The notes under the pieces were generated by a model, which did not search any database, was not told the DNA's origin, and saw nothing but the letters and a program-made list of their open reading frames with translations. DNA of 64,000 nucleotides from Marivirga aurantiaca (GTDB taxonomy: Bacteria > Bacteroidota > Bacteroidia > Cytophagales > Cyclobacteriaceae): assembly GCF_016679925.1 (NCBI RefSeq), contig NZ_JAEQBW010000007.1, positions 62,001-126,000 of the forward strand. The letters run 5' to 3'. The number at the start of each line of letters is the position of its first letter. Positions within the stretch are counted from its first letter, which is position 1. Position numbers and translations under genes: made by a program. Of the stretch, positions 1 to 64,000 are shown one piece after another.

Positions 1-1
1 T

Positions 2-307
2 TTGCCTCAGGATGGCCATATTTCATGGGAATCTCATTTGATGGGCCTGCTAAGTGGATTAATTGTAGCTTTTTTTCTTAGAAATGAATTTGCAGGCCAG
101 GCAGAGCTGAAATTGCATTTTGAAGAAATTTCAGATGAAGATGAGTTCCCGGAAACTGAGGCCTCTGAATTTACTTTTACTTCAGGCCCGCAAAATTATC
201 AATATCAATATACTCCCAAAATTAATCCTATCAATCATGCTTCAAATGAAGCAGATAAACTTCAGGGAACAAAATTATCTGAGGAGGAAGAAAAAACAGC
301 TGAATAA
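2..307 (+). CDS. Rhomboid family intramembrane serine protease, C-terminal part (5' end outside window)
   Basis: Only the last ~100 residues are in the window and the frame is open to the left edge, so the true start lies upstream. The visible part begins with a hydrophobic segment containing the pattern ISWESHLMGLLSG. This matches the last transmembrane helix of rhomboid proteases, where the His pairs with a Ser in an earlier helix that is not visible here. A charged, Glu-rich cytosolic tail follows. Assignment rests on this one motif. A membrane peptidase of the inner membrane is likely, and its substrate is unknown. Confidence 0.7.
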   Translation: MPQDGHISWESHLMGLLSGLIVAFFLRNEFAGQAELKLHFEEISDEDEFPETEASEFTFTSGPQNYQYQYTPKINPINHASNEADKLQGTKLSEEEEKTAE

Positions 308-491
308 TTATTGAGAGCTTTCGGGTGTATCTTTCCTATCCTATTTGCCCTACTTGTGCTGGTAAACCTCTCCGTAAAGTTCTGCAGGACTCTACGGATT
401 TTCAATAAATCTTTCACTCGGGCTTTTTGAGAGAACTATAGATTGATACTAATTGAGCAAGTTTCGGATTTTATTACATTGAAAGGAAGCC

Positions 492-499
492 TACTTTTG
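492..499 (+). promoter_or_regulatory. Possible Bacteroidota -7 box of the alkylation-repair operon
   Basis: TACTTTTG fits the Bacteroidota -7 consensus TAnnTTTG and ends 20 nt before the ATG of the AraC-Ogt gene. No clear TTTG is found about 19 nt upstream, so this is a half match. No E. coli-type Ada box was recognised in 308-519, and no terminator was seen behind the rhomboid gene. Confidence 0.35.
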
Positions 500-519
500 T
501 TTTATAAAAATTAGATAAA

Positions 520-1374
520 ATGAAGGAGCAAGAATATATTAATTATACACGAATAGCTGAAGCTATCAATTATCTACAACAAAATTTTAAAAATCAACCC
601 ACACTCAATGAGGTTGCCGAGAAAGTGCACTTAAGTCCGTTTCATTTTCAAAGGCTTTTTACTGACTGGGCTGGGGTTAGCCCTAAGAAATTCCTGCAGT
701 ACCTTAACGTACAATATGCTAAGCAAATTTTAAGTAACAGTCAAGCCACATTGTTTGACGCTGCATATGAAACTGGCCTTTCAGGTACAGGAAGACTTCA
801 TGATCTGTTTGTTAAAATTGAAGGAATGACTCCCGGAGAATACAAAAGTCAGGGAGAAAATCTCACTATTAATTATAGCTACGAGAAAAGTGCATTTGGA
901 GAAATACTGATAGCATCAACCAATAAAGGAATTTGTTATATGGGCTTTGTTGAAGAAAAGAATAGTGCCTTTTCTGAATTGCAACAGCGTTTTCCAAGAG
1001 CTACTTTTATGCACACATCAGACCCTATTCAACAAAATGCTTTACAAATATACTCGTACGATTGGAGTAAAATCCATCAGATAAAACTGCATTTGAAAGG
1101 AACAGATTTCCAACTCAAAGTATGGGAAGCACTATTGAAAATCCCTATGGGCAAATTGGCCACTTACGGAAACATAGCCAATAAAATACAAAGCCCAAAA
1201 GCTTCCAGAGCCGTTGGAACAGCAATAGGAAGCAATCCTGTTGCTTTTTTAATTCCTTGTCACAGGGTTATCCAATCCTCAGGTGTGTTTGGAGGGTACA
1301 TGTGGGGATCAGCCAGAAAGGCAGCAATTATTGGATGGGAAGCTTCCAAAGTTTCAACTGGTGATAATCAATAA
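520..1374 (+). CDS. Bifunctional AraC-type regulator / methylated-DNA-protein cysteine methyltransferase (Ada-like without the N-terminal zinc domain)
   Basis: This 284-aa protein has an AraC/XylS helix-turn-helix region (about residues 12-105, ending in the typical GMTPGEYK) followed by an Ogt/MGMT domain (about 120-278). The active-site motif PCHR is present with the acceptor cysteine at residue 247. Such proteins take O6-alkyl groups from guanine irreversibly onto the cysteine. The E. coli Ada N-terminal phosphotriester-sensing zinc domain is absent, and a separate small protein of that family is encoded two genes downstream. It is the first gene of a four-gene same-strand island, with 2 nt to the next gene. 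By homology it may regulate that island, but how it would sense damage without the Ada sensor domain is not evident. Confidence 0.9.
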   Translation: MKEQEYINYTRIAEAINYLQQNFKNQPTLNEVAEKVHLSPFHFQRLFTDWAGVSPKKFLQYLNVQYAKQILSNSQATLFDAAYETGLSGTGRLHDLFVKIEGMTPGEYKSQGENLTINYSYEKSAFGEILIASTNKGICYMGFVEEKNSAFSELQQRFPRATFMHTSDPIQQNALQIYSYDWSKIHQIKLHLKGTDFQLKVWEALLKIPMGKLATYGNIANKIQSPKASRAVGTAIGSNPVAFLIPCHRVIQSSGVFGGYMWGSARKAAIIGWEASKVSTGDNQ

Positions 1375-1376
1375 CT

Positions 1377-2090
1377 ATGGAAGAGCTTGAAACGCAACTT
1401 ACTGAAGTCAATTGGAGCTCAGTATCAGAAAAAATAAATGATAAAGGCTTTGCTGTTATTCCGAGGGTACTTTCGGATGGGCAATGTGAAGAAATTATTG
1501 GTGATTATAACAAGGAAGACTTATATCGAAAAACTGTAGTAATGGAACGTTACCGGTTTGGTTTAGGAGAATATAAATACTTTAATTACCCGCTTCCTGC
1601 AATTATTCAAACGTTAAGAGAAACAATTTACCTTCAATTAGTACCTACTGCTAATCTATGGATGAAAGTGCTAAAGATTGATAAAATCTTCCCTGAAACA
1701 CTTAGTGAATTATTGGCAGATTGTCATAAGAACAATCAGATGAAACCCACTCCGCTCATTCTTAAATATGGTAAAGGTGGTTTTAATACTTTGCATCAGG
1801 ATTTATACGGGGAGGAATACTTCCCACTTCAAGCAGTACTCTTTTTAAACAAGACTGAAGAAGATTATAGTGGTGGAGAGTTTGTTTTAACCCAACAAAT
1901 ACCAAGAGCACAATCCAAAGCCATAGTTCTTAAGCCGAAGAAAGGGGATATGCTGATATTAACCACCAATTTTCGTCCCATTAAAGGAACAAAAGGCTAT
2001 TATCGTGTAAATATGAAGCATGGTGTGAGTGAAGTGAATAGCGGAGAGAGACATACTTTGGGTGTTATTTTTCATGATGCCAGGAGTTAA
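1377..2090 (+). CDS. 2OG-Fe(II) oxygenase of the DNA-alkylation-repair-associated family (PF09859-like)
   Basis: The 237-aa product carries the facial triad of 2-oxoglutarate/Fe(II) dioxygenases: H140-x-D142 in LHQDLYGE and a distal H215 in MKHGVS. R225 in GERHTLG is the likely 2-oxoglutarate anchor. Overall sequence resembles the family annotated as an oxygenase acting on damaged DNA (recalled as PF09859), which is distinct from AlkB. Its position between an Ogt-type gene and AlkB supports a role in repair of alkylated bases, but its exact substrate is not established. Start ATG 2 nt after the preceding stop suggests co-transcription. Confidence 0.82.
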   Translation: MEELETQLTEVNWSSVSEKINDKGFAVIPRVLSDGQCEEIIGDYNKEDLYRKTVVMERYRFGLGEYKYFNYPLPAIIQTLRETIYLQLVPTANLWMKVLKIDKIFPETLSELLADCHKNNQMKPTPLILKYGKGGFNTLHQDLYGEEYFPLQAVLFLNKTEEDYSGGEFVLTQQIPRAQSKAIVLKPKKGDMLILTTNFRPIKGTKGYYRVNMKHGVSEVNSGERHTLGVIFHDARS

Positions 2091-2094
2091 AGAA

Positions 2095-2340
2095 ATGATC
2101 AGGCATATTGATATAAACTATCTGGAACTATACCAAAAGCTTAAACATAAGCAGATTACTTACGGAGGGAACAGTAAATTAAAAATTTACGGTACTTTGC
2201 TATGTAAATCAGGTAAGAGGATGAAAAAAGAACACAGGGTGTTTTTTAGAACTAAAGAAGAAGCAGTAAAATCCGGCTATAGACCTTGCGGACACTGTAT
2301 GAAAACAGCTTATAAATATTGGAAGGATGGACTTGTTTAA
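2095..2340 (+). CDS. Ada metal-binding-domain protein with Gly at the methyl-acceptor position
   Basis: An 81-aa protein made of one Ada-type zinc-binding domain. I take the ATG at 2095, 4 nt after the previous stop; upstream GTG and ATG codons (2062, 2074) lie inside the previous gene. The pattern IYGTLLC-x27-CGHC aligns with Ada: C37, C65 and C68 match zinc ligands Cys42, Cys69 and Cys72. The position of the methyl-accepting Cys38 is Gly33. It therefore cannot take a methyl group from phosphotriesters as Ada does, and it has at most three cysteine ligands. It may be a DNA-binding accessory factor for its repair neighbours; that is inference. Its 3' end overlaps alkB by 14 nt. Confidence 0.8.
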   Translation: MIRHIDINYLELYQKLKHKQITYGGNSKLKIYGTLLCKSGKRMKKEHRVFFRTKEEAVKSGYRPCGHCMKTAYKYWKDGLV

Positions 2341-2929
2341 TACAAATACTTTATCAAACATATTGCCCTATGATGGGGAAGTGGTTTATTACGGAAAAAT
2401 TATTAGTAAGGAAAAAGCATTCAGCTATTATGAACAATTACTGCAAAATATTGAATGGAGAAATGATGAGGCCAATATTTTCGGAAAACATATTGTTACC
2501 AAACGAAAAGTAGCATGGTATGGCAATGATAACTATTTTTATACCTATTCAAATACCACCAAACAAGCGCTACTTTGGACAGCAGAATTATTGGAATTAA
2601 AAGCCATTATAGAAGAAGTTTCAGGAGTGAAATATAATTCCTGTCTTTTAAATTTATATCATGATGGAAGTGAGGGAATGGCCTGGCATAGTGATGATGA
2701 AAAATCATTGGGGAAGCATACAACCATTGCTTCATTTAGTTTGGGGGCTGACAGAAAGTTTTCCTTCAAACACAAAGCCACTAAACAAACTGTTTCTCTA
2801 GTACTGGAAAAGGGTAGTTTGCTGGTGATGAAAGGTGCTACACAAACTAATTGGTTACATCGTTTACCACCTACCAAAAAAGTGAAATCTCCCCGGATCA
2901 ATTTAACTTTTAGGACGATTGTTGAATAA
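2327..2929 (+). CDS. alkB: AlkB-family alpha-ketoglutarate-dependent DNA dealkylase
   Basis: This 200-aa protein matches AlkB. It shows NLYHDGSEGMAWHSDDE with the iron ligands H121 and D123, a distal H178 in WLHRLP, and the C-terminal PRINLTFR with the 2-oxoglutarate-binding arginines. The family removes 1-methyladenine and 3-methylcytosine lesions by oxidative demethylation. It is the last gene of the alkylation-repair island and overlaps the preceding Ada-domain gene by 14 nt, which implies coupled translation. The closest relatives are the AlkB2/3-like group; the exact lesion spectrum cannot be read from sequence. Confidence 0.9.
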   Translation: MDLFNTNTLSNILPYDGEVVYYGKIISKEKAFSYYEQLLQNIEWRNDEANIFGKHIVTKRKVAWYGNDNYFYTYSNTTKQALLWTAELLELKAIIEEVSGVKYNSCLLNLYHDGSEGMAWHSDDEKSLGKHTTIASFSLGADRKFSFKHKATKQTVSLVLEKGSLLVMKGATQTNWLHRLPPTKKVKSPRINLTFRTIVE

Positions 2930-2947
2930 ACTCCCTATTCAACTTAG

Positions 2948-2977
2948 TTTGCACTTTCATATGTTTCATTATATTTG
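2948..2977 (+). promoter_or_regulatory. Bacteroidota-type promoter upstream of the OmpH gene
   Basis: TTTG (2948-2951), an 18-nt spacer and TATATTTG (2970-2977) fit the Bacteroidota primary-sigma consensus (-33 TTTG / -7 TAnnTTTG). The GTG start is 33 nt downstream. It was found by eye, with no transcription data. Confidence 0.5.
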
Positions 2978-3009
2978 TGCTCGTTAAATAAAATCATAAA
3001 AACAATACC

Positions 3010-3621
3010 GTGAAAAACCTATCTATAATTTTAAATGTAATTTTATTAATTGCTGTTGGCTATTTATACATAGCTCATTTTAGCAAGAATGTAGAAATAA
3101 AACCTGCTGAGGCCGGAGACGAAAATAAAGAAATGTTCCAGAATGTGTCCATTGCTTATATCGATTCTGATTCATTACTGACCAAGTATGAATTAACTAA
3201 AGAAATAGAGGAGAAGCTGGCGACAAAACAAGAGAAGTTTGAAAAGGAATATCAAAATAAAGCCCAAGGTCTACAGCAAGAAATCAGTGATTTCCAGAGA
3301 ACAGCTGCTAATTTAACAGTAGCTCAAGGCAAAGCTTTAGAAGAAAGCTTAATGAAGAAGCAACAGAATTTAATGAGGTATCAGGAAAGTTTAACTCAGC
3401 AGTTGCGTCAGGAAGAAGCTAAATTGAATGAAGAGCTTTATAATAATGTAAGTGAATATTTGAAGGAATATGGCAAAAAGAATAATTTAGAGTTAGTGCT
3501 TACTTATTCAAGGGGAAGTGGTGTATTATATGCCAACGAGCAACTTGATATCAGCAATGACGTAATTAAAGGATTGAATGAAGCTTATTTGTCTGAAAAA
3601 GAAGAAAAAACTGCTGAGTAA
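3010..3621 (+). CDS. OmpH/Skp-family periplasmic chaperone
   Basis: A 203-aa protein starting at GTG. It has one N-terminal hydrophobic segment (residues 5-24; signal peptide or membrane anchor), then the OmpH opening SIAYIDSDSLLTKYEL, a long Gln/Lys/Glu-rich coiled coil (about 65-150) and the C-terminal strand motif NLELVLTYSRGSGVLYA. Skp-like proteins hold unfolded outer-membrane proteins in the periplasm. It is here a single-gene unit between its own promoter and a terminator, not next to bamA or lpxD as in many bacteria. Confidence 0.82.
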   Translation: MKNLSIILNVILLIAVGYLYIAHFSKNVEIKPAEAGDENKEMFQNVSIAYIDSDSLLTKYELTKEIEEKLATKQEKFEKEYQNKAQGLQQEISDFQRTAANLTVAQGKALEESLMKKQQNLMRYQESLTQQLRQEEAKLNEELYNNVSEYLKEYGKKNNLELVLTYSRGSGVLYANEQLDISNDVIKGLNEAYLSEKEEKTAE

Positions 3622-3642
3622 TTAGTTATACCTTTTATATTT

Positions 3643-3673
3643 AAGCCCGGTTCATTAAGTGCCGGGCTTTTTA
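3643..3673 (+). terminator. Rho-independent terminator after the OmpH gene
   Basis: Eight-bp stem AAGCCCGG/CCGGGCTT with a loop of about 11 nt, followed by a T-rich stretch, 21 nt after the OmpH stop codon. Confidence 0.8.
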
Positions 3674-3715
3674 TTTTAAACATTTACATTATTCTTAATA
3701 GTTTCTCCTATTAAA

Positions 3716-3747
3716 TTTGAAATAAGCACTAATTACAATTATTTTTG
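3716..3747 (+). promoter_or_regulatory. Bacteroidota-type promoter upstream of the PDH E2 gene
   Basis: TTTG (3716-3719), a 20-nt spacer and TATTTTTG (3740-3747) fit the consensus. The ATG of the E2 gene is 27 nt downstream. A second TAnnTTTG match (TAAATTTG, 3712-3719) overlaps the -33 element. Confidence 0.5.
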
Positions 3748-3774
3748 ACATTATATTAATACAAAAAGACTTTT

Positions 3775-5460
3775 ATGGCTGAGGTAATAAAAATGCCCAA
3801 AATGAGTGATACCATGGAGGAAGGTGTAATTTCTTCCTGGTTAGTGAAAGAGGGTGATAAAGTAGCGTCCGGTGATATTCTTGCAGAAGTAGAAACCGAT
3901 AAAGCAACAATGGAATTGGAATCATACGAAGATGGAACCATCTTGCATATTGGTATAAAAGAGGGAGATGCAGTGCCTGTTGATGGCGTAATTGCTATTA
4001 TAGGAGAAAAAGGAGAGGATATCAAAGGGTTGTTGAAAGAAATAGAAAACGGTGGTTCTTCAAAGGAACCGACAAAGGAAGATAAAAAAGAGGAAACTAA
4101 ATCTGCTGAACCTGAAAGTAAAGCCGAAGAAATTGATACTTCTGGTATTAAAGCGTCACTTATTACTATGCCTAAAATGAGTGATACAATGGAAGAAGGA
4201 ACCATTGCCTCATGGCTTAAAAAAGAAGGTGATAAGGTAGAATCCGGTGATATTTTAGCAGAAGTGGAAACTGATAAAGCAACCATGGAACTGGAAGCTT
4301 ATGAAGACGGGATACTATTACATATTGGTGTAGCTGAAGGGGATTCTGTTCCCGTTGATGGTGTAATGGCTGTAATTGGTGAAAAAGGTGCTGATTATGA
4401 GAAACTATTAAAAGCACATCAGCAGAAAAAATCAGGCAAAGCTGAAGAGAAAGAAGCTCCGATGGAAGAAAAAGAATCGGCCAAAGCAGACAAAACTACT
4501 GTTGCTTCTCCGGCTAATGTAGCTAATGCTACACCTGATAAGAAAGGAACTGATACAGCTCAAGGGCCTACTTCAGCAGGAGGACGCATTTTTGCCAGTC
4601 CGTTAGCCAAAAAAATAGCCGAAGATAAAGGTATTAATCTTTCTGAGGTGAAAGGCTCAGGTGATAATGGTAGAATTGTAAAAACTGATGTAGAAAACTT
4701 TGTTCCATCAGCTAAAGAAGATAAGAAATCCGCTCCGGCAGCTGAAAAAACAATGTCTATTCCGCAAGTAGTAGGAGAGGAAAGCTATGAGGAAGTAAAG
4801 GTTTCTCAGATGCGTAAGACTGTTGGTAAGCGTTTGTCTGAAAGCAAATTTACTGCTCCTCATTTTTACCTCACCATGGAAATTAACATGGATAAGGCAA
4901 TGGAAGCCAGGAAAAGTATCAATGAGCTTTCTCCTGTAAAAATCTCATTCAATGACATCGTTATTAAGGCTACAGCATCAGCATTGAGGCAGCACCCTAA
5001 AGTAAATAGTGCCTGGATGGGAGACAAGATCAGAAGGAATAACCATATCCATATTGGTATGGCTGTAGCTGTTGAGGAAGGCTTACTTGTTCCGGTGATC
5101 CGATTTGCTGATAATAAATCTTTATCTCATATAGCCACCGAAGCTAAAAGTTTTGCCCAAAAGGCTAAAAATAAAGAATTGCAACCAAGTGATTGGGAAG
5201 GAAATACCTTTACAATCTCCAATTTAGGAATGTTTGGTATTGAAGAATTTACCGCTATTATCAACCCGCCTGATGCTTGTATATTGGCAGTAGGTGGAAT
5301 TAAGCAAACTGCTATTGTTAAAGATGGAGAGTTGGCGGTTGGTAATGTGATGAAAGTAACCATGTCTTGCGACCATAGGGTAGTAGATGGCGCTGTAGGT
5401 TCTGCTTTCTTGCAAACTTTAAAAGGTTTATTGGAAGATCCTGTTAGAATACTGATTTAA
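3775..5460 (+). CDS. pdhC: Pyruvate dehydrogenase complex E2, dihydrolipoyl acetyltransferase with two lipoyl domains
   Basis: The 561-aa protein has two lipoyl domains (about 1-80 and 128-207) with lipoylated lysines K43 and K168 in the motif ETDKATMEL. An Ala/Glu/Lys-rich linker follows, then a peripheral-subunit-binding domain (about 270-310, starting FASPLAKKIAEDKG) and the acyltransferase core (about 340-561). The catalytic HRVVDG gives H534 and D538. E2 transfers acetyl groups from lipoamide to CoA. No E1 or E3 genes are adjacent; in Bacteroidota the E1 genes often lie elsewhere. It forms a single-gene unit with its own promoter and terminator. The two lipoyl domains are a recent-looking internal duplication. 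Confidence 0.94.
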   Translation: MAEVIKMPKMSDTMEEGVISSWLVKEGDKVASGDILAEVETDKATMELESYEDGTILHIGIKEGDAVPVDGVIAIIGEKGEDIKGLLKEIENGGSSKEPTKEDKKEETKSAEPESKAEEIDTSGIKASLITMPKMSDTMEEGTIASWLKKEGDKVESGDILAEVETDKATMELEAYEDGILLHIGVAEGDSVPVDGVMAVIGEKGADYEKLLKAHQQKKSGKAEEKEAPMEEKESAKADKTTVASPANVANATPDKKGTDTAQGPTSAGGRIFASPLAKKIAEDKGINLSEVKGSGDNGRIVKTDVENFVPSAKEDKKSAPAAEKTMSIPQVVGEESYEEVKVSQMRKTVGKRLSESKFTAPHFYLTMEINMDKAMEARKSINELSPVKISFNDIVIKATASALRQHPKVNSAWMGDKIRRNNHIHIGMAVAVEEGLLVPVIRFADNKSLSHIATEAKSFAQKAKNKELQPSDWEGNTFTISNLGMFGIEEFTAIINPPDACILAVGGIKQTAIVKDGELAVGNVMKVTMSCDHRVVDGAVGSAFLQTLKGLLEDPVRILI

Positions 5461-5483
5461 AACTTTTTCAACAACATTTCTAA

Positions 5484-5513
5484 AGTCTCGTTATAAAAAC
5501 GAGACTTTTTTTA
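5484..5513 (+). terminator. Rho-independent terminator after the E2 gene
   Basis: A 9-bp stem AGTCTCGTT/AACGAGACT is followed by a run of T, 23 nt after the E2 stop codon. Confidence 0.85.
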
Positions 5514-5560
5514 TAAATAAAAAATATTCAAATATTTATTAATCTGATAGTAAATAAAAC

Positions 5561-6103
5561 ATGATAAAAATTAGATCAACCACCGTATGTGCCGTGGTAC
5601 ACAATGGTGAAGTAGCCATTGGTGCTGACGGTCAGGCAACCATGGGCAATACTGTGGCAAAGAGTAATGTGCGCAAAATAAGAAAATTACAGGATGGGAA
5701 AATCGTAACCGGTTTTGCTGGTTCTACTGCTGATGCTTTTAATTTGTTGGAGAAATTTGAGGAGAAATTGGGTGCTTATAGTGGCAGTATGAAAAGAGCG
5801 GCCATTGAATTGGCTAAAGATTGGAGAACGGATCGATATCTCAGAAAGCTGGAAGCCATGATGATAGTGGCTGATAAAGATGAGGTGCTGGTGATTTCAG
5901 GTACCGGAGATGTACTGGAACCTGATAACCAGGTAGCAACAATCGGTTCGGGAAGTATGTATGCCCAAGCTGCGGCATTGGCATTGAAAAAGCATGCGGG
6001 AGACAGACTTACCGCGGAAGAGATAGTACGTGAAAGTTTGAATATAGCAGCTGATATTTGTATCTATACTAATCATAACCTGATCATAGAAAAAGTAAGT
6101 TGA
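5561..6103 (+). CDS. hslV: ATP-dependent protease subunit HslV
   Basis: This 180-aa protein is HslV (ClpQ), the proteasome-like threonine peptidase of the HslUV complex. After a short propeptide (MIKIRS) the mature protein would begin at Thr7 in TTVCAVV. The family motifs [44 protein letters not shown] and [14 protein letters not shown] are all present. The ATPase partner hslU is not in the window, unlike the hslVU operon of enterobacteria. The ArsC gene starts 1 nt after its stop. Confidence 0.95.
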
Positions 6104-6104
6104 G

Positions 6105-6443
6105 ATGAAGATTTATCATAATCCAAGATGTGGAAAAAGCAGGGATACTTTAAATATTTTGCTTGAAAAGGATGTGAATGTTGAGGTGGTTGAATACCTT
6201 AATGATGTGCCCACTAAAGCAGAATTAGAATCTATATTAAACAAATTAGGAATATCTGCTGAAGAATTGGTGAGGAAGAACGAAGCTGTTTACAAAGAAT
6301 TATACAAAGGTAAAAGCATGAGTGAATCCGACTGGATTGATGCCATGATTGCACAACCAAAATTGATTGAAAGACCCATAGTGGTAAAAGGTGATAGAGC
6401 TATAATTGGCAGGCCTCCTGAAAAAGTGCTGGAGCTATTGTGA
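6105..6443 (+). CDS. arsC: ArsC-family arsenate reductase (glutaredoxin-dependent type)
   Basis: A 112-aa thioredoxin-fold protein beginning MKIYHNPRCGKSR, with the catalytic Cys9, and carrying the later family motif IERPIVVKGDRAIIGRPPE. The family reduces arsenate to arsenite with glutathione and glutaredoxin. The close relative YffB/Spx-like subgroup differs at these motifs. There is no ars transporter or repressor nearby, and the gene starts 1 nt after hslV, so it looks like a housekeeping passenger and not part of an arsenic island. Confidence 0.85.
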   Translation: MKIYHNPRCGKSRDTLNILLEKDVNVEVVEYLNDVPTKAELESILNKLGISAEELVRKNEAVYKELYKGKSMSESDWIDAMIAQPKLIERPIVVKGDRAIIGRPPEKVLELL

Positions 6444-6492
6444 AGCTCAGGTATTTAAACTTTTAACTCCAATTTTGGGATTTATGAATCAT

Positions 6493-6532
6493 AAAAAAGC
6501 CCGGGAACTAAATTTAGTTCCCGGGCTTTTTT
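6493..6532. terminator. Bidirectional terminator between convergent arsC and msrA
   Basis: A near-perfect inverted repeat AAAAAAGCCCGGGAACTAAA / TTTAGTTCCCGGGCTTTTTT with A and T tracts on the two sides ends transcripts from both directions. Confidence 0.9.
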
Positions 6533-6560
6533 ACGTTGACTTAATAATTGCTATCCCAAA

Positions 6561-7214
6561 TTACTCCTTATCTTTTAACAAATGACTGAATTTCTCAGCT
6601 ACTTTCTCAATTTTTGGTTTTGAAACATTCACAATATAACGGTCATCAGGGTTCTTCTTCTCATAATCCTGGTGATAGTCTTCCGCTTTATAAAAGGTGG
6701 AGAATTCTGTCAGTACTGTAACTATCTTCTTGTCAAAGTTGCCGGCTAAAGAATTGATTTTTTGTTCAGCTGCCTGCTTTTCAGAGGGATTTCTGTAAAA
6801 AATGGCGGAACGATACTGCTCACCAACATCAGGGCCTTGTCTGTTAAGTTGAGTAGGGTCATGAGCAGTAAAAAATATATCCAGCAAAGTCTCATAAGAA
6901 ATTAGCTCGGGATTATAAAGCACCATCACTGCTTCTGCATGATCTGTTTTGCCATAACTTACTTCTTTATAAGTGGGATTTTCCTGAGTGCCACCGGAAT
7001 AACCTGAAATAGCTTCTTCCACACCTTTAATTTGTTCGAAGGAAGCTTCTACACACCAAAAGCACCCACCAGCAAAATAGGCAGTGTCTAACTTATGTGT
7101 GACCTGGATCGCTTCTTCAGCAGGTGCTTCTTTCGTTTCTTCATTGGTTACGGGCTTGCCAGAGCAAGAGGTGAAAACCAATATTGACAATAACAAGAAA
7201 GGGTATTTTAACAT
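6561..7214 (-). CDS. msrA: Peptide-methionine (S)-S-oxide reductase, exported lipoprotein form
   Basis: The 217-aa protein begins with a lipoprotein signal peptide ending in a lipobox at Cys17 (FTSC), followed by the MsrA domain. The catalytic motif GGCFWC has the nucleophile Cys51. EQIKGVEEAISGYSGG and the YHQDYEKKNP region are typical. MsrA reduces methionine-S-sulfoxide in oxidised proteins, and the lipid anchor places this copy in the envelope. It is a single gene, convergent with arsC. Confidence 0.93.
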   Translation of the reverse strand: MLKYPFLLLSILVFTSCSGKPVTNEETKEAPAEEAIQVTHKLDTAYFAGGCFWCVEASFEQIKGVEEAISGYSGGTQENPTYKEVSYGKTDHAEAVMVLYNPELISYETLLDIFFTAHDPTQLNRQGPDVGEQYRSAIFYRNPSEKQAAEQKINSLAGNFDKKIVTVLTEFSTFYKAEDYHQDYEKKNPDDRYIVNVSKPKIEKVAEKFSHLLKDKE

Positions 7215-7305
7215 AATTATTTAGATTTTAGGAGATAACGATTGACCATTCTATTTAGTTTGAAATAACACAAAGTAGTATTCATTGTGGATTATCGGCC
7301 ATTCA

Positions 7306-7752
7306 CTATTTAATGAGTATGCTGCCGGGTTTTTCATAAGTGTGTAATTCATTTCTCAACCATTCAGGAATAGAGATTGTACTTTTCTCCTTGGTATCAA
7401 ACATTACCTGGATAGAAGTTCCGACAGTGTGTATATCATTACCATTGGTTGTAATCATATATTCCAGTACAAAACTTTTTGTACCCATTTCTTTGGTACG
7501 TACCCAACAACGGGTGTCGGGAGTTGCAATTTTTAATTCTTTTAGATAATTACAATTAATATTGGCTAATAAGAACATGTTTTTATGCCAGTCCCATGTT
7601 GGGGCGGCCTCCAGCATATACCTTCCTCTGGCAATCTCAAAATATTGGATATAGATAGAATTGTTAACATGGTATAGAGGATCCAAATCGGTCCATCTGA
7701 CTTGTATTTCTTGTGAGAATTTAAAATTGCCCGGATCTATAGAGTTATTCAT
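7306..7752 (-). CDS. Acyl-CoA thioesterase of the hotdog 4HBT (YbgC/FadM-like) family
   Basis: The 148-aa hotdog-fold protein has the motif VRWTDLDPLYHVNN, where Asp24 and His28 match the catalytic Asp and conserved His of 4-hydroxybenzoyl-CoA-thioesterase-like enzymes. YFEIARGRYM is the typical next helix. It probably hydrolyses acyl-CoA. The substrate chain is unknown. The neighbours (msrA, Gfo/Idh) give no clue. Confidence 0.83.
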   Translation of the reverse strand: MNNSIDPGNFKFSQEIQVRWTDLDPLYHVNNSIYIQYFEIARGRYMLEAAPTWDWHKNMFLLANINCNYLKELKIATPDTRCWVRTKEMGTKSFVLEYMITTNGNDIHTVGTSIQVMFDTKEKSTISIPEWLRNELHTYEKPGSILIK

Positions 7753-7841
7753 TTATTCTTTTTTTAATATATAAATTTACTGGAATGCTTTGGAAATATA
7801 TGCCTGGAGTAGAATAAAACTTTTTTGAGGAATCCATTTTA

Positions 7842-8975
7842 TTAATTCTGTAATTCAATCCAGACCTTTTTGTTGCTTGACTCAATTGCTTTTTCTATAA
7901 ATAGCATACCTCTTACTCCATCTTCAATACCTGGCAACATAAAAGAATGAGTGAGAGGTTTATCATGGTTTTCAATGGCTTTGAAAAAAGCCTCATATAT
8001 GTTTTGAAATCCCTCTGTGAAATAGGGGGAATGCCCGGGAATATTTACTTCTGTCATTGATTCGCCTTCCTTTTCTATTGATTTGATACTGTCTGTGGTG
8101 AAATCAGGGTATTTTAAATTCAGTTCGTTAGGTTGGCTGTTGTCCCATACCAAACCAGCCTTATCTCCATAAATTTGAAGGCTTAAATCATTGTCTTCCC
8201 CTGTGCAAATTTGGCTTACTGAAAGTACACCTTTCGCCCCGTTTTCCATTTCCAGAATGATGTTGGTGTCATCATCCAATTGCCTTCCTTTTACTAATGT
8301 AGACACATCGGCACATAATCGACTTACCCGTAATCCAGTTACACTTTCCAATAAGTTAAAGGCATGTGTGCCAATATCTGCAATAGTGCCACCATTTCCT
8401 GATTTAGTGGGATCAGTGCGCCACAAAGCTTGTTTGTGCCCATCAGCTTCTATCATGTTGCTGAGCCAACCTTGCGAGTAATTTACCCTCACTTTTCTGA
8501 TGTTCCCCAAATGTTGGGAAGCTACCAAATCTGCAGCTTTTTTTAAAAGTGGGTAACCTCTGTAAGTATAAGTCATAGCAAAAATGCCTTTCGCTTTTCT
8601 TACAACTTTTTGAAGATCAATGGCTTCTTCCAAATCAAAGCTCAGGGGCTTATCACACATTACATGAAAACCAGCTTCAAGTGCTAGTTTGGATACTTCC
8701 GCATGAAGATAGTTGGGTGTGGTGATAGCAACAAAATCCATTCTTTCAGCTTGAGGAAGCTTTGATTCTTTGTAGATCATGTCCTGAAAACTATCATAGA
8801 TTCTATTTTGATCTAAGCCAAGGCTCTTACCTTTTTCCTGACTTTTCTTCGGGTCAGAACTAAAAGCACCACAAACCAATTGGGCTTTGCCCGAGGGTGT
8901 AGCAGTAATTTTATGGATGTCGCCAATCATTGAGCCGGGACCACCACCAATTATCCCCATTTTTAATGTGTTCAT
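7842..8975 (-). CDS. Gfo/Idh/MocA-family NAD(P)-dependent oxidoreductase
   Basis: This 377-aa protein has an N-terminal Rossmann fold (KMGIIGGGPGSMIG) and the family motif MCDKPLSFD (the EKP-type lysine) near residue 110. The C-terminal substrate domain contains GGTIADIGTHAFNLLE, with the catalytic-type Asp/His. No signal peptide is seen, so it is cytoplasmic. It is divergent from the GMC/TIM-barrel genes at 9064-12309 with 88 nt between starts. That arrangement suggests a shared sugar or cyclitol pathway, since the family commonly interconverts keto-sugars and sugars. Met6 is an alternative start. Confidence 0.87.
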   Translation of the reverse strand: MNTLKMGIIGGGPGSMIGDIHKITATPSGKAQLVCGAFSSDPKKSQEKGKSLGLDQNRIYDSFQDMIYKESKLPQAERMDFVAITTPNYLHAEVSKLALEAGFHVMCDKPLSFDLEEAIDLQKVVRKAKGIFAMTYTYRGYPLLKKAADLVASQHLGNIRKVRVNYSQGWLSNMIEADGHKQALWRTDPTKSGNGGTIADIGTHAFNLLESVTGLRVSRLCADVSTLVKGRQLDDDTNIILEMENGAKGVLSVSQICTGEDNDLSLQIYGDKAGLVWDNSQPNELNLKYPDFTTDSIKSIEKEGESMTEVNIPGHSPYFTEGFQNIYEAFFKAIENHDKPLTHSFMLPGIEDGVRGMLFIEKAIESSNKKVWIELQN

Positions 8976-9063
8976 ATAAGTATTATTTTATTACCTTGTG
9001 CTCCGTTGAAACATTTTTCGTTTCTTTCTTATTATTATTTTTTAAAGTAAACAAATAAGCTTG

Positions 9064-9648
9064 ATGAATAGAAGAGAAGCCATCAAAAAAACGGGTATGA
9101 TGTTAGGCTTTGCTGCCGGATCCCCGCTTTTATTGCATGTGTTACAAGGTTGTGCCCCGGAAAAAACACTTAGCTGGAAACCTCTTTTTTTTAACAAGAA
9201 GCAGGCTCATCTGGTTTCAGAAATTGTAGATCAAATTTTACCAAGAACTGACACACCCGGTGCGCTGGATGTGGGAGTAGATGCTTTTGTTGATAAAATG
9301 GTAGCTGAAGTATATACTGAAAAGGAACAGCAACAATTTGTTAGGGGACTTGATGCTATAAATACTAACAGCAAAGGGGTAAATGGTGAATTGTTTTCTG
9401 ATTTGAGTTCAGAGAGAAAGCATGAATTCTTGTTTAGAATCGAAAGCGAAATAAAACGTTTGGATTATAATGCAGATCCGGAACAAAAACCATTCTTTTT
9501 AATGATAAAGGAATTGACCTTATTGGGATATTTCACCTCAGAAGAAATCATGAAAAATCACCTGGATTATATGCCAGTGCCGATGAAGCTGGACGGCTGT
9601 GAACCCATGAAAGAAAATCAAAAACTGCGAGTAGGGAATTATTTTTAA
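9064..9648 (+). CDS. Gluconate 2-dehydrogenase subunit 3 family protein (small subunit with Tat-like signal)
   Basis: The 194-aa protein (ATG at 9064; a TTG one codon earlier is less likely) starts MNRREAIKKTGMMLG. This is a twin-arginine-like signal followed by a hydrophobic stretch and a possible lipobox (LQGC). The rest matches the gluconate 2-dehydrogenase subunit 3 family (EIVDQILPRTDTPGALDVGVDAFVDKM). In related sugar dehydrogenases this subunit is needed for maturation and export of the catalytic flavoprotein, which lacks its own signal. That fits here: the GMC gene starts 1 nt after its stop and encodes no signal peptide. Confidence 0.86.
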   Translation: MNRREAIKKTGMMLGFAAGSPLLLHVLQGCAPEKTLSWKPLFFNKKQAHLVSEIVDQILPRTDTPGALDVGVDAFVDKMVAEVYTEKEQQQFVRGLDAINTNSKGVNGELFSDLSSERKHEFLFRIESEIKRLDYNADPEQKPFFLMIKELTLLGYFTSEEIMKNHLDYMPVPMKLDGCEPMKENQKLRVGNYF

Positions 9649-9649
9649 T

Positions 9650-11338
9650 ATGAGTAAAGAACAAACACATTATGATGCAATAGTAGTTGGATCCGGAATT
9701 TCCGGAGGATGGGCTGCTAAGGAATTGTGCGAGAAAGGATTGAAAACATTGGTTTTGGAACGGGGCAGAAATGTTGAGCATGTTAAGGATTATCCTACTA
9801 TGAATAAAGCCCCCTGGGAATTTGATCACAGGGGCAAGGAGTCTAGAAGTGTACAGGAGGATTATTATGTGCAAAGTAAAACCTATGCCTTTGATGAAGG
9901 AAACAAGCATTTTTGGGTAAATGATAAAGAAAATCCTTATTCAACTCCGGAAAATAAAGAATTTAGGTGGATCCGAGGTAATCATGTAGGCGGACGCTCA
10001 CTTATGTGGGGAAGGCAGAGTTACAGATTGTCAGAAATGGATTTTGAAGCTAACCAAAAAGATGGCATTGCTGTGGATTGGCCTATCAGATACAAAGATC
10101 TGGCTCCGTGGTATGACCATGTAGAAAGGTTTGTAGGGATCAGTGGTAGAAATGAGGGTTACGAGCAATTACCTGATGGTCAGTTTTTACCTCCTATGGA
10201 CATGTATTGTGTGGAAGAGAAAATGAAAGGCGCTATTGAAAAGCATTGGACAGATAGAAAAATGACGATTGGTAGAACTGCCAATTTAACTCAAAACCAC
10301 AATGGGAGAGGAGCCTGCCAATATAGAAATTTATGTAGCAGAGGTTGCCCATATGGCGCTTACTTTAGCAGCAATTCTTCTACTTTACCAGCTGCTGCCA
10401 ATACTGGCAATATGACTTTACGCCCCAACTCAATTGTGGAGTCTGTTATATTGGACAAGCACACCAACAAAGCTACCGGGGTGAGGGTGATCGATGCTGA
10501 AACCAATGAAGTTCATGAATATTATGCCAAGGTGATATTCTTATGCGCTTCTACTTTGGGCTCTACCTGGATCATGCTCAATTCAAAGAGCGATCGCTAT
10601 CCTGATGGGCTAGGGAATACCAGTGGAACCCTGGGAAAGAATCTGATGGATCACCATTTTGAAGTTTATGTGACAGCACAATTTGATGATTTTAATGATA
10701 AATATCATACTGGATATCGTCCCAATGGTATTTATATACCCAGGTTTCAAAATATTAGTGAAAAACATCCTGATTTTATCAGAGGTTATGGCTTCCAGGG
10801 TGGTGGTAACAGATTAGGCTGGGGATATGGTAATAGATTAGCAGGATTCGGGGCAAAATTTAAAGATGAATTGATGAAGCCCGGCCCCTGGGAGATGTCA
10901 TTGATGCCTTTTGGAGAATGCTTGCCTTATGAAGATAACCAGGTAACCATGAATGAAAATGTGAGGGATAAATGGGGCCTTCCTACCTTGCATATTTCTT
11001 GTGAATTTAAAGAGAATGAATTACAAATGCGCAAGGACATGATGAAAACAGGCAAGGAAATGCTGGAAGTAGCCGGTGGTAAAAATATTACTGCTATTGA
11101 TCTTAATCCTGTACCTGGCTTTGGAATTCATGAAATGGGTACTGCACGAATGGGTAGAGATGCCAAAACTTCCATGCTGAATGCCAATAACCAACTGCAT
11201 GAAGTGCCCAATGTTTTTGTAACCGATGGTTCGGCCATGACTTCATCCGCTTGCCAGAATCCAAGTTTAACTTATATGGCACTTACAGCCAGGGCAGCTG
11301 ATTTTGCAGTGAGTGAATTGAAGAAAGGCAATTTGTAG
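9650..11338 (+). CDS. GMC-family FAD oxidoreductase, catalytic subunit (gluconate/sugar dehydrogenase-like)
   Basis: This 562-aa flavoprotein has the FAD-binding GSGISGGWAAKELCEKG motif near the N-terminus and the GMC C-terminal motif FGIHEMGTARMG with His494. The final NPSLTYMALTARAA holds the second active-site residue (Asn). Cysteines 223, 229 and 233 (C-x5-C-x3-C, CQYRNLCSRGC) resemble the 3Fe-4S-binding segment of membrane FAD-dependent sugar dehydrogenases. There is no signal peptide, so export probably relies on the preceding Tat-type subunit. No cytochrome c subunit is encoded nearby. It is expected to oxidise a sugar hydroxyl, possibly giving a 3-keto-sugar; the substrate is unproven. 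Confidence 0.9.
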   Translation: MSKEQTHYDAIVVGSGISGGWAAKELCEKGLKTLVLERGRNVEHVKDYPTMNKAPWEFDHRGKESRSVQEDYYVQSKTYAFDEGNKHFWVNDKENPYSTPENKEFRWIRGNHVGGRSLMWGRQSYRLSEMDFEANQKDGIAVDWPIRYKDLAPWYDHVERFVGISGRNEGYEQLPDGQFLPPMDMYCVEEKMKGAIEKHWTDRKMTIGRTANLTQNHNGRGACQYRNLCSRGCPYGAYFSSNSSTLPAAANTGNMTLRPNSIVESVILDKHTNKATGVRVIDAETNEVHEYYAKVIFLCASTLGSTWIMLNSKSDRYPDGLGNTSGTLGKNLMDHHFEVYVTAQFDDFNDKYHTGYRPNGIYIPRFQNISEKHPDFIRGYGFQGGGNRLGWGYGNRLAGFGAKFKDELMKPGPWEMSLMPFGECLPYEDNQVTMNENVRDKWGLPTLHISCEFKENELQMRKDMMKTGKEMLEVAGGKNITAIDLNPVPGFGIHEMGTARMGRDAKTSMLNANNQLHEVPNVFVTDGSAMTSSACQNPSLTYMALTARAADFAVSELKKGNL

Positions 11339-11418
11339 GTTTTAAAATTATGAAAGAGAACCTAAGCTTGCTTCTCGATAAATGAAATTTTTGTATATTG
11401 ATTTTTAAACTTAAAATA

Positions 11419-12309
11419 ATGGATAGAAGAAAATTTTTATACCAGGGTAGCGCCTTAGCAGTAGGTGCTTTTTTAGCTCCTGCTTTAGTGGGGTGTTCTA
11501 ATGCAGTGGCTGGCCTCCAAAATCCAGGGATACAACTGTACACTCTCCGTGATGAGCTTGCGAAAGATTTTGCAGGTACTTTAAAGAAAGTAGCTGAACT
11601 TGGCTATAAAAATATTGAACTGTTTAATTATCAGGATGGTAAATACTTCGGGAATTCCATTTCAGAAGTGAAGAAAATGATGGATGACCATGGCCTAAAG
11701 GTAAGAAGTAGCCATGTATTAACAGGTATTACTATGCCTGAAAATATAGGTACTTTAACCAATAGCTGGGAAAGAACTGTGGAGGACGCAGCCAAAATGG
11801 GACAAGAATACATCATTTGTGCTTATCTGCATGATGCCGAAAGAGAAAATCTTGATGATTACAGGAAATTGACTGACTTACTTAATAAATCGGGTGAAGT
11901 GTCGAAGAAGTATGGCATACAGATGGGGTATCATAACCACGCCTTTGAATTTGAAGAAATGAAGGGAGAAATTCCTTATAATATTTTGCTTAATGAGTGT
12001 GATAAAGAACTGGTGAAATATGAATTGGACCTATACTGGACTAAAAGGGCAGGAGTGAATCCTGTTGATTATTTCAAGGAATACCCGGGCAGATTTCCAT
12101 TATGGCATGTGAAGGATATGGAAGCCAGTCAAGACCAGTTTTTCGCACCTGTAGGAGAGGGTATCATCGATTGGCAAAATATTTTTAATCATGCCAGCAC
12201 AGCCGGTTTGGACTATTATTTTGTGGAACAGGATGCTACAAGAGATAATAAGCCATTTAAAAGCATAGAGAAAAGTATTAAATATTTAAAAGGTATAGAA
12301 AGAAAATAA
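11419..12309 (+). CDS. Secreted sugar phosphate isomerase/epimerase-like TIM-barrel protein
   Basis: The 296-aa protein (ATG at 11419; an upstream TTG at 11398 would only add seven residues before the signal) begins MDRRKFLYQGSALAVGAFL, a Tat-type signal with a possible lipobox (VGCSN). The xylose-isomerase-like TIM barrel follows, with GIQLYTLRDEL, MGYHNHAFEFE, YELDLYWTKRAG, WHVKDM and a late FVEQD, giving the usual Glu/His/Asp metal ligands. It lies 80 nt behind the GMC gene. Similar GMC, subunit-3, isomerase and Gfo/Idh groupings occur in Bacteroidota and point to a keto-sugar pathway in the periplasm. Confidence 0.86.
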   Translation: MDRRKFLYQGSALAVGAFLAPALVGCSNAVAGLQNPGIQLYTLRDELAKDFAGTLKKVAELGYKNIELFNYQDGKYFGNSISEVKKMMDDHGLKVRSSHVLTGITMPENIGTLTNSWERTVEDAAKMGQEYIICAYLHDAERENLDDYRKLTDLLNKSGEVSKKYGIQMGYHNHAFEFEEMKGEIPYNILLNECDKELVKYELDLYWTKRAGVNPVDYFKEYPGRFPLWHVKDMEASQDQFFAPVGEGIIDWQNIFNHASTAGLDYYFVEQDATRDNKPFKSIEKSIKYLKGIERK

Positions 12310-12336
12310 GAAATATCACTTTATTGAATAGTAAAT

Positions 12337-12364
12337 AGCCCGTCCCTAAGAATCGGGCTTTTTT
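12337..12364 (+). terminator. Rho-independent terminator between the TIM-barrel gene and truA
   Basis: Stem AGCCCG/CGGGCT with an 11-nt loop and six T, 27 nt behind the stop codon. Confidence 0.75.
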
Positions 12365-12381
12365 AATTCCATTATTTTTCC

Positions 12382-13170
12382 ATGTCCCAAAGATTCCAAC
12401 ACTTTTACTTAATAGAAATCCAATACCTCGGCTTTCGCTTACATGGCTGGCAATACCAAAATGGTCTTAAAACTGTACAAGGTTTCCTGGAGTTAACAGT
12501 CAATTTTGTATTGAAAGATAAACCATTTAAAGTAATGGGTTCGGGAAGAACGGATGCCATGGTTTCTGCAGCCTCATCTTATTTCGAATTATTTCTGGAG
12601 GAACCTATTCAAGAAGATGCTTTTTTCCAGGCTATGAACCAGAATTTGCCTACCGATTTAAAAATTCTCTCCTGGAGAACGGTGACTAAAGAATTCAATA
12701 TTATTCAGGATGTGCAATCTAAGGAATACAATTATTTTTTTGCTTTCGGAGAGAAGCAACATCCTTTTTCGGCCCCTTTTATGGCTTGTTTGCCAGATGA
12801 ACTGGATATTGAACTCATGCAAAAAGGGGCTGGACTATTTGAAGGGGGACATGATTTTGTACACTTTTGCCACCAACCCAAGGCTGACAAAAATACTGTA
12901 AGAGAAATTATTACAAGCGAAATTATTCCTAATGAAGAATTGAAAGCAAATTTCTTTCCTGATAAATCTTATATTTTCAGGCTAATTGGCAAAGGCTTTA
13001 TGCGATACCAGATAAGAATGATGATGGGCGTATTATTTATGTTAGGCCAACATAAAATTACTCTTGATCAATTGCAGCAATCATTAACAGGAGGAGATAA
13101 TAATATTGAAAAATATACAGCCCCGGCTTCAGGACTGATGGTTAAAGCTGTAACATTTAAAAATGTATGA
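12382..13170 (+). CDS. truA: tRNA pseudouridine(38-40) synthase TruA
   Basis: The 262-aa protein has the TruA start (EIQYLGFRLHGWQYQ) and the catalytic motif GSGRTDAMVSA with Asp58. The C-terminal RLIGKGFMRYQIRMMMG is characteristic. TruA makes pseudouridine at positions 38-40 of the tRNA anticodon arm. The usual GRTDxGVHA is here GRTDAMVSA, a variant seen in the Bacteroidota group, with the aspartate kept. It is convergent with the GNAT gene, 7 nt apart. Confidence 0.9.
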   Translation: MSQRFQHFYLIEIQYLGFRLHGWQYQNGLKTVQGFLELTVNFVLKDKPFKVMGSGRTDAMVSAASSYFELFLEEPIQEDAFFQAMNQNLPTDLKILSWRTVTKEFNIIQDVQSKEYNYFFAFGEKQHPFSAPFMACLPDELDIELMQKGAGLFEGGHDFVHFCHQPKADKNTVREIITSEIIPNEELKANFFPDKSYIFRLIGKGFMRYQIRMMMGVLFMLGQHKITLDQLQQSLTGGDNNIEKYTAPASGLMVKAVTFKNV

Positions 13171-13177
13171 AGCAGAT

Positions 13178-13468
13178 TCACTTCGCTTCGTCCCAAACAT
13201 CTCTGAGTTGAGGCATTTTTTCAAACATGGCCTCAGCATAAGTGCATTCTGTCAGGATCTTTAAATCTTTATTCCTGGCATGTTCCACAGCAGCTGTTAC
13301 AAGTTTCTTACCTAAACCTTGTTCTCTGTATTCAGGATTTACTTCTGTTTCTTTTATAACAATTTTACCATCATTTCGTACCTGATAAGTCATTTCCCCG
13401 GCCTTTGTACCATTATCATTAGCAACAAAAGCACCATTCATATCTTCTTCTTTGCGTTCTATGTTCAT
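13178..13468 (-). CDS. Small GNAT-family N-acetyltransferase (YjdJ/GNAT_acetyltr-like)
   Basis: A 96-aa single-domain protein. ETEVNPEYREQGLGKKLVTAAVEHARNKDLKI is the acetyl-CoA-binding helix and loop of the small PF14542-type GNAT family, followed by a conserved CTYAEAMFEKMP. Substrates are unknown in this family. It lies downstream of cysM on the same strand, with about 110 nt between, so it need not belong to that operon. Confidence 0.8.
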   Translation of the reverse strand: MNIERKEEDMNGAFVANDNGTKAGEMTYQVRNDGKIVIKETEVNPEYREQGLGKKLVTAAVEHARNKDLKILTECTYAEAMFEKMPQLRDVWDEAK

Positions 13469-13577
13469 TTTAATGTTGTTTAGGGTATAACAAAGGATAC
13501 GGTATCGAAACAGACATGTTATTGATAAATCACCAATATTAAATTAAGCTTAAGAGGTAAAACTCCTACTTTCTTCA

Positions 13578-14456
13578 TCAAGAAAACAGATCAGAACTCA
13601 GGTAACGATCACCACGGTCGCAGGTAATACATACTATCAATCCGGATTCCAATGTTTTAGCAATTTCCAAGGCAGCTACCAAAGCTCCTCCGCTGCTCAT
13701 TCCAGCCAATATTCCTTCTTCCCTGGCAAGGCGTTGTGTCATATGCCTGGCATCGGTTTCACTCACATCAATAGTAATATCTACTCTCTCAGGTTCAAAT
13801 ATTTTAGGTAAAAATTCCGGTGACCAACGTCTGATCCCGGGTATTTTGGAACCATCTGTAGGTTGAGTACCCACAATCTGGATAGCTGGATTTTTCTCTT
13901 TTAAATAGCGAGATACTCCCATGATGGTGCCTGTTGTGCCCATTGCAGAAACAAAATGCGTGATTTTTCCTTCTGTATCTTTCCAGATCTCAGGACCTGT
14001 AGTTTCATAATGCTGTCTGTAATTATCAGGATTTCCAAATTGGTTCAACATAAAATATTCACCGGTAGCAGCCATTTCTTCGGCCACAGTGCGTGAGTAT
14101 TCAATAGTGCCCTCAGCCTTTGTCAATATTACTTTAGCACCGTAAGCTTCCATAGTCTGGATACGCTCCGCAGTAGAGTTTTCAGGCATAATCAGTGTCA
14201 TATGCAAACCCTTCAATTTAGCTATCATAGCTAAAGCAATACCTGTATTTCCGCTGGTAGCTTCCACTAATTTATCACCAGCTTTAATATCTCCACGTTG
14301 TAGAGCTGCACCTATCATGCCCAAAGCAGCACGGTCTTTCACACTACCTCCGGGGTTTTGACCTTCCAGCTTACAAAATATCTTTACATTTTTATTGGTA
14401 GGAATGCTTTTTAATTCCACTATGGGCGTATTTCCAACTAAATCTTCTAAAAACAT
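13578..14456 (-). CDS. cysM: Cysteine synthase B (O-acetylserine sulfhydrylase)
   Basis: This 292-aa PLP enzyme begins EDLVGNTPIVEL, with the PLP lysine K40 in NPGGSVKDRAA. TSGNTGIALA binds the substrate carboxylate, and MGTTGTIMGVSRYLKE binds the phosphate. The CysM-type GTQPTDGSKIPGIRRW segment separates it from CysK. It joins O-acetylserine with sulfide or thiosulfate to make cysteine. The upstream gene, 5 nt away, is serine acetyltransferase, which makes its substrate. Confidence 0.92.
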   Translation of the reverse strand: MFLEDLVGNTPIVELKSIPTNKNVKIFCKLEGQNPGGSVKDRAALGMIGAALQRGDIKAGDKLVEATSGNTGIALAMIAKLKGLHMTLIMPENSTAERIQTMEAYGAKVILTKAEGTIEYSRTVAEEMAATGEYFMLNQFGNPDNYRQHYETTGPEIWKDTEGKITHFVSAMGTTGTIMGVSRYLKEKNPAIQIVGTQPTDGSKIPGIRRWSPEFLPKIFEPERVDITIDVSETDARHMTQRLAREEGILAGMSSGGALVAALEIAKTLESGLIVCITCDRGDRYLSSDLFS

Positions 14457-14461
14457 ATTAT

Positions 14462-15274
14462 CTATTTTACAGGTCTTTCCTCTAAATGTTTATTTTTCGA
14501 ATCGTAATAGAGTTTGGTATGTGGCGGTACACTTTTGGTAATCCAGCTGTTACCTCCAATAATGCATTTTTCGCCAATGATGGTGTTTCCGCCTAAAATT
14601 GTGGCATTAGCGTAAATGACTACATGATTGCCAATGGTTGGATGTCGCTTGGTGCTTGCATCTTCTTTCTTTACACTGGTTGCTCCTAAGGTAACTCCCT
14701 GGTAAATTTTTACATATTCACCAATTTCTGTTGTTTCACCAATGACGATACCCGTACCATGGTCAATACAAAAATAATCACCAATTTTCGCTCCGGGATG
14801 GATATCAACTCCTGTTTTTTCATGAGCATATTCTGAAATAACCCTTGCAATTAGTTGAAAGCCATTCTCATAAATTTGATGAGCAATTCGATGTGCTGCA
14901 ATGGCTTTAAAGCCCGGATAGGTTTTAACTACCTCTATTCTGCTTTTGGCTGCTGGGTCCCCGGAAAACATGGCATCCACATCTTTTTCCAGTTGTATTT
15001 TTATATTTTCCAGTTTATTAAATAAGGCCGATGCATTTTCTTTGGCCGGATTTTGCATTCTTTTGCACCTTTGGTTTAAAATGGTCATCCATTCCTGCTG
15101 AAGGAGTTCATACTTTGTTTCCAAACTTTCTTTATTGGTAATTTTTTCATTGCCATAATCAGGGAAAAGAAAACTTACTAAAGATTCATAAAAAGCCGTG
15201 ATCTTATCAGGTGATGGACAGTCCAGAGAGTTTTTGTGCTCTGCCAATAATTGTTCTAAAAACGATTCTTTCAT
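14462..15274 (-). CDS. cysE: Serine O-acetyltransferase
   Basis: The 270-aa protein has an N-terminal helical region and a C-terminal left-handed beta-helix of hexapeptide repeats. Family motifs are VDIHPGAKIGDYFCIDHGTGIVIGET, GVTLGATS and RHPTIGNHVVIYANATILGG. It makes O-acetylserine from serine and acetyl-CoA for the neighbouring CysM. The extended N-terminal part is of the EpsC/SrpH-type length. It lies between pirin (8 nt) and cysM (5 nt) in one operon. Confidence 0.92.
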   Translation of the reverse strand: MKESFLEQLLAEHKNSLDCPSPDKITAFYESLVSFLFPDYGNEKITNKESLETKYELLQQEWMTILNQRCKRMQNPAKENASALFNKLENIKIQLEKDVDAMFSGDPAAKSRIEVVKTYPGFKAIAAHRIAHQIYENGFQLIARVISEYAHEKTGVDIHPGAKIGDYFCIDHGTGIVIGETTEIGEYVKIYQGVTLGATSVKKEDASTKRHPTIGNHVVIYANATILGGNTIIGEKCIIGGNSWITKSVPPHTKLYYDSKNKHLEERPVK

Positions 15275-15282
15275 ACGTAATA

Positions 15283-16305
15283 TTAATCTTTCACTTCTTC
15301 CCGGCCATCAGCATGTATAGCAAATCTACCTCTTTCTTTGGGATGTACATGTTCGGGAGAGGGCCATGGCCAGCCACCAAATTCAGTTTTTTGAAATTCC
15401 ATTATCGTTTCGCGAATCTCCGCAGGATAATTGACAACAAACGGACCATGCTGAACAACAGGTTCATTAATCGGTTTTCCCTGTAGTAGCAAAAGATGAC
15501 TTTCTTCCTCTCCATTTGTGAGGGTAGTTGTAGCCCGCGAAAGCAAATCGGCTCCATGGTACAATGGTAATTCAGTTTGATTAATTTTCAATGTTTTTCC
15601 TTTAAAAAAATAAAGGTTTCTATTGACTTCATTTTGTGAGAGGGGAAGTTCCCAGATGGCATTTGGCTCCATTTTAATGTGCCAGATTGCTACTTCATTT
15701 GCAGGGTCATGAGCCCAGGAATTGGGTGCCGGTTCAGGGGCTTTTTGTCCTTTAATTTCCCCGGCTATTATCTCTACGGATGTTTTCTTGCTATTTGTGT
15801 CCTTGTGTTCGAAAACAGGAATAGTATCGCTCCACAACATGGCGAAATGAGGCTCCACATTCTTGTTTTTTCGAGGAAGGTTTAACCAAATCTGAAAAAG
15901 CTCCAGTGGGTTTTCTTCATTTTCTTTCAACAATGGGAACATTTCTGAGTGCTGTACTCCTTTTCCGGCAGTCATCCATTGTACATCTCCATTTCCGAAC
16001 CTCCCGGCTGCCCCTAAAGAATCTGAATGGTCTACCAATCCTTTTCTTACAATAGTTACAGTTTCAAAACCACGGTGAGGATGTGCCGGGAATCCGGGCA
16101 CCTTAGAACCATGATACATTCGCCATCCATCTTTAATAGTAAAATCCTGGCCTATCATTCTCCCTTTTAATAAAGCTGGGTCTGGCCCTGATTCACTGCT
16201 GCCTTTAGGAAAGAAGTCTTCATGATGCACACAAAATAAAAAGGGATCCTGGGTTTGCCAGGGGAAACCTAATGGGGCTATGTTTTTAATTGTTGAATTT
16301 TCCAT
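15283..16305 (-). CDS. Pirin family protein
   Basis: This 340-aa bicupin protein has the pirin signature: [33 protein letters not shown] and the metal-ligand His/His/His/Glu set in the N-terminal cupin. It keeps the C-terminal pirin_C region. Some bacterial pirins show quercetinase activity or bind metabolic enzymes; the role here is unknown. It is the first gene of the pirin-cysE-cysM operon, and a link to sulfur or redox metabolism is only suggested by position. Confidence 0.9.
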
Positions 16306-16425
16306 GTAGATACAACGATTTTTGCCTTGAAAATGTTAAAGTATTTTATAGTATAGTTTTCCTGTTTTATCTTAATTTAATTGTACTCATTAGGTTGACA
16401 GGTATTAGAAAATACATTTTGCCAT

Positions 16426-17259
16426 TTATTTCAATTTTGATCCACATGAATAGCAATATTGAGCATTTTCCATGTGTTGGCTGGTGGCACAATTGGGACA
16501 GGATTTGCTCATCTTCATTAACCTTTGCTGATTCATTTCGGAAGTAACAATACCTGTAGGAACAGCAATAATGCCATAGCCTAATATCATTACAAGGGAG
16601 GCGATGGATTGGCCCAAGGGTGTAATTGGGGCTATATCGCCATAACCAACAGTGGTAAGGGTCACAATAGCCCAATAGATGCTTTTCGGGATATTAGTGA
16701 ATCCACTCTCAGGTGGCTCTACCAGGTACATTACAGCACCTAAAATGGATACCAGTATAAAAACAGTAGCCATAAAAATGATGATCTTGTTTTTACTAGC
16801 GATCATTGCTCTTGATAGCTGCGATGCCTCCCCAAGGTATTGGGTTAATTTGAAGATTCTGAAAATTCTTAACAAACGGAGACTTCTTATAATCATCATA
16901 GATTGAGCTCCCAGAAAAAATATTCCGATTAAAGAGGGTAAAATAGATAGTAAATCCACTATTCCAAAGAAGCTCTTGATGTAGTTTCGAGGCTTGGCTA
17001 CTATAACTATTCTTAATATATATTCAATTAAGAACAGTCCTGTAAAAATATATTCTAAAGTGAGGAATAAATCCCCGTATTTAGTTTTAAGAGAACTTAC
17101 CGTTTCCAGCACTACGGCTAATACGCTTAGTACTATCGCCAAAAGTAATCCTACATCAAAGAATTTACCCCAAAAAGTATCGGCTTCAAAAATAATTTGA
17201 AAGGCCTTCACTTTCCATTTAGCTGAGGTATTGGGTTTTTCATTATGGTAAGGTGCCAT
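16426..17259 (-). CDS. Voltage-gated potassium channel (ion transporter family) with C-terminal zinc ribbon
   Basis: The 277-aa protein has six transmembrane segments. The S4 voltage sensor carries charges every third residue (R125, R128, R131, R134, K137). The selectivity filter TVGYGD (203-208) is that of K+ channels. The cytosolic tail ends in a zinc ribbon with two CxxC knuckles: C254/C257 and C269/C272. It sits in the inner membrane. The zinc ribbon could be a structural cap or a redox- or metal-sensitive gate; this is inference. A single gene with its own upstream region. Confidence 0.9.
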   Translation of the reverse strand: MAPYHNEKPNTSAKWKVKAFQIIFEADTFWGKFFDVGLLLAIVLSVLAVVLETVSSLKTKYGDLFLTLEYIFTGLFLIEYILRIVIVAKPRNYIKSFFGIVDLLSILPSLIGIFFLGAQSMMIIRSLRLLRIFRIFKLTQYLGEASQLSRAMIASKNKIIIFMATVFILVSILGAVMYLVEPPESGFTNIPKSIYWAIVTLTTVGYGDIAPITPLGQSIASLVMILGYGIIAVPTGIVTSEMNQQRLMKMSKSCPNCATSQHMENAQYCYSCGSKLK

Positions 17260-17530
17260 TAAATTTGTGCTTTTATTTTTATGTGGAAAGAGAGCATCTC
17301 ATTTAAATTTATGGAAAGATTAACACCTTCCCAACAAAAGTATAATTCAATTATTGGATAGTGTACTTCAAATTTATTAATAAATATATTATTGCTTATC
17401 CTCAATTTTCAAGAATTACTGAAATATATTCTTGTAATGACATTCTTGCTTTTGTTTTCGTTTAACTTCTCTATCAATTTGACTTCATCAAATTAAGCAG
17501 AAATATAAATTATTTCATTAAATTGAATAG

Positions 17531-19573
17531 ATGTCTTACCCAATTAAAAATAATGTGAAAAAGATCCTATTCATTGTATGCTTGTGGTTGGTTTTTAATA
17601 GTATTTTTCTAAAAGCACAAAATATCAATGAGTATGGTACTCCCCGACAAACGATTAAATACGGTATAGATAATGCTTATGAACCATACGAGTTTGTTGA
17701 TAAAGTGGGTATACCCAAAGGTTTTAATGTTGATTTAATTAAAGCTATTGCCAAAGAATTAGAACTTGAAGTAGAGGTATATCCTGATATTTGGAGGAAT
17801 ACGCGAATGAAGTTGGAGTCCACAGGGGAGTTGAATGTGGCCGCTTATTTTAAATCTGCAGAGAGAGAAGATAAAGTAAGATATAGCAATCCCATTAGTT
17901 TAATTTATTATTCGATTTTCACCCATGCTGATAAGGAGCCCATAGAGGATTTATTTAGTTTGTCAGGTAAAAAAGTGGCCATTCAGGAGCTTACTATTGT
18001 TGAAGATTATTTCAATCAGTTAGATTTTCTGGAAGTAGGAGATATTCAGAAATATCAATCTGAGCCGGAAGCCATTGAAGCTGTGATAGCCGGGAAAGCT
18101 GATTGTGCAATCACTACCTTTATTACCACCAATTATAAAATGAACCTGGAGAATATTAGTTCCATACAATCTTCCAGTGATCCTGTTTTTATAACAGAAT
18201 ATTGCTACGTAGTCAACAAGCAAGATTCAGCATTGCTGGACTCTTTGAATTGGGGTTTAAGATTGGTTAAAGCATCCGGAGAGTATGATCAGATTTATCA
18301 AAAGTGGCTGGTGCCCAAGTTAAGTTGGTGGGAGCAAAATAAATTATATGTTATAATGGGGCTGTCCCTGGCACTTATAGCTTTATTTTTTATTGGCTTA
18401 TATATTATTCTGCTTAGAAAACAGGTAAAGAAGAAAACAAGGATTATTGTGAGCGAGGTGGAAAACAGGTTGTCAGCTGAAAGGGAATTGAATGAAAGTG
18501 AATTATTACGGAAGAAAATCGAAGTGTTTTCATCTGTGATGTTGGTTGAGTTGGACCTTGATCACAAAATAGTGAAAGCCCCCAAATTATTTTATTCTTT
18601 ATTGGGCTTTCAGAATGATACCCTGATAGATACTTCGATCCACCAGCTAATGAGTAAAGAATCCAGGGACAAAGATCTTGCAATAAAGGAAGATTTATTA
18701 AAAAGGGAGTTCAACTTTTTGGATACTGAGATTGAGCTGACAGGTCATTTAAACCAGAAAATATGGATGGAATGTAGTACATCAGTACTTTTTGATACTT
18801 CTTCAAAACCTATAGGTTTTCTTCAGTTTATGCTTAACGTGACACCACTAAAAAAAGCCAATATTAATTTGAAGGATATGAATGCAGAATTGGCCAACTT
18901 TATGTATAAAACCTCGCATGATATCAGAGGACCAATAGCCAATATTTTAGGATTGAGCGAATTAGGTAAAATGACTACAAAAGATAAAGAACTTTTAAAT
19001 TATTTTCAACTGATTGAGCAAATTACCCGAAGATTGGAACATGTTTTTGATGATTTTAAAGAGGTGAGTTTTGTACTTCATGGCACTCTAAATATTACTA
19101 CTTTTGATATAAAGGAGTTGATTGACGAAGTACTTGAAACTGTTTTCAGAAAAAGGAACAAGGATATTCAGCGAGCCAAATTGAAGGTAAATATCAATTT
19201 GGATTCAACATTTATTAGCACGGATAGGCTTTTGTTGAAAAGGTTAATATTTCAGGTGGCAGAAAATGCTTTTGAGCATAATAATTATTACAATACGCAT
19301 TTGGAAATTACTTTTGAAAAAGCGAATAATCAATTTTATAGAATTGTTTTTAAGGACGATGGTATTGGCATACCTGAAGATATGCATGAGAAGGTGTTTG
19401 AAGTGTTCTTCAAAGGGAAAAGGAGCGATATTAATATTGGAATGGGACTTTATATTTCCAGAAAAGTGATGAACAGGCTAGGGGGCGAGCTATATTTGGA
19501 AAGCCACCCGAACGAAGGAACCCGTATTGAAGTGCTCTTGCCCGTGCAAGTAGATGAATTGGTCTATAATTGA
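17531..19573 (+). CDS. Sensor histidine kinase with periplasmic solute-binding (SBP_bac_3) domain and PAS
   Basis: The 680-aa protein has a signal peptide, then an amino-acid-binding-protein-like domain (about 38-260, with DNAYEPYEFVD, GFNVDLIKAIAKELELEVEV and a sub-domain hinge). A membrane helix (about 273-295), a PAS-like region (about 345-440) and a histidine kinase core follow. His463 in SHDIRGP is the likely phosphorylation site, and the ATPase domain shows NAFEHN, DDGIGIP and GMGLYISR. It should sense a small molecule in the periplasm. No response regulator is next to it; the neighbouring gene is another kinase in convergent orientation, 38 nt away. Confidence 0.9.
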   Translation: MSYPIKNNVKKILFIVCLWLVFNSIFLKAQNINEYGTPRQTIKYGIDNAYEPYEFVDKVGIPKGFNVDLIKAIAKELELEVEVYPDIWRNTRMKLESTGELNVAAYFKSAEREDKVRYSNPISLIYYSIFTHADKEPIEDLFSLSGKKVAIQELTIVEDYFNQLDFLEVGDIQKYQSEPEAIEAVIAGKADCAITTFITTNYKMNLENISSIQSSSDPVFITEYCYVVNKQDSALLDSLNWGLRLVKASGEYDQIYQKWLVPKLSWWEQNKLYVIMGLSLALIALFFIGLYIILLRKQVKKKTRIIVSEVENRLSAERELNESELLRKKIEVFSSVMLVELDLDHKIVKAPKLFYSLLGFQNDTLIDTSIHQLMSKESRDKDLAIKEDLLKREFNFLDTEIELTGHLNQKIWMECSTSVLFDTSSKPIGFLQFMLNVTPLKKANINLKDMNAELANFMYKTSHDIRGPIANILGLSELGKMTTKDKELLNYFQLIEQITRRLEHVFDDFKEVSFVLHGTLNITTFDIKELIDEVLETVFRKRNKDIQRAKLKVNINLDSTFISTDRLLLKRLIFQVAENAFEHNNYYNTHLEITFEKANNQFYRIVFKDDGIGIPEDMHEKVFEVFFKGKRSDINIGMGLYISRKVMNRLGGELYLESHPNEGTRIEVLLPVQVDELVYN

Positions 19574-19611
19574 GATTCACTAATTGAAGAAACAGTATTT
19601 CGTTTTTTAAT

Positions 19612-21609
19612 CTAGTTTTTTGGTAAGGAGAAATGAAAAACAGAACCTTTCCCTTCTTCACTTTTTACCCAAATTTCTCCTCCATTTTTCTCCACGAATT
19701 CCTTGCATAAAATCAGTCCCAGACCTGTGCCTTTCTCCTTTGCTGTTCCCTGGGTAGAATGCTTTGTATCCAGTCTGAAAATCTTTTCCACAACTTCCGG
19801 AGGCATTCCCACACCATTGTCGGACACGCTTACAACCCATTGATTGGTTTTTTCTGTAATTGAAAGATGAATCTGCCCCCCTTCAGGAGTAAATTTAATG
19901 GCATTGGAAAGTAAGTTTCTTATGACGGTATTAATGGAATTTTCATGGGCCTTAACTGCAACCGGTTCTGTGGTTTTTACCGCAACGGTTATTTTTTTAT
20001 TTTCGGCCTGTTGCTTTAACAATAATGCATTTTTATTTAACAACTCCGTTAAGTCAAACAGTTCGGAATTAAATTCTATATTACCTGTTTGTGAACGTGA
20101 CCACTCCAGTAGGTTTTCCAATAAAGCAAATAGGTTTTTAAGTGATTTATCCAAATCAGTGGCCAGCATTTGAATTTCTTCCTTGCTAAGGCTTTCAGTG
20201 TGATGCATTAGCAAACTTGAGAAAGAAGTGAGAGAATTTAAAGGGCCTTTCAAGTCATGCCCAATAATAGAGAAAAATTTATCTTTTGTAGCATTCAGTT
20301 CTTGTAGCTGTTCATTTTGTTCACGCACTTTTGTATTGGCAATGGCCAGCCGTTTATTGTTTCTTTTTTGCAGTAAGAAAAATGAGAGTATAAGCACCAG
20401 GATTACCAGTGCCAGTATAAATAAAATCACTATAAAATTCTTTGATCTCTTTTGTTCCTCTAATTCAAACTCTTTCTGGATTCTGTTAAACTCGAGTACA
20501 TCAATCGTACTCTGTTTTTGATTAACCAAATAACGGTTTTGCATTTTCAGAATGGAACGATCCTCCTTTTCCTTTTGCATAAAATCTTCCAATGCCATAA
20601 ACAATTCCTGATACTCCAAAGCTTTTTGATACTCTCCCATAGCTTTATAAGTTTTGCTTAAGAGCTGGTATGTGTTTTTTATTAATTCCTGATTTTGTGA
20701 TGTCTGAGATTTATTGAGGGCTATTTGTAGATTACCAAGTGCTTTTACCGGCTGTTTGTTGTCCAGGTACAATTCGGCTACAGAATTGTAGGTGGCAGCG
20801 GTTCCGGCAGAATTGGAAGCTATTTCTTTCCAAATATTCAATGATACCTTGAAATTATCCATCGCTCTTTCTTTTTCGCCCTGAAGCACATATAAACGCC
20901 CAATGGCATGTAAGGAGTGTGCTTCATTTTCCTTGTCATTAATCCGTCTTTGAATTGATAGGGCATTCTTAAGAGAATTCAAAGCACTTTCATAGTCTTT
21001 GTTCAATTGTTCCAGAAGAGCAATTTTCATCCAGGTTTTGGCCTCCAGCTCAGGATAGCGAACATTTTGGGCATATTTTAAGATGTCCTGATATTGATTA
21101 AAGGCCTTATCGGTTGCATTCATACTGGTATAAACTTCTCCAAGGTTCTGCTTGAGTATTATTTGCAAATTCTCCGATTTGTTTTTTCTATTAAGCTGGA
21201 TAGCCTGCTCCAGGAATTCTGCGCTGCTGAAGTAATCATCTACTTCCTGAAAAACAATTGAAAGTCCGAAATAGGTGAACATGAGATCATCTTCCTGCTT
21301 TGAAATTTCATCCAGGTTGAGGGCTTCCATTAAATAGCCCATTGCAGCTTCCAGGTCTTTGGTTTTGTATAAGTGGATAAAAGCTAGTTCTTTCAGGAAA
21401 CGACTAATTAAGTCATTGCGGTTAAGGTCGCGTGCATCGTACAAAAGCACTTCCTTTTCATTCAGTAATGCTTCAGTTTCCTTTTGCTCAATTTCCAATT
21501 CCAAAGCCTGATACCATTCAATATCCACGGATGCAGCGAGAATATGGCCTGAGGTAAAAGGCAATAAAAGGCATAAAAGCAATAAAAACTTGTGACGTCT
21601 GTTATTCAT
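19612..21609 (-). CDS. TPR-containing sensor histidine kinase
   Basis: I place the start at the ATG 21609 (MNNRRHKF), because the region upstream would put 22 odd residues before the signal peptide. The 665-aa product has a signal peptide, a long array of tetratricopeptide repeats (about 40-350) on the periplasmic side and a membrane helix (IVILFILALVILVLIL). A kinase core with His451 in GHDLKGPLNSL and ATPase motifs NLLSNAIKFT, DNGVGMP and KGTGLGL follows. TPR-fused kinases are frequent in Bacteroidota. No response regulator is adjacent. Confidence 0.9.
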   Translation of the reverse strand: MNNRRHKFLLLLCLLLPFTSGHILAASVDIEWYQALELEIEQKETEALLNEKEVLLYDARDLNRNDLISRFLKELAFIHLYKTKDLEAAMGYLMEALNLDEISKQEDDLMFTYFGLSIVFQEVDDYFSSAEFLEQAIQLNRKNKSENLQIILKQNLGEVYTSMNATDKAFNQYQDILKYAQNVRYPELEAKTWMKIALLEQLNKDYESALNSLKNALSIQRRINDKENEAHSLHAIGRLYVLQGEKERAMDNFKVSLNIWKEIASNSAGTAATYNSVAELYLDNKQPVKALGNLQIALNKSQTSQNQELIKNTYQLLSKTYKAMGEYQKALEYQELFMALEDFMQKEKEDRSILKMQNRYLVNQKQSTIDVLEFNRIQKEFELEEQKRSKNFIVILFILALVILVLILSFFLLQKRNNKRLAIANTKVREQNEQLQELNATKDKFFSIIGHDLKGPLNSLTSFSSLLMHHTESLSKEEIQMLATDLDKSLKNLFALLENLLEWSRSQTGNIEFNSELFDLTELLNKNALLLKQQAENKKITVAVKTTEPVAVKAHENSINTVIRNLLSNAIKFTPEGGQIHLSITEKTNQWVVSVSDNGVGMPPEVVEKIFRLDTKHSTQGTAKEKGTGLGLILCKEFVEKNGGEIWVKSEEGKGSVFHFSLPKN

Positions 21610-21776
21610 AAATTGTATGCAAAATAAATAAAAATAACACGGCAAACGAGGAATTAAAAATGGAATTGTAAACATAACCTCACATGAGGTAATAGCAATA
21701 CTTTATATTTATAGTAATGCTCTTTTTATGCAGGAAAAATCCAAAGAATAGATTTCACTCCAGGACAATTAAATAT

Positions 21777-22667
21777 TTAGGGTAGGTTGATGCCTTTTGA
21801 GGCAGTATATAGTTCATACCAATCCTCACTATCTAATTTTATTTCCTTAATTGCCAACGCTTCCTTTACTCTTTCAATTTTGGAAGTTCCCAGAACAGGT
21901 ACGATGCCCGCAGGATGTCTTTTTAACCAGGCTAAAAATAATTGGGCTGTGTTAATACCATATTTATTGGCGATTTTATCTAAAGTGGTTTGTAATATAC
22001 TTTCTTTTTCTGAGGTAGGAGGAAGCAATGATTTACTAACTCCCAGCGGAGACCATGCCGTGGGTGTTATCCCTTGTTGCAATAATTGATCAAGAGTGCC
22101 ATCTTCCAATGCTTGCAGGTGATTGAGAGAAACTTCAATTTGGTTCGTAACTAATGGAAAAGAACTATTGATTAAATTAAATTGCGAAGCCGAAAAATTT
22201 GATACACCAAAATATTTCACTTTACCGGCTAGCTGCAATTCTCCAAAGGTTTCAGCCAACTCAAGTGGATTCATTAAAAAGTCAGGTCTGTGTATTAATA
22301 GTACATCGAGATAGTCTGTCGAGAGTGCTGCTAGAGAATTCTCGACTGATTGGATAATATGTTTTCTGCTGCTATCGTAAGACTTCAATTTATTGTTAGG
22401 TCTGTTATCAGCAGCTTGCCTGATACCACATTTAGTGGTAATCTGCATTTTTTGTCTTAATGATGACTTGTTTTTTAATACTTTGCCGAAATCTTCTTCA
22501 GTGGTATAGTTCCCATAAATATCAGCATGGTCAAAATCCTTCAATCCCAGTTGTAAACATTCCTCAATAAAAGCTTGCCATTGAGAAGTTGAAAAATTTA
22601 GTCCCCATTTGCCCAGGCGCATGGTGCCAATTAGATATGGGGATAATTTGATTTCCGGCTTTTGCAT
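21777..22667 (-). CDS. Aldo/keto reductase (YdhF-like)
   Basis: The 296-aa TIM-barrel oxidoreductase shows the catalytic tetrad of aldo/keto reductases: D46 and Y51 (FDHADIYG), K79 (ITTKCG) and H126 (LLIHRPD). The cofactor end, VLGTSKIERVKEA, is typical of NADPH-binding members. The substrate is unknown. It is a single gene, divergent from the AsmA-like gene. Confidence 0.9.
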   Translation of the reverse strand: MQKPEIKLSPYLIGTMRLGKWGLNFSTSQWQAFIEECLQLGLKDFDHADIYGNYTTEEDFGKVLKNKSSLRQKMQITTKCGIRQAADNRPNNKLKSYDSSRKHIIQSVENSLAALSTDYLDVLLIHRPDFLMNPLELAETFGELQLAGKVKYFGVSNFSASQFNLINSSFPLVTNQIEVSLNHLQALEDGTLDQLLQQGITPTAWSPLGVSKSLLPPTSEKESILQTTLDKIANKYGINTAQLFLAWLKRHPAGIVPVLGTSKIERVKEALAIKEIKLDSEDWYELYTASKGINLP

Positions 22668-22990
22668 TTTAAATAAATTAAAGCCTAAATAAAGCGAATT
22701 AATCTAAATGGGAAAAGGGATTAATGAATTATGGGAAATATCAATTTATTTGGATAATGAAAACAGCAATAAAATGATGGGCTATTTTTTTATGAAAGCA
22801 AGTTTAAAAAACACTTGGGCTGAAAATGTTTATTTGCAATTATAGGTGTTTTTTATCATCAGAGAGTTTACTTTACTTACTCTAACTTCTACTAAAGTAT
22901 TTTCGCTATTTAATTACTAATGTCGTAATTTTTACGTATTATTAAGGTAGGGCTAATAAATACTTTAGTACCTGTATCTAGTGCAACTTT
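22668..22990. other. Intergenic region between divergent aldo/keto reductase and AsmA-like genes
   Basis: These 323 nt of AT-rich sequence have no ORF with coding character, no hairpin terminator and no repeat. They must hold the promoters of both divergent genes, but I could not find a clear TTTG/TAnnTTTG pair on either strand. Confidence 0.5.
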
Positions 22991-24676
22991 ATGAACAACA
23001 AAACCCAATGGTTTTTAGGAATATTATTCGGCTTTATATTGCTCATTTTTTTATCATGGCAGTTGGTCAAGAATCTGAAAATCAAAAAGTATGTAGAAAA
23101 TACCATTCAATCCGAGCTTAATAAATTTTGGCCTGAGCGTATAGATTTCGAAATAGATAAAATCAATTTTAATTTCTTTAGTAAAAAAGCCAGCGTTTCA
23201 GACATTAATTTTCTGATCCTGGACGGACAGGAAGGAGATTCTCTGGCAAGTGTATCGATTGGTAAAATTACAGTCGATTGGGAGAGTTACAAGAATTTTT
23301 TTTCTAATGATACCATTAAAATCATATCTGTTAATTTAGATCGAGTGGTATCAAATGGGCCCTTTGATTTTGAAAAACTAAATACCCAAACATCTGATAC
23401 AACAAAAAGTGGATCCAAGTTTAAAATACAAGTCAACGAAATCACTATTTCCAATAGTGAAATGCGCTTTTATGAGCAAAAACCTGAACAAAAAGGACAA
23501 TTGTTTACTAAATATAAAGTGCATGTAAAAGATGTATTTTATGATAATGAAAAAGATTTCAAGCCTTTGGAAAAAGGAATAGGAGAGGCCTATGTTTATT
23601 TAGATGAAACAGATTATTATCTTCCTGATGGCTTTCACCGACTTCAAATTGCAGAATCCAATTTTGAACCTTTATCTGGGAAACTAACAATAAAGAATGT
23701 TTTATTTCAACCCATCTACGACTGGGTAAAATTTGCATCTCTTAAAGAGGTTCTGTCTAATCACATTACATTTAAAGCAGATAGTATTAGCCTAAAAGGA
23801 ATGGATATTTCTTTGGAGAAATCGTTTCTAGGAGAAGAGATCAGGGTTTATCAGCCTAGTCTCACTGTTATGAGAGACAAAAACTATATACTGCCTGATG
23901 ATCGTTTTGTACCCATTTTTGTAGATAAAATTGAGCAGATGGAGATGCCTGTCTTTATAAGAAAGGTGTTGGTGGAAAATATGTATTTAGAGTACGTAGA
24001 AAAGCCGGATGGTAAGCAGAAGACGGGAAAAATTTATTTTACTGAATTAAATGGTACTATTGATAACATCACCAATATAGCAGATAGCGTTACAAAACTG
24101 GAAGCTTCATTGAATATTAATGCATCGACCAAAGTATTTGGACAAGGATTGCTTACTGCCGAAATCACTTATGGTTTGCAAACAAAGAATGGAGCTTTTG
24201 GTGCAAAGGGATCGTTGAAAACTATGGGATTAATTCATTTTAATGAGTTTCTTGATGATGTTTTTCCTGTAAAAATAAAGGAGGGACAAGCAGATGTGGT
24301 TTACTTCAACTTTGGAGGCACCAGGACACAATCATCTGGTGAAATGCGGTTTAAGTACTCCAACCTTAAAATAGAAGTAGATACCAAGGATAAAGAAAAC
24401 AATTTACAAGACAACGCACTCTCATTTCTGGCCAATATAGCTTTGGCTCAAAATAATCCAAGGCCCAATGGTAAGTTCAGGGTAGGTAAAATTGAATTTG
24501 AGCGCGATACCAGGAAATCTATGTTTAATTTTTGGGCGGCCAGTGTAGTATCAGGTTTTAAATCTACCCTGGGAGCAACACCTCCTGCAGCTATAGAAAA
24601 AGAGTTTACGGAAAAGGAAGATGAAAATTTTTGGCAGAAACTAGGTTTTGGTAAAAACAAAGATCAAAAGCAGTAA
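22991..24676 (+). CDS. AsmA-like envelope protein, membrane-anchored
   Basis: The 561-aa protein has one N-terminal membrane helix (about 8-28) followed by a long beta-rich region of the AsmA/DUF748 style, with amphipathic strands (IDFEIDKINFNFFSKKASVSDIN-like) and no catalytic motif. Such proteins form elongated hydrophobic grooves between the membranes and are linked to phospholipid traffic. It is a medium-length member. A much larger relative (TamB) is at 58434. It ends in a charged tail and stops 2 nt before the convergent LytTR gene. Confidence 0.72.
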   Translation: MNNKTQWFLGILFGFILLIFLSWQLVKNLKIKKYVENTIQSELNKFWPERIDFEIDKINFNFFSKKASVSDINFLILDGQEGDSLASVSIGKITVDWESYKNFFSNDTIKIISVNLDRVVSNGPFDFEKLNTQTSDTTKSGSKFKIQVNEITISNSEMRFYEQKPEQKGQLFTKYKVHVKDVFYDNEKDFKPLEKGIGEAYVYLDETDYYLPDGFHRLQIAESNFEPLSGKLTIKNVLFQPIYDWVKFASLKEVLSNHITFKADSISLKGMDISLEKSFLGEEIRVYQPSLTVMRDKNYILPDDRFVPIFVDKIEQMEMPVFIRKVLVENMYLEYVEKPDGKQKTGKIYFTELNGTIDNITNIADSVTKLEASLNINASTKVFGQGLLTAEITYGLQTKNGAFGAKGSLKTMGLIHFNEFLDDVFPVKIKEGQADVVYFNFGGTRTQSSGEMRFKYSNLKIEVDTKDKENNLQDNALSFLANIALAQNNPRPNGKFRVGKIEFERDTRKSMFNFWAASVVSGFKSTLGATPPAAIEKEFTEKEDENFWQKLGFGKNKDQKQ

Positions 24677-24678
24677 AG

Positions 24679-25449
24679 CTATATGGATTTATTCCTTGCT
24701 ATGGCCTCAAACAGAGAGACTATACTTTCCTTTTTGCTTTGACTGATGGGCAAGGCCTTTCCGTTTTCCATCAGTACACTTCCCCCATCATTTTTTAGAT
24801 ATTTTTTCATGTAATTCGGATTGATAAGGTATGATTGATGAATTCTAATGAAATAGTACTTTTTAAGGGTGTTTTCCACATCTTTAAGCGTTTTGCTGAA
24901 CAATAGCTTTTCACCATCCGATAAAAACAATAAACTGTAATTGTTTTGGCTTTGGGCATAAACTATATCTTCAACCTTAATGAATTCCAAACCTTCGCTA
25001 ACCGGAACAGCAATTTTTGCACTAATGATTTTATCTTTCTTTAGAAGATCAATAAAGTGCGAAAGACCTTGTTCTGGTTCATTTGCTTTGACAGGCTTTT
25101 TTGATTTAAATTTATCCAAAAGTAATTGCAGGTCATCTTCCCCTATGGGCTTCATCAAATAATCAAAAGCCTTATATTTAAAAGCTTTTAATGCATATTG
25201 ACTGTAGGCCGTAGTAAAAACCACCTCGAAATGAATATCTTCCAGTTGATCTAAAAGCTCAAACCCGTTAAGCCGTGGCATTTCCACGTCTAAAAACAAA
25301 ATATCAATATCCACACGCTTAATTACTTCGAGAGCATCATCCACACGGGAAGCTTTAAAAGCTACTTCTACGTGAGGATTCAGCTTTTTTAAGCTCATAA
25401 TGAGACTTTCAATGCAGTGTATTTCATCATCAATGATACCGACTTTCAT
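24679..25449 (-). CDS. LytTR-family response regulator
   Basis: The 256-aa protein has a receiver domain (phospho-acceptor Asp54 in LFLDVEMP, and KAFDYLMKPIG) and a C-terminal LytTR DNA-binding domain (about 147-250, with YAQSQNNYSLLFL and FIRIHQSYLIN). It is likely the partner of the LytS-type kinase at 26166-28343, transcribed from the same strand, with only a small oppositely oriented gene between them. Its targets are unknown. Confidence 0.92.
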   Translation of the reverse strand: MKVGIIDDEIHCIESLIMSLKKLNPHVEVAFKASRVDDALEVIKRVDIDILFLDVEMPRLNGFELLDQLEDIHFEVVFTTAYSQYALKAFKYKAFDYLMKPIGEDDLQLLLDKFKSKKPVKANEPEQGLSHFIDLLKKDKIISAKIAVPVSEGLEFIKVEDIVYAQSQNNYSLLFLSDGEKLLFSKTLKDVENTLKKYYFIRIHQSYLINPNYMKKYLKNDGGSVLMENGKALPISQSKKESIVSLFEAIARNKSI

Positions 25450-25759
25450 TTGTATAAGTTTATTTCATGTAATCTTTTAATTACGGTTTTGTTTTAAACC
25501 CCTGTGGTAGTTTTTAACGGAAGATAAAGAAAACGCTTTTCAATGAGTATTCATGGGCATTTCTCCTGTATTTATCGGACTTGGGTGATAATTGTGAAAA
25601 AATAGCTCATTTTTCTTCAATCAGTACAATTATAGGTGATAAGGCTTATAAACTAACTAACTGCTTGCTCACAGTAATTCCCTGTTTCTTAGTCTATTCT
25701 TTGTATATATCTTCGATTAATGATGTATAAAATCAACAAGAAACTAAATATCAGTATCT
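25450..25759. other. Intergenic region between the LytTR gene and the small secreted-protein gene
   Basis: These 310 nt hold the presumed promoters of the divergent LytTR and 105-aa genes. I see no RNA-like fold, repeat or coding stretch. Confidence 0.4.
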
Positions 25760-26077
25760 ATGAAAAAGATTGTAAAACAAATGGTTTATCTAAGTATAGC
25801 AACACTGATTTTATCTTCTTTTACTAAGGATGATTTATCGTTTAAAGCTAATGATTCTAATGTTTCAAGCGAAATTATAATTGATCAAAATGTTAAATAT
25901 CAATTGGCCGTTGAGAATTTAAATCTGCTAACTAATAATAGAGATAAAGCTTACATGAAAGTTGATAGGGGAGAGACCGGTCAATCTTCTTATATATACA
26001 ATACAACTAAAAGAAAGGCAGGAAGGAAGAGTAGATCCCAAAATGCTTCATTGTACAAAATTTATGCATTGGATTGA
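25760..26077 (+). CDS. Small exported protein of unknown function
   Basis: A 105-aa ORF with a plausible signal peptide (MKKIVKQMVYLSIATLILSS, about residues 1-21) and a polar remainder rich in Asn, Ser and Lys. The C-terminus is basic (KRKAGRKSRSQ). No family is recognised. It lies on the opposite strand between a LytTR regulator and a LytS-type kinase, so it could be a ligand or a target of that pair, which is only positional inference. Coding status is likely but not certain. Confidence 0.5.
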   Translation: MKKIVKQMVYLSIATLILSSFTKDDLSFKANDSNVSSEIIIDQNVKYQLAVENLNLLTNNRDKAYMKVDRGETGQSSYIYNTTKRKAGRKSRSQNASLYKIYALD

Positions 26078-26165
26078 TTATAATAGGGAGTGTTGGTTGG
26101 GAGAAGAGATTGATTATTCAATTCTCAACTCCTAACTTTTTACTTTTTACCTTCCTCAAAAAAGC

Positions 26166-28343
26166 TTAAACATTTAAATCCACTTCTTCTCCTATTTTTT
26201 TGGTAGCTATAGATATCTCAGCTCGGGTGCCAGTTAGTTGGTCATGTCCATCATAATTGGGAGCTATTTTAAAGGTTATAGAATTATCATTCTGCTGATT
26301 ATAAATAGACAACCGTTCTTCAATTAATTTCAATCCTAAATGTGTACCATCAGGCCTCGACTCATTTTCCTGATTGGATCTGAGTCTAAATCCCATCCCA
26401 TTGTCTATAACTTCTATAGTTACACCTTCAGGAGTATTAATTACATTGATGGATAATTCTTTATTTGCTTTCCTGCTGGGCAAGAGGCCGTGTTTTACTG
26501 CGTTTTCAGCTAATGGTTGTAGGATTTTGGGTGGTACCATTACTTTATCCACATTAATTCCTTCTTCAATATTTACTGAAAAATTAAATTCACTGTCAAA
26601 TCGTAACTTTTCAATCTCCAGATAAAGGCTGGTTGTACGTAGTTCCTCACCTAATTCTATTACATTTTTACGATTACTTGTTAAGCTTAATCTCAGCAAA
26701 TTGGCAAAAGTGTCGAGGTATTTCATAGCTTTATCATTCTTGTTCTGAATCACCAGCCAACGTACAGCATTCATTCCGTTGAAAAGAAAATGAGGGTTCA
26801 TTTGCGATTCCAATGATTGTAAGGTTAATGATTGAATTTTATTCTCAAATTTGCTTTCAATTAATTTTATTCTACGTTCTTCATTTTTCTTCTGCTGATC
26901 AATAATTTCCTCGAGTGCTATTTCCAGCTGTTTATTTACTTTTTCTATTTCTTCTTTTTGATATAAAATTTTACTGTTTTGCTCTTTTAAAAGGAGGTTT
27001 GATTTCTTTTTGATTTTAATATTTCTATACTGGAGCATAGCTATCAGAATAATAGCTATCAGGCCACTAATCAAAAGTAAAAGGAAGAAATTTTGACTTC
27101 GTAGTGTTTCTTCCTGATTGATTAACTGTGTTTCCTTAAGCACTTTATCTTTTTCCAGAAGAGCAATTTGAGATTCTTTTTTCTCCAATGCAAAGCGTTT
27201 TTCTATTGCAGCAATTTGAGTTTCCTGTTCTTTCATTGCTACACTATCTTTATACTGCTGCGAAATTTTATAGTATTCCAGGGATTTGGGATAATTTGAC
27301 TGCTGTTCATACACATAGGAAAGCCAGTAAGCTATTTCTTCCAATAAACCTTTATTATTAATTTCTTTCGCTAACTCCCATGACTTATTATAATAATTAA
27401 TAGCCTGTTTGAAATTTTTGTTTTTCCTGCTTACATCTCCCAAGTGGAAAAAAACATCTGCTTCTTTATGACTGTTATTCAGGTTTTGAAACAATTCCAG
27501 GGATTTAAGGTAATACATCTCGGACTTTTGTAAATCCTTATCTTCTTCATAATAGTTGAGCCCGAAAAATTCATAGGTGATGGCCAGGCCGAAAGTATCT
27601 TTTCGCTCTGTGTTCAGTGCCAACAACTCATTCAGATAAGATCTGGCTTCCAAATATTCTTCTTGTTTATTGTAAAAATCACTGATGGAAAGATAGTTCA
27701 TGGCTACTCCCAATTTGTTCCCCTGGGCTTTCGAAGCTTCCAAGGCACGTTTGAAATAAGTTAACGCATCATTTTCTCTGTTAGGGATATATAAAAAGGT
27801 ATTCCCCAATCCATTACACGAAATAGCAATGTTTTTCAAGTCATTTTCTTCTTCTGCTATTTTGAGTGCTTCTTTATAATACAGGACTGCTTTATCCAAT
27901 TGCTGTGCATAGCGACTGGCAACTCCGGCATTATTAGCATAAATCATTTTTGAAAGAGGGGGAACATCAGCTTTGTCAATTACAAGGTTAAATGCTTTGC
28001 CATGAAGGTTAATCGCTTCCTCATACTGCTGGTGGTACCTGTACAACAGCCCCATATTATCTAATGCTTGTGCATAAAGAAGTGTGTCTCCTGCTTCGAG
28101 GGCAATTTTAATAGCTTTTTCAGCGTGAATACTTTCTAATGAATCATTATGATTGTTTCGATGAATATCACGGGCAGTGGCAATTTCATAGGCTACTTTT
28201 AAGGAATCTGTATCTTCCTCTTTGTCCTTATCTTGGGCGTTTCCGCTCAAAGCCAGTAATAGGATGACGAATGTAAATATCATTCCAGTTGAAGCTGATA
28301 GTTTTACAGAATGAATTTTCGAAGAATTATCTTTTATGTTCAT
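26166..28343 (-). CDS. TPR-containing LytS-type sensor histidine kinase
   Basis: I take the ATG at 28343 (MNIKDNSSK), since the 65 residues ahead of it look non-coding and precede the signal-like hydrophobic segment. The 725-aa product has tetratricopeptide repeats (about 55-390), a membrane helix (FFLLLLISGLIAIILIAM), a coiled coil and a His_kinase domain with His518 in QMNPHFLFNGMNAV. The ATPase domain has LQPLAENAVKHGL and DNGMGF. It is the likely partner of the LytTR regulator at 24679. Confidence 0.9.
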   Translation of the reverse strand: MNIKDNSSKIHSVKLSASTGMIFTFVILLLALSGNAQDKDKEEDTDSLKVAYEIATARDIHRNNHNDSLESIHAEKAIKIALEAGDTLLYAQALDNMGLLYRYHQQYEEAINLHGKAFNLVIDKADVPPLSKMIYANNAGVASRYAQQLDKAVLYYKEALKIAEEENDLKNIAISCNGLGNTFLYIPNRENDALTYFKRALEASKAQGNKLGVAMNYLSISDFYNKQEEYLEARSYLNELLALNTERKDTFGLAITYEFFGLNYYEEDKDLQKSEMYYLKSLELFQNLNNSHKEADVFFHLGDVSRKNKNFKQAINYYNKSWELAKEINNKGLLEEIAYWLSYVYEQQSNYPKSLEYYKISQQYKDSVAMKEQETQIAAIEKRFALEKKESQIALLEKDKVLKETQLINQEETLRSQNFFLLLLISGLIAIILIAMLQYRNIKIKKKSNLLLKEQNSKILYQKEEIEKVNKQLEIALEEIIDQQKKNEERRIKLIESKFENKIQSLTLQSLESQMNPHFLFNGMNAVRWLVIQNKNDKAMKYLDTFANLLRLSLTSNRKNVIELGEELRTTSLYLEIEKLRFDSEFNFSVNIEEGINVDKVMVPPKILQPLAENAVKHGLLPSRKANKELSINVINTPEGVTIEVIDNGMGFRLRSNQENESRPDGTHLGLKLIEERLSIYNQQNDNSITFKIAPNYDGHDQLTGTRAEISIATKKIGEEVDLNV

Positions 28344-28479
28344 TAATTCCGGATCATCTAATAAAATAAATACTAATGTAAAAATTAAGTATGATAATAT
28401 AAGAAACTTTGTAGAGTTGTATAAATAAATTCTTATTTTGTTAATGCTCTGAAGGCATATAAAAGCAATGGAATAGTTT

Positions 28480-29526
28480 ATGAAAAAATTGATTTCTTCT
28501 AAAATCTTCATTTCGATAGCTATGGCTAGCCTTATCATTATCCTTGCCTTTTATCTCAAAATAGAAGAAGGTAGTGATTATAGAGAAGCAGATAGGATTC
28601 ATGGCTTCAACCTGGTAGCACCTCGCCAGCCTTTTTCAATTGACTCTCTGTTAAAAGTAAAGGCAAGTGGTGCGCAATGGATAGCTATAGTGCCTTATGC
28701 TTTTTGTAACGCAGCTAATGGAGAAATAACTTTTGATCATCCTCGACAATGGTGGGGAGAAAAGCCAAAAGGGATTATCGAAACAATTAATATGGCTCAA
28801 TCCATTGGATTAAAAATTATGCTAAAGCCACATTTATGGGTAGGAGGTCAGGGGTGGGCGGGAGATCTGGATTTTGAAGAAGATAGCATGTGGCTTAAGT
28901 TTGAAGGAGATTATGAAAATTATCTGATGACATATGCAAAGATCGCTGATTCACTTGATGTTGAACTTCTTTGTATTGGAACAGAAATTAGAAATTCTAC
29001 CCGGCAAAGAGCAGCTTACTGGTTGGGTATAATTAATAAGATAAAGGAAAACTACAAAGGTAAATTGACTTATGCCGCCAATTGGGATGAATACGAGGAA
29101 GTTTCTTTTTGGAGTGAGTTGGATTATATTGGAATAGATGCTTATTTCCCTTTAAGCAGTGCAAAAAATCCTAGCAAGGAGGAGTTGGTGATAGCCTGGG
29201 GCAAACCGCTGGGGAAAATGCAGCACTTGTCTGAGAAGTTTAATAAAGCTGTTTTATTTACTGAATACGGCTACGAAAGCATGGATTATGCCACAGCCGG
29301 GCATTGGACTTTGAATAAAGATAGTTTAGAGGTTAATTTCGACACACAAAAAGTAGCCTTCGAATCCCTTTACAATGCTTTAAAAGATGAATCCTGGTGG
29401 GATGGAGGCTTTATCTGGAAATGGCATCTTACTCAAAATGGATTGAGCCAACGTACGATTAAAACATATACTCCACAGAATAAGCCCGCACTGGAATCCA
29501 TTAGCAAAGTGTTTAAACAGAAATGA
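28480..29526 (+). CDS. Glycoside hydrolase family 113-like TIM-barrel protein
   Basis: The 348-aa protein has an N-terminal signal or anchor helix (about 8-25) and a GH113-type barrel (GFNLVAPRQPF, IMLKPHLWV). The likely acid/base E169 lies in CIGTEIRNS and the nucleophile E262 in FTEYGYES, and WKWHL is near the end. Characterised GH113 members are beta-mannanases. Here the enzyme is probably anchored in the envelope, and its natural glycan is unknown. It is divergent from the LytS-type kinase. Confidence 0.83.
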   Translation: MKKLISSKIFISIAMASLIIILAFYLKIEEGSDYREADRIHGFNLVAPRQPFSIDSLLKVKASGAQWIAIVPYAFCNAANGEITFDHPRQWWGEKPKGIIETINMAQSIGLKIMLKPHLWVGGQGWAGDLDFEEDSMWLKFEGDYENYLMTYAKIADSLDVELLCIGTEIRNSTRQRAAYWLGIINKIKENYKGKLTYAANWDEYEEVSFWSELDYIGIDAYFPLSSAKNPSKEELVIAWGKPLGKMQHLSEKFNKAVLFTEYGYESMDYATAGHWTLNKDSLEVNFDTQKVAFESLYNALKDESWWDGGFIWKWHLTQNGLSQRTIKTYTPQNKPALESISKVFKQK

Positions 29527-29701
29527 ATTAACTCTGCTGCTTAAGCTAATTCATGATTCAAGTTTATTTTTGCCTTTAAACAAAGTAAACCCTGTTTAGG
29601 TAAGGGTCAAGGTTCAAATAAACATTCTCATAGTTGATATAATTGCAACTGAATTATATAAATTTACCAATTGCACATTCAACTTTTAATCTTAACCCAC
29701 T

Positions 29702-30814
29702 ATGAACCTGTCCTTTCAAAAAATATTTTTTATCCTGGCAACTGTTTTTGGCATTTTTGCAGTTTTAGTCTTTGCAAAAACTATTCTTATTCCTATCGGA
29801 ATGGCATTATTGATTTCTTTCATACTATTTCCTGTTTCCCGGAAATTGGAATCCTGGGGAACCAATAAAATTGTTGGAGCACTTTTATCCATTCTATTTT
29901 TGGTTTTAATTATAGCAGGTGGATTGACACTTTTTTCTACACAAATAATTCGTTTGTCTGATGAATTAAGCAATTTCACTGATAAAATCACCGCAACATT
30001 TACTGATGTCATCTTATATATAAATAATAATGTACAATTTTTAGGGGATTTTAATAGAGAGGAATTAATTGAAGAAGGTAAGGGCTGGCTGAAGGATTCT
30101 TCAGGGGCATTGTTAAGAAATACTTTTAGCGGCACAGCAGCTTTTCTTACAGGATTAGTGACCACTATCATTTTCACATTCCTCTTTTTAATATATAGAG
30201 TAGGTTTAACACAAGCGTTTATGAGATTCGCCTCTGCTGAAAACAGACAGAAAGTATTTCATATGCTTAAGAATATCCAGGAGGTGGGCAAGAAGTATCT
30301 TTCAGGCATGTTTACTTTAATTCTGATTCTTGGATTTGCCAATAGCATAGGTTTATGGATTATAGGTATTGACAGCCCTTTTCTATTCGGGTTTTTGGCC
30401 GCCCTATTATCCATCATTCCCTATGTAGGCACCACAATTGGAGCTACAATCCCTGTGCTCTATGCATTTATGTCAACAGATCAATTATGGGTTCCTTTGG
30501 CTGTAGTTGGTTTGTTTTGGTTTATACAGACAATAGAAAGTAATTTCTTAAGCCCGAAAATTGTTGGGAGCAGTTTAAATGTGAATGCTCTGGCAGCCAT
30601 TTTAAGTTTATTGATTGGTGGCTCAGTCTGGGGAATTGCCGGTATGGTGTTGTTCCTTCCTTTTGCTGCTATGCTCAAAGTATTTTGTGATGAGTTTGAA
30701 GAATTAAGACCTGTTGCCATGTTAATTGGCTCTGAAGTAGTTGGTAATGATAAAGATGATAAGAAATCCTCCAAATGGATTGGGAAAATAAAAGATTGGT
30801 TTTCCAGGAAATAG
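29702..30814 (+). CDS. AI-2E family transporter (first of a tandem pair)
   Basis: The 370-aa membrane protein has seven or eight hydrophobic segments and the AI-2E/TqsA/PerM family features: PIGMALLISFILFPV near the N-terminus, GFLAALLSIIPYVGTTIG, and FIQTIESNFLSPKIVG. Members include the autoinducer-2 exporter TqsA and sodium/proton antiporters, so the substrate here is open. It is closely similar along its length to the next gene, 175 nt downstream. Confidence 0.88.
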   Translation: MNLSFQKIFFILATVFGIFAVLVFAKTILIPIGMALLISFILFPVSRKLESWGTNKIVGALLSILFLVLIIAGGLTLFSTQIIRLSDELSNFTDKITATFTDVILYINNNVQFLGDFNREELIEEGKGWLKDSSGALLRNTFSGTAAFLTGLVTTIIFTFLFLIYRVGLTQAFMRFASAENRQKVFHMLKNIQEVGKKYLSGMFTLILILGFANSIGLWIIGIDSPFLFGFLAALLSIIPYVGTTIGATIPVLYAFMSTDQLWVPLAVVGLFWFIQTIESNFLSPKIVGSSLNVNALAAILSLLIGGSVWGIAGMVLFLPFAAMLKVFCDEFEELRPVAMLIGSEVVGNDKDDKKSSKWIGKIKDWFSRK

Positions 30815-30988
30815 TTTTGGAATTATTGCCATCAGAATTCAATCATTTTACCTGACGAAAATGTACAGAATAAACTATGTTTTCCGTCATTGAATTAAAA
30901 AATGATCAAGGTTAAACATGTTGAAATTAGTAACATAGAAGTTGAAATTGCAGTTTATTCTATTAAGCTTTAATTTTTTTACTTGAAA

Positions 30989-32104
30989 ATGCATATATCT
31001 TTTCGTAGAATTTTTTTTGTACTAGCTACTTCCTTTGCCATATTTGCAGCTTTAGGCTTTGCTAAAATTGTACTCATACCTATTGGTATGGCCTTACTGG
31101 TTTCTTTCATTTTGCTTCCGGTTTGCAAAGAACTTGAAAGATGGGGTCTCAATAGAACCCTGGCAGGTTTTTTAGCTGTTTTCATGCTACTTATTATTCT
31201 TTCAGGTGCCATTACCCTTTTCTCTTCTCAAATCATTAACTTATCTAAAGAAGTCTCAAATTTGGGACAAAAATTCATGAGTAGCTTTACTGATGTCCTG
31301 GTGTTTATCAATAATAACATCAATTTTGTAGATGATTTAAACAGAGATGATCTAATTGAACGTGCTAAAGAGTGGATGAATGAATATGGTGCTGCAATAG
31401 TCAATAGTGTAGCAACAATTATAGGAGGCTTGATCAGTACTCTTATTTTTGCATTTCTTTTTTTGATATACAGGGTGGGGCTCACAAAGGCATTTATGAG
31501 ATTCTCGGCAAAAGATAAAAGGGGGAGGACTTTCGATATGCTTAAAAAGGTTCAAAAGGTTGGGCAAGGGTATTTGTCAGGCATGTTTATTTTAATCCTA
31601 ATTATGGGTACGTCCCATAGCATTGCCTTATTGATAATAGGAATAGAAAGTCCTTTTCTGTTTGGATATTTTGTCGGGTTTTTGGTTATCATACCCTATG
31701 TGGGTACGGTGGCTGGTGCTATGATTCCTATTCTCTATACTTTTATGACAACTGATTCGCTTTTGACACCCCTGATTGTAGTTATTTATTTTTGGTTTAT
31801 TCAAACAGTTGAAAGTAATTTCTTAAGCCCTAAAATTGTAGGAAGCAGTATGCACGTAAATGCTCTTGCAGCCATTATAAGTTTAATTGTGGGTGGCGCA
31901 GTTTGGGGAGTAGCAGGAATGATTCTGTTTATGCCATTTGTAGCTATGCTCAAAGTTGTATGTGATGAATTTGAGGAATTAAAACCCATTGGTCTTTTAA
32001 TCAGTAGTGATGTGTCAGGAGCTGGTGACGGCTCAGCTGGCCGAACCTCCCTATTAAAAAGGAAAGTGAAAGAATGGTTCTCTTCAAAAGGAAATAGGGA
32101 ATAG
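30989..32104 (+). CDS. AI-2E family transporter (second of a tandem pair)
   Basis: I use the ATG at 30989 because the protein then aligns residue for residue with the first copy from the N-terminus (MHISFRRIFFVLA against MNLSFQKIFFILA); a TTG two codons earlier is less likely. The 371-aa product has the same order of membrane segments and motifs (IPYVGTVAGAMIPILY, ESNFLSPKIVG). It is a tandem paralogue with 174 nt between the two genes. The charged C-terminal tail differs between copies. Confidence 0.88.
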   Translation: MHISFRRIFFVLATSFAIFAALGFAKIVLIPIGMALLVSFILLPVCKELERWGLNRTLAGFLAVFMLLIILSGAITLFSSQIINLSKEVSNLGQKFMSSFTDVLVFINNNINFVDDLNRDDLIERAKEWMNEYGAAIVNSVATIIGGLISTLIFAFLFLIYRVGLTKAFMRFSAKDKRGRTFDMLKKVQKVGQGYLSGMFILILIMGTSHSIALLIIGIESPFLFGYFVGFLVIIPYVGTVAGAMIPILYTFMTTDSLLTPLIVVIYFWFIQTVESNFLSPKIVGSSMHVNALAAIISLIVGGAVWGVAGMILFMPFVAMLKVVCDEFEELKPIGLLISSDVSGAGDGSAGRTSLLKRKVKEWFSSKGNRE

Positions 32105-32124
32105 ATTTTTGTCAATAACTATAC

Positions 32125-32691
32125 TTATTTCACTCTTCCCGGGTTATCATTAATAAATGCTTTCCAACTTTTAGTACTACTTGTGCCAGTTTTGCCTTGA
32201 AAGTGGTGGCATACTGCTACACCCAATGCATCAGTAGCATCCAATAGTTTAGGGATTTCTTTTATTCCCAACAAAGTTTTAAGCATTTCAGCAACTTGTT
32301 CTTTGGAGGCATTTCCATTGCCGGTTACAGACATTTTTACTTTTTTTGGGGCATATTCAGTAATTGGCAAATCCTTTTGCAAAGCTGCAGCCATAGCTAC
32401 TCCCTGAGCCCGGCCTAATTTAAGCATTGATTGGATGTTTTTTCCGTAAAAAGGGGCTTCCAATGCTACTTCATCAGGTAGGTAGTCGTTAATCAAACTG
32501 GTTACCCGATCAAAAATTTTCCGTAGTTTTACTTCATGGTTGGCATATTTCGACAAATGGATCACTCCATACTGTAACATGGTCATTTTTGTGCCTGAAA
32601 TCTTGATTACGCCATACCCCATCACTGAAGTTCCGGGGTCAAGTCCCAAAATAATTTTCTCTGCCTTTGAAGTCTGCTTTGTAACCACCAT
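32125..32691 (-). CDS. ruvC: Crossover junction endodeoxyribonuclease RuvC
   Basis: The start is placed at ATG 32691 (MVVTKQTSK), which leaves a short tail before the first strand. The 188-aa protein has the RuvC acidic residues: D18 in ILGLDPGTSVMGYG, the Glu in ALEAPFYGKN, and the Asp pair in LDATDALGVAV. The K-rich APKKVKMSVTGNGNASKEQV loop is typical. RuvC cleaves Holliday junctions with RuvAB; those genes are not in the window. Its start lies 41 nt from that of the divergent flippase-like gene. Confidence 0.94.
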   Translation of the reverse strand: MVVTKQTSKAEKIILGLDPGTSVMGYGVIKISGTKMTMLQYGVIHLSKYANHEVKLRKIFDRVTSLINDYLPDEVALEAPFYGKNIQSMLKLGRAQGVAMAAALQKDLPITEYAPKKVKMSVTGNGNASKEQVAEMLKTLLGIKEIPKLLDATDALGVAVCHHFQGKTGTSSTKSWKAFINDNPGRVK

Positions 32692-32732
32692 TATTGCAAA
32701 GTTAATATTCAGTTTCAATTAAGTGCAGATAT

Positions 32733-33662
32733 TTGAGAAAGCCTTTATTATTCTTACTTAAAATAATTATTTCGTTAGCGATCTTCGCTTTTTTGTTTTA
32801 CAGAATCGCTTCTGACAAGACATCTTTTAGCGAAGCTTTACAAGGTTATCATAATAATCTCCCCATTATATTGGTGGTTTTACTTTTGATGCCACTCAAC
32901 TGGGCAATGGAAGTATTTAAATGGAAATTGTGTATTAGTCCTCTTGTGAAGATTACCTTCAAGCAGGCAATTGCGGGAGTTTTATCCGGTGTGGCTCTGG
33001 GTTTTGTTACACCCAGGGCTGTGGGTGATTATTTCGCTAAAGTATGGTCAATACAGCATGAGGACAGGAAAAAAGCATTGGGGCCGATATTGGTCGCACG
33101 AATGTCCCAGATGTTGCCTACCTTGATTTTTGGAATTTTTTCAGTTAAAATTTTTCTGGATAAGTCCGGATCTATGTTGTACTTCCCTACTGGATATACC
33201 CCCATCTTGATAATTGTAGGTGGATTTTTATTACTTCTACTCCTGATATTTCTTTTTTTTAACTATGGTAAAAAGAAAAAACACCTGATATATTATTTTG
33301 ATTTGATCAGAGAGTTAAAGTTAGGGATTGTTGTTCAGCTTTTTGGTTTATCCATTGTACGGTATATAGTGTTTTCTATTCAGTTCTTGTTGCTTTTATC
33401 TATCTTTTCGTTTCCCTTGTCATTAGCGGATCAGTTTATGGGCATTTCATTTATGTTTTTAGCAAAATCAGTTCTACCTACTTTTAATGTTTTTAATGAT
33501 TTGGGTGTAAGGGAGTTTAGTGCAGTTTTATATTTTGAAGCTTTTGGTGTTGCTTCGGCTCCCATTATATTGGCAGGTTTAATTTTGTGGTTGATCAATA
33601 TTGCTGTGCCTGCTTTAATTGGTTTGTTTTTTATTCAAAGATTCCGAATTGACCCCTCATGA
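32733..33662 (+). CDS. Flippase-like integral membrane protein (lysylphosphatidylglycerol synthase TM family)
   Basis: This 309-aa protein has seven to eight membrane helices and the features of the LPG_synthase_TM/AglD family (NWAMEVFKWKLCISPL, GVALGFVTPRAVGDYFAK, ARMSQMLPTLIFGIF). It starts at TTG; no better in-frame start was seen. Family members move or modify lipids or lipid-linked sugars, and the catalytic domain of MprF is absent. It is the first gene of a compact cassette and overlaps the GT2 gene by 4 nt (ATGA). Confidence 0.85.
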   Translation: MRKPLLFLLKIIISLAIFAFLFYRIASDKTSFSEALQGYHNNLPIILVVLLLMPLNWAMEVFKWKLCISPLVKITFKQAIAGVLSGVALGFVTPRAVGDYFAKVWSIQHEDRKKALGPILVARMSQMLPTLIFGIFSVKIFLDKSGSMLYFPTGYTPILIIVGGFLLLLLLIFLFFNYGKKKKHLIYYFDLIRELKLGIVVQLFGLSIVRYIVFSIQFLLLLSIFSFPLSLADQFMGISFMFLAKSVLPTFNVFNDLGVREFSAVLYFEAFGVASAPIILAGLILWLINIAVPALIGLFFIQRFRIDPS

Positions 33663-34768
33663 TTTTCTTCCTGCTTTTAATTTCTGCTTATTCCTGCCTA
33701 TTATTTTACATGGCTTTTGCCTGGAGGAAAATAGCTACTCCAATATCCAAGGGAGTACCATTGAAAGTGACGGTTCTTGTGCCTTTCAGAAATGAGGAGC
33801 TTCATTTAAAGAGACTAATTCAATCTTTCCGCCAGTTAATTTATCCTAAAGAATTAATAGATTTTATTTTTGTGGATGATCATTCGGATGATGGTTCTTT
33901 TGGGCTTTTGGAGCAAATATTATCGGACTTTCCTTATCCCTACAAACTACTCAAGCTAGCAGATGAAAAAGGAGGCAAAAAGGAGGCAATTATGGAAGGA
34001 GTGAATTGTTCTCACGCTGATGTAATTCTCACTACTGATGCTGATTGCCAGGTAAATAGTGATTGGGTCAGTGAAATGCAATCCGCTTTTAATTCGCCTG
34101 CTATCCATTTAGTGAGTGGCAGTGTGGTTTTTGAAGCCAATAATTTTCAGGAGCGCATTTTTCAAATGGAATTTGCCCCATTAATAGGAGTGGGTGGAGT
34201 GAGTATATGGTTGGGCAAACCAACTATGGCAAATGGTGCTAACCTGGCGTTTAAAAGAAACACTTTTCTTTCTTTGGATGCTTTTAACAATAACTTACAC
34301 ATTCCTACAGGAGATGATGTTTTTTTATTGCAAAAAATGTCACAACATTATCCAGGTGGAATTAAATTTCAAAAATCTTCTGTGGTGACTACCAAAGCCC
34401 CATCAAATGTATCAACATTTTTCCATCAGCGCATTCGCTGGGCCTCAAAGTGGAAGGCTGTTGCAGAAAGAAAAAACAAGCTGCCAGCCCTTATGGTGTG
34501 GTTTTTTCACTTTCTTTATTTAATCGGGCTGTTCACATTTATTAACCAAATCCATTATGCGATGGCTTTCCTATTGCTTTTCATCAAATCTATAGGAGAG
34601 TTTGCTTTTATTTATTCAATTTTAAAATCCCAGCACCAAAAATTTAGCAGTCTTTCGTTCTGTTTTCTCCAGGTTTTTTATAGCTTTTATGTCGTATTAT
34701 TTGGTCTGCTTGCTAACTTTGCGGGTTACCAATGGAAAGGTAGAAGTTATGGAAAACATGAACGATAA
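33659..34768 (+). CDS. Membrane-associated family 2 glycosyltransferase
   Basis: The 369-aa protein has an N-terminal membrane helix, a GT2 domain (VLVPFRNEELHLKRLI, VDDHSDDGS, the metal-binding TTDADC and the QxxRW-type QRIRWASKW) and C-terminal membrane helices. This is the architecture of processive or lipid-sugar glycosyltransferases. It overlaps the flippase-like gene by 4 nt and the next small gene by 20 nt. The donor and acceptor are unknown. Confidence 0.9.
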   Translation: MIFFLLLISAYSCLLFYMAFAWRKIATPISKGVPLKVTVLVPFRNEELHLKRLIQSFRQLIYPKELIDFIFVDDHSDDGSFGLLEQILSDFPYPYKLLKLADEKGGKKEAIMEGVNCSHADVILTTDADCQVNSDWVSEMQSAFNSPAIHLVSGSVVFEANNFQERIFQMEFAPLIGVGGVSIWLGKPTMANGANLAFKRNTFLSLDAFNNNLHIPTGDDVFLLQKMSQHYPGGIKFQKSSVVTTKAPSNVSTFFHQRIRWASKWKAVAERKNKLPALMVWFFHFLYLIGLFTFINQIHYAMAFLLLFIKSIGEFAFIYSILKSQHQKFSSLSFCFLQVFYSFYVVLFGLLANFAGYQWKGRSYGKHER

Positions 34769-35015
34769 TGAATTTGATTTACTGGATGAATTATATTTTG
34801 TTCAGTCATACAAAGAGATAAAGGAAGCATTGCAATGGGGCGATGATAAACTAATCGAAAGCTTGTTTTCATTATACTGTAAAGGCTTTATTAAAGTATT
34901 AATAGCCCAGGATGAAGAGTATTCAAGCAATATTTCTACACCTCAGCAAGTTAAGTGGGAAGAAATGTATTACTTAGCCACCAAAAAGGGTCTTTTGGAA
35001 CATAATGGATTCTGA
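34749..35015 (+). CDS. Small uncharacterised protein, possible winged-helix fold
   Basis: With the ATG at 34749 the product has 88 aa (34758 is an alternative start). It is acidic, with predicted helices EFDLLDELYFVQSYKEIKEAL and DDKLIESLFSLYCKGFIKVL and a final YYLATKKGLLEHNGF. That order looks like a small winged-helix or MarR-like core, but this is a guess without a family hit. It overlaps the 3' end of the GT2 gene by 20 nt in another frame, as expected for translational coupling. It precedes the SpoIIE-type phosphatase by 86 nt. Confidence 0.62.
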   Translation: MENMNDNEFDLLDELYFVQSYKEIKEALQWGDDKLIESLFSLYCKGFIKVLIAQDEEYSSNISTPQQVKWEEMYYLATKKGLLEHNGF

Positions 35016-35101
35016 TATAGGAGCCTGGGAAGAATAATATAAAGAAAATCAATACTTTCTTTATATTAATCCATTTGTATCTATTATATTCACACTTGAA
35101 C

Positions 35102-36328
35102 ATGGACACAACTTATCAAATATCCAATCAGTATGAGCTCAAGGAATTAGAGTTAAATTCTTTGCTCGAAATCACCCAGGCCATTAATGATAACTTGTCT
35201 GAAGAATCCCTGTACAAGATTTACAATTTTACTTTAAGGGCTAATTTGCGTCTGGCAAAGCTTCTTTTGCTTGTGAAGGAAGAAAATGAATGGCAATGCA
35301 AGGTGGAGTTTGGTGCCAAAAAAAGCTTTAATTGTGAAATACCTTCTGAAGCACTGATTGAACACAAAAAAATATTGTTTCAAAATGATTTGGCAGATAG
35401 TCCATTCGATGAATTTGAGGTAGGCATTCCCGTTTTTCATAAAAATAATTTATTGGCGGTGGTGTTTTTAGGCGGGGTGGCTGATAGCAGTGAAAAAAAG
35501 TTGATTGAAAATCATCTTAATTTTATACAGGCACTTACCAATATCATCATGGTAGCCATTGAGAATAAGAAAATGGCTCGTGCAAAAATTGAGCAAGAGG
35601 TATATGCAAAGGAGATGGAAATTGCTAAAAAAGTGCAACAATTGCTATTTCCTAAAACCTTGCCTGATCAGGAGAACTTTAAAATTGCCGCTCATTATTC
35701 ACCCCACAATACAGTGGGAGGAGATTACTATGATTGGTTGGAGATAGACGAACACAGAAAAATTGTCTGCATAGCAGATGTTTCGGGAAAAGGGGTTCCT
35801 GCCGCCCTCCTTATGTCAAATTTTCAGGCATCATTGAGGACGTTATTGCGTAAAACCTCTGATCTCGAGGAAATCATAAAGGATTTGAACTATCAGGTAT
35901 TCCAAAGTGCTGATGGCGAAAATTTCATCACTTTTTTTATGGCTTTGATTGATGCACATGAAAGTCATATTACCTATGTGAATGCAGGCCATAATCCCCC
36001 CTTTTTAATGAATGCTGATGGAATCAAGGAGTTAGACAAAGGTACGCTTGTATTGGGTGCTTTTGAGGAATTACCTTTTCTGGAAATTGGCCATTTAGAT
36101 TTGAAAGGAGAGCAGACCATGTTCCTGTACACAGATGGGCTTACAGAAGCTTTTAATGACCAGGAAGAGGAATTTGGAGCGGAAAAGGTTGAAGCCTTTC
36201 TGCAGAAAAACAAAACAGCAACTCCCACGCTTTTGATCTCAGAGTTGCTGAAAAAATTAGATGATTTTGTTGGCGACAGAGCTTTTTCTGATGACATTAC
36301 CCTGTTAGTTTGCGATTTTAATGTTTGA
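35102..36328 (+). CDS. GAF-like domain plus SpoIIE/RsbU-type PP2C serine/threonine phosphatase
   Basis: I take the ATG at 35102 (MDTTYQISN) over a TTG nine codons earlier. The 408-aa cytoplasmic protein has a GAF-like sensor region (about 20-160), a linker helix (KEMEIAKKVQQLLFPKTLP) and a PP2C-type phosphatase domain. The metal-binding motifs are GGDYYDW, ADVSGKG, YVNAGHNPP, LYTDGLTEA and FSDDITLLV. RsbU relatives control anti-sigma-antagonist proteins. No partner switch (RsbW/RsbV) is nearby; the neighbours are envelope-glycan genes. It overlaps the deacetylase gene by 8 nt. Confidence 0.9.
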   Translation: MDTTYQISNQYELKELELNSLLEITQAINDNLSEESLYKIYNFTLRANLRLAKLLLLVKEENEWQCKVEFGAKKSFNCEIPSEALIEHKKILFQNDLADSPFDEFEVGIPVFHKNNLLAVVFLGGVADSSEKKLIENHLNFIQALTNIIMVAIENKKMARAKIEQEVYAKEMEIAKKVQQLLFPKTLPDQENFKIAAHYSPHNTVGGDYYDWLEIDEHRKIVCIADVSGKGVPAALLMSNFQASLRTLLRKTSDLEEIIKDLNYQVFQSADGENFITFFMALIDAHESHITYVNAGHNPPFLMNADGIKELDKGTLVLGAFEELPFLEIGHLDLKGEQTMFLYTDGLTEAFNDQEEEFGAEKVEAFLQKNKTATPTLLISELLKKLDDFVGDRAFSDDITLLVCDFNV

Positions 36329-36959
36329 TAAGATTTTCTATAAAACTCCTGCTATTATAAGAGAAATACTTCCAGGTGTTGAATGGAGAATAGAAACCAC
36401 TACCAGACAAATATATCTAACTTTCGATGATGGACCTATTCCGGGCCTTACTCATAAAATTCTTGATATCCTTGCTGAAAATGAAGCCAAGGCCACTTTT
36501 TTTTGTGTAGGGGATAATATCAGAAAGCACCCTGATGTTTTTAAGGAGATTTTAGCCTCTGGACATGCTGTAGGCAATCACACCCAACATCACCTGAAAG
36601 CCTGGAAATCTGCCAAACGGGACTATTTAAATGATATTGATGCATGTGAATCTTATATTAACAAATATCATCAACCTTCGAAAAAACTTTTCCGCCCACC
36701 CTATGGTCAAATTACGCCCACTTTATCCAATACTATTACTAAATTAGGATACCGCATTATTATGTGGGATGTATTGTCCAGGGATTATAATCAGAAGATT
36801 TCTCCTGAAAACATTATGAGAAAGTCAATTCAATATTCCGGAGAGGGCAGTATCATAGTTTTTCATGACAATATAAAGGCACAGGAAAATGTGCTTTTTG
36901 TTTTGCCTCAGTATATCAAATATTTTAGTGAACGTGGATTTAAATTTCTAGCATTATGA
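36321..36959 (+). CDS. Polysaccharide deacetylase family protein (NodB homology, CE4)
   Basis: The 212-aa protein has the NodB motifs: TFDDGP with the catalytic Asp and metal Asp, HxxxH in GNHTQHHLKAW, RPPYG, the DVLSRDY segment and the late IVFHD. CE4 enzymes de-N-acetylate chitin, peptidoglycan or polysaccharide amino sugars. No signal peptide is seen. It overlaps both neighbours (8 nt before, ATGA after), so it works most likely with the two glycosyltransferases, possibly on a cytoplasmic or lipid-linked sugar. Confidence 0.92.
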   Translation: MFDKIFYKTPAIIREILPGVEWRIETTTRQIYLTFDDGPIPGLTHKILDILAENEAKATFFCVGDNIRKHPDVFKEILASGHAVGNHTQHHLKAWKSAKRDYLNDIDACESYINKYHQPSKKLFRPPYGQITPTLSNTITKLGYRIIMWDVLSRDYNQKISPENIMRKSIQYSGEGSIIVFHDNIKAQENVLFVLPQYIKYFSERGFKFLAL

Positions 36960-38065
36960 GCGTTTTGTTTTATGTTCTCCTATTTATTATATTAAGTGTA
37001 ATTGTAGTTGACTTAATTCTTTGGCAAGCATGGAGAGCCAAACCCATTAATGCTGAGCCATATACTGGTGAGTTACCTTTTATTTCTATCTTACTGGCTG
37101 TCCGGAATGAAGTGCATTTCGTAAATTATACTTTGAATTCCCTGGAGGCATTGGACTACCCTAAAGACAAGTACGAGGTATTGATGGGGGATGATGAATC
37201 TGATGATGGTAGTTCCAAAATTATGAAAGCCTGGGATAAAGAAACCAACAATTTTTTTTATATCCCTATAGATATGAAAAAGGATAACCTGGACGCAAAG
37301 GCCAATGTATTGGCTCAATTGGCAGATAAAGCTAAGGGGGAATTCCTGATGATGACAGATGCTGATGCAGAAGTAGCTCCTACCTGGATTATGAAAAACC
37401 TTGCCTGTTGGAAACCTGGCTTAGGAATTCAAAGTGGCTTTACACTGGTAAAAGTAGATAGTTTTTTTTCAAGTATGCAAATGGTTGATTGGGGCCTTGC
37501 ACTGGGTATGGTGAAGATTGTCACTGGCTGGAAAATTCCTGTTACCGCTGTTGGCAATAATATGATGGTCAGTAAGGAAGCTTATCAAAAAGTAGGTGGT
37601 TACAGGGCTATCCCGTTTTCTACTACTGAAGATTTTGCCTTGTTTCAAGCCATAGTGAGAAAAGGGTACTCTTTCCAGCAATTAGCTAATGAAGAAAGTC
37701 TGGTTTATACCCAAGCCATTAAAGGATTCTGGAATTTATTGGAACAAAGAAAAAGATGGATGAGGGGAGCTATGGAGCTGCCAGCTTTTATGAAAACTTT
37801 ACTGCTTATTCAGGCATTATACTTTCCTGCCATGTTAATCATGATTTTTGTAAATCCTTTGGTGGCCATTCCTCTTTTTGGTCTGAAAATCACACTTCAA
37901 AGTTTATTTATTGATAAAATACTGGATCGGTTAAATCAATATTTACCTTTAGGTCATTTATTTATATTTGAATTTTATAGTGGCTTTCTCTCCGTTGCAC
38001 TCATGATATATTATCTGTTACCTTTGCCGGTAAAATGGAAAGGTAGAAAATACACAAAAGGATGA
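36956..38065 (+). CDS. Membrane-associated family 2 glycosyltransferase (second of the cassette)
   Basis: The 369-aa protein has the same layout as the first GT2: N-terminal helix, GT2 core with ILLAVRNEVHFVNYTL, GDDESDDGS, TDADAEV and QRKRWMRG, then C-terminal membrane helices. It has the same length as the earlier GT2 but clearly different sequence, which suggests consecutive transfer of two sugars or two acceptors. Start and stop overlap the neighbours by 4 nt each (ATGA). Confidence 0.9.
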   Translation: MSVLFYVLLFIILSVIVVDLILWQAWRAKPINAEPYTGELPFISILLAVRNEVHFVNYTLNSLEALDYPKDKYEVLMGDDESDDGSSKIMKAWDKETNNFFYIPIDMKKDNLDAKANVLAQLADKAKGEFLMMTDADAEVAPTWIMKNLACWKPGLGIQSGFTLVKVDSFFSSMQMVDWGLALGMVKIVTGWKIPVTAVGNNMMVSKEAYQKVGGYRAIPFSTTEDFALFQAIVRKGYSFQQLANEESLVYTQAIKGFWNLLEQRKRWMRGAMELPAFMKTLLLIQALYFPAMLIMIFVNPLVAIPLFGLKITLQSLFIDKILDRLNQYLPLGHLFIFEFYSGFLSVALMIYYLLPLPVKWKGRKYTKG

Positions 38066-38817
38066 TTGAAACACATGCGCATTTGTATGCAGAAGAATTT
38101 GACAAAGATAGAGCAGAGATGCTTGAAAGAGCCCAGCAAGAAGGGGTTAAGGAATTATACATGCCTAATATTGATAGCGAATCTATAGATGCTATGCTAG
38201 AAGTGGAACAGAAATTCCCTCAAACCGTTGCTACCATGGGTTTGCATCCCTGTTATGTAAAAAAAGATTTTGAGAAAGAGCTCTATCAGGTAGAAAATTG
38301 GTTGAATAAAAGAAAGTTTGCTGCTATTGGTGAAATAGGCCTTGACTTTTATTGGGATAAAACTTTTAAACTACAACAGAAAGAGGCTTTGAAAATCCAG
38401 ATTGATTGGGCAAAAAAATACAAGCTTCCCATCATATTACATTGTCGTGATTCTTTTCAGGAAACTTTTGAAATTGTAAAATCTATGAATGACGAGAACC
38501 TGAAGGGAGTTTTTCATTGCTTTTCAGGAACTGCGGAACAAGCAAAGGAAGTAATTGATTTAGGATTTTATATTGGAGTAGGGGGAGTGGTTACATTTAA
38601 AAATGGAGGATTGGCCGAGTATGTTCCTGATATTGATGTCAACCGGATAGTCCTGGAAACAGATGCGCCCTATCTGGCTCCTGCCCCTAACAGAGGTAAA
38701 AGGAATGAACCTGCTTACCTGAGTATTATTGCACAAAAAATTGCTGATTTGAAAGAAATACCATTGCAGGAATTAGTACAAATTACCAGTAAAAACGCCA
38801 CTCAATTATTCTCCTGA
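38062..38817 (+). CDS. TatD family metal-dependent DNase/hydrolase
   Basis: The 251-aa TIM-barrel protein begins MIETHAHLYAEEFDKDR with the first metal HxH and has GEIGLDFYWD, LPIILHCRD, VFHCFSG and LETDAPYLAP, the TatD family metal ligands. TatD proteins are metal-dependent nucleases with a role in DNA or tRNA quality control. It overlaps the GT2 gene by 4 nt and the asparaginase gene by 1 nt, so it is co-translated but probably not functionally linked. Confidence 0.93.
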   Translation: MIETHAHLYAEEFDKDRAEMLERAQQEGVKELYMPNIDSESIDAMLEVEQKFPQTVATMGLHPCYVKKDFEKELYQVENWLNKRKFAAIGEIGLDFYWDKTFKLQQKEALKIQIDWAKKYKLPIILHCRDSFQETFEIVKSMNDENLKGVFHCFSGTAEQAKEVIDLGFYIGVGGVVTFKNGGLAEYVPDIDVNRIVLETDAPYLAPAPNRGKRNEPAYLSIIAQKIADLKEIPLQELVQITSKNATQLFS

Positions 38818-39887
38818 TGATGAACCCATACGTTTTAACTCATATTGACACCGCTACTCCAAAAGCACCTGAGCAATCTGTTCTGATTATTTACACCGGT
38901 GGTACTTTAGGAATGGTTTATAATGAGCAACAGGCATTAGTGCCATTTGATTTCAAACATATTTTGAAAGAAGTGCCTTCTCTCAAAAATTTTAACCTGA
39001 AAATCACAGTTGCTTCCTTTAAAGAATTAATTGATTCTTCCAACGTAAATCCAAAACACTGGAGCGATATTGCAGGGCTCATTGAAATGTACTATGAAGA
39101 TTATGATGGCTTTATAGTCATTCATGGTACCGATACTATGGCCTTCAGTGCTTCAGCTATTAGCTTTATGCTGGAAGGTTTGAATAAACCAGTTATTTTT
39201 ACAGGTGCACAATTACCTATTGGAGCAGCCAGGTCAGATGCCAGGGAAAATTTAATAACAGCGATAGAAATTGCCTCTCAAAGATTGAATCACCGACCAG
39301 TAGTTTCTGAAGTCTGTATTTATTTTGATAATTTACTGCTTCGCGGGAACCGCTCCAAAAAAGTAGAGAGTGTACAGTTTGATGCATTCCAAAGTGAAAA
39401 CTATCCTGTTTTGGCTGAGGCTGGCGTAATAATTGAATACAATTTTTCCGCTTTGAGAGCCTATCAGCCGGAAGCACAACTAAAAGTCCGGAAAGATATT
39501 CATCAGGAAGTGGCCATACTCAAAATTTTTCCGGGTATTACACAATCATTTGCTAAAGGTGTATTATCTATCCCTGGCTTGAAAGGAATAGTAATGGAAA
39601 CCTACGGATCAGGAAATGCACCAACCAATCCATGGTTTATTGATGAACTAAAGCAGGCTATAGACAGGAATATCCTAATCATGAACGTTTCACAATGTAT
39701 GGGAGGAAAGGTTATTCAGGGTAAATACCAAACCAGTTCTGCTTTGGAAGAAATTGGAGTGATTAGTGGAAGTGATATCACTACAGAGGCGGCTATTACC
39801 AAAATGATGTATGTTCTCAGCCATGCAGAGAATTTGGAACAACAACGATTGAATTTGATTAAACCATTAAGGGGTGAGATGGAGTAA
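38817..39887 (+). CDS. ansA: Type I (cytoplasmic) L-asparaginase
   Basis: The 356-aa protein has the first active-site threonine in IIYTGGTLGM and the second in GFIVIHGTDTMAFSASA. It lacks a signal peptide, so it is the cytoplasmic type. It hydrolyses asparagine to aspartate and ammonia. The start overlaps the TatD stop by 1 nt (TGATG), and a second ATG follows directly. It is the last gene of the long same-strand run. Confidence 0.92.
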   Translation: MMNPYVLTHIDTATPKAPEQSVLIIYTGGTLGMVYNEQQALVPFDFKHILKEVPSLKNFNLKITVASFKELIDSSNVNPKHWSDIAGLIEMYYEDYDGFIVIHGTDTMAFSASAISFMLEGLNKPVIFTGAQLPIGAARSDARENLITAIEIASQRLNHRPVVSEVCIYFDNLLLRGNRSKKVESVQFDAFQSENYPVLAEAGVIIEYNFSALRAYQPEAQLKVRKDIHQEVAILKIFPGITQSFAKGVLSIPGLKGIVMETYGSGNAPTNPWFIDELKQAIDRNILIMNVSQCMGGKVIQGKYQTSSALEEIGVISGSDITTEAAITKMMYVLSHAENLEQQRLNLIKPLRGEME

Positions 39888-40249
39888 TCCTTTTAAATTG
39901 CTAATTTTACCTCCAAATAAATACTTATTTCGTACAAAATAGATAGTAATAAAATTTATGTCATATTATATCTATCATTAAGGATTTAGGAATATTAAGA
40001 TAATTTGTTCCGAAGATTTCAATACAAACTATTTAAAAAGGAATGCAATAGGGAAGTTGGAATATAAAAGGTATAAGTATTTTAATCTTTAATATGATAA
40101 TTTTAATTAATTGTAGCAACATTGGTGCGGATAACAATTATTATTGACCGTTTGACATTTTAAGCTTGCATTGGCAGGAAATAATTGATTTATTTGTGCT
40201 TTGTTGAAAAGAATTCGAATGAAAATTTCTTTGATGTGCTGAATAGTTA
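39888..40249. other. Non-coding region before tRNA-Ser
   Basis: These 362 nt are strongly AT-rich with no ORF of coding character and no clear terminator behind the asparaginase gene. The right end must hold the tRNA promoter. TTTATTTG (40189-40196) is only a partial match to the -7 box. Confidence 0.4.
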
Positions 40250-40336
40250 GGAGAGGTGCCAGAGTGGCCGATCGGGCTCGCTTGGAAAGCGAGTGTGCCT
40301 TTGCGGGCACCGAGGGTTCGAATCCCTCCTTCTCCG
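40250..40336 (+). tRNA. tRNA-Ser (GGA anticodon)
   Basis: An 87-nt class II tRNA. The acceptor stem is GGAGAGG/CTTCTCC, with discriminator G and no encoded CCA. The anticodon stem CTCGC/GCGAG has the loop TTGGAAA, giving anticodon GGA (codons UCC and UCU). A long variable arm (TGCCTTTGCGGGCA) and the T-arm GAGGG-TTCGAAT-CCCTC are present. Confidence 0.96.
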
Positions 40337-40510
40337 CTTTTTTGTTAACATTAAAGACACATTGCAATTAATAGGGACAATATATCTTTCTTTAGCTTAA
40401 AGAATTGAGGAAAATATTTTCTGTTTGTTGATAATTGTGTAAAATTGAATTCTGAATTGTTTAAATATTTAAAAACAAACTAAAAAAAGAAAATTACAAA
40501 CAACTTAACT

Positions 40511-41353
40511 ATGAAAAAGCTATTTGTCTTAATGATGCTGGCCGGAGCTATGTCATTCGGTTTTACAGGCAACGCAGTTGCTCAAGAAGAAGAAACAACT
40601 ACACAGGAATCAGACACAGCACAAGCTGAAGAATCTGCTGACACTGTAGTATCTGAACCAGATACACTTCCTACGGCTATTGCGGCAGAGGAAGAGGAAG
40701 AAGTTGTAGAAGAAGAACAAACATTTCATCAGGTAGTTAAAGAGAAATTTATCGAAGGTGGATGGGAGTTTATGTCAGTAGTGTTAATTTGTTTAATCTT
40801 AGGTTTGGCAATTGCTATTGAAAGAATTATTACTTTAAATTTAGCTACTACTAATACCAATAAGTTATTGGCCAATGTAGAAGAGGCTCTTAATCAAGGT
40901 GGAGTTGAGGCTGCAAAAGAAGTTACCCGAAATACAAGGGGACCTGTTGCTTCTATTTTTACACAAGGACTTATGAGAATGTCTGAGGGTGTAGAAATGG
41001 TTGAAAAATCAGTTATTGCTTACGGATCAGTTGAAATGGGCCGTTTGGAAAGAGGTTTGGTTTGGATATCTCTATTTATTTCATTGGCACCTATGTTAGG
41101 TTTCATGGGTACTGTAATTGGTATGATTGGAGCTTTCGATGCTATTGAAGCAGCGGGTGACATTTCACCATCTTTGGTAGCCGGTGGTATTAAAGTTGCC
41201 TTGTTAACTACAGTGGGTGGTTTGATAGTTGCAGTTATCTTACAATTATTTTACAATTATTGCGTTTCTAAGGTAGATTCTTTGGTAAATCAAATGGAGG
41301 ATGCTTCAATTGCTTTAGTTGACATTTTAGTAAAGCATAACTTAAGTAAATAA
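40511..41353 (+). CDS. exbB: MotA/TolQ/ExbB-family proton channel protein
   Basis: The 280-aa protein has a signal peptide-like N-terminus (about 1-24, ending AVAQ) and an acidic extension rich in Glu and Thr (25-75). The ExbB core follows, with membrane helices at about 90-112, 180-205 and 225-247 and the motif APMLGFMGTVIGMIGAFDAIE. ExbB forms the pentameric proton channel energising TonB-type transport. The exported acidic extension is unlike E. coli ExbB but seen in Bacteroidota. Genes follow for a membrane protein and two ExbD proteins; no TonB gene is in the window. Confidence 0.9.
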   Translation: MKKLFVLMMLAGAMSFGFTGNAVAQEEETTTQESDTAQAEESADTVVSEPDTLPTAIAAEEEEEVVEEEQTFHQVVKEKFIEGGWEFMSVVLICLILGLAIAIERIITLNLATTNTNKLLANVEEALNQGGVEAAKEVTRNTRGPVASIFTQGLMRMSEGVEMVEKSVIAYGSVEMGRLERGLVWISLFISLAPMLGFMGTVIGMIGAFDAIEAAGDISPSLVAGGIKVALLTTVGGLIVAVILQLFYNYCVSKVDSLVNQMEDASIALVDILVKHNLSK

Positions 41354-41375
41354 TTTTAACTTATAAATTTATTAA

Positions 41376-41708
41376 ATGGAATCATTTGCATTTGTTAATA
41401 TATTTTTATATGTAGCTTACTTACTGGTATTTCTAGCAGCACTCGGTGCTATAGTATTACCATTGGTAAATGCATTAGGAAATCCTAAAAGCTTGCTTAA
41501 GTCAGTTTTAGGAATAGCAATCATAGGTGTTATCTATTTAGTGTCATGGGGTGTTTCAGGAGATGAAGTAACCGCAGTATATACTAAGTTTGATATTACA
41601 CCTACATCTTCAAAAGTAATTGGAGGCGTTTTAATCACTACCTATTTATTAATGGGTATTGCAGTGTTGTCAATTATTTATTCTGAAATAAGAAAAATCG
41701 CAAACTAA
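41376..41708 (+). CDS. Conserved membrane protein of the ExbB/ExbD cluster
   Basis: The 110-aa protein has three predicted membrane helices (about 8-30, 40-60 and 82-105) and no known domain. It lies between exbB (22 nt before) and exbD (its stop overlaps the next ATG by 1 nt), so it is surely co-expressed with the motor. It may be an additional membrane subunit or assembly factor; that is inference from position. No charged residue typical of a proton path is obvious. Confidence 0.7.
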   Translation: MESFAFVNIFLYVAYLLVFLAALGAIVLPLVNALGNPKSLLKSVLGIAIIGVIYLVSWGVSGDEVTAVYTKFDITPTSSKVIGGVLITTYLLMGIAVLSIIYSEIRKIAN

Positions 41709-42271
41709 TGGCCAGAAGTAAATCAAGAGCATCATCAGAAGTAAATGCAGGTTCAATGGCAGATATTGCCTTCTTGCTACTTATTTTCTTTCTTGTAACT
41801 ACTACCATTGCATCAGACAAAGGATTAACCATCACTTTACCTCCTAAACCGGATGACGCAGAAGAAATAGATCTTATAATAAAGGAGAGAAACCTTTTTA
41901 AAGTGTCTATTAATTCAGCAGATGCCTTATTAGTGGAAGGAGAGCGAATGGATGACTATACTGAGATTAAAGATATGTTAATCGAACATATTTTAAATCC
42001 TACTAACGATCCTGAATTGTCTGAATCACCTGATAAAGCTATCGTTTCTTACAAAACAGATAGAGGTACCAGTTATGAGATATACATTAATGTGTTAGAT
42101 CAATTACAAGGTGCTTATTATCAAATATATGGTGAAAGGGTAGGTCTTACAGCTGAGGAGTTTCGTACTTTGGATTTAAGCAATCCTAAGGATCAGGCTT
42201 TGTATGATGAGGGTAGAGAAGGAATCCCAATGGCGATTTCAATTGCAGAACCAACTAATATAGGAGGATAA
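41708..42271 (+). CDS. exbD: ExbD/TolR-family biopolymer transport protein (first)
   Basis: The 187-aa protein has a short basic N-terminus, then one membrane helix with the proton-binding aspartate in SMADIAFLLLIFFLVTTTI, and a periplasmic domain (about 45-187). ExbD couples proton flow through ExbB to TonB. It is longer than E. coli ExbD (141 aa) because of a periplasmic insertion. It is followed by a second exbD after 3 nt. Confidence 0.9.
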   Translation: MARSKSRASSEVNAGSMADIAFLLLIFFLVTTTIASDKGLTITLPPKPDDAEEIDLIIKERNLFKVSINSADALLVEGERMDDYTEIKDMLIEHILNPTNDPELSESPDKAIVSYKTDRGTSYEIYINVLDQLQGAYYQIYGERVGLTAEEFRTLDLSNPKDQALYDEGREGIPMAISIAEPTNIGG

Positions 42272-42274
42272 GAT

Positions 42275-42748
42275 ATGTCTAAGTTTAAAAAGAAAACAAG
42301 TGCCAGCCAGGATATACCTACTGCTGCATTACCGGATATTATTTTTATGCTTTTGTTCTTTTTCATGGTAACAACTGTTTTGCGTGAAACTGATATATTG
42401 GTAGAGCAAAATATTCCTAAGGCGGAACAATTGAGAAAAATAGAGCGTAAATCTTTAGTTTCCTACTTGTATATTGGTAAACCTAAGAAAGCAGAGGTTT
42501 ATGGTGAAGAGGCCAAGATCCAGGCGAATGACGTGTTTATTGAGCCTAAAGATGTTCTTCTTTGGGTAGCCAATGAAAAGGATAAATTGGCAGAACAGGA
42601 AAGGGATAAGATCACAATTGCACTGAAAGTTGATAGTGAAGCCAAAATGGGTGTAATTTCTGATGTTCAACAGCAATTGAGAGAAGCTAATGCACGTAAG
42701 CTGATGTATAATACACGAGTATTAACAGAACAACAAGCTGGTTTATAG
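42275..42748 (+). CDS. exbD: ExbD/TolR-family biopolymer transport protein (second)
   Basis: The 157-aa protein has the membrane helix with the conserved aspartate (ALPDIIFMLLFFFMVTTV) and a periplasmic domain that includes YLYIGKPK and a C-terminal ARKLMYNTRV. It is only distantly similar to the preceding ExbD, so the two probably form a hetero-dimer or serve different partners. It is the last gene before a strong terminator. Confidence 0.88.
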   Translation: MSKFKKKTSASQDIPTAALPDIIFMLLFFFMVTTVLRETDILVEQNIPKAEQLRKIERKSLVSYLYIGKPKKAEVYGEEAKIQANDVFIEPKDVLLWVANEKDKLAEQERDKITIALKVDSEAKMGVISDVQQQLREANARKLMYNTRVLTEQQAGL

Positions 42749-42770
42749 TTAAATAAACAAAAATATATTT

Positions 42771-42803
42771 AAAAACCTGCATAATTTTATGCAGGTTTTT
42801 TTT
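42771..42803 (+). terminator. Rho-independent terminator after the ExbB/ExbD array
   Basis: A perfect stem around CCTGCATAA/TTATGCAGG with AT-rich ends is followed by nine T, about 25 nt behind the last exbD. Confidence 0.88.
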
Positions 42804-42920
42804 TGACTAAATTTCGAGGTCTGGGAAATTTTGGGTAAAAAGAGACATTAATCTCAGTCCTACTGTGAATTCAAACTGGAAATCTTTGCAATTGTGGAAC
42901 GGATAATAATATACCATGTC

Positions 42921-43123
42921 GCTCCTCTGGAGCTATTCTAATACAAAAATCAGTACTATTAAGAAGAAACTCCTCTGGAGTTGAAGTGGATAATTTGAAA
43001 TTATATTCCTTTAATTTAGATCAAGGATTTCAATCTTCTAATATATAATAATCAACCAGAGCTACCAAAAGGTAAGTTCCTGTTCCTGTATACTAGTAAT
43101 CAGATGGATTTGCTCCATCGGGG
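42921..43123. repeat. Cluster of short palindromes (CTCC-TCT-GGAG type), possible degenerate repeat element
   Basis: Four stem-loops within 200 nt: GCTCCTCTGGAGC (42921-42933), AACTCCTCTGGAGTT (42968-42982), TACCAAAAGGTA (43063-43074) and CTCCATCGGGG (43113-43123, degenerate). No ORF with coding character lies in 42804-43191. Units with CTCC/GGAG hairpins recur between genes in many Bacteroidota genomes, so this is probably a decayed interspersed repeat. It could not be compared with other copies here. Confidence 0.5.
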
Positions 43124-43191
43124 TAAAACCTTAATAGAAATGCTGTTGGCTTGGATTATTGTTTTAAAACCTTCTCCTTTCTTAGAGCGAC

Positions 43192-44766
43192 TTATTCTGC
43201 TTCTGAAGTGGCTTGCTGTGTCCTCAATTGCTCCTTTCTTCTCATCTCTTCCTGAGTAGCTTCTAATTCCTCCATGTTTTGCCTTAGTTCTTCTTCCTGC
43301 GCCCTCATTTCTTCGGCCTGTGATTGCATCTTCTCCAACAGTAGCTTAGTTATTTGATTGTTTTGGGCTGTGGCAATTGCCGAGGCAATATATTCACCAG
43401 CTTTTTCTAAGAAACTGACTTCATGTTCTTCCAGTTTTTTGAAAGAGGCTAATTCAATTATTGCCTGTACTTTTTCATTGTATTTCATAGGGACTATTAC
43501 CAGGCATTCAGGAGTGGCATCTCCAAGTCCGGAAGTAATATAAGTATACTTCTGAGGGATTTCGGTGAGTACAAGAGTTTCCTTTTCCAAATAGATTTGC
43601 CCAACCAAACCTTGTCCAATATCTACTCTCTTATTAATGAATTTTTTACGATCAAATGCATAAACAGCTGAAAGAATAAGGTGATCGTCATCTGAATCCT
43701 CATTTTCTGCTAAGACAAAAAGGCTTCCTTGTTGGGCATCAATATATTTGGTTAAATATTTAGTTACCTCATAAGTTAACTCTTTAATATCCTGCTCGCT
43801 GTTCCTTATCACTTCTGTTAATTTGGACAATCCTTCAGTAGACCAAATCCTCTTCTTGTTTTCCAGGTCTACCTTTTCCATTTTCTCTTTCATACTGATC
43901 AGCTGACCAGCTAAATTATCTTTATTTAAATCAGAATTTTCTTCATCCAGACCTTCCCATTTTACCTGATAGTCTCCGGAGGACACTTTAGTAACATAGT
44001 TAGCCGCCTTTTTTAGGTTTTCTATTGAGCTATTTAATATTTTCTCGGCTCCTCTGAATTGAGTATCCCCATCATTAAATAGATATCTTTTATTATTTTC
44101 CCTGAGGTTGATCAATAATGCTATTCGGTCTTTATGTTCCTTTCTTAGCTTCATTAAAACCAGAATCAATGTAGGGATCCCTATCAGTAATAATAATAAC
44201 TGCACGATTGTATTTCTTGAAATGGCACTTTCATAACGTTCTTCAGCCTCGTTCACCAATTCATCTTCAAATGCATTAAGTCTCTTACTAAAAGCATCAT
44301 TAATGGGCCAGAAAGTCCTTCCAAAATCATTTGAGAGGATCGCCAGGTACGCATCCATATCGTCATTTTTTAAATGTGTCACCATTTTCTCGTACATGTC
44401 GGCATATTTATGGAAGCCTGCCTTTAATTTAGGGTAATTTTCAGGATCACTATAGCCCTGAATAGCAAACAAACTGTCTAATTTGTGAAAATTTTCTCTA
44501 TTGGCCTTTCTGGCATCCTCAATGCTCCAAAATAGAAAATTGTCATTGCGTATGAGGGCATAACCTCTGGCACTTATATCCATCTGCCTCATATTTAACA
44601 TGGTTTCTTCCATTACTACAGAAACCATATTGGATTGTTCTTTCACTTCCAGTGCATGGCTCATGACTTTTCGGTTATAAAAAGAAAGTATCACACTTAG
44701 GAGAATAAGTCCGGATACAGTATAGATGCCGATTGATATTAGGTGTTTTTGAAAAAAGTTTCTCAT
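43192..44766 (-). CDS. CHASE3-GAF sensor protein without kinase or cyclase output domain
   Basis: The 524-aa protein has an N-terminal membrane helix (about 10-30), a CHASE3-like periplasmic region (35-185; RQMDISARGYALIRNDNFL) and a second helix (about 190-207). A HAMP-like stretch, a GAF domain (about 320-470; DIGQGLVGQIYLEKETLVL, CLVIVPMKYNEKVQAIIELAS) and a Glu-rich coiled coil (480-524) follow. No histidine-kinase, GGDEF or phosphatase domain is present. The coiled coil resembles the linker that normally leads into a kinase, so it may act as a scaffold or partner subunit. A single gene. Confidence 0.82.
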   Translation of the reverse strand: MRNFFQKHLISIGIYTVSGLILLSVILSFYNRKVMSHALEVKEQSNMVSVVMEETMLNMRQMDISARGYALIRNDNFLFWSIEDARKANRENFHKLDSLFAIQGYSDPENYPKLKAGFHKYADMYEKMVTHLKNDDMDAYLAILSNDFGRTFWPINDAFSKRLNAFEDELVNEAEERYESAISRNTIVQLLLLLIGIPTLILVLMKLRKEHKDRIALLINLRENNKRYLFNDGDTQFRGAEKILNSSIENLKKAANYVTKVSSGDYQVKWEGLDEENSDLNKDNLAGQLISMKEKMEKVDLENKKRIWSTEGLSKLTEVIRNSEQDIKELTYEVTKYLTKYIDAQQGSLFVLAENEDSDDDHLILSAVYAFDRKKFINKRVDIGQGLVGQIYLEKETLVLTEIPQKYTYITSGLGDATPECLVIVPMKYNEKVQAIIELASFKKLEEHEVSFLEKAGEYIASAIATAQNNQITKLLLEKMQSQAEEMRAQEEELRQNMEELEATQEEMRRKEQLRTQQATSEAE

Positions 44767-45060
44767 AGCCTACAGTAATCCCTGGTTTATTTCAACTGAA
44801 ATTAATGTTAATTTATGAAAAAGAAAAATGTATCAAAAATATAGCCTATTCCCTCCTGGTAACTTTTAAGCTCAAATTGCATTTTTGAGAGACTTGAAAT
44901 TTTTTCAATGAATGAACCAAAATGTACTTATGTAAATATGTACCTATTGCTTAACCCATCCAACTCTATTTTTCGCCAATAAAATAATTGTACTCCTATT
45001 GTTTTAGATAATGTAGAGAAAAGCTGTATTTTCATTTTTAATAAACTAAACAAATACATT

Positions 45061-48000
45061 ATGATCAAACAAATATTCATTGCATGTTTATGCTTTGTGG
45101 TGTTTTCATCTAATGCACAAGAAACTTTTCAGGTGAACGGTGTGAAAGATGATAGAACCAACTTACATGCTTTTACCAATGCTACTTTACATGTGGACTA
45201 TCAAACCACAATGGAAAATGCAATTTTAGTAATAAAGGATAATAAAGTAATTGCATTGGGGACTGACATAGCAGTTCCTCAAGGTGCTATTGTACATGAT
45301 TTGTCGGGTAAACATATTTATCCATCCTTTATCGAATTGTCAAGCGATATTGGCTTACCAAAACAGAAATCAGAGAGGGCAAGAGCTCCTCAGTTAGACC
45401 CTAAAACATCAGGTGCTTTTAATGCAAATGATGCAATAAAGGCGTATTTCAATGCTGTAGATGAATATTCAATTAGTAAATCTGATGCTGAAAAATTGAG
45501 AAAGGCCGGCTTTGGAGCTGCACTTTCCCATAGTAAAGATGGATTGGTAAGGGGTACAGGTGTTTTTGTGGCCTTGAGGGAAGATGCTGAGAATAAAGTA
45601 ATATTAAAAGAGCGGGTTTCTTCGCATTTTTCTTTTGATAAAGGAAGTTCAACTCAAGATAATCCCAGTTCATTAATGGGAGCCATTGCATTAATCAAGC
45701 AAACTTATTTTGATGCTGATTGGTATACCAATCAGGATGAAATGGTTGATTTATCTCTGCAAGCATTCAACGATAATAAAGGCTTGCCCCAGTTTTTTGA
45801 TGCAGGAGTAGATAAGTTGTATTTATTACGTGCTGACCGATTAGGAGATGAAATGGGTATACAATACATTATTAAAGGGGCAGGAGATGAATATCAACGG
45901 CTTAATGAAATAAAGAAAACCAATGCCAAATTAATTGTTCCGGTTAATTTTCCGGATGCCTATGATGTGGAAGATCCGCTGGATGCACTTAATGTAAATC
46001 TTGAAGATATGAAGCATTGGGAATTGGCTCCTTACAATTTAAAAAGATTAGCTGACGCTGGGATTGATTTTACAGTTACTTCCGATGGGCTTAAAGATGC
46101 GGCTAAATTGGCAGAAATGATGGAAAAAGCTATTGAAGCTGGTTTGTCTGAGGAATTGGCATTAAAGGCACTTACCTATACACCTGCCAAATTGATTAGT
46201 ATGGAGAAAAGTATTGGGAGTCTTAAAAATGGAATGATAGCTAATTTCATTATTACTGATGGTAGCCCTTTCAGAAAGAAAACTAAAATTTATGAGAATT
46301 GGGTACAAGGCCATCAGCATAGCTATGTTGACCTGATTAAAAAGGACCTTTCAGGTAATTACCAGCTAACTCTGGCAGGAAAGAATTATGACTTGCAGGT
46401 AAGTGGCGAGCCGGACAAGCCTGAATTTAAGGTTGTACTTAATGATTCCACCAAAATTGATGTAAAATCTAATGTAGCTAAAGAGCTTATCAGCATGTCT
46501 TTTAAACTAGATACTGCAAAAGAAGCTACTGGTAAAATCAGATTATCAGGGTGGTTGACAGAGAAAGGAATGTCAGGAAATGCAGAGTTACCTGATGGCA
46601 ATTGGGTTAAATGGACAGCCTCAAGAACAGGAGATGTTGAAGCCAAAGAGGGAGAAAAGGAAAAAAAGGAGGAGAACGAGGAAAAGAATGCTGATGAAGC
46701 AGGTTCCTTATTATATCCTTTTGTAGCTCATGGAAAAGCCACAAAACCTACTTCAGAAACCATTTTAATTAAAAATGCAACAGTTTGGACCAATGAAGCG
46801 GATGGTGTTTTAGAAAATACTGATGTATTGCTTCAGAATGGGAAGATTTCACAAATTGGAAAAAATTTATCTGCTTCGGGAGCTAAAGAAATTGATGGAA
46901 CAGGAAAGCATTTAACTGCTGGCATTATTGACGAACATTCACATATTGCTATCAGTCGCGGAGTGAATGAAGGTTCAGAGGCTGTTACGTCAGAAGTGAA
47001 CATTGAAGACGTGGTTGATTCTGAGGATGTCAATATTTATAGACAATTATCAGGTGGAGTTACTACTTCTCATTTATTACATGGTTCTGCTAATCCAATT
47101 GGAGGCAGATCGGCTATCATTAAATTGAAATGGGGTTATAGCCCGGAAGAAATGAAGGTTAGTTGGGCTGATAAATACATTAAATTTGCTTTAGGCGAAA
47201 ATGTAAAACAATCTAATTGGGGAGAACAAAACACAGTGAGATTCCCACAAACGCGAATGGGAGTGGAGCAGGTTTTTATAGATGCTTTTACTCGTGCCAG
47301 GGAATACGAAAAGGAGTGGAACACTTACAATTCTTTATCTAAAAAAGAAAAAGCAAATGCAGTTGCTCCACGCAGAAATATTGAATTGGAAACACTTGTT
47401 GAAATCTTAAATGAGGAACGATTTATTTCTTGCCACTCTTATGTGCAGTCCGAAATAAATATGTTGATGCATGTTGCTGAAAAATTTGATTTCAGAATCA
47501 ATACTTTTACCCACATATTGGAAGGCTATAAGTTGGCTGACAAGATGAAAGAACAGGGAATAGGTGGATCCACTTTTGCTGATTGGTGGGCTTACAAATT
47601 TGAAGTGAATGATGCCATACCTTATAATGCAGCTTTAATGCACGGAGAAGGTGTGGTGACAGCCATTAACTCAGATGATGCGGAGATGGGAAGAAGATTG
47701 AACCAGGAAGCCGGGAAAACAATCAAGTATGGAGGAGTTGAAGAGGAAGAAGCATTGAAAATGGTAACCCTTAATCCTGCCAGATTATTACATTTGGATG
47801 AACGTCTGGGAAGTATCAAAAAAGGAAAAGATGCTGATGTGGTATTATGGAGCGATCATCCATTATCGATTTATGCCAAGGCAGAGAAAACCATTATTGA
47901 AGGAGCTATTTTCTATGATATAGAGCAGGAGGCACAGGGAATGAAAGATATTCAGGCTGAAAGGGCACGACTAATAGCCAAAATGCAAGGGGAAAAGAAA

Positions 48001-48090
48001 AATGGAAAGAAGACACAGGAAGCAAAACCTAAGTCTCAAATTATCTACCACTGCGAAACTGAAATCGAAAATTATTCATCTTTAAAATAA
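45061..48090 (+). CDS. Secreted two-domain amidohydrolase-family protein
   Basis: The 1009-aa protein has a signal peptide (MIKQIFIACLCFVVFSSNAQ) and two amidohydrolase-like halves. The C-terminal half (about 575-990) keeps metal ligands: HxH at H626/H628 (IIDEHSHIA), H792, H818 and D872 (INSDDAEMG). The N-terminal half (about 25-430) has the fold markers (NGMIANFIITDGSPF) but at the HxH place reads YPSFIELSSDIG, so it cannot bind metal in the standard way. A basic/acidic linker (540-560) lies between. The substrate is unknown; related enzymes act on peptides or cyclic amides. Followed 7 nt later by a second family member. Confidence 0.87.
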   Translation: MIKQIFIACLCFVVFSSNAQETFQVNGVKDDRTNLHAFTNATLHVDYQTTMENAILVIKDNKVIALGTDIAVPQGAIVHDLSGKHIYPSFIELSSDIGLPKQKSERARAPQLDPKTSGAFNANDAIKAYFNAVDEYSISKSDAEKLRKAGFGAALSHSKDGLVRGTGVFVALREDAENKVILKERVSSHFSFDKGSSTQDNPSSLMGAIALIKQTYFDADWYTNQDEMVDLSLQAFNDNKGLPQFFDAGVDKLYLLRADRLGDEMGIQYIIKGAGDEYQRLNEIKKTNAKLIVPVNFPDAYDVEDPLDALNVNLEDMKHWELAPYNLKRLADAGIDFTVTSDGLKDAAKLAEMMEKAIEAGLSEELALKALTYTPAKLISMEKSIGSLKNGMIANFIITDGSPFRKKTKIYENWVQGHQHSYVDLIKKDLSGNYQLTLAGKNYDLQVSGEPDKPEFKVVLNDSTKIDVKSNVAKELISMSFKLDTAKEATGKIRLSGWLTEKGMSGNAELPDGNWVKWTASRTGDVEAKEGEKEKKEENEEKNADEAGSLLYPFVAHGKATKPTSETILIKNATVWTNEADGVLENTDVLLQNGKISQIGKNLSASGAKEIDGTGKHLTAGIIDEHSHIAISRGVNEGSEAVTSEVNIEDVVDSEDVNIYRQLSGGVTTSHLLHGSANPIGGRSAIIKLKWGYSPEEMKVSWADKYIKFALGENVKQSNWGEQNTVRFPQTRMGVEQVFIDAFTRAREYEKEWNTYNSLSKKEKANAVAPRRNIELETLVEILNEERFISCHSYVQSEINMLMHVAEKFDFRINTFTHILEGYKLADKMKEQGIGGSTFADWWAYKFEVNDAIPYNAALMHGEGVVTAINSDDAEMGRRLNQEAGKTIKYGGVEEEEALKMVTLNPARLLHLDERLGSIKKGKDADVVLWSDHPLSIYAKAEKTIIEGAIFYDIEQEAQGMKDIQAERARLIAKMQGEKKNGKKTQEAKPKSQIIYHCETEIENYSSLK

Positions 48091-48097
48091 GCTGATT

Positions 48098-49411
48098 ATG
48101 TTAAAATTATTTAAATATATTATTGGTGTTTCTTTCTTTGTGGGTATCAGTCATGTGAGTATTGCTCAGGTGCCTGCTCCCGGAACAAAGCAGGAAAAAC
48201 CTATAGCTATCATGAATGCTGTAGCTCATTTAGGTACAGGTGAAGTGATTCAGAATTCTGTAATCACTTTTGCAGATGGTAAATTAACTAATGTGGCCGA
48301 TGCGACAGTCATTCGTCTTGATCTTTCTCAATATGAAGTAATCAATGCTGAGGGAATGCACGCATATCCAGGCTTGATAGCTTCAAATACTATTGTTGGT
48401 CTGGAGGAAATCGCTGCAGTACGTTCTACAAGGGACCAGGCAGAGACGGGAGATTTCAATCCCAATGTTCGTGCTTTGATTGCCTACAATACAGATTCAG
48501 AAATTATTCCGACCACTCGTTTTAATGGTATTTTGTATGCTCAGACTACCCCTAGAAGTGGAAGGATATCTGGTAGTTCTTCTGTAATGGATCTGGATGC
48601 CTGGAACTGGGAGGATGGGGTATTGAAAGCTGACGAGGGTATCCATCTTAACTGGCCTACAAAACTACTTTCTCCGAGATGGTGGACTGGGGAAACTGAA
48701 TGGCGGGAGAATAAAAAGTATGATGAGCAATATACAGAAGTTGAAAAGTTTTTTAAAGATGCTGCTTCTTACAATAATATCTCACAACCTGAAGTAACTA
48801 ATCTTAAAATGGAAGCTATGAAAGGGCTTTTTGACGGATCGAAAAGTCTGTATATCCATACTGACAGAGCGAAGGAGATAGTTGAGTCAGTAAAATTTGC
48901 CCAAAGAATGGGAGTTAGCAAAATTGTTGTAGTAGGAGCGGGGCAGGCCTTTTATGTAAAAGACTTCTTAAAGGATAATGATATTGCGGTTATTTTGGAA
49001 GACACTCATCGTTTACCCGATAGAACTGCTGATGAGGTTGACTTACCGTATAAACTACCATTCCTTCTGAAAGAAGCCGGCCTAAAGGTGGCAATAGGAC
49101 AGTGGGATGAAGTAATGAAGGTGCGAAATTTACCTTTTGGTGCCGGAACGGCTGCAGCTTATGGATTGGGCAAGGAAGAAGCTTTAAAGATGGTGACATT
49201 GAATCCTGCGGAAATTATGGGTGTTTCTGACAAAATCGGATCATTGGAAGTGGGGAAAATTGCTTCAATAGTAGTCTCTGAGGGAGATTTACTGGATATG
49301 AAATCCAATAAATTGGCTTATGTTTTTATTGAAGGGAGAAGAGTTACCCTGGAAGCACATCAACAGAGGTTATACCAAAAATTCAAGGATAAATACGAAA
49401 ATCAGAAGTAA
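48098..49411 (+). CDS. Secreted amidohydrolase-like protein lacking the HxH metal motif
   Basis: The 437-aa protein has a signal peptide (about 1-24, ending SIAQ) and an amidohydrolase-type sequence (AYPGLIASNTIVGLEEIAAVRSTRDQ and, near the end, EEALKMVTLNPAEIMGVSDKIGSLEVGKIASIVV). The strand that should end in HxH reads IASNT, and no His/His/Asp set is visible. It is probably inactive as a hydrolase by itself, and may pair with the preceding 1009-aa protein, whose N-terminal half is similar in this loss. The two are 7 nt apart and surely co-transcribed. Confidence 0.82.
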   Translation: MLKLFKYIIGVSFFVGISHVSIAQVPAPGTKQEKPIAIMNAVAHLGTGEVIQNSVITFADGKLTNVADATVIRLDLSQYEVINAEGMHAYPGLIASNTIVGLEEIAAVRSTRDQAETGDFNPNVRALIAYNTDSEIIPTTRFNGILYAQTTPRSGRISGSSSVMDLDAWNWEDGVLKADEGIHLNWPTKLLSPRWWTGETEWRENKKYDEQYTEVEKFFKDAASYNNISQPEVTNLKMEAMKGLFDGSKSLYIHTDRAKEIVESVKFAQRMGVSKIVVVGAGQAFYVKDFLKDNDIAVILEDTHRLPDRTADEVDLPYKLPFLLKEAGLKVAIGQWDEVMKVRNLPFGAGTAAAYGLGKEEALKMVTLNPAEIMGVSDKIGSLEVGKIASIVVSEGDLLDMKSNKLAYVFIEGRRVTLEAHQQRLYQKFKDKYENQK

Positions 49412-49424
49412 GAAATTGATTCAA

Positions 49425-49464
49425 AAAGACTGTTTCAAGTGTAAGCAGAGGCGGTCTTTTTTTT
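49425..49464 (+). terminator. Rho-independent terminator after the amidohydrolase pair
   Basis: An imperfect stem AAAGACTG/CGGTCTTT with one T-G pair is followed by a T run, about 15 nt after the stop. Confidence 0.7.
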
Positions 49465-49538
49465 AAAATCAAAAATCTGCTTATTATTTCGTTTTGAACA
49501 TATAAAACATTTACCACAAGAGCAACCTAGTGAAAGAC

Positions 49539-49580
49539 AATAAAAAGAGGCTGAACATTTTTGTTCAGCCTCTTTTTATT
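49539..49580. terminator. Bidirectional terminator between convergent amidohydrolase and DUF4097 genes
   Basis: Perfect inverted repeat AATAAAAAGAGGCTGAAC / GTTCAGCCTCTTTTTATT with a short loop; A and T tracts on each side serve both directions. Confidence 0.9.
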
Positions 49581-49630
49581 ATTTGAAAAACATTTTCAAC
49601 ATCTTATTTAGAAAATGTTCTTTGGCTACT

Positions 49631-50698
49631 TTAGTTTATCTTGATTTTAGCATTACCATAAGTAGTATGAATCGCCACACGGCCTTTACTTGAACTTCCT
49701 TCACCTACTGTACCTTTAAATTCTTTTTCAAAATCCTTTTCAATTCTGGTATTGAATGTGGACTTGCTTTCAGGATAGATGAAATCACCAAAGCTGGTTG
49801 TAACATGTACTTGTACCATGATTCCTGATTCAAAATTAAGAGTTACTCCTGAGAATTCTGTCTTCAAAATGATCTCTTCAAAATCTTTAGAGATATTATC
49901 AACTTCCAGGTTACCACTTACATAAGAAGCTTTTAAATCTAAAGTTTTATTTAGCTGCTTTATTTGTACTCCTGAAAATTCACTTTTTCCCCTAAGAACA
50001 TCGATCCTCCCTATTTTTAGATCACCGTATTTCCCATCTAAAGCAATGTTTTTTGCTGTATTTATGTCAACTTTAGAAAAAGAACTTTTCAATTCTATAT
50101 CCCCGGCATTTTGCAGATTGAACCGATCAGCATATTCAATTATCACATTACCTCCTTCAATAGATTGTACATCTCCATTACCAAAAGCCAGTTTTAACAT
50201 GATTTCCCTGATTTTACCCATGGATAGGTTACCATATTCCACATGAAGGTCAATGGGACCGTTATAATCTTGTATGGCAAAATTCCCAAAACTATTTTTG
50301 ATTTTTAAGGAATGATTGTCAGGTATTTTTACTTCGTAATTAATCTCAAATTTTTTGCCTGAACCATTCATATTGATACTGCCTTTCTTGAATAGCGTTT
50401 TTATAGCTACTATATCTGATTTAGCACTTTCCTCAATTTGTACTTTTTCCCTTATCTTTTGAGCTTCTTTTTCTGATAAGCCTGTTAGAACCAGTTCTAC
50501 ATTGATGGAAAATTCTTGTTTACTCCAGGTTGATACTGTGATATTTCCAAATTGATTGTTTAAATCCAACGAGGTGCTTTTGCTTACCGGATAGTTTTTA
50601 TCGAGTAAAACAGTAGTTTCCTGTGCTTTGCCAACAAAGCTTAATAGTAAGAAACTTATTAAAATAACAATGCTATATATGTTTTTCATCTTTTTCAT
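49631..50698 (-). CDS. Exported DUF4097-type beta-helical protein (ECF-operon effector)
   Basis: Start taken at ATG 50698 (MKKMKNIYS); ATG 50689 is the alternative. The about 355-aa product has a signal peptide (about 1-25) and a repetitive beta-rich body (IKNSFGNFAIQDYNGPIDLHVEYGN) typical of DUF4097/DUF2154-like adhesin-type proteins, with no catalytic motif. Such proteins are common last genes of ECF sigma/anti-sigma operons in Bacteroidota and may report envelope stress or bind the anti-sigma factor. It overlaps the anti-sigma gene by 26 nt. Confidence 0.8.
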   Translation of the reverse strand: MKKMKNIYSIVILISFLLLSFVGKAQETTVLLDKNYPVSKSTSLDLNNQFGNITVSTWSKQEFSINVELVLTGLSEKEAQKIREKVQIEESAKSDIVAIKTLFKKGSINMNGSGKKFEINYEVKIPDNHSLKIKNSFGNFAIQDYNGPIDLHVEYGNLSMGKIREIMLKLAFGNGDVQSIEGGNVIIEYADRFNLQNAGDIELKSSFSKVDINTAKNIALDGKYGDLKIGRIDVLRGKSEFSGVQIKQLNKTLDLKASYVSGNLEVDNISKDFEEIILKTEFSGVTLNFESGIMVQVHVTTSFGDFIYPESKSTFNTRIEKDFEKEFKGTVGEGSSSKGRVAIHTTYGNAKIKIN

Positions 50699-51221
50699 TT
50701 TTTTGTGTGTTTGAGTGTTGTTGTACTTCTTCCAATATTTCCAATTGTTCATTTAGGATCTCAATTTGTGTTCTAAGGTTCCAGATCATAGCATCTATTA
50801 TTTTTTGGTGCGGAACGCCTTGCTTTAGCTGCTGTTTTAATGATTCGTAATTTTTCTGTAACTCATTCAGATCCTCATGAATAGGATAATCTATCTGATC
50901 AGATTTCTCTTTCACTAATTGCGATTTATTAGCAATAGTATAGGTGTAATACTTTTCTATTTCTTCATAGCTTCTGCCATTTACCGTCAACCTTTCCAGC
51001 TGATCCACTTTTTGATTGAGCTCATACCTATCCATTATCAGCCATCCCACAGCCAGTAAGAGTACAATAGAAGCAGCGGCAAGCCAGTTGAAACTATTCT
51101 TCTTTTTAGGTTTTATTTTCCTTTCAATAGCATCCCATGAAACTTCATGATTGAAGTCTTCTTCAAAGGCATTTCTATTTTTGCCAATAAAATCTTCCAG
51201 TTTATCCCTATCTGTTTTCAT
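50673..51221 (-). CDS. Probable membrane anti-sigma factor
   Basis: The 182-aa protein has a cytosolic N-terminal segment (FEEDFNHEVSWDAIERKIK, typical of Bacteroidota anti-sigma regions), one membrane helix (about 46-63) and a periplasmic coiled coil (about 70-170). The Cys/His of zinc-binding anti-sigma factors is absent. Its position directly behind the ECF sigma gene, with a 14-nt overlap, supports the role. A gene for a DUF4097 protein overlaps its 3' end. Confidence 0.75.
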   Translation of the reverse strand: MKTDRDKLEDFIGKNRNAFEEDFNHEVSWDAIERKIKPKKKNSFNWLAAASIVLLLAVGWLIMDRYELNQKVDQLERLTVNGRSYEEIEKYYTYTIANKSQLVKEKSDQIDYPIHEDLNELQKNYESLKQQLKQGVPHQKIIDAMIWNLRTQIEILNEQLEILEEVQQHSNTQKNEKDEKHI

Positions 51222-51759
51222 ATTGTTTGAGAATTTCCTTTAACTTGATTTTAGCCCTGTGAAATTGTGATTTAGATGTGCTTTCTGAGATGCCGAGGAT
51301 TTGAGCTATTTCTTTGTGTTCAAATCCTTCGAATAAATACATACTGCACACCACCCTAAAGCCATCAGGAAGCATCATAATAGCTTTTTTTACCTTTTCT
51401 ACCGTGAAATCTATCTCCTGCCAATCTATTTCCTCCGGTTCCTCTATATCAATTCCATCAATATCATTGGAGATCATTTCTTTTTTCTTTCTTATACAAT
51501 CCAGCGCTTGATTGATAACAATTCTTTTGAGCCATGCTCCAAAATTTGCCTGATACTCGAATTGATTGATTTTACTATAAGCTTTTATGAAAGCTTCCTG
51601 GAGGATATCCTGAGCTTCCTCCTCTGCCTTTATAATGCGAAGTGCCACATTGTACATTGCCTTTGCATATAATTGATAGAGTTTGCCAAATGCCTGGTGG
51701 TCGCCTGCTTTACAGCTTTCAATCAATTCCTGATGAATATTTATAGTAGTTGTTTCCAA
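51208..51759 (-). CDS. RNA polymerase ECF-type sigma-70 factor
   Basis: The 183-aa protein has the region 2 motif (EAQDILQEAFIKAYSKINQFE, NFGAWLKRIVINQALD) and region 4 HTH (LPDGFRVVCSMYLFEGFEHKEIAQILGISESTSKSQFHRAKIKL). It lacks regions 1 and 3, as ECF factors do. It drives an operon with a membrane anti-sigma factor and a DUF4097 protein, probably autoregulated. The signal is unknown. Confidence 0.94.
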   Translation of the reverse strand: METTTINIHQELIESCKAGDHQAFGKLYQLYAKAMYNVALRIIKAEEEAQDILQEAFIKAYSKINQFEYQANFGAWLKRIVINQALDCIRKKKEMISNDIDGIDIEEPEEIDWQEIDFTVEKVKKAIMMLPDGFRVVCSMYLFEGFEHKEIAQILGISESTSKSQFHRAKIKLKEILKQYENR

Positions 51760-52195
51760 TTTTTATATTTATCTGCTTCAAAGACTTCCAGATTTTGGAA
51801 AGGTTGCTTTGGCAATAAAATAAATTGCATAAAATTACTGGCTATTAAAATTATAGAGGATAATAATTTAGCAAATTAACTGTTTTCAAAATAAAGCGGG
51901 TTATAAAGTAGTGGCAAGGAGCAGATGCAGTGAAAGAGAAAATGCTATTAGAACCAAGAAAGGAAGATTAATTTTTATTTTGAACCGACAGGAGTGAGGC
52001 ATTCAACATGGTTAAGTGAAGCATAATTATTATCTCATCTTTTTTATCCTTCTCCAAAAAGGAAGTTATTTTGACTTAACGGCATTAGCTGAGCATCAAT
52101 AAATTGTTAATTTATTGAATTAAAAATATATAAGATTTTATTTTTTAAATTTTTGCCCTTATATTTGAGACATAGGTATTAAAATTTGTGTAATC
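51760..52195. other. Intergenic region between ECF sigma operon and small lipoprotein gene
   Basis: A stretch of 436 nt with no ORF of coding character. It must hold the promoter of the sigma operon (minus) and of the 42-aa lipoprotein (plus). TATATTTG at 52160-52167 fits the -7 box, 28 nt before the lipoprotein ATG, but no -33 TTTG is at the right distance. No RNA-like structure was recognised. Confidence 0.4.
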
Positions 52196-52324
52196 ATGAA
52201 AAAATTGTTCTTAATAGTGTTAGCAGGCTTGTTCCTGGGTGCTTGTGCACAGAAAACCTGCCCTACTTATGCATCTAATGATGTAAAAAATGAAGTCGAC
52301 ACAGTTATAGAGAATAAAATATAA
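52196..52324 (+). CDS. Very small lipoprotein (42 aa)
   Basis: An ORF of 42 codons plus stop. It starts MKKLFLIVLAGLFLGACAQ, an N-terminal hydrophobic stretch with lipobox LGAC and acylated Cys17. The mature part KTCPTYASNDVKNEVDTVIENKI is short and polar. Signal-peptide character and a TATATTTG box upstream argue that it is real. Similar CxTY-type mini-lipoproteins occur in Bacteroidota. No function is known. It is divergent from the sigma operon and convergent with the REC-AAA+ gene at 52346. Confidence 0.68.
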   Translation: MKKLFLIVLAGLFLGACAQKTCPTYASNDVKNEVDTVIENKI

Positions 52325-52345
52325 GTGCATAAAGTATAGATAAAA

Positions 52346-53500
52346 CTATTCAGCATATTTTTTAACGTCATTTGCAGTGATTTTTTCATCGCTGAGAATT
52401 ACCAACCTTTCTACTACATTTCTTAATTCCCTGATATTACCACTCCAGGAATAAGATTGCAGTTGTTCCAATGCAGCTTTATCAATCATTTTTACTTTTG
52501 CACCTTGTTCATCAGCTATGTCAGAAAGGAACTTTTCTACTAATTCCGGGATATCCTCTTTTCTTTCTTTCAATGGTGGAACCTGAATTTTGATTACACT
52601 TATTCTGTGGTACAAATCCTCCCTGAACTCATTTTTCTCAATGGCTAATTTCAGGTTTTTATTGGTAGCTGCAATAATACGTACATCAACTTTAATATCT
52701 TTTTCACCTCCCACACGGGTGATTTTGCTTTCCTGTAATGCACGCAATACTTTTGATTGAGCTGCCAGAGGCATATCACCAATTTCATCCAGGAATAAAG
52801 TACCCCCATTGGCTTGCTCAAATTTACCAATACGTTGCTTAATAGCTGAGGTAAAAGATCCCTTCTCATGACCAAACAATTCACTTTCAATTAATTCCGA
52901 TGGAATAGCAGCACAGTTTACTTCAATCATTGGTGCTTTGTTCCTGTCGCTTTGTTCATGAATCTGACGAGCTACTAATTCCTTTCCGGTACCATTTTCA
53001 CCCATAATCAAAACGCGAGCATCAGTAGGGGCCACTTTACTAATGGTTTCCCTTACCTCTGTGAGTGTATTGGAAGAGCCAATCATTTCATATTTTTTGG
53101 ATACTTTTTTCCTGAGGGTTTTTGTTTCAGCTACTAAATTGGACCGGTCCAGTGCATTCCTTACCGATACTAGTAATCTGTTCAAATCAGGTGGTTTGGA
53201 AATAAAATCAAAAGCTCCTTTTTTAGTGGCTTCTACAGCCGTATCAATAGTGCCATGTGCGGAAATCATGATAAAGGGAATATCAATGGACTTTTCATAA
53301 ACCGCATTAAGCAATTCAAGGCCATCCATTTTGGGCATTTTCACATCGCAAAGTACTAAATCGAAATGCTGGCTTTCAATTTTTTTGAGCCCTTCTGCAC
53401 CATTGGCAGCTTCCTCAATTTCGTATTTTTCATATTCCAGTATCTCTTTGAGAGTTTGTCTGATACTAACTTCATCATCTATTAATAGTATTCTAGCCAT
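52346..53500 (-). CDS. Sigma-54-type response regulator without DNA-binding domain (REC-AAA+)
   Basis: The 384-aa protein has a receiver domain (phospho-acceptor Asp52 in VLCDVKMP) and an AAA+ sigma-54 activator domain (Walker A GENGTGKE 167-174, Walker B LFLDEIGD near 236-242, FREDLYHRI). The L1-loop GAFTGA is GSFTSA (214-219). The protein ends at NVVERLVILSDEKITANDVKKYAE, so the usual C-terminal Fis-type HTH is missing, and no frame downstream encodes one. NtrC-type proteins usually have 440-480 aa. It may act from solution without specific DNA binding, or not on sigma-54. It starts 19 nt behind the RNase P RNA gene. Confidence 0.88.
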   Translation of the reverse strand: MARILLIDDEVSIRQTLKEILEYEKYEIEEAANGAEGLKKIESQHFDLVLCDVKMPKMDGLELLNAVYEKSIDIPFIMISAHGTIDTAVEATKKGAFDFISKPPDLNRLLVSVRNALDRSNLVAETKTLRKKVSKKYEMIGSSNTLTEVRETISKVAPTDARVLIMGENGTGKELVARQIHEQSDRNKAPMIEVNCAAIPSELIESELFGHEKGSFTSAIKQRIGKFEQANGGTLFLDEIGDMPLAAQSKVLRALQESKITRVGGEKDIKVDVRIIAATNKNLKLAIEKNEFREDLYHRISVIKIQVPPLKERKEDIPELVEKFLSDIADEQGAKVKMIDKAALEQLQSYSWSGNIRELRNVVERLVILSDEKITANDVKKYAE

Positions 53501-53519
53501 AAGATTATGTATTTAAAAA

Positions 53520-53919
53520 AATTGCAAGCCTATAAGCCGGGTTCTGTATCCTTTTCCGGCATAACCGAAAAAGGTTCCTATCATTTATCTAACGCAGCCT
53601 ACCCCTTTTTACCTGCTGATACAGCATTTCGGACGAGCAGCCCTTATCCCGACCAGGCCGGGAGCAAAAATGTATGTGGCCTTACAACCCGAAAGGTTTA
53701 CCATGCACCCGTTTGTTACCAAACGAGACGGTGAGCTCTTACCTCGCCTTTTCACCTTTTCCCCCGATAACTACCGAGGGTAGTTTAATTTTCTGTGGCA
53801 CTTTCTGTTCCCGGCTCCTTTCGAAACCGAGACCCTGTGTTTCCCCAGGTACGGTGCTCTGTGTTGCCCGGACTTTCCTCCCCCCGAATAATCGGAAGGC
53901 GATAAGACAGCTTGCAATT
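53520..53919 (-). ncRNA. rnpB: RNase P RNA (bacterial class A)
   Basis: On the minus strand the sequence has the conserved rnpB elements: GGAAAGTCCGGGCAACACAGAG near the 5' end, ACAGAAA, AAGAGCTCACCG, TAGATAAATGAT and the 3' ACAGAACCCGGCTTA. The ends pair: AATTGCAAGC (5') with GCTTGCAATT (3') as helix P1. The length is about 400 nt. It is the catalytic RNA that removes 5' leaders from tRNA precursors. A T-run follows the 3' end. Apparent plus-strand reading frames over this gene are not coding. Confidence 0.95.
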
Positions 53920-53941
53920 CTATTTTTTTTTAAAACAATTA

Positions 53942-53949
53942 CAAAAATA
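53942..53949 (-). promoter_or_regulatory. Possible -7 box of the RNase P RNA promoter
   Basis: On the minus strand TATTTTTG fits TAnnTTTG and ends about 22 nt before the 5' side of helix P1. The -33 position has CTTTAA in place of TTTG, so the match is partial. Confidence 0.4.
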
Positions 53950-54102
53950 CGACCAATTTCGGGCTTAGCCTTAAAGATTGTGATTTTTTATTGTTGGTTT
54001 ACAGAAAAGGTATTTAAAATATATTACTCACCTGACGAAGAGCAAAAGCTATTGCATAGCGTCTAAAGCTGTTGTGTAATGGTGAATATGGATAGTCTGG
54101 TT

Positions 54103-54501
54103 TTAATGTACATCCAAGCCGGTAAGCTTATGCTCCCAGGCATCAGCCACAGTAGCAACTTCTTCAATGATACTTTTTAGTACACTTTCTGTTGCATTTT
54201 CTGAATAAGTTGCAGCCTCAACTCTAATGTAATCATCCACCAGTATGAAACGAGCGGCACAAAATGTAGCATTAGCACGAATAAGGTTCTCCAGGTTAAT
54301 ACTTTCAGAGTATTCACATACTTTGGATGTAAATTCAATACTGGGCTTATTGGTAATGTCACTATTTTTTTTCGTTCCTAATACAGCCTGATACCTGTTA
54401 CCTCCCAACGGAAATATTACTACAGATTTGTTTGTATCATACTCCTGAAACTGACCACCAATTTCATTGGCGTAATTTTCCATAAATTCATTAAAGTTCA
54501 T
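54103..54501 (-). CDS. Uncharacterised cytoplasmic protein, YbjN/type III chaperone-like fold suspected
   Basis: The 132-aa acidic protein has no signal peptide or membrane helix. The arrangement of a helix, an antiparallel sheet (SVVIFPLGGNRYQAVLG, PSIEFTSKVCEY), a helix and FILVDDYIRVEAA is reminiscent of YbjN or secretion-chaperone-like folds. This is a structural guess. Met7 (54483) is an alternative start, since a promoter match lies right before the first ATG. A single gene. Confidence 0.6.
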   Translation of the reverse strand: MNFNEFMENYANEIGGQFQEYDTNKSVVIFPLGGNRYQAVLGTKKNSDITNKPSIEFTSKVCEYSESINLENLIRANATFCAARFILVDDYIRVEAATYSENATESVLKSIIEEVATVADAWEHKLTGLDVH

Positions 54502-54505
54502 AGAG

Positions 54506-54535
54506 CAAAAGTATTTTGGTTTAATAACAACTCAA
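54506..54535 (-). promoter_or_regulatory. Bacteroidota-type promoter of the YbjN-like gene, abutting its start codon
   Basis: On the minus strand TTG (54533-54535), a 19-nt spacer and TACTTTTG (54506-54513) fit the consensus. The first ATG begins only 4 nt after the box, so transcription would begin at or within the start codon unless Met7 is used. Confidence 0.45.
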
Positions 54536-54653
54536 TTTATAAAAATCAGACTTTTTATGAGAAATACATTCTTTTTTTAATCAATATATACAACTTCGCT
54601 GAAATATAACAAACAATATTAATAAATATATTGGATAAAAATAAGATTATTTT

Positions 54654-55646
54654 TTATTTTATCTTTACTAATGTTGCTCCATAGCCAAACTTTTCTTTTT
54701 TAGCATCTTTAAAGAATTGAATATGGGCATTGTCCGAAAGTATTTTATGGATTTTGTTTTTCAATATACCATTTCCAACGCCATGAACAAAAACCACCTC
54801 ATCTAATCCGGCCATAATGGCCTGGTCAAGCTTGCTTTCGAAAGTGGCCAATTGAATTCTTAGAATCTCATCCTTTGGCAGTTTTTCATAGTTGGGGTCA
54901 ATCGATTCAATATGTAAATCAATTTCAGAATCACTGAATTTGCTTGATGTACTATGTTTTGTTTCCTCAGCTGACTCATAAAAACTATTTTTTAGTTTTT
55001 CCGCATCTATGGTTAAGGGTGTAATATGACTACTTTGCGATTGGTTAAGGGGGATTAAATAGCCCTTTTTGTTAATTTGTGGAATAAGCTGTGTTTCCTT
55101 TTGAAAGTGTTTGGCTTTAATATTCAATACTATTTTTTCCGGTCTGTTAGGTATTGCCCACTTAGCAGTTTCTGAAAGTATCATAAATGAAATTGGTAAC
55201 CAACTGTTAATATGATCAAGGTTTCTTTCTGTGATCTTTACAAAGTTCATGTTGAATACTTTCTCTGATAGAATGGTTCTCTCTTCATTATTGGAATTGA
55301 CTTCATTAGCCAAAACCAATAGATCGTCCTTGGTGAAATTTAATAAATATATACTGCTTAGCCGATCGTTTAAAGGAATAATGGCAGCAAAGAATCCATT
55401 CAGTGAATTGGGTGGGGCTGATGGACTAATTTTTTTAATGTTTTTTGTTTTTGCCGGCCTCCCAGTTTCATCGGCCATATCAAATGAAGTGCTTTCATCA
55501 GCCGATACTACCACCAATTCCGACTGTAGAACAGGTATTGCAAATCCATCCTCTATTTCCACTTCAACTAATGATCTTTCCAAAAGCCTGGTGATTTTCC
55601 CTTCTTCCGTTCCGCGTAATAATCTAACCCGATCTCCTACTTTCAT
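54654..55646 (-). CDS. DUF2027/Smr-domain protein (MutS2-like C-terminal Smr)
   Basis: The 330-aa protein begins MKVGDRVRLLRGTEEGKITRLLERSLVEVEIEDGFAIPVL, an N-terminal SH3-like small barrel. A DUF2027 beta-sandwich (about 80-225) and a C-terminal Smr domain (about 248-330) with DLHIE and VFVHGVGNGILKNKIHKIL follow. The Smr domain cuts or binds DNA/RNA in MutS2, but the MutS ATPase part is absent. The family is limited to Bacteroidota, and the role is probably nucleic-acid or ribosome quality control. Confidence 0.85.
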   Translation of the reverse strand: MKVGDRVRLLRGTEEGKITRLLERSLVEVEIEDGFAIPVLQSELVVVSADESTSFDMADETGRPAKTKNIKKISPSAPPNSLNGFFAAIIPLNDRLSSIYLLNFTKDDLLVLANEVNSNNEERTILSEKVFNMNFVKITERNLDHINSWLPISFMILSETAKWAIPNRPEKIVLNIKAKHFQKETQLIPQINKKGYLIPLNQSQSSHITPLTIDAEKLKNSFYESAEETKHSTSSKFSDSEIDLHIESIDPNYEKLPKDEILRIQLATFESKLDQAIMAGLDEVVFVHGVGNGILKNKIHKILSDNAHIQFFKDAKKEKFGYGATLVKIK

Positions 55647-55672
55647 AATTTTTATATTTTAATGTCCTTTCC

Positions 55673-56551
55673 TCAAAAATAAACAGGATGTAATATTAGT
55701 TGGTTTCCGCGCCATTCCAAGGTTGGGAAGGGTATTTTTATCAGGTTGACCAAGTAAAACACATGCCGTAACCACTTTTGCTGTGTTTCAATTTTACTAA
55801 AATCGACATCAAGGCTTAAAAATAATTGTCTCTGTGCTTGATATCCATTTGCAATGTTTTCCTCGGGATTACCATATAGCATTTCCCTTCCACTATAACC
55901 TACGGAAAAAGCCATCCATTCGGGGAAAATATTTTCTTTACTTAATAAATTAAAATTCGCAGATAACCAATAGGTTTGTCCGTTGTAATCTTTCAGCCAC
56001 TGCTCGTAATAATTAGACCCTAAAACATAGGGTCGAATGTTGGCATAATGGGTAGGGGAGAATGAATATTTGGGATGTAAATAGTTTTCAGCCCAAAGTA
56101 ATTGTTGGAATGGCAGAAAGGCACCTATTGCGTTGGCAACAAAATCACCCCATGAGGCACCGTAGTTTGAAGAATAACCATCCATTATTTCAATTGGAAG
56201 CATCATAGCAGTACTGGATATACCACTCCAGAAGAGAGCTTTTTTTTGTGGTATACCTGTACTTTGCAATAGTTTGGAATTAGCCAAACTTAAATGGTAG
56301 GCAGTATAAATATGGCCGGCTTTATCCATTTGGAGCCATTGGGCATTGTCATTAAAAAATGTGAAGGACTGGTTGGTGTCTTTTCCATACCAAATCACTG
56401 CTAATCCGGTCATGCCAGCTGTGTAAATTACAGATTCAGCAAGGATTATCTTTTTCAATTTATGCCGGTTCAGGCTGTCCTGGGCTACAGTGGAAAATGC
56501 GAAGAAGAATAATAAACAAAATGTAAAGAAGGATTTTAAGCTGTTGCACAT
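55673..56551 (-). CDS. DUF2279 family exported protein
   Basis: The 292-aa protein has a signal peptide (about 1-23, ending TVAQ) and the DUF2279 pattern: two membrane-like helices (ILAESVIYTAGMTGLAVIWY and KALFWSGISSTAMMLPIEIMDGYSSNYGASWGDFVANAIGA) and MDKAGHIYTAYHLS. It is a conserved Bacteroidota envelope protein, function unknown. It is followed after 26 nt by the DUF2027 gene on the same strand, perhaps in one operon. Confidence 0.8.
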   Translation of the reverse strand: MCNSLKSFFTFCLLFFFAFSTVAQDSLNRHKLKKIILAESVIYTAGMTGLAVIWYGKDTNQSFTFFNDNAQWLQMDKAGHIYTAYHLSLANSKLLQSTGIPQKKALFWSGISSTAMMLPIEIMDGYSSNYGASWGDFVANAIGAFLPFQQLLWAENYLHPKYSFSPTHYANIRPYVLGSNYYEQWLKDYNGQTYWLSANFNLLSKENIFPEWMAFSVGYSGREMLYGNPEENIANGYQAQRQLFLSLDVDFSKIETQQKWLRHVFYLVNLIKIPFPTLEWRGNQLILHPVYF

Positions 56552-56828
56552 GACATCCTAAAATTAAGGATAATTATTGTCAACAACATTTTATAATTCA
56601 TAAAGTAGATATTAATTTATTTAAATGGAGTTTATGGCTAATTACACAAGAGTAAGAGGTAATCTGTTGATTTTCAGTGATAAATAAGAAGTTTTGTAAA
56701 ATAGAATTAGTGTCATTCGGCTAATTTTATTATCAACAAAGAAGAAGTTTATTCGAAATAGAGTCTGTTCCCCTTCAGCAGCAATCATTGTACTTTCATG
56801 TATTTCTGTAGGGTGCAGAGTTCTTTTT

Positions 56829-56966
56829 ATCTTTTTTCTTGACAGAAAAGATAGAACGCCAAAGGCATCCCTTCGGGAAAAGTCAAGACAAAAAGATGCT
56901 TCTACGCTGCAATTCAGCGCAGTCCCGCCTTTTTGTCGACCCACGCGCTTTCGTCCTAAGGGACGA
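56829..56966. repeat. GC-richer non-coding palindrome cluster, possible interspersed repeat
   Basis: The 526 nt from 56552 to 57077 hold no gene. Within it are four stem-loops: ATCTTTT/AAAAGAT (56829-56852), TCCC/GGGA (56868-56878), CGCTG/CAGCG (56905-56919) and TCGTCC/GGACGA (56951-56966). An inverted pair CTTGAC (56838-56843)/GTCAAG (56882-56887) is also present. This part is visibly richer in G and C than its surroundings. Similar segments occur between genes in other Cytophagales as I recall; no alignment was possible here. Apparent ORFs over it (both strands) are rejected. Confidence 0.45.
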
Positions 56967-57077
56967 GTTGGCATACCATGTAGATAATAATATGTTCAGT
57001 AAATTTATTTGTCTGATGACCGTAAAATTTAATAACAGACTTTATATAGTTAATCCTTTGTACAATAGCTTCATTTT

Positions 57078-58379
57078 TTATTGATCCAAAGCTTGTTTAT
57101 AAGTATCCAGTGCCCGTTGTCTGGCAAATTTATGATCTACCATTGGCTCAGGATATTCTTTGGTATTTAGTTCCGGAATCCATTTTTTGATATATTTATT
57201 TTCTTTGTCGAATTTATCTGTCTGGCTGTAGGGATTGAATATGCGGAAATACGGTTGCGCATCTGTGCCTGTGCCTGCAGCCCATTGCCATCCTCCATTG
57301 TTAGAAGATAATTCATAGTCCAGTAGTTTTTCGGCAAAATAGGCTTCGCCCCATCTCCAATCTATCAGTAAATGTTTGGTAAGGAAACTGGCTGTGATCA
57401 TTCTTACCCTGTTATGCATATAACCGGTGGAATTGAGCTCACGCATACCGGCATCCACTATAGGGTAGCCTGTTTTTCCCTGACACCATTTTTCAAAATC
57501 TTCCTCCTCATTTCTCCATGGAATGGCATCATATTTTGATTTAAAGGCTGCGTTCATAACATGAGGGAAGTTTCCTAAGATCATACTGTAGAATTCTCTC
57601 CAGATGAGTTCATTGAGCCAGGTGTCATTTAAAGCCTGGGCTTTTTTTACAGCCTGCCGGATACTGATGGTGCCAAATCTTAGGTGAATTCCCAGCCTGG
57701 AGGTACCATTTTTAGCGGGGTAGTCTCGTAACTTGTCATATTTTTTAATAATTTCTTCCGGATAAGACTTGTCTGCTATTTCAATAGTGCTTTTTTCAAA
57801 GCCTATGCTTTCCAAATCAGGGAATTCAGGTTCAAATTGATAAAATTTGTCTACCGATAGTTGTACGTCAAAAGGCTGGAGTTGATTGTTTTTCAGGCTT
57901 TCCAACCACTTATTTTTGTAAGGTGTAAATACCTTGTAGGGTTCTTCTGAGCCGTTTAAAATCTCTTTCTCTTCAAAAATGACATGATCTTTGAAATCTA
58001 AAAAATCAATACCATTCTTTTTTAACAAATCATCAATTTTTTGATCACGTTCTTTCGCATAGGGCTCATAATCCCTGTTGGTAAAAACTGTATCGATTTC
58101 ATAGTCCTTTATCAGTTTCTCAAATACTTCTTCAGGCTTTCCGTGGAGAATCAACAGACCTGAGCCGAGTTTTTTCAATTGCAGATCTATTTCCTTTAAA
58201 GTATGATGTATAAAACTCACACGTGCATCTTTTTTATCTACAAGATCATTAAGTATTTCTGTATCGAAAATAAAAATGGGCAATACAGGTTTTTTCTCAT
58301 TTTGGGCATAATAAAGGCCTGTATTATCAAAAAGCCTGAGGTCTCTCCTGAACCAGAATATATTTAATTTTTCCACCAA
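57078..58379 (-). CDS. phrB: Deoxyribodipyrimidine photo-lyase
   Basis: The 433-aa protein has the photolyase start (WFRRDLRLFDNTGLYYA), an N-terminal photoantenna domain and the C-terminal FAD-binding domain. The latter contains GTSRLGIHLRFG, WLNELIWREFY, YPIVDAGMRELNSTGYMHNR and NGGWQWAAGTGTDAQPYFRIFNP. It repairs cyclobutane pyrimidine dimers with blue light. The ORF begins with TTG; GTG at the next codon (58376) is about equally likely as start. A single gene. Confidence 0.93.
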   Translation of the reverse strand: MVEKLNIFWFRRDLRLFDNTGLYYAQNEKKPVLPIFIFDTEILNDLVDKKDARVSFIHHTLKEIDLQLKKLGSGLLILHGKPEEVFEKLIKDYEIDTVFTNRDYEPYAKERDQKIDDLLKKNGIDFLDFKDHVIFEEKEILNGSEEPYKVFTPYKNKWLESLKNNQLQPFDVQLSVDKFYQFEPEFPDLESIGFEKSTIEIADKSYPEEIIKKYDKLRDYPAKNGTSRLGIHLRFGTISIRQAVKKAQALNDTWLNELIWREFYSMILGNFPHVMNAAFKSKYDAIPWRNEEEDFEKWCQGKTGYPIVDAGMRELNSTGYMHNRVRMITASFLTKHLLIDWRWGEAYFAEKLLDYELSSNNGGWQWAAGTGTDAQPYFRIFNPYSQTDKFDKENKYIKKWIPELNTKEYPEPMVDHKFARQRALDTYKQALDQ

Positions 58380-58433
58380 TTTACTTTTAACTTAGGCAAG
58401 TTAAACAGTCGGGGGAGCTGATAGTTTAGTATT

Positions 58434-61400
58434 TTAGGGATTTTCTTCCTCTTCCCTCATTATTGCTTCTGACCGGATGTCAATTTCTTCGTTTTCCTCA
58501 TTTTGCGGACTTTCTTTTTCCTGTACTTCTTCTTCTTCCTGCTCTTCTTTTTGCTTGTTTTTATTGAAGATGTCCCTGATTTGGTTAAAACTACTTACAT
58601 GGAGCAAACTTACCCCTGTACTGGTTGAAGCTGTATTGTTTATCCTGTCTAAAGTATTGAAGTTTGTTCTATTATATATTTTCACCCTCAACTTTCCATC
58701 TTTGGATAACAAATACTCTACTGACCAATCACCCAGTATTCCCAATATTTCCTGGTTTACGTCATCTGTAACACCTTGTGTAAAACCACCATCCCGGGTC
58801 ACCCTTAATCTTCCATCCAAAAAACTGTAGGAAAGCCTAAGCTGGAAAGTATTAAATTGCTCCTGGTCAAAAGATCCAAAGTCTACGTCAATTTCAAGGT
58901 TCTCATCAATTTGTGTTACCCAATAGCTTAGCTGGTTAGAAAGAAACTCACTTACAGAATTACCTACGGAGCCACTTACGGCAAAAGAGGCTCTTGGAGA
59001 AAGCCGTCTCAATATGATCAAACTAAAAACTTGTCTTTTCAGCTCTTGTTCATCGGAGGCCAACTCTGTTTTGAAAGCGGCCATTTCAGTTCCTAACGCC
59101 AGCGGTTGCCCTTGTTCGGAAGTGATATTGTCAGGGTAACCGGTAATGTCTATGTCAAAATCTACCCGGGGTTTTAACAAATCACCTTGTAGGTCCAAAA
59201 TTACCTTGGCCGGATACCTTCTTTTTAATTCAGGGCTGCTACTATACACTGTATCTATTATGGGCAGAAGGGAAACATTCTGTTCATAAATGGCTTTGAT
59301 GTCAAGTATTCCTCCGTAAGGATCTCCTTCCCAAGAAATCCTACTGCCAGGCTGTATTTTAAACTCTTTATTGATGATATTATAAAGAGTGAAATTGTAA
59401 CCGCCTTCCGTGAGAGTATAATCTCCCAACATGGAAAATGAGCCATTTGAGTCAATGTTCAGACTTATCTTACCATTTCCCCTTCCCCGAATAATATCTC
59501 CTGACTTTATATCAAAAATAATTTCGGCATAAGCATCAGGAGTGATTTCCAAATCGAAATTCAGGTTTACTCCGGTTACATCAACTTCGCCTACTTCATT
59601 TATTGTGCCGTCCTTTCGGTTGGCAGTATCTTTCACGTTAATGAAATGGATAAAATCTTCTTTTGCCACTGAAGAGGTGCTTTCCACAGGTATAAACAGA
59701 CGGGTTCCCTTTTCTGATTTTGCATTTGCCTCTATCGTAAGGTTGTTTACAGGACCCTTGAAGCTTACATCTCCTGAAACGTTAGCATTTCCATAATAGA
59801 GCTCATTGTCAGCTGCTGTGGTATTGAGCACATTGAATGCATACATTCTTCCGGACAAATCGAGCCTAAGATCCGTAAAACCATCATGAAGGAGATCTCC
59901 TGAAATACCACCCAGATTACCCTGGTTATCTATCAACTGAATGTTCAGGAGTGATACTTTATCCTGATCGAAACCTACATTTCCCGAAAAACTATAATAG
60001 GTATTTAGGTAATTTACTCTTAAGGTTCCGTCATTCACTTTTCCAATTCCCTTGATGACAGGATATTTTAAATTTCCAGTGATTTTAAATTCTCCATTTA
60101 CTTTTCCTCTAATATCAGAGAAAATACTGCTAATAAATGGTTCTGCAATAATAAGATTGGCTTCTGTTAATTTCGCATCCAAATCCAAAGAATTGTCTTT
60201 TGCCCCGGGTTCATAGGATCCATTAATAGAAACAATGTCTTTATTATTTCTATTGACAATGAAATTCATAACCATTTTTTCATCCTGAGCCCTCCATTCT
60301 GTATCTCCACTGATATTACCGATCAGGAATTCATCAATGTAAAAATTGCTTATATCAATATCACTGTCAATAAGATACTCCCCTCTGTAGTTTTGAATGG
60401 TGACAAACCCATTAATAGCACCTTTGTAATCCCTGTCAGCCAAAAGACTATTCACATTCTCAACATTGAAGCTATCCACTCTTATATTCAAAGCTTTTGT
60501 TGAGTCACTTGATAATTCTCCATTGAGGACAATTTTTTCTTTGCCAGTGGAGATGCCAAAATTCTCAAACATATAGTTCCCGTTGGACAGAATAGCCAGA
60601 TTATTGTCTTCAAAACGCCAGATGTTTTCCAAAGCATTAATTCTTGATTGAGTAATTTCAATAGAAGTGCTGTCATCCAGAAAGGTAATGATCCCTGCCA
60701 GATCGAGGTCATTATTATATTGTGGTTGCTGCACAAATCCATTAAAATTAATGGTATTACCGGTCCAGATAAGTTCAGCTTCAATATTTTCCGTATTTAA
60801 ATTTTTGGAAAACTGTTGGGATCGGGAATATACATAACCCATTCCCAAAACGTTTTTATCAGCATGATCCTTGGAAAAGGTTAAATCGATTTCATTGTTT
60901 TTAAATGCTGTTTGATTAAAATTAATAGAATCTATCTTGGCTGCGAAGTTGAAAATACTATTTTGACCATTGATAAAACTACCGGCAATGTTTGTTCCGG
61001 GACTAATGTAAAGTTCAGGTAAAAATAACTGAATGAGAGGATTGATTTTCTTTATCTTAAGATCATATAATACCTGATATTTATCATATTCTTTGTAGGG
61101 GTCAATATTACCATAATATTCTTCCAGCACTGCTGCATCATTTTTAATATTCATTTGGAATTCTTTAACCAATGTGTTAATGTCTTTTGATAATTGGCTA
61201 AATAAATACCTGCCATTGATAGAGCCGGTCAGCAGGTCTGAATCAATAAATAATTGCCTGTGGCCATCTTTCTTTTCTGTATTTACATTAAGCGTATCTA
61301 ATGTGAAGGTATTGCCCCTGTATTCAGCATACACATTTTGGAGAAAGGCATTGCCTACAATACTATCCAATTGAATTCCACGTCCATCCAGAGTTCCTGA

Positions 61401-63062
61401 AGCTTTAATAACAACATCTTGTTTAGTGATATTGAGGGATTTCAGATTGATAGTATCCAGATCAGCCATTATATTAATGATGTTCTTATTATTTCTGAGA
61501 TCAATTGAACCTTCCATTGCAAGCTTCAGGAGCGGATCGTTGACGGTTAATTTCCCATTAAAAAACTCTTTGGCCAATTGAGCATTGGTGGTAATGTTTT
61601 GATACTCATATCCATTAATTCCTATCAGACTGATATTGGCATTAAGTTTTAAATTGGCTGTTGCAAGGGTTAAACCTTTGCCATTGATATTACCTGTCAT
61701 TTGGAGTTTTTGAACGAGTGAGTCATTTTCCATTAGCGTTCCTAAATCAAAATTATAGGTTGAAATGCTTCCCTTATATTCTGTATTGCCAGTTTTTTCA
61801 GCTACTTTCAAGTTAATATCGGATTCTATCCTTCCTAATTTTGTATTAAAGACACCATTGGCTACAAAGTCATTTGTAAAGCCAATAAATTTTCCTGAAA
61901 AACTAGTAGTGCCCAGGATATCAAGCTTTTTATTGGTAAGGCTGTCTCTTACATATTGCTTTAGATCTTGTGGAGACAAGGTGGCATTGCTTAAGTTGAA
62001 ATTAATGAAGGATTCTGAAATTTCAGGAAGTCCATCCATTTCCAGCCTCCCCGCTATACTGCTGCTCTGTCCGAAAGAAAGGTTAAGGTTTCTGGCAACG
62101 AAATTTTTTACTTTCCCTTTAAAATTACCTGAAAGTGTTATTTTTTCATCATAACGTTTAAGGTATGGGGCAAAGTAAGCCAGGTCAGCTGCATGGATTT
62201 CTGTATTTTTAAAATCTGCTGCTATGTTTACAGAGTCCACAAAGTAAGAAAGATTGGGCATGCCATTATAAGTGAGGATGAGGGAGTCCTGAATAATACT
62301 TTCGTTAATCTCAAGTTTGAGGTTGGTCAGGGCCAATTTACTTTGGGATATTTCAAAATCTGATTGAATGTTTTTAAGAAGAAGCCCGGAAGCTGAATCT
62401 ATGGCTGTCAATCGTTCAATTTGCATTTGAATAGTATCCCTCCTGCTGGAAAAATCATGTACTTCAGCATTTAAATCAGTGAGAATAAATTGGTTATAGT
62501 TGAATCCCTCCTGAATGCTATCTCTATCATAGTTAATAATACCGAAAACCAGGTCCTCAAGGATAATATGATTAATCAGTAAATTCTTAGGGGCTCTGGC
62601 CACACTGTCTGTGGGCATATCAGTTAGGTTACGAATAGCTTCAATTAAGTAATCTATGTTAAAATAATCATCGCCTTTTTTTCTGATCATCATAACATTC
62701 CCATTAGAAAGAGTAACATCATTAAGTAGGATGTTTTGAGCAGTTAGCAGTTCTTTGATGTCATAATTGACTACCAATTCTTTGGTATTTATAAATGGCG
62801 ACTGATCTGTGTTTTTAATACCCAGATCTGAGATAGTAATCTGATCGAACCAGTCAACGTTTATTTTACTTATGGTTACTTCAAATCCTAGTTTGTCACT
62901 TAAATAATCACTGCCCATTTGCGCCACACGTGTTTGGACATAGGAAGATTGCATAGCTAACACAATAAAGCTAAGTGTAAAAAACAGTATAAGGAATAGC
63001 CACAAAATTACTTTTGCAACACCTTTTTTAATACCTTGCGTTAAATTTTTTTCCTTCTTCAA
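58434..63062 (-). CDS. tamB: Translocation and assembly module protein TamB (DUF490)
   Basis: The 1542-aa protein has one N-terminal membrane helix (about 18-40) and a very long repetitive beta-rich body, with the DUF490 domain at the C-terminal end (DLQGDLLKPRVDFDIDITGYP, FSLIILRRLSP, GSVGNSVSEFLSNQLSYWVTQI). TamB-type proteins span the periplasm and carry phospholipids or help insert outer-membrane proteins. The C-terminal Glu-rich tail (EEQEEEEVQEKE) is an addition. Start is TTG at 63062, since no ATG lies before the membrane helix and an in-frame stop is just upstream. Its partner tamA/bam genes are not in the window. Confidence 0.9.
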   Translation of the reverse strand: MKKEKNLTQGIKKGVAKVILWLFLILFFTLSFIVLAMQSSYVQTRVAQMGSDYLSDKLGFEVTISKINVDWFDQITISDLGIKNTDQSPFINTKELVVNYDIKELLTAQNILLNDVTLSNGNVMMIRKKGDDYFNIDYLIEAIRNLTDMPTDSVARAPKNLLINHIILEDLVFGIINYDRDSIQEGFNYNQFILTDLNAEVHDFSSRRDTIQMQIERLTAIDSASGLLLKNIQSDFEISQSKLALTNLKLEINESIIQDSLILTYNGMPNLSYFVDSVNIAADFKNTEIHAADLAYFAPYLKRYDEKITLSGNFKGKVKNFVARNLNLSFGQSSSIAGRLEMDGLPEISESFINFNLSNATLSPQDLKQYVRDSLTNKKLDILGTTSFSGKFIGFTNDFVANGVFNTKLGRIESDINLKVAEKTGNTEYKGSISTYNFDLGTLMENDSLVQKLQMTGNINGKGLTLATANLKLNANISLIGINGYEYQNITTNAQLAKEFFNGKLTVNDPLLKLAMEGSIDLRNNKNIINIMADLDTINLKSLNITKQDVVIKASGTLDGRGIQLDSIVGNAFLQNVYAEYRGNTFTLDTLNVNTEKKDGHRQLFIDSDLLTGSINGRYLFSQLSKDINTLVKEFQMNIKNDAAVLEEYYGNIDPYKEYDKYQVLYDLKIKKINPLIQLFLPELYISPGTNIAGSFINGQNSIFNFAAKIDSINFNQTAFKNNEIDLTFSKDHADKNVLGMGYVYSRSQQFSKNLNTENIEAELIWTGNTINFNGFVQQPQYNNDLDLAGIITFLDDSTSIEITQSRINALENIWRFEDNNLAILSNGNYMFENFGISTGKEKIVLNGELSSDSTKALNIRVDSFNVENVNSLLADRDYKGAINGFVTIQNYRGEYLIDSDIDISNFYIDEFLIGNISGDTEWRAQDEKMVMNFIVNRNNKDIVSINGSYEPGAKDNSLDLDAKLTEANLIIAEPFISSIFSDIRGKVNGEFKITGNLKYPVIKGIGKVNDGTLRVNYLNTYYSFSGNVGFDQDKVSLLNIQLIDNQGNLGGISGDLLHDGFTDLRLDLSGRMYAFNVLNTTAADNELYYGNANVSGDVSFKGPVNNLTIEANAKSEKGTRLFIPVESTSSVAKEDFIHFINVKDTANRKDGTINEVGEVDVTGVNLNFDLEITPDAYAEIIFDIKSGDIIRGRGNGKISLNIDSNGSFSMLGDYTLTEGGYNFTLYNIINKEFKIQPGSRISWEGDPYGGILDIKAIYEQNVSLLPIIDTVYSSSPELKRRYPAKVILDLQGDLLKPRVDFDIDITGYPDNITSEQGQPLALGTEMAAFKTELASDEQELKRQVFSLIILRRLSPRASFAVSGSVGNSVSEFLSNQLSYWVTQIDENLEIDVDFGSFDQEQFNTFQLRLSYSFLDGRLRVTRDGGFTQGVTDDVNQEILGILGDWSVEYLLSKDGKLRVKIYNRTNFNTLDRINNTASTSTGVSLLHVSSFNQIRDIFNKNKQKEEQEEEEVQEKESPQNEENEEIDIRSEAIMREEEENP

Positions 63063-63065
63063 TCT

Positions 63066-64000
63066 ATGGATTTAACTATTTTAGCTATTGAGTCATCCTG
63101 TGATGAAACTTCAGCGGCTGTCATTCAAAACGGGAAAGTACTTAACAACATTGTTGCCACACAATCTGTTCACGAACAGTATGGGGGAGTAGTTCCTGAA
63201 CTTGCCTCCCGCGCACATCAGCAACATATCGTTCCGGTAATAGATCAAGCACTTTCAGGTGCAAAGATACATAAACAGCAATTAAATGCAGTAGCTTTTA
63301 CGCAAGGACCTGGATTATTAGGTGCTTTATTAGTTGGGAGTAGCTTTGCAAAATCCCTGGCTTCAGCCTTGAACATACCATTAATAGGCGTTAATCACAT
63401 GCAGGCGCATATTTTGGCTCATTTTATTGATGATCCTAAGCCTAAATTTCCTTTTTTATGTCTGACAGTAAGTGGGGGACATACCCAAATTGTTAAAGTA
63501 AATGATTACCTGGAAATGGAAATTTTGGGAGAAACCCAGGATGATGCAGTAGGAGAGGCCTTCGATAAAATTGCCAAAATCATAGGTTTACCGTATCCGG
63601 GCGGGCCGATGATAGATCAATATGCCAAAGAAGGGAATCCACATGCTTTTGGTTTTCCTGAAACAGAAATGCAAGGCTTTAACTATTCTTTTAGTGGGAT
63701 AAAGACAGCTGTGCTTTATTTTCTTCAGCGAGAAACCAAGAAAGACGAGAATTTTGTAAAAAACCACCTTCATGATATTTGTGCCAGTGTACAGCATCGG
63801 TTAATTGCTACCCTCTTACAGAAATTACGTAAAGCCTCAAAGCATACAGGTATTAAAGAAATTGCAATTGCTGGTGGCGTATCAGCTAATTCCTATCTCA
63901 GGAAAACCCTGGCTGATGAGGGCCGGAACCTTGAGTGGCAGGTATATATTCCTAAATTTGAATATTGTACCGATAATGCTGCCATGATTGCCATGACTGC
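63066..64000 (+). CDS. tsaD: tRNA N6-threonylcarbamoyladenosine transferase TsaD (3' end outside window)
   Basis: The open reading frame begins ATG at 63066 and runs off the right edge, with about 311 codons visible of about 335-340 expected. It has the TsaD motifs: ILAIESSCDETSAAV, metal-binding H111/H115 in NHMQAHILAH, SGGHTQIV, GEAFDKIAKIIGLPYPGGP, FSGIKTAV and AGGVSANSYLR. TsaD forms t6A37 on ANN-decoding tRNAs with TsaB and TsaE. It is divergent from tamB with just 3 nt between the start codons. Confidence 0.95.
   Translation, partial: MDLTILAIESSCDETSAAVIQNGKVLNNIVATQSVHEQYGGVVPELASRAHQQHIVPVIDQALSGAKIHKQQLNAVAFTQGPGLLGALLVGSSFAKSLASALNIPLIGVNHMQAHILAHFIDDPKPKFPFLCLTVSGGHTQIVKVNDYLEMEILGETQDDAVGEAFDKIAKIIGLPYPGGPMIDQYAKEGNPHAFGFPETEMQGFNYSFSGIKTAVLYFLQRETKKDENFVKNHLHDICASVQHRLIATLLQKLRKASKHTGIKEIAIAGGVSANSYLRKTLADEGRNLEWQVYIPKFEYCTDNAAMIAMT

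Follow-up and report, generated by a model that had tools for sequence, protein, structure and literature searches.

The genes between flip and gtB in Marivirga aurantiaca belong to a conserved Cytophagales housekeeping neighbourhood that probably combines two functionally separate modules, wired in the way proposed below: a glycolipid cassette and a regulatory phosphatase. On our best reading, the phosphatase, phos, is part of a scattered three-part partner switch and has settled, in Cytophagales, within a glycolipid operon; its working partners likely lie elsewhere in the genome. We document the content and order of the genes and their conservation, the separability of the two modules, and the co-occurrence of phos with an RsbW-like kinase. 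The window, meaning the whole stretch of DNA that was analysed, comprises 64,000 nt (GCF_016679925.1, contig NZ_JAEQBW010000007.1, positions 62,001-126,000, forward strand).

A conserved run of genes in Cytophagales

Six genes, from flip to gtB, follow one another on one strand with overlaps of 4, 20, 8 and 4 nt and a single 86-nt gap, and the run continues into tatD (4-nt overlap) and the asparaginase gene (1-nt overlap). All Pfam matches for flip, gtA, phos, deac, gtB, tatD and the asparaginase lie above the gathering cut-offs. Open reading frame coordinates and Pfam thus bear out, to the base, the arrangement given in an earlier note on this DNA.

Features of the interval, with coordinates counted from the first letter of the window
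Feature	Coordinates	Strand	Product	Remarks
ruvC	32125..32718	-	RuvC	NCBIfam RuvC equivalog above cut-off; divergent upstream boundary gene
flip	32733..33662	+	LPG_synthase_TM (PF03706), flippase-like membrane protein	TTG start; Pfam 8.2e-16
gtA	33659..34768	+	Membrane GT2, PgaC/HpnI-like	Pfam GT2 3e-18
sml	34749..35015	+	88-aa protein, winged helix by fold comparison of a model	No Pfam family
86-nt gap	35016..35101	+		In many relatives, an OppC/DppC-like ABC permease of ~390-440 aa
phos	35102..36328	+	GAF-like domain, long helical linker, SpoIIE/PP2C	Pfam SpoIIE 1e-44
deac	36321..36959	+	NodB-type (CE4) de-N-acetylase	Polysacc_deac_1 1.4e-34
gtB	36956..38065	+	Second membrane GT2	Pfam GT2 3e-12; group 2_3 2.5e-14
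tatD	38062..38817	+	TatD-family hydrolase, conserved neighbour	Pfam 2e-79
asparaginase	38817..39887	+	Type I asparaginase, conserved neighbour	Pfam 2e-56

Cytophagales have both soil and marine members. Our sample from this taxon consisted of 80 named loci picked by phosphatase similarity, of which 72 with sufficient downstream sequence and 69 on the upstream side entered the counts. The deac gene lies directly 3' of phos in 65 of the 72, tatD is present in 65 and the asparaginase gene in 63. A second sugar transferase occurs in 57: gtB in 39, a GT28/GT1-like enzyme (gt28) in 18, and both together in none. Upstream, a divergent ruvC was found in 60/69 loci and sml in 35/69. Because this order is kept across dozens of Cytophagales genera, it is more than chance. 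The earlier note had called for a search for the same order in Cytophagales and would have counted confinement to close strains against its reading; the order extends far beyond such strains.

Relatives differ in the composition of the block, where flip, sml and the permease come and go (the clusters of Algoriphagus, among others, have no flip); ruvC, TatD, asparaginase, permease and ExbB-type genes are among the neighbours. The permease occupies the position of the 86-nt gap in loci L054, L069, L088, L096, L097 and L115, and in L054 it was identified by Pfam (BPD_transp_1, 2e-28, plus OppC_N). The small gene sml has no match in Pfam or NCBIfam, and its 8-row alignment displays the motif LATKKGLxxHN. 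Its AlphaFold model (pLDDT 83.5) is closest to MarR-type winged helices (TM 0.72, E 5e-3), and on the strength of that model we class the product as a winged-helix protein. A search with sml alone reached few genomes because the gene diverges fast.

A separable glycolipid cassette

Other classes of the phylum (L022, L014, L210, L213 and L216-L220) also have flip, gtA, deac and gtB in this order, with flip first and no adjacent phosphatase. Therefore these four genes constitute an independent glycolipid cassette, separable from the phosphatase. No description of the cassette was found in the literature searched, where no paper dealt with this combination of genes, and no curated family for it was found.

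The PF03706 match of flip spans residues 9-297 of 309, a full-length family match from which flipping is predicted; NCBIfam has no match to it. Invariant residues in the gtA alignment are D127, D129, D220, Q257, R258, R260 and W261 (D,D,D and QxxRW). With its Polysacc_deac_1 match and conserved catalytic motifs (TFDDGP, HxxxH, RPPYG, W/D and HD), deac falls in the NodB/CE4 de-N-acetylase superfamily. In many relatives gtB is swapped for gt28, and this mutual replacement in place suggests that the two enzymes share a pathway step. Judging from the enzyme classes, a lipid carrier would first receive an N-acetylated sugar from one membrane GT2. The NodB-type enzyme would then strip the acetyl group, and the resulting amino-sugar lipid would be extended by the second sugar transferase (gtB, or the GT28-like enzyme in relatives) and turned to the periplasmic face by the PF03706 protein. 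As products of the cassette we also considered the N-acyl-glucosaminyl-undecaprenol type and dropped it as unsupported.

The phosphatase and its candidate partners

The metal motifs GGDYYD, DVSGKG and DD are conserved in the phos alignment, and no membrane part is predicted. Its model (pLDDT 85.6) displays a GAF-like alpha/beta domain, a single helix (132-182) and then PP2C; the GAF_2 match is weak and below the Pfam cut-off. Top PDB folds were RssB, the RsbU domain of Rv1364c, SiaA and SpoIIE, with PP2C matches reaching E 7e-15. The modelled layout of sensor, helical linker and PP2C is the one described for RsbU/RssB/RsbZ-type phosphatases (PMC12143880). Motifs and fold place phos among the SpoIIE/PPM (PP2C) phosphatases, as a GAF-linker-PP2C protein of the RsbU type.

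Orthologues of phos in most other Bacteroidia families adjoin unrelated genes. Among 51 such loci, phos immediately follows an LpxD-like gene in 21 (in 13 of them in the order EF-P, LpxD-like, phos); it stands beside TM2/CBS/NAD kinase in four and after sml-permease or permease in another four. In none of the 51 is deac adjacent, and L038 alone carries it further downstream.

Among 198 Bacteroidia genomes, phos and one specific RsbW-like kinase occur together in 134, the kinase alone in 14, phos alone in 7 and neither in 43. For the 175 genomes at least 90% complete the corresponding numbers are 124, 10, 0 and 41, giving P = 8e-31 by genome and P = 7e-9 for co-occurrence counted by family, values that overstate independence since the genomes are related, the family-level count being only a partial remedy. 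In an independent sample of the phylum the two genes agreed in 19/19 Bacteroidia genomes, with 0 discordant among the listed absences, and gtB (E<=1e-40) was present in only 6 of the 19. One further genome (G190) keeps gtB-tatD-asparaginase and has neither phos nor the kinase. The presence of phos follows the RsbW-like kinase, not gtB. Co-occurrence of the two is not the same as interaction. While the bond with the kinase is very tight, that between STAS and phos (E<=1e-14) is looser (both 107, phos only 34, STAS only 11); STAS orthology is itself loose outside Cytophagales.

Neither a STAS nor a kinase gene lies within the six-gene cluster. The kinase gene resides in a DUF4175-rsbW-ybeY-mnmG locus and the STAS gene in a relA-fur-STAS-purA locus, each far from phos on another contig and each syntenic across families. 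The Bergerat N-box (E45..N49) and the DxGxGF/GRG boxes are intact in the kinase, as is S56 of NSSGIG in the STAS protein, so the genome holds both a STAS protein with a phosphorylatable serine and an RsbW-like kinase. In the switch that we propose, the GAF-like sensor would pass its signal through the long helix to the PP2C domain, which would dephosphorylate the STAS protein; this would then bind the RsbW-like kinase/anti-factor and release the kinase's target.

The genome also has a separate, complete SpoIIE-STAS-RsbW operon on contig C4. Its parts could cross-talk with the phos switch; as the pathway of phos itself we rejected it, since it has its own phosphatase gene.

The proposed switch resembles RsbU-RsbV-RsbW and SpoIIE-SpoIIAA-SpoIIAB in its SpoIIE-type PP2C, its STAS protein with a conserved serine, its RsbW-like GHKL protein and the sensor-linker-phosphatase layout. 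It differs from those systems in that its three genes lie apart, within housekeeping operons, and in that no SigB, SigF or SigG member scores above cut-off in this genome, the closest sigma match being a 287-aa protein of the primary-sigma type. The primary sigma factor is the target of RsbW in the Rsb network of Chlamydia (PMC4552016). By analogy, a partner switch lacking an alternative sigma-B might here too have a primary sigma as its target, although phos differs from the Chlamydia phosphatase in being GAF-linked and in lacking any predicted membrane part.

Alternative readings of the arrangement

The set could be one regulated envelope system, in which phos, through a STAS/kinase switch, would directly control the adjoining glycolipid enzymes by analogy with SypE/SypA; we regard this as rather unlikely. 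The genes do overlap on one strand, and deac is the usual next gene after phos in Cytophagales. There is also precedent: SypE/SypA control the syp polysaccharide locus of Vibrio fischeri (PMC10120452, PMC4517449), and in both SypA/SypE and SiaABC of Pseudomonas aeruginosa a SpoIIE-type phosphatase and a STAS protein control surface polysaccharide or biofilm, SiaA being also a weak NCBIfam match and a structural match of phos. In those systems, however, the switch genes stand together in the target locus, whereas here the STAS and RsbW-like genes are on other contigs. We did not make a switch for the neighbouring enzymes our first choice, since each module occurs without the other, the cassette in other classes and phos in most families, and the profile of phos is that of the kinase rather than of gtB. 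The earlier note passes its own test of a conserved order, and it was right about the flip/GT2/deacetylase/GT2 genes as a cassette and in its hint at partner-switch control for the phosphatase; its inclusion of the phosphatase in the same envelope system is not supported. Within Cytophagales, phos has kept its place beside the glycan genes in dozens of genera, and a regulatory link could account for this.

Pure neighbourhood conservation is less probable still. On this view transcription and slow rearrangement would have held an old housekeeping run in place, and its glycan genes, its phosphatase, TatD and asparaginase would not work together. The free variation in composition and the lack of a shared pathway among ruvC, TatD, asparaginase, the permease and the ExbB-type neighbours favour it, but neutral conservation alone is insufficient for four glycan genes that recur in the same order beside different neighbours in other classes, and the exchange of gtB for gt28 suggests a common pathway step.

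That the cassette is a known pathway in disguise is hardly credible: its enzyme classes agree with PNAG (pgaC/icaB), hopanoid glucosamine (hpnI/hpnK) or Nod-factor type synthesis, gtA and gtB matching PgaC, HpnI and NodC models and deac NodB models, but all matches fall far under the curated cut-offs (for gtA and gtB, PgaC equivalog 62 and 71 bits against 422 and HpnI equivalog 45 and 41 against 310; NodC 35 against 550; NodB 113 against 240, so that deac is not a NodB equivalog), HpnK is not among the NCBIfam matches of deac, the accompanying genes of these pathways are missing from the cluster, and the membrane GT2 and de-N-acetylase shared with the hpnI/hpnK and pgaC/icaB pairs are joined here by another GT2 and a PF03706 flippase-like gene.

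In conclusion, we favour two separate modules, with phos acting in a scattered partner switch. No partner switch in Bacteroidia was found described in the literature searched. More tentatively, most Bacteroidia may possibly carry a core switch of this scattered kind (GAF-PP2C, relA/fur-linked STAS and ybeY-linked kinase), which, without an alternative sigma-B/F, would act on the primary sigma or a non-sigma target and make envelope synthesis respond to starvation or stress; the gene for the phosphatase would have settled repeatedly beside envelope genes such as the LpxD-like gene and the glycolipid cassette. If our reading is right, it sets apart a four-gene, phylum-wide cassette without a named product, gives a widespread orphan phosphatase partners that can be tested, and leads one to expect a partner-switch pathway throughout Bacteroidia.

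Gene content and conservation in Cytophagales

The gene calls match the open reading frames, the overlaps of 4, 20, 8 and 4 nt and the 86-nt gap described in the earlier note. Pfam confirmed the enzyme class of every enzyme gene in the window's cassette, and in alignments the catalytic residues are kept in the NodB-type de-N-acetylase (deac) and in gtA, one of two membrane GT2 genes. No NCBIfam equivalog was found for the flippase-like gene (flip), gtA, the phosphatase, deac or the second GT2 gene (gtB), every match being far under the curated cut-offs. The genes thus belong to ordinary families whose exact function is unassigned. From the enzyme families, we infer that a lipid would receive a sugar, followed by de-N-acetylation, extension and flipping.

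With the phosphatase alignment, 80 named loci were fetched, nearly all from Cytophagales (Marinoscillum, Roseivirga, Fulvivirga, Algoriphagus, Pontibacter, Rufibacter, Flexithrix and many metagenome bins). The labelled order is divergent ruvC, flip (optional), gtA, an 88-aa small ORF (optional), an OppC-like permease (optional), phosphatase, deac, gtB or the GT28/GT1-like gene gt28, tatD, asparaginase and exbB. Because the loci were chosen by phosphatase similarity, the tallies describe relatives of this phosphatase rather than Cytophagales as a whole: upstream lie gtA (64/69 loci), divergent ruvC (60/69), the small ORF (35/69) and flip (25/69), and downstream deac (65/72, immediately next in 65/65), tatD (65/72) and asparaginase (63/72). 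The neighbourhood is real and well conserved. Downstream, gtB occurs in 39 of 72 loci, gt28 in 18 and both in none; gt28 (PF13528) takes gtB's place between deac and tatD in L029-L031, L063, L070, L076, L103 and L107.

Two Cytophagales-type phosphatase loci (L105, L111) came from records named Thalassobius and Thalassovita, which are alphaproteobacteria; the bins in question probably carry a wrong label or are mixed metagenome assemblies. Upstream of ruvC in the window, two tandem similar membrane proteins of ~370 aa each look, by eye, like a duplicated AI-2E-type transporter.

The permease of relatives occupies exactly the position of the window's 86-nt gap, which therefore probably marks a lost gene. 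AlphaFold and Foldseek predict a winged helix for the small ORF, with fold matches of moderate quality (E 5e-3, TM 0.72); it may bind DNA or act as an adaptor. In L167 (family f44) and L205 (f97), winged-helix gene, OppC-like permease and phosphatase stand together without glycan genes, hinting at an older unit.

Cassette and phosphatase apart from each other

A gtB search across the phylum was followed by fetching 38 loci from outside the window's class. The order flip-gtA-deac-gtB recurs in L014, L022, L210, L213 and L216 to L220, and partial cassettes (gtA-deac-gtB or deac-gtB) in L013, L016, L019, L215, L221 and L225; in these 38 loci no phosphatase label adjoins a full or partial cassette. 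Radical SAM genes flank some cassettes, directly upstream or downstream (L216, L220). A GT28-like gene follows gtB in L014, L017 and L225, so that gtB and gt28 seem to be members of one pathway, of which Cytophagales retain one or the other.

Conversely, 40 more Bacteroidia families were sampled for phosphatase loci, and these were pooled with 11 earlier ones. An LpxD-like gene precedes the phosphatase in 21 of these 51 loci, 13 of them with EF-P before it, and flip and/or gtA lie near it in six, one also in the LpxD count. TM2/CBS/NAD kinase genes adjoin it in four; a permease, or small ORF and permease, precedes it with no glycan gene near in four; the rest have other neighbours (12) or a contig edge (5). 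In none of the 51 does deac adjoin it. EF-P and an LpxD-like acyltransferase precede the phosphatase in many Bacteroidia families outside Cytophagales (e.g. L041, L174, L180); given this position, it stands repeatedly beside envelope-lipid genes. The proposal that cassette and phosphatase form one undescribed envelope system thus gives way to two modules, each occurring without the other. We found no published account of either in the literature searched, to which subscription papers were mostly external; this is weak evidence.

A proposed scattered partner switch

Domain searches of the window's genome gave 11 SpoIIE domains, 4 matches to STAS and 22 to GHKL ATPases; two of the GHKL matches are strong, RsbW-like proteins with a single domain.

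Partner-switch candidates in the window's genome, and the tandem membrane proteins of the window (C, contig; L136, fetched locus)
Feature	Contig	Position	Context
Complete SpoIIE-STAS-RsbW operon	C4	84483-85855 (L136:5014-7871)	apart from cassette
Other RsbW-like gene	C5	about 89947-90348	DUF4175-rsbW-ybeY-mnmG
Orphan STAS gene	C30	about 529093-529431	relA/spoT-fur-STAS-purA
Tandem membrane proteins	window	29702-30814; 30983-32104	upstream of ruvC

The C4 operon may form a second switch of this kind, served by a phosphatase of its own. The ybeY-locus kinase and relA/spoT-fur STAS loci are both syntenic in other families.

Of 198 Bacteroidia genomes, 134 carry both the phosphatase and the ybeY-locus kinase; in seven, all <90% complete, the phosphatase lacks the kinase. 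Among the 175 genomes at least 90% complete, 124 have both, 10 the kinase only, none the phosphatase only and 41 neither; genomes with the kinase only belong mainly to families f80 and f87. Since f4 and f47 each include members with both and members with neither, this agreement does not reflect deep ancestry alone. In the Bacteroidia of a separate 247-genome sample, the two agree fully. One genome (G190) keeps gtB-tatD-asparaginase and lacks both, its weak SpoIIE match (2e-34) being treated as a paralogue. STAS tracks the phosphatase more loosely in the 198 genomes (both 107, phosphatase only 34, STAS only 11), possibly because the short domain diverges or several STAS proteins substitute.

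In the phosphatase model, a single long helix (132-182) joins a GAF-like domain to a PP2C domain. Among known structures, the model matches best with RssB, the RsbU domain of Rv1364c, SiaA and SpoIIE. Such linkers carry signals from varied sensor domains to PPM dimers (PMC12143880), and the docking substrates of SpoIIE/RsbU are STAS proteins (PMC11418112). On these grounds we propose that GAF would bind a signal and the linker become ordered, that the PP2C domain would remove phosphate from STAS, and that STAS would capture the RsbW-like kinase, freeing the kinase's target; beyond the protein family assignments, we infer all of these steps.

No SigB/F/G sigma exceeded the cut-off in the window's genome; the best match is a 287-aa sigma, in Bacteroidetes presumably the primary sigma. 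RsbW acting on the primary sigma has a precedent in Chlamydia (PMC4552016). We consider the neighbourhood two modules, of which the proposed scattered partner switch is the more interesting half.
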